Notes under the pieces: generated by a model
What the model was told of the DNA's origin: nothing
Seen by the model: only the letters and a program-made list of their open reading frames with translations
The model's database searches: none
Assembly: GCA_016280345.1 (NCBI GenBank)
Contig: JAEEGN010000069.1
Span: 1 to 43,231, forward strand
Length of the DNA: 43,231 nt
Direction: 5' to 3'
Source of the DNA: Selenomonadaceae bacterium
GTDB taxonomy: Bacteria > Bacillota > Negativicutes > Selenomonadales > Selenomonadaceae
Position numbers and translations under genes: made by a program
Shown: positions 1 to 43,231 of the stretch, in pieces
How the letters are laid out: every line of letters begins with the position of its first letter
Numbering within the stretch: position 1 is the stretch's first letter

Positions 1-2370
1 AATCTTGACCTGCTTTTCCAGGCGCTTTCCCAGGGCAGAGAGCAAGAGAGACGCGATTTCCCGGACCTGTTCTTTCGCCAGTGAGCGGAAGATGACGATG
101 TCATCGACACGGTTCAGGAATTCCGGCCGGAAGTACTCTTTCAGGAGGTCTTTCACGGCGGTCTCGGCCTCAGTGAAGTCCTTGTTCAGGATTTCGTGGG
201 AGCCGAGGTTCGAGGTCATGATGATGACGGTATTCTTGAAGTTCACCACCCGGCCCTTGCCGTCGGTGAGGCGACCGTCGTCAAGGATTTGCAGCAGGAC
301 GTTGAAGACGTCGCGATGGGCTTTTTCGATTTCGTCCAGCAGGATGACGCTGTACGGACGGCGTCGCACCGCCTCGGTGAGCTGGCCGCCCTCGTCGTAG
401 CCGACGTAGCCCGGAGGTGCGCCGATGAGCCGGGCGACGGAGTGCTTTTCCATGTATTCCGACATATCGATGCGAATCATGCTGCGCTCGTCATCGAACA
501 GCGCCTCGGCCAGAGTCTTCGCCAGCTCGGTCTTGCCGACGCCGGTGGGGCCGAGGAAGATAAAGGAGCCGATGGGGCGGTTCGGGTCCTTGATACCCGC
601 CCGGGCCCGGAGGATTGCCTGACTGACGACTTTTACCGCTTCGTCCTGGCCGACGACCCGCTGGTGCAGGACGTCTTCCAGATGGATGAGTTTCTCACGC
701 TCGCCGGTCAGCATTTTCGTGACCGGGATGCCGGTCCAGCGGCTCACGACCTCGGCGATGTCCTCCTCGCCGACTTCCTCCTTCAGCAGGCGGGAGCCTT
801 CGGCCTGCCCGGCCATCAGTGTCTCTTCCTCCTGCAGCTTCTTTTCCAGCTCCGGCAAGCGGCCGTACTTGATTTCCGAGGCTTTCATCAGAGCGCCGCC
901 GCGCTCGGCGATTTCCATCTGGTTCTTGGCCTCGTCCATTTCCTTCTTGATGGCCCGGACGCGCAGGATGGCCTGCTTCTCCGCCTCCCAGCGGCCCCGC
1001 AGCGCCGCTTCCTTGTCCTTGAGGGAGGCTTTTTCCTGGGAAAGGGCTTCAAGACGAGCCTTTGATCCATCGTCAGTTTCTTTCGTCAGCGCCTGCTCCT
1101 CAATCTCAAGCTGCATGATTTTCCGCTGCACTTCGTCGATGGGGGCGGGGACGGACTCGATCTCGGTGCGGAGTTTTGCCGCCGCCTCGTCCACCAGGTC
1201 GATGGCCTTGTCGGGCAAGAAACGGTCTGAGATGTAGCGGTCAGACAGCGTTGCCGCCGCCACCAGCGCTGCGTCGCGGATGCGGACGCCGTGATGGACC
1301 TCGTAGCGCTCTTTGAGCCCACGCAGGATGGAGATGGTGTCCTCCAGCGTCGGCTGCCCCACCATCACCGGCTGGAAGCGCCGCTCCAACGCCGTGTCCT
1401 TCTCGATGTACTTGCGGTATTCATTGAGCGTCGTAGCGCCGATACAGCGGAGTTCGCCCCGGGCCAGCATCGGCTTCAGCAAGTTGCCGGCGTCCATGGA
1501 GCCCTCCGCCGCGCCGGCACCGACGACGGTATGGACTTCGTCGATGAATAGCAGGATCTGGCCGTCGGCTTTGACGATTTCGTTCAGCACTGCCTTCAGC
1601 CGCTCCTCGAATTCGCCGCGGAACTTCGCGCCGGCCACCAGAGCGCCGAGGTCAAGGGAATACAACGTCTTGTTCTTCAGCGATTCCGGAACGTCGCCGG
1701 CTACGATGCGTCGGGCCAGTCCCTCGACGATGGCCGTCTTGCCGACACCCGGCTCGCCAATCAGCACGGGGTTGTTCTTGGTACGGCGGGACAATATCTC
1801 AATCGTCCGGCGGATTTCTTCGTCGCGGCCGATGACCGGGTCAAGCTTGCCCGCCCGGGCCGTCGCCGTAAGGTCGCGACCGTATTTCTCCAGCGATTTG
1901 TAGCCGTCCTCCGGATGGTCGCTGGTCACGTTCTGTTTGCGGTTCTTACGGATAGAACCTTGAATCTTCGCTTTTGTCAGGCCAAACTGACGGCAGACTT
2001 CCTGTACGTCGCTACTGCCGTCGCTGACGATGCCCAGAAGCAAGTGCTCGGTGCTGATGAAATCATCCTTCATGCTCCGGGCAAACTCGTCGGCCTTTGC
2101 CATGACCCGGGCCATATCGACGCCCATCGACAGCCGCTCCTGTCCCCGGACGCTGGGAATCTTGTTCAGAAGCTGCTCCAGGCGCGCCTTCATCATCGGA
2201 AGGTCTGTCTGCGCTTCCTCGAAAATCGTCCCGAGAAGCCCCTCCGGCTCCTTCGCCAGCGCCAGGAGGAGATGAGCCGAGGTGATCTCCTGGTGGTAGT
2301 GGAGCGCTGCTGCCTGCTGGGCCGCCTGCAGCGCTGCCAGGGTTTTCTGCGTGTATCGTTCTTCTCCCAT
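1..2370 (-). CDS. clpB: ATP-dependent chaperone ClpB (C-terminus truncated at window start)
   Basis: Minus-strand reading from ATG at 2370 gives [46 protein letters not shown]...; two Walker A motifs ([34 protein letters not shown]), [11 protein letters not shown], coiled-coil middle domain; AGGAGG RBS. The listed + ORFs here are antisense shadows. Confidence 0.96.
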
Positions 2371-2441
2371 GATCGTTCCCTCCTGTCAGAAACGTTGTTT
2401 TTGTTTTTTTCGCCGGGGAGCTCTGCCCGGCTTCTGTTTCC

Positions 2442-2496
2442 ATTATAACGCAAAAAGTCAAAAAGTCAAATACTATTTTTAACTTTTTGACTTTTC
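2442..2496 (-). promoter_or_regulatory. clpB promoter overlapped by a palindromic operator-like sequence
   Basis: Minus strand TTGACT (2464-2469) - 16 nt - TATAAT (2442-2447). Perfect 14-bp inverted repeat AAAAGTCAAAAAGT (2453-2466) / ACTTTTTGACTTTT (2482-2495) made of AGTCAAAA-type units at 8-nt spacing. Confidence 0.7.
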
Positions 2497-2511
2497 TTCG
2501 GGTACTCGACG

Positions 2512-2552
2512 AAAAAGCCCCGGAGCAGCGGAAGAAACCGTTGCTTCGGGGC
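2512..2552 (-). terminator. Rho-independent terminator downstream of the condensation-like gene
   Basis: Minus strand GCCCCGAAGCAACGG-TTTCTT-CCGCTGCTCCGGGGC followed by TTTTTC; 15-nt arms with few mismatches. Confidence 0.75.
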
Positions 2553-2574
2553 TGCCGGCAGGGGCCGTGATTCA

Positions 2575-4446
2575 CTATGATTGCGACCAGAGGCGTTGGT
2601 ATTTTTCCATCTGCGCCAAGGCGTGCCAGATTATGTTGCGCGCCAGCTCCGGCGAGGTCTGGAGGAGATTCTGCAACGGCTCCAGAGGGATGGTCAGAAG
2701 AAGCGCTTTTTCCGACAGGACTTCGGCGACGAGGCTGACCTTCCGCTCGGGCAGAAGGATTGTCTCGTTCACCCAGCCGCCCGGCTTGATGATGTCCAAA
2801 GGGTTGTACCAGCCGTCGCCAGCATCGAGAGAGCGGGCCAGGTGCCCCTCCGCCACGAAGAGCGCGTGTTTTTCCATGATGGTCCGGGAGATGAGGTCAC
2901 CCTCGAACAGGGTCCACTGGCGGAGTGCGCGGTTAAAGAGATGGGCGGTATTTTCGGGGCAATCCCGGAGAAGCGGCAGACGGACGGAGATCTGTTGCCG
3001 ACGTTCGGTATCGTCCGCTTTACTGACAGGCTGGTGCAGGGTTTCGCCTTTCAGGCGGTCCGCCAGGCGGTTCCGGAAAAAGGAGAAAGTCTTGTCCCAA
3101 TCCGTCATGGCCTGGAGCATCGTTTCCTGATACAGCCGGGCCAACTGGGCAACGCCTCCCGGCTGGAATCGTTTTTCATCGTACAGGAAGGTCGCGGACA
3201 ACGACTGGGCGCGGTAATGGAAATAGACACCAAGCTTCATTCCCCGCGCATCCCAGGAGTTCTGGGCGACTACCTGCCCTTGGGGAGATGCCTTCGCTTT
3301 GGCATAGATACCGTCTTCCACCAGGAAATCGTAGAAGCTCAGGAAATGGTCGAAGACGGTTTCAGGCCGCCCGTTAAGCTGCCGCAGGGGATTTCCGTCG
3401 CAAAGGTCATAGAGCGGAGCGGACATCATGTTCTGCAGCTGACGCAGGGCGATTTGCTGGACAAGCTTATCGTTCGAGTATCGGGAAAGGACGGGGAGCA
3501 GGTTGAAAGCGTCGGCTGCATTCTTCGGCGGCAGCAGGCAGAAAGCTGCGGTCGGCGTCTGGTTAATGCCTTGCAGCATGAAGCTCCAGGCCGTTTGCAG
3601 GATGGCCATGAGCATCTTGCGCTCGCCCCGCGCTTTATCCAGTACCGAATCGGTCAGGGCCGCGGGAAAGGCCAGACGGTAGGATTGCTGCTGATAGTCG
3701 TCATGAGAGTCGCGAGAATAGGGAAGCGGCGGCAGAGAGGGGGCCTCAGCCAGCACCTTTTCCCAATATTCCCGGGCCGGCCCTTTGACGGGCCGGGAAC
3801 GGTCCGTCAGTGTGGCCGGCTTCTGGAGGCTTGCCGGTGGGAGGGAGGCGTCCTTTCCCATGACGAACCGGAAGAACTGCGTGATGTCAAAATAGTTGGC
3901 GATGAGCTGGGAAATCGTGACATGGACGGCGTATTCGTCCGCGGCGGTATGAAATACGGCAAAGCGGATCAGCGGACTGCGCGCGATGTCGATTTCGCGG
4001 CGCATGTCCGCCTCCATGTACTTGCCCAGGGATTCCCCAATTTTTTCCGGGGATTGATTCTTGAGGTTGAAGAAAAGGACTTCGATACTACCGTCCGATT
4101 GGAGCGGGCGCTCCTCCAGGACAATGCGCAACGTCCTCGTCCCCACTTGGCAGTAATTCGTCCGCAGGGCTTCCGACTGACGGGCCAATTCGCGCAGCCC
4201 CAGATGGAATCGCAGGGGCGTAATCTCTCCCCGGAGCTTGTAAAGGGTCTGGACAAAAAAATGCGGCGAGATAAAATTTTGCCCTTCAAAAAAGCATTTC
4301 TCGTCCGTCGATAATTCATAGATTGCTTTGATTTTACGGGCGCTGTATCCGGCGGCGCTTTTTGCCTGCGGGCCGTAAACCCGGACCAGTTCCGTCTGCT
4401 CCTCAGCCGGAAGGTCGTTGAACTCAAATCTCTTTGGTAATGGCAT
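2575..4446 (-). CDS. Condensation-domain-like protein with C-terminal cyclic-nucleotide-binding-like domain
   Basis: 623 aa. N-terminus fits the condensation/CAT-like fold (ISPHFFVQTLYKLRGEITPLRFHLGLRELARQSEALRTNYCQVG...RIVLEE) but HHxxxDG is replaced by VTISQLIANYFD. C-terminus has cNMP-binding pattern (LISRTIMEKHALFVAEGHLARSLDAGDGWYNPLDIIKPGGWVNETILLPERKVSLVAEVLSEKALLLTIPLEPLQNLLQTSPELARNII). Confidence 0.72.
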   Translation of the reverse strand: MPLPKRFEFNDLPAEEQTELVRVYGPQAKSAAGYSARKIKAIYELSTDEKCFFEGQNFISPHFFVQTLYKLRGEITPLRFHLGLRELARQSEALRTNYCQVGTRTLRIVLEERPLQSDGSIEVLFFNLKNQSPEKIGESLGKYMEADMRREIDIARSPLIRFAVFHTAADEYAVHVTISQLIANYFDITQFFRFVMGKDASLPPASLQKPATLTDRSRPVKGPAREYWEKVLAEAPSLPPLPYSRDSHDDYQQQSYRLAFPAALTDSVLDKARGERKMLMAILQTAWSFMLQGINQTPTAAFCLLPPKNAADAFNLLPVLSRYSNDKLVQQIALRQLQNMMSAPLYDLCDGNPLRQLNGRPETVFDHFLSFYDFLVEDGIYAKAKASPQGQVVAQNSWDARGMKLGVYFHYRAQSLSATFLYDEKRFQPGGVAQLARLYQETMLQAMTDWDKTFSFFRNRLADRLKGETLHQPVSKADDTERRQQISVRLPLLRDCPENTAHLFNRALRQWTLFEGDLISRTIMEKHALFVAEGHLARSLDAGDGWYNPLDIIKPGGWVNETILLPERKVSLVAEVLSEKALLLTIPLEPLQNLLQTSPELARNIIWHALAQMEKYQRLWSQS

Positions 4447-4584
4447 GAAGGCGCCTCCTTTGCTGGCAGGACCGGGGGTGAGAATGGGTACCTCCCGGTC
4501 GGTTTGGCCCGGACGCTATACCGGCAATCTTTTCGGTACAGGCTGCATTCGATTGAAAAGTGAGTTCTGCTTGTCGCGCTTGCC

Positions 4585-5889
4585 TTACGGCATCAAGTCA
4601 GCCCATTCGTAGGAAAATGACAGGGCTTCGCCGGCGGGGGTATTCTCCCAGTTCCGGCGGATGCGCTCAACCGCGTGCCCCAGCTCCGGGTAACCGGTGT
4701 TGGAGAGCAGCACGACGAACTGGTTGCTACCGTTCCTGGTCACGGCATCGCCTTTGCGGAGCGTGGTCTGGAGTACCTGATAGAATTGATCCTCCGCTTC
4801 GAGCAGCGGGAAGGTCTCGTCGTCTTCCGGGTTGAGGGAAAAGACCAGGATGCAGGCAGGTATATTGTAAATCCCCACCGTGCGACGCAGGAACCGGTAC
4901 ACCGCCTGGAAACCATCGAGAGGAAGCGCCATGGCCCCCGGCAGTTGATTCCGCTCGCCCAGGATCATTTCAATGTGGGTCAGGCTCGCGAGCTGTTCCG
5001 GCGAGAGTGCCTGGTGTTCGTCGTATATTCGGTAGCCGTGCTTGCCGTTCTGCTTCACCGAGTAAAGCATCTTGTCGACTTTCTTGTAAAGCTCGGAGAA
5101 ATGCGTCCCGTGCGCGGGAACGAAGACGCAACCCATGGAAGCCCCCAGGGGAATCATCATGTCCTCACCCATGAGGTCCTTCGCCGATTGGAGCAAACAG
5201 CGGTTGATGTATTCCGATTTATTGGCGATCCCCGCTTCATCGCACATCCCTTGGCAGAAGGCGATGAACTCGTCGCCGCCGAGCCGGCCCACCAGGTCGG
5301 ATGGACGCATCGCCGTGCGGATGATATCGGCAAAGCTGATGAGTATCTTGTCGCCCATGGAATGGCCGTAAATGTCATTGACGAGCTTGAAATTGTCGAG
5401 GTCGATCATCATGAGGGCTCCGGTCGCCTGACGGCAAACTTCCTTCAAATCGGTTTCCGCCGACGTCTTGTTCAGGAGCCCTGTCAGAGAATCCGTACTG
5501 GCGTGTCGCTTCCAGCCTTCAATTTGCTCCACGGTCTGGAGGATATTCGCGACCCGGCGCAACAGCACGTCGGGTCGAAAGGGCTTGCGGATGAAATCCA
5601 TGGCCCCATTGTCAAATCCCTTACTTTCCGCTTCTTCGTCCTGATCCGCCGTCATGAACATGAACGGGATTTGTTCCTGGTACTCTGACTGCAGTTTTTT
5701 TTGCAGCTCGTAGCCGGACATGCCAGGCATCTGGAGATCGGAAAGAACCATATCGGGGCGCTCCTGATGGTAAATCTCTATGGCCTCCGGGCCCGAGGAG
5801 GCGCAGAAAGTCTTGTATTCGCCGGACAGCATGTTTTCCGTCATCATCAGCGAAACCTTCATATCGTCCACGATCAATATTTTTTTCAT
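4585..5889 (-). CDS. Response regulator with REC, GGDEF and second degenerate GGDEF-like domain (diguanylate cyclase)
   Basis: REC: MKKILIVDDMKVSLMMTENML...DMVLSDLQMPGMSG...RKPF; GGDEF with I-site: RPSDLVGRLGGDEFIAF; C-terminal RKGDAVTRNGSNQFVVLLSN. Confidence 0.92.
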   Translation of the reverse strand: MKKILIVDDMKVSLMMTENMLSGEYKTFCASSGPEAIEIYHQERPDMVLSDLQMPGMSGYELQKKLQSEYQEQIPFMFMTADQDEEAESKGFDNGAMDFIRKPFRPDVLLRRVANILQTVEQIEGWKRHASTDSLTGLLNKTSAETDLKEVCRQATGALMMIDLDNFKLVNDIYGHSMGDKILISFADIIRTAMRPSDLVGRLGGDEFIAFCQGMCDEAGIANKSEYINRCLLQSAKDLMGEDMMIPLGASMGCVFVPAHGTHFSELYKKVDKMLYSVKQNGKHGYRIYDEHQALSPEQLASLTHIEMILGERNQLPGAMALPLDGFQAVYRFLRRTVGIYNIPACILVFSLNPEDDETFPLLEAEDQFYQVLQTTLRKGDAVTRNGSNQFVVLLSNTGYPELGHAVERIRRNWENTPAGEALSFSYEWADLMP

Positions 5890-5973
5890 GGAGTCATCTC
5901 CCTTTTATGGGAATTAAGGAGTATAATAAGACTGATAGGCGTCGGTATCGCGAAAAGAGCATACCTCTATTAC

Positions 5974-6002
5974 GTATTATTTTAGCACTTATGTCGTGTC
6001 AA
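5974..6002 (-). promoter_or_regulatory. Sigma-70-type promoter for the REC-GGDEF gene
   Basis: Minus strand TTGACA (5997-6002) - 17 nt - TAATAC (5974-5979), about 80 nt upstream of the start codon. Confidence 0.65.
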
Positions 6003-6060
6003 GCAAGCCTTTTCTGAAATAAACACAAAATAAAACTATAGGGAAACGGGAGGAAACACC

Positions 6061-6405
6061 ATGCTGACACTGGAAAACCTGAAGGAGATGGGAATGGATC
6101 CCAGCGAGGGTCTGGCCCGGTGCATGAACAACGAGGATTTCTTTTTTAAGATGGTAAAGATGGCGCTTTCCAACGAATACTTCGAGACACTGGAGAAGGC
6201 GCTGGAGGATGGCGACAAAGCCCTCGCCTTCGAAGCAGCCCACGCCCTGAAGGGCGTTGTCGGGAATCTGGCGCTTTCCCATATCTACGACCCGCTGGCG
6301 GAGATGACGGAGCTCCTGCGGGCGAGCCAGGATGCCGATTACGTCCCTATGTATCGCCCCATCAAAGCATTGCGCGACAAGCTCCTGGCCATGTGTCAGG
6401 ATTGA
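6061..6405 (+). CDS. Histidine phosphotransfer (Hpt) domain protein
   Basis: 114 aa with AFEAAHALKGVVGNLAL, the HPt phospho-acceptor helix; CGGGAGG RBS. Confidence 0.88.
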   Translation: MLTLENLKEMGMDPSEGLARCMNNEDFFFKMVKMALSNEYFETLEKALEDGDKALAFEAAHALKGVVGNLALSHIYDPLAEMTELLRASQDADYVPMYRPIKALRDKLLAMCQD

Positions 6406-6447
6406 AGGTGACGGGCTCCCCGCTCTTAAGTAACGAGGTGCTGTTGT

Positions 6448-9261
6448 ATGATGACGCATTTCAGGAACGAGTTCTACAAGAAGCTCTTCGAGTCCCTTGA
6501 GGACAACGCGGTGCTGATGCGGGTTGAGGAAGACGGCCGTTATTATCCTATCTGGTGCTCCCCCGAGTTTACCGAGATGATGGAGGGAACGGCAGAAGAG
6601 TTCATCCGATTGGAAAGTGGTGGAACCATGACCACCATCCACCCGGATGACCGGGAGGAGATCGCCTATCTTTTCCGCCACCATGTCACGAAGGCGGGCA
6701 CCAACAGCCTTGACGTTCGCAAGCGCACGATCAGGGGGCGCTGGCTCTGGGTAAATATCCATTATGCCTTCGTGGAGGAGGATGGTGTCCAGTACGCGTA
6801 CTGCAATTATTTCAACGTGACCTATATCAAGGAAGCGGAGCAGCGGGCGCAGACGCTCTACAAACGCATCCGTACCGAGTTAGAAAGCATGGGCAGTGAT
6901 AACCTGCTTTCCCTGCGGCTGAACCTGACGCAGGACAAGATCGAGGATTGCCGTAGCCACGAGCCCGGTGGTCGGGATCTCAGCGGCGGCAGCGTCCATG
7001 ATCTTTTTCGGCAACGGCTTTCCCTCCTGCTCTTCGACAAGGACCAGGCGCGCTTTTTCGAACTGTTCTCGGCGGAAAAACTTATAGAGACCTATTTTTA
7101 TGGCAACAGTACGATATCCGATGTTTTTTTCAGCCGGCGGCCCAATGGGCGGGAATGTTTCATCCGTTACAGCGTCAGGCTGCGCCAGGATCCTGTCAGT
7201 GGTGATATCATCGCTTTTGCCACGGAAAAGGACTACAACGGCGAGATGGTTAGTGAAGCACTGCTCAACAAGGCTCTGGCTGAGCAGTACGACATGATCA
7301 CCTATCTCGTAAACGGTCAGTACGGCGTCGTCATCGGTGACGCCGCCCGCATTGCGCGGGGAAGCATTTTCCCGCGGGAGAGGGACGGCAGCTATGACCG
7401 GTACCTGGCGGAGCAGGTGGCGCCGGTCCTCAGCGGGACGGAGGAGGAGAAAGCGGCATGTCTGGCGGCCCTGCGCCCGGAGCAGATCGAGAGGGAGCTG
7501 GCAGCACATGAGCCATACGCGGTGAATATCGTTTGTCAGATTGACGGCGAGACCTTCTATAAGCGGTTCGTATTCTTCCTGGTGGACCGGGAGGCGAAGT
7601 TCTATCTGCTGCTGAAGTCGGACACCACCGAAATCCAGAAGGAGCAGATCCAACGGAACGAGCAGCTCAGGAGCGTTCTCGAGGAAGCGAAGCAGGCCAA
7701 TATCGCCAAGACCGTATTCCTTTCCAACATGAGCCACGAGATACGAACGCCAATGAACGCGATTATCGGTCTGGACAGCATCGCACTGAAGGAACCGGAT
7801 CTCTCGCCCCGGATGAAAGCGCATCTCGAAAAAATCGGCGGCAGCGCCCGCCACTTGTTGAGCCTCATTAACGATATCCTGGATATGAGCCGCATCGAAA
7901 GCGGCCGCATGGTGATGAAAAAGGAGGAATTCTCGTTCAGCAGTATGCTGGAGCAGATTAATGCCATGATCAACAGCCAGTGCCAGGATAAGAAACTGCA
8001 TTACAACTGCGTCATCCAGGGGTTGGTGGACGAGTTCTACATCGGCGACGACATGAAACTCAAGCAGGTGCTGATCAACATCCTGGGCAACGCCGTGAAA
8101 TTCACGCCCCCTGGCGGGATGGTCTGCCTCATTGTGGAGCGGGTGGCGAAATTCGAGGATAAAACGACGCTGCGCTTCATCGTCCGGGACACCGGCATCG
8201 GCATGGATGCGGCGTTCCTGCCGAAGATATTCGACGCCTTCAGCCAGGAGGACGGAGCCACGACCAACAAATTCGGCGGTACCGGTCTCGGCATGGCCAT
8301 CACCAAGAATATCGTCGAGATGATGAACGGCAATATCTCCGTCACCTCGAAAAAGGGCAGGGGTTCGGAGTTCATTGTCAATGTGACACTGAAGGACAGT
8401 AACCGGGAAGATAGCGCCGGGTGTGGTTTCCGTCCCCAGGACCTCAACGTACTCATCATCGACGATGACGCCAGTGCCTGCGAACACGCCAAGCTGGTGC
8501 TGGAGGAGGTGGGCATCGCCGCCGATTTCTGCCTGAACGGACAGGATGCGCTGGACATGATCCGCCTGGGGCACGCCCGGCGCGACGACTACAACATGAT
8601 TTTGATGGATTACAAGATGCCGGAGCAGGACGGCCTCGCCGTTACCCGCGAGATTCGGAAGATCGTAGGCGAGGAATCCACCGTCATTATCCTTACTGCC
8701 TACAACTGGGACAACATCATCGAGGAAGCCATTGACGCCGGGGTTGACAGTTTCATGGCGAAGCCGCTCTTCGCTTCGAATGTCCTGTCCGGTTTCCGGC
8801 AGGTGCTGGCCCGCAAGAACATCTGCCTGACGCAAAAGCGCCGCAAGGCCGACCTCGCCGGCCGTCATGTTCTCCTGGCGGAGGATATGCTGGTCAACGC
8901 GGAAATCATGAAGGAAATTCTTGCCATGCGGCAGATGAAAGTCGATCACGCCGAGAACGGTCAGATGGCGGTGAGGATGTTTTCCGAGAGCCCGCTAGGC
9001 CATTACGATGCCGTCCTGATGGATGTGCGGATGCCGGTGATGGACGGGCTCAAAGCGATGGCGGCCATCCGGGCGCTACCGCGTCCCGACAGCCGTGTCG
9101 TGCCCATCATCGCCATGACGGCCAACGCCTTTGACGAGGACGTACAGCGTTCTTTGCAGGCGGGCATGAACGCGCATCTTTCGAAACCCGTGGAACCTGA
9201 CCACTTGTATGAAACACTGGAGAGCCTGATTGCCGACGAAGGAGGGGAAACGAATGGATGA
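6448..9261 (+). CDS. Hybrid sensor histidine kinase (PAS-type N-terminus, HisKA, HATPase, two REC domains)
   Basis: H box SNMSHEIRTPMNAIIGL; ATPase motifs ILGNAVKFTPPGG, DTGIGMD, GGTGLGMAI; REC LNVLIIDDD...ILMDYKMP and RHVLLAEDM...VLMDVRMPVMDG. Confidence 0.94.
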   Translation: MMTHFRNEFYKKLFESLEDNAVLMRVEEDGRYYPIWCSPEFTEMMEGTAEEFIRLESGGTMTTIHPDDREEIAYLFRHHVTKAGTNSLDVRKRTIRGRWLWVNIHYAFVEEDGVQYAYCNYFNVTYIKEAEQRAQTLYKRIRTELESMGSDNLLSLRLNLTQDKIEDCRSHEPGGRDLSGGSVHDLFRQRLSLLLFDKDQARFFELFSAEKLIETYFYGNSTISDVFFSRRPNGRECFIRYSVRLRQDPVSGDIIAFATEKDYNGEMVSEALLNKALAEQYDMITYLVNGQYGVVIGDAARIARGSIFPRERDGSYDRYLAEQVAPVLSGTEEEKAACLAALRPEQIERELAAHEPYAVNIVCQIDGETFYKRFVFFLVDREAKFYLLLKSDTTEIQKEQIQRNEQLRSVLEEAKQANIAKTVFLSNMSHEIRTPMNAIIGLDSIALKEPDLSPRMKAHLEKIGGSARHLLSLINDILDMSRIESGRMVMKKEEFSFSSMLEQINAMINSQCQDKKLHYNCVIQGLVDEFYIGDDMKLKQVLINILGNAVKFTPPGGMVCLIVERVAKFEDKTTLRFIVRDTGIGMDAAFLPKIFDAFSQEDGATTNKFGGTGLGMAITKNIVEMMNGNISVTSKKGRGSEFIVNVTLKDSNREDSAGCGFRPQDLNVLIIDDDASACEHAKLVLEEVGIAADFCLNGQDALDMIRLGHARRDDYNMILMDYKMPEQDGLAVTREIRKIVGEESTVIILTAYNWDNIIEEAIDAGVDSFMAKPLFASNVLSGFRQVLARKNICLTQKRRKADLAGRHVLLAEDMLVNAEIMKEILAMRQMKVDHAENGQMAVRMFSESPLGHYDAVLMDVRMPVMDGLKAMAAIRALPRPDSRVVPIIAMTANAFDEDVQRSLQAGMNAHLSKPVEPDHLYETLESLIADEGGETNG

Positions 9262-11296
9262 GATAACGCTGCCGATGTTGGAACGGATGGCGAAGCGTTT
9301 TCCCGGAGGATTCTTTATTTACCGCGCCAGCGCGCCGGAGGAAATCCTGTTCATCAATGACGTCATGCTGGATATCTTTGGCTGCCGGACGCTGGAGGAG
9401 TTCAAGGAACTGACCGGATATACCTTCCAGGGGCTGGTGCATCCGGACGATCTGGATGCGGTGGAGGATTCCATCCATACCCAGATCGGCCGGAGCGATA
9501 AGCAACTTGATTACGTGGAGTACCGTATCATCCGCCGGGATGGTAGCGTCCGCTGGGTTGATGACTACGGCCGTCTCGTCCATACGGAAAGCGACGGCGA
9601 CTTGTTTTACGTCTTTATTCGCGACATTACCGAGGAGCGGGCGGCCCGCCGGGAGAATATCCGCCGGGCCCGGGTCATCGAGGGCCTGAGCGTCGAATCC
9701 ACCTCCATCTACCTGCTGGATCTCGTCAGCGGCAGCATGCACCCCTATCGCCTGCAGAACGAGACATTCCAGCGCATCGTCAGCGAGCTGGGCATTGCCC
9801 CGGACGAGCCGCCCGACTGGTCGCGCGTCCTGAACGCCTATGCCGGGCGCTTCATCATTCCGGAGGATCGGCCCCTCTATCTGAAGGAGATTGCCAAAGA
9901 GCGTATTCTGGAGCGACTCGGGAAAGAGCGCCACTACACCGTTACCTACCGTTGCCCCGGCCAGGACGATACTTCTCCGGTTTATATGGAAATGTTCATC
10001 GTCCGCATCGACGATGACCGCCAGATACGCAACGCGGTCATGGGGTACCGCGATGTCACCGGCCAGGTCGTGCGGGTGCAGAAGGAAATGAAGGAAAAGA
10101 TGGACATGGAACTGGCGTTGGAACAGGAAAAGCACGCCAATGAGGCCAAGTCCGCTTTCCTGTTTAGCATTTCCCATGATATCCGTACCCCGATGAACGC
10201 CATCATGGGCTTTACCGATCTTGCCAAGCGCCACATGGATGACCCGGCGCTTTTGCGGGACTATCTCGGCAAGGTGGATGAGGCCAACCATCACTTGCTG
10301 GCCCTCATTGATGATCTTTTGGAAATGAGCCGCCTTGACTACGGTCGGGTTGAGATCAAGACCGAGCCGTCAGACCTCGCCCGACAGATCGATATGGTTC
10401 TCGACATGTTCAAGCCGCAGGTTGAGGAGAAATCCCTCCGGCTGGTCCGGGACATCGTCATCCCGCCGCAGCCCGTCTATCTTGATGGTTTGCGTTTCCG
10501 CCGGATTGTCGGCAACATCGTGGGCAACGCGGTGAAGTTCACGTCGCCCGGGGGAGAGGTTAAGGTGATCGCACGCCAGAAGCGTGTCTCGGAGTCTGGC
10601 TATGCCCGCTACGAGATCACGGTCGCCGATAACGGTATCGGCATGACCGAGGAATTCATGACGCGGATGTTCGAGTCTTTCGAGCGGGAGGAAAGCGCGA
10701 CCAAGACTGGATATCTCGGCACCGGCCTCGGCCTCACCATCACCAAGCGCCTGCTTGACATCATGGGCGGTTCGATCGCTGTCACCAGCAAGAAGGGCGA
10801 GGGGTCATCCTTCGTTATCGACCTGCCGTTGAAGCTCGCGGATAAAGCTTCGTTGCCCGGCGAGGATCATTCACTGGCGGAGGAACCGCGGAAAGCCGCC
10901 GGGGAGTATCGTATCCTGCTGGTCGAGGACATCGATGTCAATCGAATCCTGGCGGAGACGATGCTCAGCGAGGCCGGCTTCCTGGTGGAGTCTGTTCCCG
11001 ACGGCAGTGACGCCGTGGAAGCCGTCCGCCGTCACCGGCCCTGGTATTATGATATCGTGCTGATGGATATTCAGATGCCGGTCATGAACGGTTACGAGGC
11101 GACGCGCCTCATCCGCGCCCTGGACCGGGAGGACACCCGCAGTCTGCCAATCATCGCCCTCTCGGCCAACGCCCGGGAACAGGACCGGCAAATGAGCATG
11201 GAAAGCGGCATGAATTCCCATGTATCGAAGCCTTTCGACATCGCCCAGCTAATCCATACAGTGAATGAGCATATCGCTGCCAACCGCCGCGCGTAA
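9254..11296 (+). CDS. Hybrid sensor histidine kinase (PAS, HisKA, HATPase, REC)
   Basis: ATG at 9254 after GGAGGGG, overlapping the upstream stop. PAS YRASAPEEILFINDVMLDIFG...HPDDLDAVE; FSISHDIRTPMNAIMGF; IVGNAVKFTSPGG; GTGLGLTI; REC YRILLVEDIDVN...VLMDIQMPVMNG. Confidence 0.94.
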   Translation: MDEITLPMLERMAKRFPGGFFIYRASAPEEILFINDVMLDIFGCRTLEEFKELTGYTFQGLVHPDDLDAVEDSIHTQIGRSDKQLDYVEYRIIRRDGSVRWVDDYGRLVHTESDGDLFYVFIRDITEERAARRENIRRARVIEGLSVESTSIYLLDLVSGSMHPYRLQNETFQRIVSELGIAPDEPPDWSRVLNAYAGRFIIPEDRPLYLKEIAKERILERLGKERHYTVTYRCPGQDDTSPVYMEMFIVRIDDDRQIRNAVMGYRDVTGQVVRVQKEMKEKMDMELALEQEKHANEAKSAFLFSISHDIRTPMNAIMGFTDLAKRHMDDPALLRDYLGKVDEANHHLLALIDDLLEMSRLDYGRVEIKTEPSDLARQIDMVLDMFKPQVEEKSLRLVRDIVIPPQPVYLDGLRFRRIVGNIVGNAVKFTSPGGEVKVIARQKRVSESGYARYEITVADNGIGMTEEFMTRMFESFEREESATKTGYLGTGLGLTITKRLLDIMGGSIAVTSKKGEGSSFVIDLPLKLADKASLPGEDHSLAEEPRKAAGEYRILLVEDIDVNRILAETMLSEAGFLVESVPDGSDAVEAVRRHRPWYYDIVLMDIQMPVMNGYEATRLIRALDREDTRSLPIIALSANAREQDRQMSMESGMNSHVSKPFDIAQLIHTVNEHIAANRRA

Positions 11297-11298
11297 GG

Positions 11299-11348
11299 GC
11301 ATTTTTCGCAGACTTTGTTCCTCCGCCAGAGGAAAAATGCGCTTTTTT
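11299..11348 (+). terminator. Rho-independent terminator after the hybrid kinase
   Basis: GCATTTTTC...CCTC...GAGG...GAAAAATGC followed by GCTTTTTTC. Confidence 0.6.
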
Positions 11349-11356
11349 CATAAAAA

Positions 11357-11388
11357 GCCGCGCGTTTTCTTAGACGCGCGGCCTTTTA
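11357..11388 (+). terminator. Second terminator-like hairpin
   Basis: GCCGCGCGT-8 nt-ACGCGCGGC followed by CTTTTATA; just upstream of the lpxB promoter. Confidence 0.55.
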
Positions 11389-11390
11389 TA

Positions 11391-11399
11391 TGATATAAT
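11391..11399 (+). promoter_or_regulatory. Extended -10 element upstream of lpxB
   Basis: TGATATAAT (TGnTATAAT), 73 nt before the lpxB start. Confidence 0.5.
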
Positions 11400-11471
11400 G
11401 GTACTGTTTGGTAAGACTGTGTCCGGGGAAGTCCGCCGGACGGCGCAGCAGGGCGAGAGGAGGCGGGAGCC

Positions 11472-12614
11472 GTGAAGATCATGTTTTCCGCTGGCGAAAC
11501 GTCGGGCGATCTTCATGGTGCGCGCCTGGCGGAAGAAATTCTTGCGCGCGCCCCGGAATCGGAGCTCTTTGGTTTCGGCGGATCGCGCATGGCAGCGGCC
11601 GGGATGCGGCTGGTGGCGGATATGGCCGATTACAGCGTCATGGGCGTTTGGGAGGTCGTGAAGAATCTTCGGCGCATCGTGGCCCTGCTGGACCATTTGA
11701 CGGTGGTGATGGAACAGGAAAAGCCGGATCTCCTGGTGCTTATCGATTATCCCGATTTCAACTGGCGCTTGGCCAAACGAGCGAAGAAAACCGGCATCCC
11801 TGTTTTTTCCTATATCCCGCCTTCGGCCTGGGCCTGGAGGAAAGGCCGGGCGAAGGACTGTGCGAAGCTCGCAGATGAATTCGCGGCGATTTTTCCTTTT
11901 GAAATGAAGGTTTATGAGGAAGCGGGAGCGAATATAAACTTTGTGGGCAATCCTCTGGTGGACACGGTGAAGCCTTCGATGACGCAGGATGAGGCCCGGG
12001 CGTTTTTCGGCCTTCCCGAAAATGGCTTTCCTGTGCTGCTGCTCCCCGGGAGCCGGCGCCAGGAGATATCGCTCTTGCTCCCGCCGATGCTGGAAGCAGC
12101 TCGGCGCATCCAGAAGGAAAAGCCGGACGCCGTCTTTTTCCTGCCGGTCGCGCCGAATATGGACCAGGCCCGGATGGAGCGGCTGGCGGCGGAAGCAAAA
12201 GTTGCGGTTTCGTTTACCCATGAGAAGACGTATGATCTCATGGGTCTCATGCAATTCGCTCTCGCCACCTCGGGCACGGTGGTGCTGGAGGCAGCGCTGA
12301 TGGGGCTGCCTGCAATCGTGCTTTACCGCTTGTCGAATATTTCCTATCAAATTGGCAGACTCTTAGTACATGTGCCGTATTTCAGCTTGCCGAACATTCT
12401 CTTGGGGGAGATGGCGCAGCCGGAGCTTTTGCAGGATGAGGTGAACCCGGAACGTATCCTCTTGGAGGCACGTCGTTTCTGGGAAGAGCCCGGCCATCGC
12501 CAGCGCGTCCAGGAGCGTCTCCGGGCGGCCTGCGATCGGCTGGGGCCTCCGGGTGCGGCTGGCCGCGCGGCGGAGCGTATTCTCGCGGCGGCCGGATGGG
12601 GGCGGACGAATTAA
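11472..12614 (+). CDS. lpxB: Lipid-A-disaccharide synthase
   Basis: MKIMFSAGETSGDLHGARLAEEIL...GFGGSRMAAAGM...LLLPGSRRQEI...ATSGTVVLEAAL; first gene of an LPS cluster. Confidence 0.96.
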   Translation: MKIMFSAGETSGDLHGARLAEEILARAPESELFGFGGSRMAAAGMRLVADMADYSVMGVWEVVKNLRRIVALLDHLTVVMEQEKPDLLVLIDYPDFNWRLAKRAKKTGIPVFSYIPPSAWAWRKGRAKDCAKLADEFAAIFPFEMKVYEEAGANINFVGNPLVDTVKPSMTQDEARAFFGLPENGFPVLLLPGSRRQEISLLLPPMLEAARRIQKEKPDAVFFLPVAPNMDQARMERLAAEAKVAVSFTHEKTYDLMGLMQFALATSGTVVLEAALMGLPAIVLYRLSNISYQIGRLLVHVPYFSLPNILLGEMAQPELLQDEVNPERILLEARRFWEEPGHRQRVQERLRAACDRLGPPGAAGRAAERILAAAGWGRTN

Positions 12615-12663
12615 CCGCATCCGGTGGGGGAGAGCCTTAAATTCCTTAGCGGAAGGGATTCCT

Positions 12664-14394
12664 ATGAAAAATTATATCCGTCTTCTGCGGTATATAAAAC
12701 CATATATGAACCGGCTGATTCAGGCCATTTTCTGTATCATCGTGGCCGCCGGCGCCAACCTTTACCTGCCGTGGATCATCAAGGACATGATCGACAAGGT
12801 GTTGGCGGAAAAGGATATGGAGATGCTGAACATTATCTCCATTGGCATCGTCGTGACCTTTTTTATCCGTGGAGTCTTCTACTATGGGCAGAGCTATCTC
12901 GTGTCCTTCGTTCGGCAGCGGGTCATCATCGACGTCCGGGATGTGCTGTTCCAGAAGTTCCAGCGTTTGCCGCTGTCCTATTTTGACCGCCACCAGACCG
13001 GCGAGATCATGAGCTATATCACGAATGACGTAGCGGCACTTCAGAATGCCTTGGTGGACAGGCTCATCGAGTTGGTGACGGAGAGTTCCATTTTCTTCGG
13101 TTCGCTGGTGATGATGGTGATGCTGGACTGGAAGCTGAGTCTGCTGACGCTCATCGTGGTGCCGCTGGTGGGACAGGCAATGAAGATTTTCGGGCAAAGG
13201 CTCAAGGCATCGGGAACCGTTATCCAGGAACGGCTGGCGGATATCACTTCGACGATGCAGGAGAGTATTTCGGCGGTGCGGGTGGTCAAGTCGTTTGTAC
13301 GGGAGGATTTCGAGATCGATCGTTTCCACCGCCAGAACGAGCTGAATTTCAAGGCGGAGATGAAGAATATCCAGATCATGAGCCTCCTGACGCCGACGGT
13401 GGAGTTTCTGGCGGCGGTGGCGGTGACGGTCATTGTCTGGTTTGGCGGCTATGAGGTGGTGAATGGCGTGATAACGGCGGGTACGCTGGTAGCGTTCCTG
13501 ACCTACGCGGTGAATCTGGCCAATCCGGTGAAGCGGATCAGCCGTGTCTATGGCGCGATCCAAAAGGCGATGGCGGGGGCGGACCGCGTCTTTGCCATCA
13601 TGGATCTGCCGGAAACCATCACCGACAAGCCCGGTGCCCTGCCGTTACCGCCGGTGTCCGGACGGGTGGAACTTGATCATGTGAGCTTTGGTTATGAAGA
13701 AGGGAAAACAGCACTCTCCGATATATCCCTGACTGTGGAGCCGGGGCAGATGATTGCATTCGTAGGGCCCAGCGGCGCCGGGAAATCAACCATTGCCAAT
13801 CTGATTCCCCGTTTTTATGACGTCACGGGCGGCGCCATCCGGGTGGACGGCCATGATGTCCGGGATGTGACGATGGATTCCCTGCGGCAGCAAATCGGTA
13901 TCGTGCCGCAGGAGACGATGCTGTTTTCCGCCTCGGTGTGGGAGAACATCCGCTATGGGCGTCTGGACGCCACCGACGAAGAAATCGTTCAGGCGGCGAA
14001 GGATGCCAATGCCCATGAGTTTATCCTGGAACTGCCGGAGGGGTATGATACCCGCATCGGCGAGCGGGGGCTGAATCTTTCCGGCGGGCAGCGCCAGCGC
14101 ATCGCCATCGCCCGGGCTATCCTGAAGGACCCGCGGGTGTTGATTCTCGATGAAGCGACCAGTGCGCTGGACACAGAGAGCGAGAAGGTCGTTCAGGCGG
14201 CGCTGGACCGGCTCATGGTGGGGCGGACCTCCTTCGTCATCGCCCACCGCCTGTCCACGATTTTTGATGCCGACCAGATTTACGTCATCGATGGCGGTCA
14301 GGTGCGTGAGCACGGCTCCCATCAGGAACTTCTGGCGGCGGGCGGACTTTACAGCAACCTTTACAATATCCAGTTCAGCAAGGCCATCCACTGA
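12664..14394 (+). CDS. msbA: Lipid A export ABC transporter permease/ATP-binding protein MsbA
   Basis: Internal start MKNYIRLLRYIKPYMNRL; exporter TM region; GPSGAGKSTIANLIPRFYD, LSGGQRQRIAIARAILKDPRVLILDEATSALD. Confidence 0.92.
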   Translation: MKNYIRLLRYIKPYMNRLIQAIFCIIVAAGANLYLPWIIKDMIDKVLAEKDMEMLNIISIGIVVTFFIRGVFYYGQSYLVSFVRQRVIIDVRDVLFQKFQRLPLSYFDRHQTGEIMSYITNDVAALQNALVDRLIELVTESSIFFGSLVMMVMLDWKLSLLTLIVVPLVGQAMKIFGQRLKASGTVIQERLADITSTMQESISAVRVVKSFVREDFEIDRFHRQNELNFKAEMKNIQIMSLLTPTVEFLAAVAVTVIVWFGGYEVVNGVITAGTLVAFLTYAVNLANPVKRISRVYGAIQKAMAGADRVFAIMDLPETITDKPGALPLPPVSGRVELDHVSFGYEEGKTALSDISLTVEPGQMIAFVGPSGAGKSTIANLIPRFYDVTGGAIRVDGHDVRDVTMDSLRQQIGIVPQETMLFSASVWENIRYGRLDATDEEIVQAAKDANAHEFILELPEGYDTRIGERGLNLSGGQRQRIAIARAILKDPRVLILDEATSALDTESEKVVQAALDRLMVGRTSFVIAHRLSTIFDADQIYVIDGGQVREHGSHQELLAAGGLYSNLYNIQFSKAIH

Positions 14395-14457
14395 TCATCG
14401 TGCCGCCCGGCTGCGGCGCCGGGAGCGGGAATCCGCTTCCGTCAAAGGGGAAACGAA

Positions 14458-16998
14458 ATGCAGTTACTATACAACATCGCGGCGATCATCGTTGTCCTGC
14501 TCATCATCCCGGTGTTTATGATCCGGGCCATCCGGGAGCGGGGCTTTGTGGAGCGCATCCGCCAATGCCTGGGTTTCGTGCCCGAGGAGGCGCTGGAGAA
14601 GGTCGCTAAGAAAAATTGCATCTGGGTCCATGCGGCCTCGGTTGGTGAAGTAGTGGCGGCAAGCCCTTTGATTAAGGAGTTTCGGCGGGAGTTTCCCAAG
14701 AACCCGATCCTGTTGTCCGTCGTTACCACCAATGGCTACGAGATGGCCAACCGCATTATAAAGGATGCCGACAGCATCATCTATTTCCCCCTGGATCTGC
14801 CCTTCTTGGCGGCGCATATGGTGCGCCGGGTGACGCCGCGGGTTTTCCTGCCGGTGGAGACGGAACTCTGGCCGAACTTCCTCAAGGCCTGCCGGGGCAT
14901 GCGCATTCCTGTCATGATGGTCAACGGTCGCATCAGCGACAAGAGCGTCAAGCGCTACCATCATCTGCACAGTCTGCTTGACGATATGATCAGCACGGTG
15001 ACGAAGTTCGCCATGCAGTCGCCCATCGACGCCGAGTACATCATCCGCCTGGGCGCGAATCCGAATCTCGTCATCGTTACCGGTAACACGAAGTTCGATC
15101 AGACCTATACCGACGTAAGCCCCGAGGAGAAGGAACAGCTCATTGACGAGATGGGGCTACAGGACAAAGACGGCATCTTCCTGGCCGGCAGTACGCATCG
15201 GGGAGAGGAAGAACCGGTACTTAAAGCGTTCCGGGCCATTAGGGAAAAGTTTCCCCGGGCGCGGCTGATCATTGCGCCGCGGGAACTCCTGCGGACGCGG
15301 GAGGTCATCGCCATCTGTCACCGGGCGGGTTTTCGGACTGCCCGGCGTACCGAACTCCTGGAGAAACCATCCACGGAGCATGATATCGTAGTCCTCGATA
15401 CCATTGGCGAGCTCGGGAAAATCTATAGCGTCGGCGATGTGATTTATGTCGGCGGCAGCCTGATCGCCCACGGCGGTCACAATATCCTGGAGCCGGCGGC
15501 CCACGGAAAGGCTATTGTCGTCGGTTTCAATATGTTCAACTTCAAGGAAACCCATGCCTTGTTCACCAAGCGAAATGCGGTCATTACTGTTTCGGACAGC
15601 GATGAACTCACGAAGGCCGTGGTCCGGCTTTTTTCCGATACCGCTGAGCGACAGCGCATGGAGCGGGAAACCTTCGCTATCTGCAGCGAGAATAAGGGGG
15701 CGGCCCGCCGGTCTGCCGTGCTGCTCCATGAAATGCTGGATATGGTGGAGGCCCGGCGCCTCGCCAGCGGGCAAATCAAGTCCACTGACAAGGTGGAGAA
15801 CTTCCAGACGTATTTCTACCATCTGATTCACAGCCGGGATGGCCACGGTTTCCTGATGCAGATGATGATTGCCGTCCTCTATCTGTTCTCGCTTATTTAC
15901 GGCGGTCTGGTGAATCTGAAACTCGCCGGCTACAAGGCGGGGGTGTTTCAGAAGAAGAGGCTCGGCTGCTATGTCATCAGCCTCGGCAATATCACGGTGG
16001 GCGGCACCGGCAAGACGCCAACGGCCCAACGACTGGCCCGCGAAATTCGTGAGCTCGGCTACCGTGTCGTCATCCTGAACCGCGGCTACCGGGCGAAGTG
16101 GAAGGGCGAGGTCGGCATCGTCTCCGACGGCCGGGAATTGCACATGAACCCTGCTGAGGCCGGCGACGAGGCGTTCATGCTGGCAAAGCATCTGCCGGAC
16201 GTGCCGGTACTCATCGGCCCGGAACGTTACGTGACCGGCAGCTATGCCATCGAGCACTTCGGCGCCGAGGTGGCGATTCTTGACGACGGCTATCAGCATT
16301 GGCAGTTGGAACGAGATCTTGATATCCTGCTGGTGGACGCCGTTAACGTCTTCGGCAACGGTTATATGCTGCCGCGCGGTACCCTCCGGGAGCCCATGTC
16401 CCATATTGATCGGGCCGATGTCTGTCTCCTCACAAAGGTGGATCAGGCGACGGAGACTTCGCGGCAGTATATCCGCACCGTGGTACGGGAGGAAAACGAT
16501 CACGCCATCATCGTCGAGAGCATCCATCAGCCCCGGCGGTTCATTGAGCTTTCCGACTGGCATGCCCGGATTGACAGCGACGGCATCGATATTTCACAGA
16601 TGAAGGGCAAGCGCGTCATGGCGGTGTCCGCCATCGGCAATCCCGCTTCCTTTGAGCAGACGCTGTCGAATCTGGGAGCGGTCGTCATCGAGAGCCTGCG
16701 TTTCCCTGACCATCATGACTATACCATCGCCGAGATGCGCGACGTGGCGGATCAAGCGACGCTGCTGGATGCGGAGGCGGTGGTCATCACCGAAAAGGAC
16801 GCCGTGAAGGTGCCGCTGGAAACGAAGGACATGATCGAGGGTAAGTTGAATTACCATATTCCCATTTATGTAGTCAGTGTTGAAGTCACCTTCCAGGACG
16901 GTGAGGATATCCTGACCGAGCGGATCAAGGAGGATTTGGCGGCAAAGATCGGTAAGCGGAGCAGCCTGCTCCGTGAGAAAGGGGCAGTTGAGACATGA
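14458..16998 (+). CDS. waaA-lpxK: Fused 3-deoxy-D-manno-octulosonic-acid transferase (WaaA/KdtA) - tetraacyldisaccharide 4'-kinase (LpxK)
   Basis: 846 aa ORF. N-half WaaA: IWVHAASVGEVVAASPLI...VETELWPNFL...VTGNTKFDQ...GGSLIAHGGHNILEPAAHGKAIVVG. C-half LpxK: VISLGNITVGGTGKTPTAQRLA...LNRGYRAKWKG...AGDEAFMLA...ILDDGYQHWQLERDLDILLVDA. Confidence 0.95.
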   Translation: MQLLYNIAAIIVVLLIIPVFMIRAIRERGFVERIRQCLGFVPEEALEKVAKKNCIWVHAASVGEVVAASPLIKEFRREFPKNPILLSVVTTNGYEMANRIIKDADSIIYFPLDLPFLAAHMVRRVTPRVFLPVETELWPNFLKACRGMRIPVMMVNGRISDKSVKRYHHLHSLLDDMISTVTKFAMQSPIDAEYIIRLGANPNLVIVTGNTKFDQTYTDVSPEEKEQLIDEMGLQDKDGIFLAGSTHRGEEEPVLKAFRAIREKFPRARLIIAPRELLRTREVIAICHRAGFRTARRTELLEKPSTEHDIVVLDTIGELGKIYSVGDVIYVGGSLIAHGGHNILEPAAHGKAIVVGFNMFNFKETHALFTKRNAVITVSDSDELTKAVVRLFSDTAERQRMERETFAICSENKGAARRSAVLLHEMLDMVEARRLASGQIKSTDKVENFQTYFYHLIHSRDGHGFLMQMMIAVLYLFSLIYGGLVNLKLAGYKAGVFQKKRLGCYVISLGNITVGGTGKTPTAQRLAREIRELGYRVVILNRGYRAKWKGEVGIVSDGRELHMNPAEAGDEAFMLAKHLPDVPVLIGPERYVTGSYAIEHFGAEVAILDDGYQHWQLERDLDILLVDAVNVFGNGYMLPRGTLREPMSHIDRADVCLLTKVDQATETSRQYIRTVVREENDHAIIVESIHQPRRFIELSDWHARIDSDGIDISQMKGKRVMAVSAIGNPASFEQTLSNLGAVVIESLRFPDHHDYTIAEMRDVADQATLLDAEAVVITEKDAVKVPLETKDMIEGKLNYHIPIYVVSVEVTFQDGEDILTERIKEDLAAKIGKRSSLLREKGAVET

Positions 16999-17729
16999 GA
17001 GTGCTTTGCGTCATACCGGCCCGTTACGCTTCGACCCGTTTGCCGGGGAAGCCGCTGGCGGATATCAATGGCAAGCCCATGATCTGTCGTGTCTATGATC
17101 GGGCGGTGCAAGCGAAATGCCTGTCGGGCGTGGTCGTAGCCACCGATGACGAAAGAGTGGCGAATGCCGTGGAGGCGGACGGCGGCCAGGCGATGATGAC
17201 GTCGCCGGACTGCCCGACCGGTACGGACCGGCTGGCGGAGGTGGCGGCGGTCTATCCGGACATGGAGGTCATCATCAACGTGCAGGGAGACGAGCCGCTG
17301 ATCGATCCCGGGCTGATTGACGAGCTCGCGGCGCTTTTCATGGCGGAGCCGGAGTTGCAGATGGCGACGGTCAAGACGCCTGTCACCGATGCGGCGGAGC
17401 AGGAGAACCCCAATAATGTCAAGGTCGTGACCGATAAGGAGGGATACGCCCTGTACTTCTCCCGGTCGCTTTTGCCCTATCCTCGCGTGGCGGACAAAGC
17501 CCCGGTCTATAAGCATATCGGCATATACGCCTATCGTCGGGAGTTCCTGCTGGCCTACGCCAATCTGCCGCCGACACCTCTGGAGCAGGCGGAGTCTCTG
17601 GAGCAGCTTCGGGCCTTGGAAAACGGATACCGCATCCGGGTGATTGAGACGGACCGCCGCTTCATCGGCGTCGATACCGCCGAAGATTTGGCCCGGGTGA
17701 ACGAGATTTACCGCGAAATGGAACAATAG
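16995..17729 (+). CDS. kdsB: 3-deoxy-manno-octulosonate cytidylyltransferase
   Basis: [30 protein letters not shown]...VVATDDERV...NVQGDEPLI; start overlaps the fusion stop. Confidence 0.97.
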
Positions 17730-17742
17730 GGAGGTCGAGGTT

Positions 17743-18570
17743 ATGAATACCGTAAAAGTTGCTGATTTTGAGGTCGGCGCCGGAAATCCTCTGGTGCTGA
17801 TGGCGGGCCCCTGTGTGCTGGAGGGCTACGAGCGCTCGCTTTTCATCGGACGGACCATCCGCGACATCACCCGGCGGCTCGGCATCCCTTATATCTTCAA
17901 GGCTTCCTTTGATAAGGCCAACCGTTCATCGTTCAACGGATTTCGCGGACCCGGTCTAGAGAAGGGGCTGGAAATGCTCCGCCGCATCAAGGAAGAACTC
18001 GGGGTGCCGGTGGTGACGGATATTCATCGAGAGTCCCAGGCGGCGCCGGCGGCAAAGGTGGTCGATGTCATCCAGATTCCGGCGTTCCTGTGCCGCCAGA
18101 CCGATCTCATCTATGCTGCCGCCCAGACCGACTGCGTTATTAACGTTAAAAAGGGGCAGTTCCTGGCGCCGCGGGATATGCGGAACGTCGTGGACAAGCT
18201 CCTCGAAGGCGGCAACTGCAACATCCTGCTGACGGAACGGGGCGCGTCCTTTGGCTATAACAATCTCGTGGTCGATATGAGAAGTTTCCCCATCATGCGA
18301 TCCTTCGGCTATCCGGTGGTCTTTGACGCGACGCACAGCGTTCAGCTTCCGGGCGGCGCCGGCACCAGTTCCGCCGGCAATCGGGAATTTGTGGAGTATC
18401 TGGCCCGGGCAGCGGTAGCTGCCGGCGTGGACGCGCTCTTCATGGAGGTTCACGACAATCCGGAGGAGGCCCTCTGTGATGGGCCCAACAGCGTTTACCT
18501 CGACAAGCTGGAGGCTCTTCTTAAGGATTGCCTGTCGATTTACAATATCGTACGGCCGCGGCTACGCTGA
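17743..18570 (+). CDS. kdsA: 3-deoxy-8-phosphooctulonate synthase
   Basis: [17 protein letters not shown]...[20 protein letters not shown]...[13 protein letters not shown]...[12 protein letters not shown]. Confidence 0.97.
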
Positions 18571-18576
18571 GAAAGG

Positions 18577-19554
18577 ATGGGGCCCGTGATCAAGGAAAAG
18601 GCCATCGAGACCCTTCAGATAGAAATCGACGCCATGCAGAAGCTGCTTGACCGCGTCGATGATGAATTCGAGTCAGCGGTTCAGGCAATCCTCGCCTGCA
18701 AGGGGCGCGTCATCGTTACGGGAATCGGGAAGTCAGGCCACGTCGGGCAGAAAGTGGCGGCTAGCCTGGCCAGTACTGGGACGCCGTCCTTCTTCATGCA
18801 CCCGGCGGAGGCGTTCCACGGTGATCTCGGCATGGTGACGCCGTCGGATATCGTGTTGGCTATCTCCAACAGCGGCGAGACCAACGAGATCATCAGCATC
18901 CTGGCGGTCATCCGACGCATCGGGGCACCGCTCATCGCCCTTTGCGGTCGCCGGGATTCGACGTTGGGACGTAACGCCGACTGGTTCATCGACGCCGGTG
19001 TGGCACGGGAAGCCTGCCCGTTGGGGCTGGCGCCTACCGCCAGCACGACGGCGGCGCTGGCCATGGGCGACGCGATCACCATGGCGGCGATGGCGGTGCG
19101 CAATTTCACCGCCCAGGACTTCGCACTTTATCATCCCGGCGGTTCCCTGGGGCGCAAACTCCTGCTCACGGTGGAGGACGTCATGTACACCGGCGAGGAC
19201 AATCCCATCATCGCCGCCGGACATACCGCCAAGGAGGCACTTTTCGTCATGACCGCTACCGGCGTTGGAGCAACTTCGGTGGTGGATGAGGCGGGACGCT
19301 TCATCGGCCTGGTGACGGACGGCGATGTCCGGCGCTGCCTGGCAAAAGGCAGTGAGTTTGTGGATGAACCGGTGGAGCACTTTATGACAAAAAAACCGGC
19401 GACCATCACGAAGGAAAAGCTCGCAGCGTCGGCACTTTCCATCATGGAGAAGCATCAGCCGCGGCCCATTACGGTGTTGCCGGTCATTGATGAAGACGGG
19501 CGGCCCGTCGGCATCGTCCATTTGACGAATCTTCTGCGGCAGGGGGTCGTTTGA
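18577..19554 (+). CDS. kdsD: Arabinose-5-phosphate isomerase (KdsD/KpsF family, SIS + 2 CBS)
   Basis: VIVTGIGKSGHVGQKVAASLASTGTPSFFMHPAEAFHGDLGM...ISNSGETNEI; C-terminal CBS pair; GTG 18586 is an alternative start. Confidence 0.94.
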   Translation: MGPVIKEKAIETLQIEIDAMQKLLDRVDDEFESAVQAILACKGRVIVTGIGKSGHVGQKVAASLASTGTPSFFMHPAEAFHGDLGMVTPSDIVLAISNSGETNEIISILAVIRRIGAPLIALCGRRDSTLGRNADWFIDAGVAREACPLGLAPTASTTAALAMGDAITMAAMAVRNFTAQDFALYHPGGSLGRKLLLTVEDVMYTGEDNPIIAAGHTAKEALFVMTATGVGATSVVDEAGRFIGLVTDGDVRRCLAKGSEFVDEPVEHFMTKKPATITKEKLAASALSIMEKHQPRPITVLPVIDEDGRPVGIVHLTNLLRQGVV

Positions 19555-19557
19555 AGC

Positions 19558-20091
19558 GTGAATTATTCTGAAGACGCCCGGGAACGGGCGAAGAAGATCA
19601 AACTCATCGCCTTTGACGTGGACGGTGTTCTGACCGATGGCTGCGTGAACATGGGCCCTGATGGGGAAGCATTCAAGTCCTTTGACATCAAGGACGGTCT
19701 CGGCATCACCCAATGGCAGAAGGCTGGCGGCAAGACGGCCTTCATCACCGGGCGGGAATCGGAAATCGTGGCGCGTCGGGCGGCGGAACTCCATATCACG
19801 GCGGTCTTTCAGGGCTGCCTTGACAAGCGTGCCGCTTACGCGGAACTCAAGGAGCGCTTTGGCCTGGCGGACACGGAGGTCGCCTATATGGGGGACGACC
19901 TCATCGATTTGTCGCTTCTGACTCGGGCAGGGCTTGCGGCAGCAGTGGCGGACGCGGTGCTGGAAGTTCGGGACCGTGTCCATCTGGTGACGGGGCGTCC
20001 CGGTGGTCATGGCGCGGCCCGGGAACTAGTTGAGTTCATCATGCGGGCGCAGGGCCGTTGGGACGATGTCGTCCAAGCCTTCCTGCTATGA
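19558..20091 (+). CDS. kdsC: 3-deoxy-manno-octulosonate-8-phosphatase (HAD family)
   Basis: GTG start; IAFDVDGVLTDGCVNMGPDGEAFKSFDIKDGLGI...ITGRESEIVARRAAEL...AYMGDDLIDLSLL. Confidence 0.94.
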   Translation: MNYSEDARERAKKIKLIAFDVDGVLTDGCVNMGPDGEAFKSFDIKDGLGITQWQKAGGKTAFITGRESEIVARRAAELHITAVFQGCLDKRAAYAELKERFGLADTEVAYMGDDLIDLSLLTRAGLAAAVADAVLEVRDRVHLVTGRPGGHGAARELVEFIMRAQGRWDDVVQAFLL

Positions 20092-20163
20092 GAAGGCGGC
20101 GCAGCAATCCCTCCGAAAGGTGTCTGTTCTGTCGTGCTTCGCGTGCCGCCGGGAGGACATAAT

Positions 20164-21042
20164 ATGCTCTATCATACGCTGATGCTGCTCAGCCGTGTTA
20201 TCTGTTGCCTGCCCTATTCGGCTTTGCAATCGGTGGGGAATTGGCTGGGACTTCTGTATCACGCACTCGACCGGCGGCACCGCGAAGCCGCCGTCCGGCA
20301 GATGGCAGAATGCTTATCCGTTCCCGAAGAAGAAGCGCGGCGCCTTGTGCGCCAGTCATTCATCAACCTGGGACACGTTGCGTTGGATATTTTCTATACG
20401 CCGGTTCTGACACGGGATAATTTCCGCGAATACATTGAGGTGGAACACCTTGATTACATGCAGGATGCATGGAACGAGGGGAAAGGCGTCATCGTTTATA
20501 CGGCACATATCGGAACCTGGGAATGGCTCTCGGTGGCTTTCCCTTTTTTGGGTTTTCCGTCTGCGACCTTCGTCAGGATGCAGTCCAACAATCAGCTTAC
20601 CCGTTTTCTTAACACAATCCGCGAGCGGAACGGGGTGGAGGTTTTCGCTACGCGGAGCGGCCCGCGGGAAATGATGGCTGCGGCGCGGGCACTGAAGGCG
20701 GGCAAGGTTCTGGGAATCCTGGCCGACAGTGACGCGGGCGAGGGCGGCATACGAGTGGAGTTTTTCGGAAAGCCGTTTTCCGCTCCCAAGGGGCAGGTGT
20801 ATTTTTCGGAAAAGTTTGGATCTCCCGTTGTTCCGGCGTTCATGATTCGCCGAGAGGACGGAAGGCATAAACTCGTTTTTGGCCAGCCGATGCACCTGGA
20901 AGAAGGACAGGAATCCGGCGGGGGAGAGGTTTCCCTTGCTGTTTCCCTGACCAGGGTATTGGAGAAAACCATTCGCGAGAATCCCGCGCAGTGGATATGG
21001 TACCGCCGGCTATGGAACACGTTCGCGCATAAGCACGATTGA
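20164..21042 (+). CDS. Lysophospholipid/lipid A acyltransferase (LpxL/HtrB family), copy 1
   Basis: MLYHTLMLLSRVICCLPYSALQSVGNWLGLLYHAL...; HxxxxE motif YTAHIGTWEWLS; GGGAGG RBS before ATG 20164. Confidence 0.88.
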   Translation: MLYHTLMLLSRVICCLPYSALQSVGNWLGLLYHALDRRHREAAVRQMAECLSVPEEEARRLVRQSFINLGHVALDIFYTPVLTRDNFREYIEVEHLDYMQDAWNEGKGVIVYTAHIGTWEWLSVAFPFLGFPSATFVRMQSNNQLTRFLNTIRERNGVEVFATRSGPREMMAAARALKAGKVLGILADSDAGEGGIRVEFFGKPFSAPKGQVYFSEKFGSPVVPAFMIRREDGRHKLVFGQPMHLEEGQESGGGEVSLAVSLTRVLEKTIRENPAQWIWYRRLWNTFAHKHD

Positions 21043-21078
21043 ATTGAATGAGAATCCTGAAGCAAGGAAGTATGAAGC

Positions 21079-21996
21079 ATGCTCTACCATACGCTGATGT
21101 TGCTCAGTCGCATCATCTGCTGCCTGCCGCACAGTGCCCTATTGACATTGGGGCGGGGAGCCGGTATTCTGTATTATAAATTCATAAAGAAACAGCGGGA
21201 ACGAGCGGTCCGGCAGATGATGGAGGGCCTCGGCATCCCGGAGGAGGAAGCGCGACGCCTGGTGAAGGAGTCCTTCGTGAACCTCGCCCGGAATATGCTG
21301 GAAATCTTCTATATGCCGAACCTCAACGAGAAAAACTACAAAGAATACATTGAAGTCGACCATATGGAGCGGGCGGAGGCGGCTTTGGCCGAGGGGCACG
21401 GCGTGGTTGTTCTGACCGGCCACATCGGCACCTGGGAATGGCTGTCGGCAGCCTTCTCACTGGCGGGTTATCCGGCTACGGCCATTGCCAAGACGCAGCC
21501 TAACCAACAATACTCAAAGGCGCTTGACGAACTCCGGGCGAAGATACACATGGAGGTTTTTTCCCGTGGTTCCAGCGAACTCATCGCGGCAGCCAAGGCG
21601 CTTCGTCAGGGGAAGTTGTTGGGATTCCTGGTGGATCAGGACGCGGGCCCGGGCGGCGCCTTCATTGACTTTTTGGGAAAGACAGCCTCGACGCCGATGG
21701 GACCGGCGGTTTTCGCCCGGAAGTACAACGCCCCCATCCTCCCCTGCTTCATCCTGCGGCGTCCCGACGGACGGCATCGCGTCACGATCGGCGAGGTATT
21801 GCGTTATGAAGACCACGGCGATACCGACAAAGATCTGTATGATCTCACGGTGCGCATGACGCGGATACTGGAAAAGGTCATCCGGGAAAACCCGACGCAA
21901 TGGCTTTGGTTCCAGAAGCGATGGGATACGCCGCCGGAGAGAAAACGGGAGAAGCATCACACGGTCAAGGCGATAAAGGAACAGGGGAAGCAATGA
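21079..21996 (+). CDS. Lysophospholipid/lipid A acyltransferase (LpxL/HtrB family), copy 2
   Basis: MLYHTLMLLSRIICCLPHSALLTLGRGAGILYYKF; HxxxxE motif LTGHIGTWEWLS; paralog of the upstream ORF. Confidence 0.9.
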   Translation: MLYHTLMLLSRIICCLPHSALLTLGRGAGILYYKFIKKQRERAVRQMMEGLGIPEEEARRLVKESFVNLARNMLEIFYMPNLNEKNYKEYIEVDHMERAEAALAEGHGVVVLTGHIGTWEWLSAAFSLAGYPATAIAKTQPNQQYSKALDELRAKIHMEVFSRGSSELIAAAKALRQGKLLGFLVDQDAGPGGAFIDFLGKTASTPMGPAVFARKYNAPILPCFILRRPDGRHRVTIGEVLRYEDHGDTDKDLYDLTVRMTRILEKVIRENPTQWLWFQKRWDTPPERKREKHHTVKAIKEQGKQ

Positions 21997-22535
21997 ACGA
22001 TAAAGCAAAGATGCTGGTCCTGGCGACGGCCGTTTTTCTGGCCGGGATGATTGTCTGGACGGTTTTCACCGTGCCGCCGGAGCCGAAGGCGTCGGACGAA
22101 CCGGCCAAACCGCAGAATGTGGAGTATCATTCCAACACCATCACGGAAGAGAAGAATGGCCGCAGGATTTGGGATATCAAAGCGGATATGTCTGTCACGG
22201 ATGTCGTGACGCAGGATACGACCTTTACCAATGCGGTAGGTCATTACTATCAGGAGAATGGTATGGTTGTCACGCTGACGGCCCCGAAGGGGGTTTACGC
22301 CAGTGAATCGAAGAACATCAAGCTCATGGGTGGTGTCCACGTTACGACTACGGAGGGCGCGGAACTTGTGAGCGACGCTCTGGAATGGGTGGCTTCCGAG
22401 GACCGGCTGGTGGCCACGGGAAACGCGAAGCTCACACAACCCGGCGTTCTGGCTGAGGCGGACCGAATTGAAGCCTGGGCGGGATTCACCGCTTTCCGGG
22501 CTTCCGGCAACGCCCGCTTGGTAAAGGAGAGATGA
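21993..22535 (+). CDS. lptC: LPS export ABC transporter periplasmic protein LptC
   Basis: ATGA overlap with upstream stop; single N-terminal TM then EYHSNTITEEKNGRRIWDIKADMSVTD...GVYASESKNIKLMGGVHVTTTEGAELVSDALEW; followed by lptA and lptB. Confidence 0.9.
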   Translation: MNDKAKMLVLATAVFLAGMIVWTVFTVPPEPKASDEPAKPQNVEYHSNTITEEKNGRRIWDIKADMSVTDVVTQDTTFTNAVGHYYQENGMVVTLTAPKGVYASESKNIKLMGGVHVTTTEGAELVSDALEWVASEDRLVATGNAKLTQPGVLAEADRIEAWAGFTAFRASGNARLVKER

Positions 22536-22539
22536 CGCG

Positions 22540-23262
22540 ATGGACTTTCGCAGGACGAGAAAAGCACTGCTGGCGGCTCTGTTGGCACTGTCACTGGCTA
22601 GTGCCGCTGTGGCTGCCCCGGAGGGAGATTCCGGCGAGGCGTCGGAGCTCAGGGGCGATACTGTGGAATATGATATGAAAACCGGTGAGATGCGGGCGAC
22701 GGGAAACGTCATGCTGAAGCGCGGTAACACCGTTGCGTATTGCAGCGTTGCCACTTACAACACCAATACCCAGCAGGGTCGCATGGAGGGTGGGGTAAGC
22801 GCAGACCGGGATGATATGCACCTTGTTTGCGACGTCTTCTATATCGATTCTTCGACGGCATTCCGCGCAGAGGGGCATGTCCATGGTACAAAGGCGGACC
22901 GTTCCTTCCGGGGGCCCCGGGCGGAGTACTTCACGGATCAGGAATATATACGCCTGACGGAGGGCGGCACCATCACCACCTCGGACGGCGTGTTCAGTGC
23001 CGATTTCATGGAGGGCTGGCTTCAGGACAACCACTGCAAGGGCGTAGGCAACGCTCATATCGTGAGCCCGGCGAAGAATTTCGAAGGCGGCGGCGATACG
23101 GCGGAATACTTCGGGCAGGAGAGTGGCCGGGTGGTACTGTCCGGCAACGCGTGGGGCGTGCAGAATAACAATACCTTGCGCAGTGAGCGGCTGACCGTCT
23201 ATCTGAATGAAAAAGGTCAGGCGTCCATGAAGACCGGAGGCGCCGCGCCGGCGGCCGAATGA
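22540..23262 (+). CDS. lptA: LptA/OstA-family periplasmic LPS transport protein
   Basis: Signal peptide ([19 protein letters not shown]) then [32 protein letters not shown]; OstA-like repeats. Confidence 0.9.
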
Positions 23263-24107
23263 GCATGGCAAAGGATAAGCGCCCCGGGCGCTTCATCAAA
23301 GGCAGGGAAAATAGGCCCGCGGTCGACAATGAGCCGCAACCGGAGAAAAAGGAAACCCGTCCGTTGCCGCTGCGGCAGGAAGACGCTTTGCAGATCGAGA
23401 CCCGGAGTCTCGTCAAGACATTCAAGTCCCGAAAAGTGGTGAACCATGTCTCTATCCGCATGGCTACGGGGGAGATCGTGGGGCTTTTGGGGCCGAACGG
23501 CGCCGGCAAGACGACGACGTTCTATATGATCATCGGCCTGGAGCAGCCTACCGCGGGTGAGGTCTATATCGGTAATCAGGAGGTGAGCCGTCTGCCGATG
23601 CATCGGCGGGCAGAGATGGGGTTGAGCTATCTCGCGCAGGAAGCGTCCATCTTCCGCAAGCTTACCGTGGAGGAAAATCTCCTTTCCATCCTTGAGACCA
23701 CCAGTCTTTCGCCGGTCGAATGCCGGAACAAGATCGACGCTCTGCTGGAGGAGTTCCATATCTCCCATGTGCGGGAACGCCTGGGAACGGAACTTTCCGG
23801 CGGCGAGCGGCGGCGGGTGGAGATTGCCCGTTGTTTGGCCATCGAGCCGAAGTTCATTCTGTTGGATGAGCCCTTTGCCGGCGTAGATCCCATCGCCGTA
23901 GCGGATATCCAGGGCATCATCGCCTATCTCCGTCAGCGGGGCATTGGAATCCTCATTACCGACCATAATGTCCGGGAAACGCTCAATATTGTGGACCGGG
24001 CATACATCATGAACGACGGGCAGATCCTGATCGAGGGCGACCGGGAGAAAATCGCCAATGATGATTTGGCGAAGAAATTCTATCTGGGTGACAACTTCAC
24101 TCTGTAA
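23259..24107 (+). CDS. lptB: LPS export ABC transporter ATP-binding protein LptB (with N-terminal extension)
   Basis: [30 protein letters not shown]...[21 protein letters not shown]...[40 protein letters not shown]; about 45 aa charged N-terminal extension. Confidence 0.95.
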
Positions 24108-24121
24108 GGATTTGGAGGACC

Positions 24122-25222
24122 ATGAAGATCCGTATTCTAGACCGTTATATTTTCCGGGAGGTCTTAATGACCTTCCTGTTTGGCATCTGCGCCTTTTCCG
24201 CCGTTTTTATCGGATCGGGGACGCTCTTTCGCATCGCGCAGTACATCACCGAGTACGGAGCGTCGCTGACAGCGGTGGCAAAGATTTTTGTGCTGAGCCT
24301 GCCGGGCGTCATCATCTGGACGTTCCCCATGTCGATGCTTCTGGGGTGTCTTTTGGCGTTTGGACGATTGTCCTCATCCAGTGAGATCACCGCCATGAAG
24401 TCCTGCGGCGTCAGTTTTTACCGCATTGCCTGTCCGGCACTGGTCTTAGGCTTTTTCGTGAGCATTTTTGCCGTCTGGTTCAACGAATACATCGTGCCCT
24501 GGTCGAATTCCGCCTATGCCCGTGTCGTCAATTATGAGATCAAGGGCAATACGGCGCCTAATTCCCAAGAACATATCATCATCAAGGACATTCAGGACGG
24601 TACGCTGAACCGGCTGGTTTACGCCCGGCTCTATGATTCGGCGACGAATCGGATGATGGGCGTGTCGCTGCAGTTGTTTGACCACGGGCGGGCAACCCAT
24701 GTGGAAAACGCGGAGTACGCCGAGTGGAAGCAAGACCGCTGGATCATGCATAACGGCTCCATCTATGATATTCCGGAGGACGAAAGGACGGAGGCGCAGC
24801 ATGTCCTGCGCTTCGATACGCAGGTACTGCCGGTCTCGGACAGCCCCGGCGCCATCGTCCGCGCCCAGAAGAAGCCGGAGGAGCTCACCATCAAGGAGCT
24901 TCGGGAACAGATTGCCATTTTGAGCGCCCGCTTCGTCAATACGAAAAAGATTGAGACAGAGCTTCACCAGCGATTCACCATCCCTTTTGCCAGCTTCATT
25001 TTCGCGCTGGTGGCGGTGCCACTGGGCATCCAACCGCAACGGAGCAGTTCTTCCCGTGGCTTTGCCATCGCTCTAATCATCATCTTCATCTATTACGTTT
25101 TCATGACCATGGGCGGCGCCATTGCGCAGAGCGGTGTCATGCCGGCCATGCTGGCGGTCTGGATTCCCAACCTCGTGGGCCTTCTGGTGGGCCTTCTGCT
25201 GATGCGCCAGGCGGCGCGTTAA
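24122..25222 (+). CDS. LptF/LptG (YjgP/YjgQ) family permease
   Basis: MKIRILDRYIFREVLMTFLFGICAFSAVFIG...LPGVIIWTFPMSMLLGCLLAFGRLSSSSEITAMKSCGVSFYRI; C-terminal TM block FAIALIIIFIYYVFMTMGGAIAQ. Confidence 0.93.
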   Translation: MKIRILDRYIFREVLMTFLFGICAFSAVFIGSGTLFRIAQYITEYGASLTAVAKIFVLSLPGVIIWTFPMSMLLGCLLAFGRLSSSSEITAMKSCGVSFYRIACPALVLGFFVSIFAVWFNEYIVPWSNSAYARVVNYEIKGNTAPNSQEHIIIKDIQDGTLNRLVYARLYDSATNRMMGVSLQLFDHGRATHVENAEYAEWKQDRWIMHNGSIYDIPEDERTEAQHVLRFDTQVLPVSDSPGAIVRAQKKPEELTIKELREQIAILSARFVNTKKIETELHQRFTIPFASFIFALVAVPLGIQPQRSSSSRGFAIALIIIFIYYVFMTMGGAIAQSGVMPAMLAVWIPNLVGLLVGLLLMRQAAR

Positions 25223-25290
25223 CGCTGGTCTGATCCATTGAAGACCGGATTTCATGATGCAATCTGGCAATCCTTTTCGGAAAGGCGGTT

Positions 25291-26526
25291 TTGACAGTAA
25301 TGTATGGTATCGTTCTCATAGCGGTTCTGGTTATTACCGGCGGTGCGATTGCCTTCATCGGCGATCGTGTCGGATCCCGGGTCGGCAAGAAGAAGCTATC
25401 GCTTTTCGGGCTTCGGCCGCGCCATACGTCTGTCATCGTTACCGTCATTACCGGCATCCTGATTACCATGCTGACTTTCGCAATCCTGGCGGCGGTTTCG
25501 GAAAACGTTCGTACCGCTCTTTTCGGCATGGAGAAGCTGAACCGGTCGATGCAGGAGACGCAGGAGCGCCTGGTCGTCACCGGCAAGGAACTGAAGATGG
25601 CGCAGGAGCGGCAGCAGAAAGCGGCCGCCGATCTCGAGAAGGCGACCCGCGAAGTCGAGAAGCTCCAGGAAAAGCAGGCCATCCTCGAGAAAAGGGCAGA
25701 GGAACTGACGGCGGAAAGCGAGAAGCTGGAGCGTGCCAAGGAAGAACTCACGGCGCAGAATGACCGCCTGCTGGCGGGCAACGCCGAGCTCCAGGCGGCG
25801 AACAGTGCCCTTCTCGCCAGCAATGAGCAGATTACCGCGGATAATAAGGAACTCGAAGAGCGGGCGAGTGAGCTCCGGCAGGGAATCCTCTTCATGCGGG
25901 AGGGTGATATCAGTTTCCGGGCCGGTGAGGTAATCGCCAGTGGTGTCATCCACGGGAATCGGCCGCTGGCTGAAGTGATTTCAGACCTCGGGGCGCTTGT
26001 TCAGCTCGCCAGCCGCAATACGGCGCAACGTCTCGGTGTCAATGACGAGACCAGCGATGTCTGGGTTTTCCAGCCGGAGTTTGAGAAGGCGGCCCAGATC
26101 ATTGCCGATGGACAGGACGATATGGTTGTCCGTATCGTCGCCGCCGGCAACCTCGTCCGGGGCGAACCGATTCGCACGAATATCCAGCTTTTCAAGAACA
26201 GCATTGTGTATCGCAAGGACGAGTTCATCATCGCCCGTCCCTTCCAGATTGACGGCTCCAATCCCGGCGAGGCGGAGCAGGTCGTCATGGCGTTCCTCAA
26301 GGACGTCAACGCCGCCGCCAGTGACCGCGGTATTCTGCCCGACCCAATCCGGGGTTCGGTTGGTGTCATGGAGGGCAGTCAGTTCTATGATGTCGTGCAG
26401 GCGCTCATTCCAATCAAGGGCCCCATCATCCTCAGCGCTTATGCCCGTACAGATACTGATGCTCTGGGCCCGCTACGGCTGAACCTCAAGCTGGAATCGG
26501 AGATCGTACCCGGGGGCAGTGATTGA
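25291..26526 (+). CDS. DUF3084-type membrane/coiled-coil protein
   Basis: Two N-terminal TMs (IVLIAVLVITGGAIAFIGDRVGSRVGKKKLSLFGLRPRHTSVIVTVITGILITMLTFAILAAVS), long coiled coil, globular C-terminal domain; TTG 25291 or ATG 25300 start. Confidence 0.75.
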   Translation: MTVMYGIVLIAVLVITGGAIAFIGDRVGSRVGKKKLSLFGLRPRHTSVIVTVITGILITMLTFAILAAVSENVRTALFGMEKLNRSMQETQERLVVTGKELKMAQERQQKAAADLEKATREVEKLQEKQAILEKRAEELTAESEKLERAKEELTAQNDRLLAGNAELQAANSALLASNEQITADNKELEERASELRQGILFMREGDISFRAGEVIASGVIHGNRPLAEVISDLGALVQLASRNTAQRLGVNDETSDVWVFQPEFEKAAQIIADGQDDMVVRIVAAGNLVRGEPIRTNIQLFKNSIVYRKDEFIIARPFQIDGSNPGEAEQVVMAFLKDVNAAASDRGILPDPIRGSVGVMEGSQFYDVVQALIPIKGPIILSAYARTDTDALGPLRLNLKLESEIVPGGSD

Positions 26527-26550
26527 TTCCGTAAAAGGGGGACGCGCGTC

Positions 26551-26955
26551 ATGGTCGTAGCCGCTATCGATCCCGGTCGGGAAAAGTGCGGCTTGGCGGT
26601 TGTTGCTGAGGACGGCCGGGTTCTCGACCAGGCGGTCGTGGCCACGACCGGCTTGGCTGTCGAGCTCTCCGAGCGGGTTCGCCGCTTCGCGCCGTCGCTT
26701 CTTCTCATCGGCAACGGTACAACGAGCCGCGATGCCCAGGCTTGCGTCCGTGAAGCGCTGCCGGGACTTCCCATCATGGAAGCTGACGAATATCGAACCA
26801 CTGAGGACGCCAGACGCGCTTACTGGGAGGCGAACCCTCCCGGCGGCTGGCGGCGCTTTTTTCCGACCAGCATGCAGGTGCCGCCGGTGCCGGTCGACGA
26901 CTTCGTTGCGGTGCTCCTGGCAAGGCGCTATCTCGCCCGCCGGCCCGGGAAATGA
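26551..26955 (+). CDS. YqgF/RuvC-like RNase H-fold protein
   Basis: 134 aa; VVAAIDPGREKCGLAVVAEDGRVL; conserved later acidic positions (EADEYRTTEDARRAYW, VDDFVAVLLARRYL). Confidence 0.68.
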   Translation: MVVAAIDPGREKCGLAVVAEDGRVLDQAVVATTGLAVELSERVRRFAPSLLLIGNGTTSRDAQACVREALPGLPIMEADEYRTTEDARRAYWEANPPGGWRRFFPTSMQVPPVPVDDFVAVLLARRYLARRPGK

Positions 26956-27007
26956 ATTGAGGGTGCGGCGTAATTTTTGCCGGGGACAGTTTCAGGAGGG
27001 AAATTAT

Positions 27008-27466
27008 ATGGAAAAACAGGTACGTCCGGACTGGACGGAATATTTCCTCGACATCGCCCGGGCTGTGGGGCGGCGCTCGACATGTCTGCGCCGGCGGTAC
27101 GGGGCCATCATTGTCAAGGATAAGATCATCATCAGCACCGGTTACAACGGCGCCCCCCGGGGACAGGCGAACTGCATTGATACCGGCGTCTGTGAAAGGG
27201 AGCGGTTGCATGTTCCCAAGGGACAGAACTATGAGCTTTGCGTGGCTGTCCACGCCGAGCAGAATGCCATCATTAATGCTGATCCGGTGAAGATGAAGGG
27301 AGCGACCATTTACGTCGTCGGCGTCAATGCCGATGGCACGCTCGCTTCGGGCCGGCCCTGTCTGCTCTGCCGTCGGATGCTCACCAACGCCATGCTGGCC
27401 GAGGCCGTTTACGAGGAGCCTGATGGCCGGGTTGTTCATATCGCTCCGGGCGATATCATGGATTGA
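27008..27466 (+). CDS. dCMP deaminase (ComEB-like cytidine/deoxycytidylate deaminase)
   Basis: ATG 27008 after AGGAGG; MEKQVRPDWTEYFLDIARAVGRRSTCLRRRYGAIIVKDKIIISTGYNGAPRG...AVHAEQNAIINA...GRPCLLCRRML. Confidence 0.92.
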   Translation: MEKQVRPDWTEYFLDIARAVGRRSTCLRRRYGAIIVKDKIIISTGYNGAPRGQANCIDTGVCERERLHVPKGQNYELCVAVHAEQNAIINADPVKMKGATIYVVGVNADGTLASGRPCLLCRRMLTNAMLAEAVYEEPDGRVVHIAPGDIMD

Positions 27467-27477
27467 AGACACAAAGA

Positions 27478-27522
27478 AAGCGCCTGCCGGAAGGTTGTGA
27501 AGAACCTTTCCGCAGGCGCTTT
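27478..27522 (+). terminator. Rho-independent terminator at the end of the LPS/DUF3084 cluster
   Basis: AAAGCGCCTGC CGGAAGGTT...AACCTTTC CGCAGGCGCTTT near-perfect hairpin. Confidence 0.8.
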
Positions 27523-27575
27523 GTTATGGGTCGAAGGGACTCAACCGGAAAGTGATATGGACAGAAAGCGGCGAC

Positions 27576-27938
27576 TTAGCCGGCGAAGTGTTCGAAATAG
27601 ACGGCGCTGGCGAACAGGACAAGGGAAATGGCGATGAAAGCGAAAGTCGCCCGGCCGATCCATTGGAGCTGCTTGGGAGTGAATTTATCCTCGTTGCGGC
27701 GCTGGAAGTACATCAGGAGCAACGCGGCAGCCAGAGTACTGTACATGCCGCGATTGAGGTTCGTCATGATTTCCCAGCTCGAGGCCAGAAGGAACAGCGT
27801 CATGCAGATGACCGCGACCAGCACTAGGTTTTCCCACGGCTTATGAGTGGTACGGGGGGCGCTGTCCTGGAGCATCTCCTCTTCCATCTTCTGCGTCGTC
27901 TCGATATTCTTCTTGATGCGTTTCGTCTGTCGGGCCAT
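27576..27938 (-). CDS. Hypothetical small membrane protein
   Basis: 120 aa; about three hydrophobic segments (NLVLVAVICMTLFLLASSW, GMYSTLAAALLLMYF, ATFAFIAISLVLFASAVYF); RBS upstream. Confidence 0.65.
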   Translation of the reverse strand: MARQTKRIKKNIETTQKMEEEMLQDSAPRTTHKPWENLVLVAVICMTLFLLASSWEIMTNLNRGMYSTLAAALLLMYFQRRNEDKFTPKQLQWIGRATFAFIAISLVLFASAVYFEHFAG

Positions 27939-28087
27939 GCGATGAATCTCCCCTCCTCCGAAAATTGCGCGGCGCGCCGGGCGTTCCTATTATAGCATGG
28001 AATCCTTCCGCAAGGAAGATTTTTCCGGGCGGGCTACAAAGAAAAAACCGGCGGCGCCACAGGGCCTGCCGTCGGTCGCTATTCAGA

Positions 28088-28165
28088 TGGTGACCCAGGA
28101 GGGACTCGAACCCCCGACCCTTTGGTTCGTAGCCAAATACTCTAATCCAACTGAGCTACTGGGCC
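28088..28165 (-). tRNA. tRNA-Arg (anticodon ACG), CCA encoded
   Basis: Minus strand GGCCCAGTAGCTCAGTTGGATTAGAGTATTTGGCTACGAACCAAAGGGTCGGGGGTTCGAGTCCCTCCTGGGTCACCA; anticodon stem TTTGG-CTACGAA-CCAAA; acceptor GGCCCAG/CTGGGTC; GGTTCGAGTCC T-arm. Confidence 0.95.
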
Positions 28166-28195
28166 ATGTTGACGCCTTCGCAATCAACGAAATCT

Positions 28196-28224
28196 ATGAT
28201 AGCACAGATACGTGTTTATGTCAA
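28196..28224 (-). promoter_or_regulatory. Promoter for tRNA-Arg
   Basis: Minus strand TTGACA (28219-28224) - 17 nt - TATCAT (28196-28201). Confidence 0.65.
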
Positions 28225-28304
28225 TGTTTGGAAAGAAGATTTTCCTTAAAGGGGAATATGTGTTACAATGGGGGCTATCTTATAACGAAAAGGGGGAGCC
28301 GGTT

Positions 28305-29024
28305 ATGAGGATTGCGGTTTGTGACAGTGACGCCGTCCTGCGGGAGGAACTGGGGCGGCTGATCCGGCAGGCACGGCCGGAAGCGGACGTTTTTGAGTAC
28401 TCGTCCGGGGAGGCGCTTCTGGCGGAAACGGAACCTTTCACGCTGGTCTTTCTCGATATCCGTGGCGTGGATGGCCTGACCGCGGCCCGGAGGTTGCGGG
28501 ATAGGGAGTGTCACGAGGGGCGGAGGCCCGCGGTGCTGGCCTTTGTCACCGGCTACCGGGAATACATGGAGGAGGCCTTCGACGTGCAGGCTTTCCATTA
28601 TCTTGTGAAACCCATCGATCCCAGGCGTTTCCGCGAGGTTTTCGAACGGGCCTGGCAGGAGGCCGAAGCAGTCTGGCGTCCGGCCGGACGATTCCTCCTG
28701 CTGAAAGCGGCAGGGGGAACGGAGAGAGTATTTCTCAAGGATCTCCTTTACGTTGAGAGCGGCAATAAGAAAGTGATCCTGCATACAATCGGAGGCGTTT
28801 ACGAGACCGGCGTCCGCATGGAGGCGCTGGAGGTTTCCCTGGGACCATCCTTTTACCGCTGCCATCGCTGCTATCTGGTGAATCTGGAGCAGGTGGCGGC
28901 CTATGGGCCGGGAGCAATCCGACTGACGAACGGCGAAGAGATATTGATTGCCCAGCGGAAATACACGCCTTTCGTCCGGGCATTTCTGCGCTACGCCAGG
29001 GAAGGCGGCCTGGTCCATGTTTGA
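28305..29024 (+). CDS. LytTR-family response regulator
   Basis: MRIAVCDSDAVLREELGRLI...LVFLDIRGVDGLTAARRLR...YLVKPID; LytTR domain RVFLKDLLYVESGNKKVILHT...FYRCHRCYLVNLEQVAAYGPGAIRLTNGEEILIAQRKY. Confidence 0.93.
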   Translation: MRIAVCDSDAVLREELGRLIRQARPEADVFEYSSGEALLAETEPFTLVFLDIRGVDGLTAARRLRDRECHEGRRPAVLAFVTGYREYMEEAFDVQAFHYLVKPIDPRRFREVFERAWQEAEAVWRPAGRFLLLKAAGGTERVFLKDLLYVESGNKKVILHTIGGVYETGVRMEALEVSLGPSFYRCHRCYLVNLEQVAAYGPGAIRLTNGEEILIAQRKYTPFVRAFLRYAREGGLVHV

Positions 29025-30468
29025 GGAAACGCTTCTGGAGGGGGCGGTTGCTCTGGCGAAGGGGGCACTGGCCTTGGCATACGCGGGTGGTTTTCTGGAG
29101 GAAAAGCTGTTTCCCCGGTATGGGCGGAGGCTCCTCTGGTGTGTCCTCTATTGCGCGGGCGAGCTGCTATGGAGCCAGGTGACTTCCTGGGAGCCCCGTC
29201 TCAATTTCGTCGGCTTTCTGCCCTTGGGGCTTCTTTTTTTCGGCCTTCAGGATCGGTTCTTCGTCCGTGACCGCTGGCGAGGTCTTTTTGTTGCCGCCAG
29301 CTTCGTCGCCGGGTGGGAAATCCTGAAATTCACGGCGAGTCCTCTGGCATACCTGCTTTTCAGTGTACTGGACGCGTTCATGGAATGGCTCGTGCAGCAG
29401 GACTTTTTTCTGCGAGCGGCGGAGGGCGGGACGCTGCTTACAGCGGTGGAAACGGCCTGGCGCTTTTGGCAAATAGCCGTATTGTTCCTGGCGCGTTTTT
29501 TCCAGCTCGCCCTTTTTGGCGGTTATTTGCGGCTCATGCACCGACGGTTCGTGCGGCGGGACTATCCGCTCCACTTTCCCGAGAGCCTGTTTCTGCTACT
29601 GCCCTGTCTTACCGTGCTGGGTCTCGCGCTGACGCTCCGGTTGATGCTGACACCGGATGAAAGCGGCCTGCCGGGGCTTCTCTTTGAGCGCGCTCCTGCC
29701 ACGACGCTGCTTCTGCCGCTGGTGTCAGTGTTGCTGCTCGGCGTGATGGTTGAAACTGTGACGCTGTTCCAGCATCTGGCCGAGGCGCGGGAGGAGGAGC
29801 AAAAGCGATTGCTGCTGGAAAACCGGGTTAGTGAAGTGCAGCGTGAGGTGGAGGAGGTGCAGGATATCTACGCCGATATCCGGGGCCTGCGGCATGACCT
29901 GAGAAACCATCTGGCCTGCCTGGCGGCATTACCGCGCTCAGCGGTGGAAAGCGGCGAATGGGCGGGCTATATCGACCGCATGCGGGTTACGGTGGAGCGG
30001 CTGGACTTTGCTTATCAGACGGGGAATCCCATTCTCGATGTGATTCTGCACCAGAGCGCCCAGCGGGCGAAGAAGAAGGGTATTGGTTTTACTGCGTCAG
30101 TCGTATTCCCGACGGGACAGGCCATCGACGCCTATGATCTGGGAGTGATTATGAACAACGCGTTGCAGAACGCGTTGGAAGCAGCGGAAAAGGCCGATGG
30201 GATGCGGGAAATCGATGTCCGCACTTACCAGAAGAACAGTCTGTTCTTTCTGGAGGTGGGAAACGACTTTGCCGGCTCCTTCACGCCGCCGCCGGAGGGC
30301 GTTCTTCCCGCTACGACCAAGCCGGACAAAGCCCTGCATGGACTGGGCCTCGCCAATATCCGCCGCTGCGCCCGCAAGTATCGGGGCGACCTCGATATTG
30401 CGGTGACCGAGCAGGGGGGACGGAAGCGGTTCCGTCTTACGGTGATGCTGTATCCGGGCGCGGAGTAA
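29017..30468 (+). CDS. GHKL-domain (AgrC/VirS-type) sensor histidine kinase
   Basis: Multi-TM N-terminus; DIRGLRHDLRNHLACLAAL; N-box MNNALQNALEAAEKADG; HGLGLANIRRCARKY; overlaps the LytTR regulator stop. Confidence 0.9.
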   Translation: MFEETLLEGAVALAKGALALAYAGGFLEEKLFPRYGRRLLWCVLYCAGELLWSQVTSWEPRLNFVGFLPLGLLFFGLQDRFFVRDRWRGLFVAASFVAGWEILKFTASPLAYLLFSVLDAFMEWLVQQDFFLRAAEGGTLLTAVETAWRFWQIAVLFLARFFQLALFGGYLRLMHRRFVRRDYPLHFPESLFLLLPCLTVLGLALTLRLMLTPDESGLPGLLFERAPATTLLLPLVSVLLLGVMVETVTLFQHLAEAREEEQKRLLLENRVSEVQREVEEVQDIYADIRGLRHDLRNHLACLAALPRSAVESGEWAGYIDRMRVTVERLDFAYQTGNPILDVILHQSAQRAKKKGIGFTASVVFPTGQAIDAYDLGVIMNNALQNALEAAEKADGMREIDVRTYQKNSLFFLEVGNDFAGSFTPPPEGVLPATTKPDKALHGLGLANIRRCARKYRGDLDIAVTEQGGRKRFRLTVMLYPGAE

Positions 30469-30472
30469 CAGG

Positions 30473-30517
30473 GCAACAAGAAAGAGCAGCCGGAATGGGG
30501 CTGCTCTTTCTTGTTGC
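30473..30517. terminator. Bidirectional terminator between convergent genes
   Basis: 19-bp perfect inverted repeat GCAACAAGAAAGAGCAGCC / GGCTGCTCTTTCTTGTTGC with 7-nt loop. Confidence 0.85.
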
Positions 30518-30524
30518 TGCAATG

Positions 30525-31112
30525 TTACCGCAGAAGGTTCTGTTGCAAGCGCTCGCCGGCTTTTTCCCGGGCCGGGTCGTTACGCTGGAGGCGCATAAGC
30601 TCGTGGCGGATGAGGTTGGCGTTGGTACCGGGAACCGGGAGGCCGAGGATCTTGCTATCGGCGTCAACGAAGTAGGTCATGGGGACGCTTTTCGTACGGG
30701 TGAGAAGCGGCGCGAAGTCATCGTTGGCAACGAGATGGCGGAGGTGAGGCGTTGCTTTCGCGAGACATCGGGCAGCGTCCAGATCGGCCTTGTCCGGCAG
30801 CCCGTGACGTCCGGCGACGAGGCTGAGAATGCCGACACGTTCCGGTAGGCTGGAAGCTACTTCTTCCAGTCGTGGCAGGAGTGAATCCGAAGATTCGGCG
30901 TCGGGTAGCCAGAGGACGATGGCGGTGACGGCATGGCGACGGAAAATGTCCTCCGTCACCGTTGTGCTCGCGAGATCGACGGTCCGGAAGGTTGGAAATA
31001 CCCGTAGTGGCGGTTCCGTCTCCCGGCCACAGCCGGCGATCAGGGACAGCAACAGCAACGCCAGGGCACCGAGGAACAGCCGGTATATTATGCGCACGGT
31101 GCGCCTTTGCAT
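30525..31112 (-). CDS. Thioredoxin-fold-like lipoprotein without CxxC
   Basis: MQRRTVRIIYRLFLGALALLLLSLIAGCGRE (lipobox LIAGC); AIVLWLPDAESSDSLLPRLEEVASSL...GILSLVAG...VPMTYFVDADSKILG resembles TlpA/thioredoxin architecture with cysteines absent. Confidence 0.65.
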   Translation of the reverse strand: MQRRTVRIIYRLFLGALALLLLSLIAGCGRETEPPLRVFPTFRTVDLASTTVTEDIFRRHAVTAIVLWLPDAESSDSLLPRLEEVASSLPERVGILSLVAGRHGLPDKADLDAARCLAKATPHLRHLVANDDFAPLLTRTKSVPMTYFVDADSKILGLPVPGTNANLIRHELMRLQRNDPAREKAGERLQQNLLR

Positions 31113-31324
31113 GCGGCCATCTCCTTTCGTTTCCGTTGAAGCGTGTAGGTGCGCGCGAAGCACCGGGAAAGCGCTGCGGCTACGCTACTTCATGATAGCA
31201 CAAAACGCCCGGCGACGAAACTGTCGCTGCATTTTGGGGGAATGTCGCCAGGGTAGGTTTCTCATGGCTTGGGAGCGGTTCATGTCATTTCACTCCCAAA
31301 ATGACGTCGTTCGCGCCGAATCCC

Positions 31325-31353
31325 TTGCGATGGCTGGAGTGACCGTTTATAAT
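31325..31353 (+). promoter_or_regulatory. Promoter of the three-paralog cluster
   Basis: TTGCGA (31325-31330) - 17 nt - TATAAT (31348-31353), 46 nt upstream of ATG 31400. Confidence 0.7.
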
Positions 31354-31399
31354 GGGAACAGAGAGGAAGTTTCAGGATTTCAAGGAGGAGGGACAGCGT

Positions 31400-32056
31400 A
31401 TGGACGCGATGCAGGGCATGGGCGGGCGTTTGGCGGTCTATTCCGGGACGTTGCCGCGGCCGGTGAAGAGGAACGAGAGAACGGAGGGATGGGATCCGTC
31501 GGAAAAGGTGACGGAGAGAACCAGGGCGGCAGAGGAGAGGACGGATTTCACGAATCTGCGGGAATTGACGGACTATCTGCGGGAGAACTACGCCACGGTG
31601 AAGAGCGGCGTAACAGTGATTTCCCAACGATTCCTGCGGGATTGCCTGACCGACGGGGAAAAGCGGCGGAGCCTCTTCGGGAATCTGGAAGCGGCGGAGC
31701 AGATGGCGCAGGAAGCGCCGGAACGGTTGCCGGGCTTTCAGTCGATGAAGGTCACGATTGACGACGAAGGCAACATGATGACGGAGACCATGAGCCGTCG
31801 GGTGGGCTTCAATGGGGAGAAGATGGCCCGGCGCATTCGGGCAGCCCGCAGCAAGAACGATATGACGGCCATCATGGCGATGTTGCAGAACGACTTGTCC
31901 GTCTGCCAGGATGGATTGCGGGACGGGGCTTGCGATGAGGCCGAGGTCGCCAAGGTCAAGGCCATGATACAGGAGGCGGAGCGGCGCATGGCGGAGCTTT
32001 CCGGCGTGCCGGAGGAATCCCGAGAACGGGCGGTCTTTGTTGATGTTATCATCTGA
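31400..32056 (+). CDS. Hypothetical protein, paralog 1 of three (DUF6033-like?)
   Basis: MDAMQGMGGRLAVYSG...; core LRELTDYLRENYATVKSGVTVISQRFLRDCLTDGEKRRSLFGNLEAAEQM...SMKVTIDDEGNMM; AAGGAGGAGGG RBS; listed ATG at 31352 lies inside the -10 box. Confidence 0.75.
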   Translation: MDAMQGMGGRLAVYSGTLPRPVKRNERTEGWDPSEKVTERTRAAEERTDFTNLRELTDYLRENYATVKSGVTVISQRFLRDCLTDGEKRRSLFGNLEAAEQMAQEAPERLPGFQSMKVTIDDEGNMMTETMSRRVGFNGEKMARRIRAARSKNDMTAIMAMLQNDLSVCQDGLRDGACDEAEVAKVKAMIQEAERRMAELSGVPEESRERAVFVDVII

Positions 32057-32087
32057 CCCGTAATAGCAGGGAGGAAGCATTGTGGGC

Positions 32088-32744
32088 ATGGAAGTGCAAA
32101 ATACGACAGCGCAAATGATGAAAACACCGTCGGGAGGGATTGGGAGCGGCGTGAAGCATACTTCGGCAGAAGTAAGCGCCAAAAGCTATGCCAACGCGGC
32201 GGACTACGCGAAGGAACTGGCCAAACGCTTCGATTATTTCGGGCGGCAGACAAAGATTGACGGCGTGCCGACGACGGTATCGGTCTCGCCGGCGTTTCTG
32301 GAAAAGTGTCGAAAGGATCCGGAGAAGCAGCGGTATCTTGAAAGCAATCTCGCGGCTATGAAGCAAGGCGTCGAGTATTGTAGCCGAAGGACGCGGCTTC
32401 TGCCGGGAAATCCGGTGATGACGCACGCCAGCTACTCCGTTGATGCCAATGGCAATATTACCATGTGCGGTGGCTGCACCAACGACCCGGACGGCAAGAT
32501 TGCCCGCGAGAACGCCGAAAAGCGGGTGAGAAAGCAGAAAGAGGAAGCGGCACGGTTGGTGAGACTCCGCGAGAAACGACAAGCTGAGCGCCGGGCGAAA
32601 GAGAAGGCCTGGAAAAAAGGGCGGGAGATGGAATACCGAACTACCGGACGGAACGTCACACAGCTTACAGATAGCCTGCTTCGGCAGATGAACGGGCTGG
32701 ATGCCCGGGAGGACACAGCGAACCTTTTCGACGCGCTTGTATAA
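32088..32744 (+). CDS. Hypothetical protein, paralog 2 of three (DUF6033-like?)
   Basis: MEVQNTTAQMMKTPSGG...; core ADYAKELAKRFDYF...TTVSVSPAFLEKCRKDPEKQRYLESNLAAMKQGVEYC...THASYSVDANGNITMCGGC; GTG 32082 possible alternative start. Confidence 0.75.
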   Translation: MEVQNTTAQMMKTPSGGIGSGVKHTSAEVSAKSYANAADYAKELAKRFDYFGRQTKIDGVPTTVSVSPAFLEKCRKDPEKQRYLESNLAAMKQGVEYCSRRTRLLPGNPVMTHASYSVDANGNITMCGGCTNDPDGKIARENAEKRVRKQKEEAARLVRLREKRQAERRAKEKAWKKGREMEYRTTGRNVTQLTDSLLRQMNGLDAREDTANLFDALV

Positions 32745-32798
32745 GCGCGCAGGGAGTCATTCATCGGGAAACAGGGAAATTTCAAGGAGGAGATTAAA

Positions 32799-33365
32799 AT
32801 GCCGGTACGATTGGGTAACAGCTATGTCACGGAAGCAGCGCGGGATTACGCGCAGAACCAGACGTCGTCGGCGACGGACAGCGCCGGGCTGCTAAAAGAA
32901 CTGGGGGAGAAATTCCCGGGGCTGAAAATCCAGGCGGGGACGGCGCCCTTTTCCGGGACGGGCATGAATAATGTGATGATTTCACCGAAGGTACTGCGGG
33001 AGATGACTCGCGACCCGGAGAAGCGGCAGGAGTACGAGGCACTGCTCTACGACGTGCAGTGGACTTCAGCGGGGCTGGGAAAGAATCTGCCGGACGGCCG
33101 GCGAGTTAAATCGCATGGTTTTATTATCACCAACGATGGCGGACTACGGAGCTGGAGCATTTCGGAGAGTACTGCGTCTAATTCGCGGAAGAACCGGAGC
33201 CTTTTCACCGTGGCAAAGGCAGGCACTAAAAAAACGCCGTCGGGGAAAGCGGCGAAAAAAAGCGTGGCAAAACGGGCGGCTTTGTCACCTAACAATGCCA
33301 AAGCGACGCCCGCGTTCCGGCTGACGCTCAGCGAGCAGGCGGAACGTGCGGCCCGGTGGAAATGA
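32799..33365 (+). CDS. Hypothetical protein, paralog 3 of three (DUF6033-like?)
   Basis: MPVRLGNSYVTEAARDYAQ...; core GLLKELGEKFPGLKI...NNVMISPKVLREMTRDPEKRQEYEALLYDV...SHGFIITNDGGLRSWSIS; AAGGAGGAG RBS; basic C-terminal tail. Confidence 0.78.
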   Translation: MPVRLGNSYVTEAARDYAQNQTSSATDSAGLLKELGEKFPGLKIQAGTAPFSGTGMNNVMISPKVLREMTRDPEKRQEYEALLYDVQWTSAGLGKNLPDGRRVKSHGFIITNDGGLRSWSISESTASNSRKNRSLFTVAKAGTKKTPSGKAAKKSVAKRAALSPNNAKATPAFRLTLSEQAERAARWK

Positions 33366-33423
33366 AGCCAATCCAAAGGATAAACCCGGCGAATGCCGGG
33401 CTGACAGGGAAGGAGCGATACAT

Positions 33424-34179
33424 ATGGCAACGGTTTGGGCAATGGCCCGCATGAATTACATGATGATGAATCTCACTCAGAGCGCCGGGTTTTCGCGCTA
33501 CGCCTCCTCGCGGGGCACCAGTACTTCTCCGGATTCGCCGTATTCCGGCTATAGCGGCCTCAACACGGGGCTTGCCCGGGAGTACGCCGCGACCTCGAAG
33601 GCCTTTGATACGGAGTTTACTTCCACGATGAACGCCCTCAAGGCCTCGTCGGACAAATTGAAGAAGCTGGACTTTGACGCCGTTGCCACGGCCCCGGCAA
33701 AAGAGACAGCGACGGAGGAGACGCCGGAGAGAAGTGAGGCAATGGAGGTAGCCGTCGCGGTGGTAGGGGAGTTTGCCAAAGACTACAATGCTGCCATTGA
33801 CTTCTTCCAAAAGAACGCTCACGGCTCCAACCGCATGACCAATCTCGCCGGGCGTTTTGCCGATACCGCCTATCGCGCCCGTGCCTTCACGAAGATCGGG
33901 GTGAACGTGGACGCGGCGGGGAAACTCAAGGTGGATGAGGAAAGGCTCACGACTGCCATAAGGGAAGATCCCGGACAGGTAGAGAATCTGCTGGGAAAAG
34001 GCGGCCTCGCCGGCAAGGCGGACACCCATATTGCCACCGCTCAGGCGCAGCAGAGTCGGCTCTTTTCCTCCATCCTGTCCGCGGGCAGCCTTTCCTTCGG
34101 CGGCTATTCGTCACGCGGCGGCTTATCCGGTGCATCTTCCTTTTCCCAATGGGGCAATCTCCTGAACTATTACATTTGA
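33424..34179 (+). CDS. FliD C-terminal-domain-like protein (flagellar hook-associated protein 2 C-region homology)
   Basis: FAKDYNAAIDFFQKNAHGSNRMTNLAGRFADTAYRARAFTKIGVNVDAAGKLKVDEERLTTAIREDPGQVENLLGKGGLAGKADTHI matches the FliD_C pattern (IGI-D--GKL-VDE--L--A---DP--V--L---GLA). Confidence 0.72.
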   Translation: MATVWAMARMNYMMMNLTQSAGFSRYASSRGTSTSPDSPYSGYSGLNTGLAREYAATSKAFDTEFTSTMNALKASSDKLKKLDFDAVATAPAKETATEETPERSEAMEVAVAVVGEFAKDYNAAIDFFQKNAHGSNRMTNLAGRFADTAYRARAFTKIGVNVDAAGKLKVDEERLTTAIREDPGQVENLLGKGGLAGKADTHIATAQAQQSRLFSSILSAGSLSFGGYSSRGGLSGASSFSQWGNLLNYYI

Positions 34180-34215
34180 CAAGATAAGTATTTCTCAACC
34201 CAATTCAACGCAAAG

Positions 34216-34264
34216 AAACGCCCGGGACGAAGACGATTGTCGTCAACGATCCGGGCGTTTTTCG
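34216..34264 (+). terminator. Terminator after the FliD-C-like gene / convergent with panD
   Basis: AAACGCCCGG...CCGGGCGTTT followed by TTC; inner GACGA/TCGTC pairing. Confidence 0.8.
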
Positions 34265-34268
34265 TATG

Positions 34269-34652
34269 TCATTTTGTCTGTGCCGGGTATTCGACATGGC
34301 GGATTTCTTTTAACCGGTTCTTTTCATCCACCATGACGACGGTGGGGTGATAGCCGCGGGCTTCGGTTTCGTCCATGAAGGCGTAGGCCATGATGATGAC
34401 AACATCGCCGGGTTGGGCGCAACGGGCGGCAGCGCCGTTCAGACAGATGACGCCGCTGCCCCTGGGTCCGGGAATCACATAGGTCTCGAGCCGGGCGCCG
34501 TTGTTGTTGTCAACAACCTGCACCCGCTCGTTGGGCAGGATACCGGAGGCCTCCAACAGCGCATCGTCGATGGTGATGCTCCCCATGTAGTGGAGATTCG
34601 CCTCGGTGACGGTGGCGCAGTGAATTTTGGCTTTCAAAAGGTTCAGCAGCAT
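34269..34652 (-). CDS. panD: Aspartate 1-decarboxylase
   Basis: [60 protein letters not shown]...[12 protein letters not shown] self-cleavage site. Confidence 0.96.
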
Positions 34653-35506
34653 GTTTCATCGCCTCCCAGGATGACGTTGTCGATGAGCCGCGTCTTCCCA
34701 ATGCGGACCGCGATGGCCAGGAGGACCGGCTGGTCAGCGGTCTCGATGGGCTGGAGCGCGGGGAAACTGTAAATGTCAACGTAGTCGATGACCGCCATTG
34801 GCTCCTTGCTGATTTCGGCCTTGACCAGAGCACAAAGGGCAGCAACGCTCTTTTGCCCGGCTTGGAAGGCGGTTTTGCCTGACTGGAGGCTCCGGGAGAG
34901 CACCAGCGCCGCCTGTTTTTCCTCCGGGGAGAGGTAGCGATTGCGTGAGCTACGGGCGAGGCCCGATTCTTCCCGTACGATGGGAACCATGATGATCTCG
35001 GTGGGGATATTGAGGTCAGCAACAAAACGCTTTACCACCACGACCTGCTGGGCGTCCTTCTGGCCAAAGAAAGCCTTGTCTGCCCGGGAGAGGTTCATCA
35101 GCTTCGTCACCACGGTGGCGACTCCACGGAAATGGCCGGGACGCTGGGCGCCGCATAGCTTCTTCGTGATGTCGCCCTCGACATTCACATAGGTGCAGTA
35201 ACCGACGGGATACATTTCCGCCGGTTCGGGATGGAACACGGCATCCACCGGCACTGTTTCCAGCTTTTGGCAGTCATCATCGAATTGGCGAGGATAGGCG
35301 TTGTAGTCTTCGTTGGGGCCGAATTGTGTCGGGTTTACGAAGACCGAGGCGACTACGATATCCGTCTGCTTCCTCGCTTCACGCATCAGCGTCAGATGGC
35401 CCTCATGGAGGGCGCCCATCGTCGGTACCAGACCGATTGTCTTGCCCTGGGCCTTGATTTCTTTCGTGTATGCCTGAAATTCCTTGACGGTGCGGAAAAT
35501 CTTCAT
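34643..35506 (-). CDS. panC: Pantothenate synthetase (pantoate-beta-alanine ligase)
   Basis: [45 protein letters not shown]...[19 protein letters not shown]...FFGQKDAQQ...SSRNRYL. Confidence 0.96.
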
Positions 35507-35546
35507 GGCGATTCGCTCTCCTTTTTGCGGAATGGCCTCTTTCGTG

Positions 35547-36509
35547 TCAGGCCGTCTTCGGTTCAATCCGGGCGGTGTCGTTGCCGCTGTCCTTGCTGTC
35601 CTTGCGGACGAAGTAGTTCGCCACGATGGAGCCGGAAATGTTGTGCCAGACACTGAATATCGCGCCCGGAATGGCGGCCGCCGGGCTGAAATAGATCACG
35701 GCCAGAGACGCCGCGAGACCGGAATTCTGCATCCCGACCTCGATGGCCAGCGCCCGGATTTTCGGCGGCGTCAGGTGGAACATCCGGCCGAAGATGTAGC
35801 CGCAGGCAAGGCCAAGGGCGTTGTGGCAGATGACGATGCCGGCAATCAGCAGACCGTGGGTCAGGAGTTTCGAGGAGGACAGCGCCACCACGCAACCCAC
35901 CAGAAGGACGATGCAGACGACTGAAATCAGGGGCAGCACCGGCAGGCATTTCTTCACTGTATTGCCAAAGAAGTGGTTCATGAGCAAGCCCAGGATTACC
36001 GGAGCCAACACCATCTGGGCGATGGAAATCATCATAGACGTCAGAGAGATGTCAATCCAGGCGCCGGCCAGCAGCCAAGTGAGGCCCGGCGTCACGATGG
36101 GGGCGAGGAGCGTCGTGGTCATGGTCATGGCCACCGACAAGGCCAAATCGCCCTTTGCGAGATAGGTGATGACGTTGGAGGCGGTGCCGCCGGGGCAGGT
36201 TCCTACGAGAACGACGCCGATGGCCAGCTCCGGCGGCAGATGGAATGCCTTCACGAGGAGCCAGGCGGCTGCCGGCATGATGGTGAACTGAGCCAGCGCG
36301 CCGAGAAAGACCTCCCAGGGCCGTTTCGCCAACAGGCGGAAATCGTCGAATTTCAATGTCATGCCCATGCCGAACATCACGATGCCCAGCATCCAGGCGA
36401 CCCACGGACCGACCCAGGTCAACGTCCAGGGCCAGATGACCGCCACTACTGATACCAGTACGACCAGCACGGCCATGTTGTCCACCATCAGGTTGCAGAA
36501 CTTTTTCAT
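35547..36509 (-). CDS. Bile acid:sodium symporter (BASS) family transporter
   Basis: 320 aa polytopic; GIVMFGMGMTLKFDDFRLLAKRPW...LVGTCPGGTASNVITYLAKGDLALSVAMT...EVGMQNSGLAASLAVIYF. Confidence 0.9.
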   Translation of the reverse strand: MKKFCNLMVDNMAVLVVLVSVVAVIWPWTLTWVGPWVAWMLGIVMFGMGMTLKFDDFRLLAKRPWEVFLGALAQFTIMPAAAWLLVKAFHLPPELAIGVVLVGTCPGGTASNVITYLAKGDLALSVAMTMTTTLLAPIVTPGLTWLLAGAWIDISLTSMMISIAQMVLAPVILGLLMNHFFGNTVKKCLPVLPLISVVCIVLLVGCVVALSSSKLLTHGLLIAGIVICHNALGLACGYIFGRMFHLTPPKIRALAIEVGMQNSGLAASLAVIYFSPAAAIPGAIFSVWHNISGSIVANYFVRKDSKDSGNDTARIEPKTA

Positions 36510-36561
36510 TGATCGCGCCCTCCTTTTTTGCTTACGCAGAGAAAGAAATACGGGGGAGCAT

Positions 36562-36594
36562 AAAAAACGCCCTCCGGCCGTGACCGGAAGGCGT
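36562..36594 (-). terminator. Attenuator-like terminator in the BASS-panCD leader
   Basis: Minus strand ACGCCTTCCGG-TCACGG-CCGGAGGGCGT + TTTTT, 53 nt upstream of the BASS start; competing hairpin GCGTA/TACGC (36591-36604) overlaps its stem. Confidence 0.6.
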
Positions 36595-36709
36595 AAAAGT
36601 ACGCTTTCCTTCTGTCTCGGTCAGAACGATCCAAGCAGTTAAACGTATGAGGATATCGGGGCGTTTGGTGAGTACGGCTCCAAAGGATACCGTCTCTGCT
36701 CCGTGCAAT

Positions 36710-36738
36710 AGGATAGCATAGGGACGGGGAAAAAGCAA
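36710..36738 (-). promoter_or_regulatory. Promoter of the BASS-panC-panD operon
   Basis: Minus strand TTGCTT (36733-36738) - 17 nt - TATCCT (36710-36715); about 200 nt upstream of the first ORF. Confidence 0.5.
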
Positions 36739-36760
36739 TGAAAAAAATGCGATTTAATGA

Positions 36761-37258
36761 TTATTTAATCCAATGGACGCGCATTTCGTCATAGCGGTCT
36801 TCCCAATCCTTGCGCTTGGCCGGGTAGCCGAAGGGAACGATGGTGAAAGGATCAAGGGTATCTGGCATCGATACCGCCGCCCGGACCTTTGCCATGTTGG
36901 CGATGACGGGAGCGACGCCGATCATCACTGCGCCCAGTCCCAATGCTTCGATTTCCAGAAGGATGTTCTCCGTGGCAATCGCGAGGTCAATGTCCCGGAA
37001 TTCGGGGGCGTTCAGTCCCGCCTTGCGTGCTGCCAGCACCAAGGCCTGGGGCGTATTCTTCACACACATACTGTAGGGTGTCGCCTCCGAGAGAGCAAGC
37101 AGCGTTTCATGGTTGGTGACGACATAGAACTCCCAGGGCTGCTGGTTCTTTGCCGAAGGGGCTGCCATCGCTGCCCGCAGGATTTTCTCGATTATCTCCG
37201 GCGCAACGGGCCGGTCCTCGAATTTCCGCACGCTGACACGGGAAAAGATGGCTTCCAT
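36761..37258 (-). CDS. Nitroreductase family protein
   Basis: MEAIFSRVSVRKFEDRPVAPEIIEKILRAAMAAPSAKNQQPWEFYVVTN...LEIEALGLGAVMIGV...VPFGYPAKRK. Confidence 0.93.
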   Translation of the reverse strand: MEAIFSRVSVRKFEDRPVAPEIIEKILRAAMAAPSAKNQQPWEFYVVTNHETLLALSEATPYSMCVKNTPQALVLAARKAGLNAPEFRDIDLAIATENILLEIEALGLGAVMIGVAPVIANMAKVRAAVSMPDTLDPFTIVPFGYPAKRKDWEDRYDEMRVHWIK

Positions 37259-37285
37259 GATGATTCCTCCTTTGGAAAGACGCGC

Positions 37286-38290
37286 TCAATAGATGGGATC
37301 GCTCTGCAGCACGAAGATGCTGTGTGCTTCCAGCTCACTGCGGACCCAATTGAAATGGTCGTTGATTTCGTCGTAAAACTGGTGACGAAAATCAACGTCG
37401 CTGAAGATGAAGGGAATGCTGTATTCCACGGATTCGTCGCCTTCGTCAAAGTCTTCGAAATCAAAGTGGTTTTCATGGATGCGGTCAATCCAGGCACAGT
37501 AACGGACCTGAATGTCATCGGACTGGATGCCCTTGAAGCAGTCCAGGAGGATTTCTCGCTGCCTGTCGGAGAGGCCAGTCACTTCTTCGCCGCTCACCGC
37601 CTGGAGAAGGCGGAAAATCTCTTCGGAAGCCTCCAGAAATTCGTCCCAGTTCTTGCGGCCGCTGGTGAAGCGTTCACCGCTTTTCCACCAGAGGTAGGGC
37701 ATATCCGGACAATGCACGGCCGCAACATGGCCCAGTGGCATTATGTTATCGGGAATCTTTCCCACCAGGGCAGAGGTCACGGCATCCACGACTTTTTCGG
37801 CAAAGGAGCCTTGGGTTGTGAAGATGAGGTTTTGCACTTTGTTGAGGATGTTGTTGATGCCGGCAAACTCCTGATGGGCCCAGGTATCGGCAAGGACATG
37901 AAGGCCTACGCCCAGTCGGAAGGGGAAATTCGTGTCGTCCAGCGAGGTATCGAGCAGGCGGTCTGTAAGTTTTTGGGAGAGTTCGCTGTGCTTCTTGCAA
38001 ACGAGCCGGTCCTCCTCGGTCTCGCCTTCCAGTCCCGGCAGGAAGTGGAACGGGATCCAGATCTCGCAGTTACCTTTGCCGGTCACGTTGCCCCAGATGT
38101 TCTGGCAGGAATAGCGCACGTGCACGCCAGCGGCGATGTTCTTTTTTTCCTCTTCGTCGGAAAATGGCGTGGTGTCGAAATTGTCATCGACGAGCTGGGA
38201 ACTGGTGGCGATGAGATGGGCGTTTTCGCTTCCGAATTTGGCCCAACGCGACAAGACGTAAATCGTCCCGAAATGATAATCAAGATCCAT
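37286..38290 (-). CDS. DUF6765-like protein (putative phospholipase C/nuclease-like hydrolase)
   Basis: MDLDYHFGTIYVLSRWAKFGSENAHLIATSSQLVDDN...FRLGVGLHVLADTWAHQEFAG; conserved His/Asp pattern; family name from memory. Confidence 0.65.
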   Translation of the reverse strand: MDLDYHFGTIYVLSRWAKFGSENAHLIATSSQLVDDNFDTTPFSDEEEKKNIAAGVHVRYSCQNIWGNVTGKGNCEIWIPFHFLPGLEGETEEDRLVCKKHSELSQKLTDRLLDTSLDDTNFPFRLGVGLHVLADTWAHQEFAGINNILNKVQNLIFTTQGSFAEKVVDAVTSALVGKIPDNIMPLGHVAAVHCPDMPYLWWKSGERFTSGRKNWDEFLEASEEIFRLLQAVSGEEVTGLSDRQREILLDCFKGIQSDDIQVRYCAWIDRIHENHFDFEDFDEGDESVEYSIPFIFSDVDFRHQFYDEINDHFNWVRSELEAHSIFVLQSDPIY

Positions 38291-38470
38291 AACTACACCT
38301 CATATCCGGCCGGGAAGTCCCGGTTGCTTGACGTTTTTTCTCTGGTGGCGATAGGGTTCTGCTTCTTCTTTTCATTATAGCACATTCCTCCGTTGGGAAA
38401 AAACTGTCCCGGGAAAAAATGTCGGGGGAAGTGCAGGCGTTTCGTTCTTGTCATCATCGTGACCCCCGCG

Positions 38471-39202
38471 TCACAGATTTTTGAAGACCTCGGAATTGGC
38501 GGACAGTTCCGCCAGGACGCCGCGGTACTCTTCTCGTTTTTCCCGGGCCCGGGCAAGCCGTTTCTCTACCCGGCCGATGTCCGGGCCGGTATCCCGCTCC
38601 GTCAAGTGTTCGACCGATTGCAGCAGCTTTAGTTTCTTCTCCATGGCAGTGATAACAAGCTCTTCCTGTTTGATCTTGAGCGTCGATTTTTGGAATAGCG
38701 CCTCGTAGTTGGAAAGTTGTTTCATCTGGAACTGTTGATCCACGGCGGCCATCTGGGCACTGAGACGGGCGGCGCTGTTGGCGAGGGCCTGCTCAACGGC
38801 ACAGAGCTGGCGGCTGAGACGCTGGCGCTCCTTTTTCTGCTGGGGATTGTCAGCGCTGTTAACGGGCGTTTTCTCGATTGCCAGCGCGGCGGAGTTTTCT
38901 TCGTCCTGATCCTTGGAGATGGTCGATTCGTCCACGACCAGGATGACGCCGTTACCGGAGGGATTTACCGCCGGGCCTTTTTCCTTCTCGGGGGTGGAAG
39001 CTGGCTCGGAAACCGCCGTGGCTTCAGGATTTTCCTCCTGGGATAACGTAACCCAGCAACCAGCCGCTGTCACGGAGACCAGAAGGACGGCGGCGCCAAA
39101 GAGCGCTGCCCGATGCATTGTCTGCTCCGCCAGGATGCCCAAGACGACACAGGCAATCACCAGGACGGTAACCAGGAAAATGATGCCGAACACGATTCCC
39201 AT
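38471..39202 (-). CDS. Hypothetical membrane-anchored coiled-coil protein
   Basis: Internal start MGIVFGIIFLVTVLVIACVVLGILAEQTMHRAALFGAAVLLVSVTAAGCW..., two TMs then acidic linker and C-terminal helices; the longer 548-aa ORF start is antisense to tmcAL. Confidence 0.65.
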   Translation of the reverse strand: MGIVFGIIFLVTVLVIACVVLGILAEQTMHRAALFGAAVLLVSVTAAGCWVTLSQEENPEATAVSEPASTPEKEKGPAVNPSGNGVILVVDESTISKDQDEENSAALAIEKTPVNSADNPQQKKERQRLSRQLCAVEQALANSAARLSAQMAAVDQQFQMKQLSNYEALFQKSTLKIKQEELVITAMEKKLKLLQSVEHLTERDTGPDIGRVEKRLARAREKREEYRGVLAELSANSEVFKNL

Positions 39203-39271
39203 GAAAATCCCCCTATTTTTCCGGCCAAAATGCCTTTTCATGACCGTCGATTTCTGATATACTCGCGAGCA

Positions 39272-39365
39272 GGGAGAACTGCCGAATGGTAGGTTTACTC
39301 CCCGGCAGACGCGGGAATCCCTGGATCCCGCTGAGAACAAGCGCGGTGCTTCTTTTTTGCCGCGC
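39272..39365 (+). other. Structured 5' leader of tmcAL (three consecutive hairpins)
   Basis: GGGAG-CTGCC/GGTAG-CTCCC nested, with alternative CTGCCG/CGGCAG; GCGGGA/TCCCGC (39311-39331); GCGCGG/CCGCGC (39341-39365); possible -10 TATACT at 39258-39263. Confidence 0.45.
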
Positions 39366-39385
39366 GGCCGAAAGGAGACCCTGTC

Positions 39386-40630
39386 ATGGCTGTCTTCGGA
39401 ATCATCGCCGAATACAACCCGTTCCATAACGGTCATCGCCTTCAGTTGGCAATGCTCCGGGCGTTGGATCCAGAGGCCCGTTTTATTGCCGTCATGAGCG
39501 GCGGCTACACGCAGCGCGGCGAGGCGGCAATCCTCGATAAGTGGAAGCGGGCGCGTCGGGCGGTGGAGAATGGTCTCGACCTGGTGATTGAACTTCCCTT
39601 CGCCTTTGCCGGGCGCAGCGCCCAGTTTTTCACTACCGGCGGCGTCCGGCTGCTGGACCGGCTGGGTGTCGTCGATTCGCTGGCGTTTGGCAGTGAACTT
39701 GCAGACCTGGGTGCGTTGCAGGAGATGGCGGAGCGGAGTTTTTCGCCCATAGCGGCGGCAGAGCGGCGACGGATAATGCGGGCAGGTTGCTCCTACGCTG
39801 CGGCCCAGGCCGTCGCCATGGCCGGCGGGGAGGAGGAGAGGGCAGAAGCACTTCGGCAACCGAATACGATCTTGGCTGTTGAGTATCTGAGAGCACTCCG
39901 GCTCTATGCGTCGCATATCGTGCCGCTGGCGCTGCCCCGGGTGCAGGCGGCTCATCACGAGGCCGACATTCACGGAGAAATCGCCAGCGCTGCTGCCATC
40001 CGGCAGGAACTGTACCAGAGCCGGCCGGATTGGGGAAAAATTGGGGCTGCGGTTCCCGCCGGAACGCTGGCAGACCTGCGCCAACAAAAAAAAGCCGGCC
40101 TGCCGGACATGGAGCAACTATCCCGGACGGTTCTGGTTCTTTTACTTCCGGGTAGCGCAGCTTCGCTGCGGGAAATCTACGGGATGAGCGAGGGGCTGGA
40201 GCACCGGTTTCTCGCCGCCGCCGAGCGCAGCGATTCGCTCCAAAAGCTTATGGAGGCTGTCCGATGCAAGCGGTATCCGGCGTCCCGTATCCGCCGCACG
40301 GTTCTCTGTCTCCTTTTGGACCTTTCCCGCGACGTTATGCGACGTTTTGATGAAGCCGGGCCGCTTTACGCCCGCGTCCTGGCCTTCAATGACCGGGGCC
40401 GGGGGCTGCTGAGGGAAATCCGGGCGAAAGGGGAGATCCCTCTCGTTACCCGGCTGCGGGATTGCCTTGAGGCCCGTCAGCTTCGAGAAGGGACGCTTTC
40501 CCTGGCGCAGGAAATGCTGGCCCTTGATATTCGTGCCACCGGCCTCTGGTCGCTCACGTTGCCATCCCCGGCAAGACGAACCCTGGATTACATAATCTCG
40601 CCGGTCTATGTGCCCGGTGGCGACGATTAG
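39386..40630 (+). CDS. tmcAL: tRNA(Met) cytidine acetate ligase (TmcAL/YlbM)
   Basis: MAVFGIIAEYNPFHNGHRLQLAMLR...FIAVMSGGYTQRGEAAILDKWKRARRAVENGLDLVIELPFAFA. Confidence 0.95.
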   Translation: MAVFGIIAEYNPFHNGHRLQLAMLRALDPEARFIAVMSGGYTQRGEAAILDKWKRARRAVENGLDLVIELPFAFAGRSAQFFTTGGVRLLDRLGVVDSLAFGSELADLGALQEMAERSFSPIAAAERRRIMRAGCSYAAAQAVAMAGGEEERAEALRQPNTILAVEYLRALRLYASHIVPLALPRVQAAHHEADIHGEIASAAAIRQELYQSRPDWGKIGAAVPAGTLADLRQQKKAGLPDMEQLSRTVLVLLLPGSAASLREIYGMSEGLEHRFLAAAERSDSLQKLMEAVRCKRYPASRIRRTVLCLLLDLSRDVMRRFDEAGPLYARVLAFNDRGRGLLREIRAKGEIPLVTRLRDCLEARQLREGTLSLAQEMLALDIRATGLWSLTLPSPARRTLDYIISPVYVPGGDD

Positions 40631-40677
40631 TCGCTTTGATATTCCAAAGCGTATAATTTATTGATTTTAGGATACGA

Positions 40678-40735
40678 AAGGAAGTTCATTTTCACCCATT
40701 ACAAGCGTAAGTGCCGGCGGGAGATGAACTTCCTT
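40678..40735 (+). repeat. 12-bp perfect inverted repeat downstream of tmcAL (terminator or small RNA)
   Basis: AAGGAAGTTCAT (40678-40689) / ATGAACTTCCTT (40724-40735), 34-nt loop; followed by CTTGCCTTTT. Confidence 0.65.
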
Positions 40736-40775
40736 CTTGCCTTTTCAGCGCTGTCATCAAGCAGATTGAGAACTG

Positions 40776-41132
40776 CTAGAGGGCAAAGAACTGGAAGAAC
40801 AGCCAGGCCAGAACGCCAATGACCACCAGCACCAGGACTGCCGGCAGGGCAATAAAGAAGAGGAACGCCAGGACGGCAATTAAACTCACCATGAGGATTG
40901 CCTTTGATTGCCAGGAACTTGTCCCCGGCGCGGCGGTGTACCGTACCCGGCGCCAGGTACCGCTGCGTTCAAAGCGAACGTCGCTTTCTTCCTCCGGTTC
41001 TCCCTCTTCAATGGTCACGCCCTGATAGCCCAGCCGTTCTTCCCGGCTCATGACGCGCACCTTTTCCGTCGCATCGCAGACCGGGCAACGCCCGTCGTCG
41101 GAAAGCTCCGATCCGCATCTTTCGCAAACCAT
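40776..41132 (-). CDS. Zinc-ribbon membrane protein
   Basis: MVCERCGSELSDDGRCPVCDATEK (CxxC...CxxC) then C-terminal TM hairpin ILMVSLIAVLAFLFFIALPAVLVLVVIGVLAWLFF. Confidence 0.78.
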   Translation of the reverse strand: MVCERCGSELSDDGRCPVCDATEKVRVMSREERLGYQGVTIEEGEPEEESDVRFERSGTWRRVRYTAAPGTSSWQSKAILMVSLIAVLAFLFFIALPAVLVLVVIGVLAWLFFQFFAL

Positions 41133-41240
41133 ATCGCAATCCTCCTGTAGCTGTTCGTTGTTACGTTGGAAACAGGGTATCAACCGATTGTGGAAAGCAT
41201 CTGTAATCGGTGGCGGCATCGCCTAAGAGAGGATGAAGAG

Positions 41241-42356
41241 TCAATCCATCTCGGCTCGGGCCGTCGCCAGTGCCTCGGCGATGACTTTGTCCATATCATA
41301 GTACCGATAGGCGCCGAGACGGCCGCCAAACAGCACGTCGGATTCGGTTCGGGCGAGGTCAGCGTATTTCTCGTAAAGTGTCTGGTTCCTGGCGTCGTTG
41401 ACCGGGTAGTAAGCCTCGTTGCCGCGCTTCCAGGCGTCCGGGTACTCGCGGGTAATCCAGGTGACAGGGGCGTCGAGCAGTTCCGGCGCGTGGACGGCGA
41501 AATGCTTATGCTCGATGATGCGGGTGTAAGGGGTTTCGCGATCGGTGAAATTCATGACGGCGACGCCCTGATGGTTCTTTTCCTCCAGTCGTTCCGTCTC
41601 AAAGCGGAGTCCCCGGTACTCAAGCTCGCCGAAACGGTAATCGAAGTATTCGTCGATAGCACCTGTATAGACGATTTTTCTCGCTCGCGTTGCCAGCTCT
41701 GCCCGGTCTTTCAGAAAATCGGTCCCGAGGCGCACCTCGGTTCCGTCCAACAGTTTCTCAATCAAGCGGTTGTAACCCTCTTCCGGGATTCCCTGCCAAC
41801 GGTCGCTGAAGTAGTTGTTGTCGTAGGTATAGCGTACCGGCAGACGGCGGATGATAAAGGCGGGCAACTCGGTGCAGGAACGGCCCCATTGCTTTTCCGT
41901 GTAACCTTTGATGAGTTTCTCGTAGATGTCCGTACCGACAAGGGAAATGGCCTGTTCTTCGAGGTTTTGGGGCTCATTGGTAATTGCCTGACGCTGACTG
42001 CCAATCCTTGCCGCTGCTTCCGTCGGCGTAACCACTCCCCATATCTGGTGGAAAGTGTTCATGTTGAAAGGAAGATTGTAAAGCTCGCCGCGGTAGTTCG
42101 CAACCGGGCTGTTGATGAAATGGTTGAAGGACGCGAAGCGGTTCACATAGTGCCAGACCTCCGGCATGCTCGTGTGGAAGATATGGGCGCCGTAAGAATG
42201 GATGGAGATCGCGTCACGTTCCTCGCAGGCAATATTGCCGCCGGGACGGGAACGCCGCTCGACCACCAGGCAGCGCCGCCCTCTGGCGTTCGCTTCCTGG
42301 GCAAAGACCGCGCCGTAAAGTCCGGCGCCAACAATCAGATAATCATAGTCTGCCAC
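41241..42356 (-). CDS. glf: UDP-galactopyranose mutase
   Basis: GTG start after AGGAG; VADYDYLIVGAGLYGAVFAQEANARGRRCLVVERRSRPGGNIACEE...YGAHIFHTS...GYTEKQWG...IEHKHF. Confidence 0.95.
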   Translation of the reverse strand: MADYDYLIVGAGLYGAVFAQEANARGRRCLVVERRSRPGGNIACEERDAISIHSYGAHIFHTSMPEVWHYVNRFASFNHFINSPVANYRGELYNLPFNMNTFHQIWGVVTPTEAAARIGSQRQAITNEPQNLEEQAISLVGTDIYEKLIKGYTEKQWGRSCTELPAFIIRRLPVRYTYDNNYFSDRWQGIPEEGYNRLIEKLLDGTEVRLGTDFLKDRAELATRARKIVYTGAIDEYFDYRFGELEYRGLRFETERLEEKNHQGVAVMNFTDRETPYTRIIEHKHFAVHAPELLDAPVTWITREYPDAWKRGNEAYYPVNDARNQTLYEKYADLARTESDVLFGGRLGAYRYYDMDKVIAEALATARAEMD

Positions 42357-42411
42357 TTTATTCACACTCCTGTTTGCAGAAGCAGAATGGCCGACCCGGC
42401 GGGCCGGTTTC

Positions 42412-43231
42412 TCATTCGCCTTTTCGCCCGTGGTAGAGGCACCAAGGCTCTTCTGCCATGTAATCACCCTCGTGATAGAACGCTGCCCGGGCCCGGCAGC
42501 CACCGCAAATTCCCTTGAAATCGCAAGTTCCGCAGCCGCCTTTGTAATTCAGGGAACGAAGCTGCCGGAAGACCTCGCTGGTCTGCCAAATCACGTCGAA
42601 TGGCTTCTCCCGCACGTCGCCCGCCTCGATATTGAGATAGGCGCAGGGCTGTACCTTGCCCCGGGGGCTGATGATGCAATAGGCCAGCCCCGCCAGGCAT
42701 CCACGGCGGAAGCGTGTTTTCATCCCCATCAAAGAGGCGATACGGAGAAACTGTGGCGCACAAGTCGGCTTGAGTTCGATATCCACGGTCTGTTGTTTTC
42801 GCATAATGCGGGAAAGCGCCGCTTCGTAACCCTCGGCCCGGAGTGCCTCCTGCTCGAGGGTGGCCGCCCGGCCCGTTGGCACGAGAAAGAAGAAATGGTG
42901 CGCCGCTGCCCCTCTGGCCACAGCGAAATCCGTTATGGCCTCAAGCTCGCTCTCATTCCAGTCCATGACGGTCGTATGGATCTGGAAGGGGAGGCCTGCG
43001 GCGCGGCAATTCTCCATGCCGCGTACGGCCCCTTCCCAGGCGCCGGCCTCGCCTCGAAGACGGTCGTGCTTGGCCGCGTCGAGGGAATCGAGGGAGATGC
43101 CCATGCCCATCGCGCCGGCGTCTTTTAAAGCCGACGCCAGCGACGACGTGATCAAGGTGCCGTTCGTGCCGAAGACCGGGCGAAGGCCCCGGGCAGTCGC
43201 GTACCGCACCAGATGGAGAATATCCGGACGC
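42412..43231 (-). CDS. Radical SAM/SPASM protein, NirJ/Ahb-like (N-terminus truncated at window end)
   Basis: Frame open to window end; FGTNGTLI...MGISLDSLDAAKHDRLRG...HTTVMDWNESEL...C-terminal cluster GCLAGLAYCIISPRGKVQPCAYLNIEAGDV...GCGTCDFKGICGGCRARAAFYHEGDYMAEEPWCLY. Confidence 0.85.
   Translation of the reverse strand, partial: RPDILHLVRYATARGLRPVFGTNGTLITSSLASALKDAGAMGMGISLDSLDAAKHDRLRGEAGAWEGAVRGMENCRAAGLPFQIHTTVMDWNESELEAITDFAVARGAAAHHFFFLVPTGRAATLEQEALRAEGYEAALSRIMRKQQTVDIELKPTCAPQFLRIASLMGMKTRFRRGCLAGLAYCIISPRGKVQPCAYLNIEAGDVREKPFDVIWQTSEVFRQLRSLNYKGGCGTCDFKGICGGCRARAAFYHEGDYMAEEPWCLYHGRKGE

Follow-up and report, generated by a model that had tools for sequence, protein, structure and literature searches.

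The gene at positions 2575-4446 (minus strand) of the window, by which we mean the whole 43,231-nucleotide stretch analyzed here, encodes an NRPS-type condensation domain joined to a CNB (cyclic-nucleotide-binding) fold, and this architecture, which we call C-CNB, is confirmed by profile searches and structural models. Judged by its sequence, C-CNB is a pseudoenzyme that keeps the condensation fold, has lost the catalytic His and the Asp-Gly, and carries a CNB domain without the cyclic-nucleotide-binding residues. On balance, and with somewhat better than even confidence, we interpret C-CNB as a pseudo-condensation target of STAS partner switching, which in the window is wired to c-di-GMP signaling. 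Evolution appears to have converted the fold of a metabolic enzyme into a signaling part.

The open reading frame has 623 codons and no internal stops, at the coordinates originally given for it, and the strand is minus. Full-length homologues are found at E<1e-100 in many genomes, which shows that the frame is not a chance one. An opposite-strand frame of 577 aa at 2581-4314 (+) is taken for a mere shadow of the minus-strand frame, whose homology is strong. An NRPS remnant or pseudogene can be eliminated because the frame is intact, is one of three C-CNB copies in the source genome, and belongs to a broad family of full-length proteins. NCBIfam gives weak matches only, to NRPS and family-2B encapsulin types. 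When 400 related genomes were searched, 125 gave matches, mostly full-length members within one bacterial family, and the distant matches elsewhere in the class are ordinary NRPSs. The family is large, with proteins of ∼600 aa chiefly from rumen Selenomonadaceae; named records, all from this family of bacteria and mostly from the rumen, include Selenomonas ruminantium, Anaerovibrio, Quinella, and Schwartzia. No two-domain form was found outside the Negativicutes, where a survey of 399 genomes from the whole phylum added nothing but NRPS frames of the ordinary kind, and a literature search for the condensation-CNB architecture returned no match. Tandem duplicates of the C-CNB gene occur at three loci (L105:7079-10812, L103:7138-10818, L062:9079-12880).

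The degenerate condensation fold covers residues ∼38-455 (3082-4335, minus strand), in line with the original prediction for the N-terminal ∼450 aa. Pfam Condensation (PF00668) matches the window protein at E=5.5e-18 (65 bits; cut-off 30.6) and all 72 of the 72 family members, and the family profile matches NRPS C domains in the PDB down to 1e-40. Modeled in full by AlphaFold (pLDDT 86, pTM 0.82), the protein has the CAT-like, two-lobed fold, and its top Foldseek match is the SrfA-C condensation domain (8f7h, 6e-24). Superposition on NRPS condensation domains leaves an rmsd near 10 Å across the whole fold, so the lobes of C-CNB probably have a different arrangement relative to each other.

The loss of HHxxxDG is borne out by alignment. 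The site reads SQLIANY (residues 179-185; 3892-3912, minus strand), so that HH aligns to Ser179-Gln180 and DG to Asn184-Tyr185, where NRPS C domains of the same class have HHIIMDGW; the second His of a catalytic condensation domain is therefore missing from the window protein. The motif is present in none of the 72 aligned members, nor is the first His. At the position of the second, catalytic His there is Gln in 53/72 and His in 2/72, with other residues in the remainder; both members with His are without DG, which is absent from nearly all 72. C-CNB retains many of the structural residues of condensation domains, and the invariance of Asn560, His367, Phe371, and others shows that some other property is conserved. 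A motif scan of the 43-kb window found no adenylation or carrier domain, as had been noted from the sequence, and the same scan of 119 family loci yielded a single adenylation-like motif and none of the carrier type. These observations bear on the possibility that C-CNB is still an active acyl- or aminoacyl-transferase, working through other residues on a thioester, carrier-bound or of CoA, that another part of the cell provides. The fold and its retained structural residues speak for such an enzyme, but the prevalence of Gln and variable residues at the catalytic position, the near-complete loss of DG, and the scan of the 119 loci speak against it, and we regard it as the least probable of the readings considered here.

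The last ∼130 aa had been read as a CNB beta-roll, and this also holds. Pfam cNMP_binding reaches the window protein at E=0.0033, short of its cut-off, and matches 70/72 family members (best 5.9e-06); the C-terminal profile of the family matches PKG II CNB-B. The C-terminal 159 aa modeled alone (pLDDT 89) return CNB domains of PKG (CNB-B), HcpR, and MlotiK1 among the best Foldseek matches (∼1e-8, TM up to ∼0.75), placing the fold at residues ∼476-598 (2653-3021, minus strand). Structure prediction thus recovered both folds. The phosphate-binding cassette (residues 559-576; 2719-2772, minus strand) is altered to V-N-E ... L-V-A-E-V, with VNE where FGE is usual, as had been noted from the sequence, and a hydrophobic residue takes the position of the conserved Arg. 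The cassette Arg of CNB domains holds the phosphate. Across the family, the cassette Gly is replaced by Asn560 in 72/72 members, Arg is found in 0/72, its position being taken by Leu, Ile, and similar residues, and Glu is kept in 43/72, so that the FGE...R(S/T)A signature of a cyclic-nucleotide-binding domain is not found. The models also agree that no HTH of the CRP/FNR type follows the CNB domain; they place there a single conserved C-terminal helix (2581-2652, minus strand; family consensus MEKYQRLWxQS, from alignment and AlphaFold). Taken over 72 members, the motif losses make it unlikely that C-CNB either catalyzes condensation or binds cNMPs in the canonical way.

In trees, every family member falls in a single clade (SH-aLRT 99-100). 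Its nearest outgroup (support 91, in a tree whose branch order comes from a short search without bootstraps) is a 694-aa protein of another genome of the same class, G294, with a full condensation domain (2.4e-78) and an above-threshold CNB domain. This homologue carries the nearly intact motif PHITFDG and is flanked by genes for a multi-domain NRPS, a carrier protein, and a phosphopantetheinyl transferase. Early-branching C-CNB members read PQMIADGW or PQIIADGW at the same site. The outgroup indicates an NRPS ancestry, and together with these intermediate motifs it points to the most likely origin of the clade, a protein with the same two domains that was encoded, and probably at work, in an NRPS cluster and in which His was replaced by Gln before DG was lost. 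The claim that the protein lies outside any NRPS cluster is thus correct for the clade and fails for its deep homologue, whose retained motif is a further point in favor of transferase activity. Three observations support the broader claim, that the protein is a non-catalytic effector and not a biosynthetic enzyme: the clade-wide motif loss, the lack of NRPS genes around the Selenomonadaceae copies, and the recurrent signaling neighbors. Condensation-only paralogues without the CNB domain were also seen (L066:9471-11051, L067:9018-10484, L068:1327-2976).

In the window, a 434-aa receiver-GGDEF protein (4585-5889, minus strand), with its GGDEF motif and receiver Asp present, is encoded on the same strand directly upstream of the C-CNB gene, as originally noted. 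The gap is 138 bp and contains no terminator-like site on the minus strand; one such site, a consensus match only, lies just 3' of the C-CNB gene (2518-2533, minus strand). Divergently encoded are an Hpt phosphotransfer protein (6061-6405, plus strand; PF01627, 3.2e-08) and, from Pfam matches, two hybrid histidine kinases on the plus strand, the first with PAS, HisKA, HATPase, and two receivers (6448-9261) and the second with PAS, HisKA, HATPase, and one receiver (9230-11296). A ClpC-type AAA gene (1-2370, minus strand) with its own promoter-like site comes after the C-CNB gene. Chaperone-type genes (ClpC-like AAA, DnaK) lie 3' of the C-CNB gene in a few genomes (the window, L055:2887-4743, L057). 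At a paralogue locus of the same genome the order is STAS, receiver-GGDEF, C-CNB, hybrid kinase.

The receiver-GGDEF gene suggested a role for c-di-GMP, and some CRP-family proteins do bind c-di-GMP. The CNB domain might then bind c-di-GMP made by the upstream cyclase, or another nucleotide, and alter the condensation-fold part, a reading consistent with the confirmed CNB fold and with direct receiver-GGDEF adjacency at two of the three own-genome copies. We consider it improbable, however, as no member keeps an unaltered cassette, Asn being invariant there and Arg absent, and other genes occupy the neighboring position in most family genomes. Direct adjacency was found at none of the other loci surveyed and is confined to the source genome, which rules out a general c-di-GMP operon. 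The original interpretation therefore stands in part: the non-catalytic effector is supported, and its emphasis on c-di-GMP holds for the source genome, the general partner being a switch of STAS, RsbW, and RsbU.

Clustering of neighbors followed by Pfam identified the recurrent ones as a SpoIIE phosphatase with dCache-HAMP (RsbU type), a STAS protein, and a HATPase_c_2 kinase (RsbW type). The serine phosphosite of the STAS neighbors (ASAGL/SSAGL type) and the ATP-binding boxes of the RsbW neighbors are intact. Profiles built from these neighbors find a partner-switch gene ≤6 kb away in 26/80 loci. An immediate same-strand partner-switch neighbor occurs in 22/88 clusters at 90% identity, 14/45 at 60%, 8/32 at 50%, and 7/26 at 45%, which is far beyond chance under a background that we assumed, as an estimate, to be ∼1-3%; for the clusters at 60% and 45% the expectation is roughly 1-2%. 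Some 25 gene orders were listed, among them RsbU-STAS-RsbW-gene, RsbW-STAS-RsbU-gene, gene-STAS, gene-STAS-RsbW, gene-RsbW-STAS, RsbU-STAS-gene, and gene-STAS-RsbU-RsbU; orders that differ this widely argue for repeated selection of the link and not for one frozen operon. RsbU-STAS-RsbW-(C-CNB) operons are found at L146 and L148, and a STAS-RsbW pair lies just upstream of the C-CNB gene at L109, L112, and L145; in some operons the C-CNB gene occupies the sigma-B slot. Stand-alone RsbW is found in 14/15 genomes with the family and 2/22 without it (p=2.7e-7, a value too small because the genomes are related), and STAS in 12/12 with and 1/7 without, where kinship likewise inflates the significance.

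We note that about two thirds of the loci have no partner-switch gene adjoining the C-CNB gene, and that many of the surveyed genomes are fragmented assemblies in which gene contexts may be cut. A fixed operon partner can be ruled out, as the neighbors vary and include housekeeping genes (RNase E/G, riboflavin kinase, DnaK, and 2-oxoacid oxidoreductase). The window copy itself has no partner-switch gene beside it; the family is encoded with the STAS protein, RsbW-type kinase, and RsbU-type phosphatase, and the window copy shares this link only through its paralogue. Within the ∼1.5 kb read on each side, none of the nine sigma-70 genes examined in the source genome has a partner-switch gene beside it. 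At one RsbW locus the adjoining gene encodes a 612-aa protein with weak, sub-threshold NCBIfam similarity to radical-SAM/SPASM proteins (L162:13493-15328).

The same gene orders could be read in the opposite direction, with C-CNB sensing a ligand or serving as a scaffold on the input side of the partner switch, in the manner of a stressosome. Two binding folds with no output domain, variable neighbors, and a gene that stands first or last in its operons would suit such an input, but the RsbU proteins already have a dCache sensor and the position 3' of RsbW resembles the sigma-factor slot, and we think this arrangement about as improbable as nucleotide control. In the preferred reading, C-CNB as the target, RsbU would take in a signal through its dCache domain and then dephosphorylate STAS, so that the membrane phosphatase would reverse the phosphorylation of the STAS serine by the RsbW-type kinase. 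The state of STAS would set whether the C-CNB protein is held, and C-CNB would take the place of the sigma factor or diguanylate cyclase in known partner switches. C-CNB is most likely a direct binding target of STAS; we prefer contact with STAS over contact with RsbW because at many loci STAS adjoins the gene and RsbW is absent. We infer this contact, its dependence on phosphorylation, and the downstream action of C-CNB. Ligands may be sensed at the old condensation tunnel or the altered CNB pocket. In the window, the same device would be tied to a phosphorelay of two hybrid kinases and Hpt via the upstream receiver-diguanylate cyclase, and in this lineage the co-encoded receiver-cyclase may belong to the same complex.

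A separate ∼530-aa family in the same bacteria consists of STAS fused to a condensation domain in which (Y)HxxxDG is kept. By the usual fusion argument, these natural fusions support a physical interaction of STAS with condensation folds. They are encoded at L216:7355-12592, L177:9165-14401, and L219:2285-7511, also at L214, L215, L218, L220, and L221, and several are RsbU-adjacent. The fusion is found in 11/101 genomes, and all 11 also have the C-CNB family. In three genomes it is followed by a 1205-1210-aa AMP-binding/PP-binding/Condensation (A-PCP-C) NRPS, and in several these genes precede one for a MATE transporter that carries a fused RsbW-type domain. H...DG kept next to an A-PCP-C NRPS makes condensation chemistry under partner-switch control plausible there, which is the remaining point in favor of an active transferase. 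The condensation domain of the fusions is not sister to the C-CNB clade, and it therefore seems that partner switching took up condensation folds on two occasions. Rather tentatively, at somewhat less than even confidence, we suggest two recruitments in Selenomonadaceae, one of the C-CNB pseudoenzyme in place of a sigma factor as target and one of STAS-condensation fusions with A-PCP-C NRPS and MATE-RsbW. If so, a small peptide assembly line and its exporter would be switched directly by Ser/Thr phosphorylation. MATE proteins with a C-terminal RsbW-type HATPase_c_2, mostly slightly under the Pfam cut-off, are encoded at L110:10797-12611, L157:3253-4989, L160:9847-11748, L161:3176-4978, and L216:12592-14349, and often precede genes for an unannotated ∼340-aa protein and RsbU. 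STAS is also fused to an APH-type phosphotransferase domain in a 432-aa protein (L222:6553-7848).

Partner switches are known to act on sigma factors and on a small number of cyclases or other regulators, and a pseudo-condensation target would illustrate how a fold from biosynthesis comes to serve in signaling. A large family without a name, found in dominant bacteria of the rumen (Selenomonas, Anaerovibrio, and Quinella relatives), would also gain a function. Our literature search found no paper that relevantly links condensation domains to STAS or to partner switching.

C-CNB shares its fold and many structural residues with NRPS condensation domains (PF00668, SrfA-C 8f7h); unlike them, it stands alone with a CNB domain, has no NRPS around it, lacks HHxxxDG clade-wide, and has signaling neighbors. 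The X domains of glycopeptide NRPSs, which are non-catalytic and bind partner proteins, have the loss of catalysis in common with C-CNB. With the CNB domains of CRP/FNR and PKA/PKG (PF00027) it shares the beta-roll (HcpR, PKG II CNB-B, MlotiK1), whereas it has no HTH, carries Asn for the cassette Gly and Leu/Ile for Arg, and is attached to a condensation fold. In Pseudomonas aeruginosa, the HptB pathway has a STAS protein, HsbA, that binds the cyclase HsbD (PMC5085249; PMC8457831), and SiaABCD is a precedent for such a partner switch (PMC8457831). HptB-HsbR-HsbA-HsbD and SiaABCD have a target that is not a sigma factor and combine a phosphorelay or Hpt with a diguanylate cyclase in one pathway. 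The hybrid kinases, Hpt, receiver protein, STAS, and diguanylate cyclase of the window and paralogue loci resemble HptB-HsbA-HsbD in their parts alone, and the HptB and Sia systems differ from C-CNB loci in that the target is the cyclase itself, with no condensation or CNB protein. SigB-type switches (RsbU, RsbV, RsbW, sigma-B) have the same types of phosphatase, STAS protein, and kinase in the same operon order; in contrast to them, the position of the sigma factor is held at C-CNB loci by the pseudo-condensation protein.
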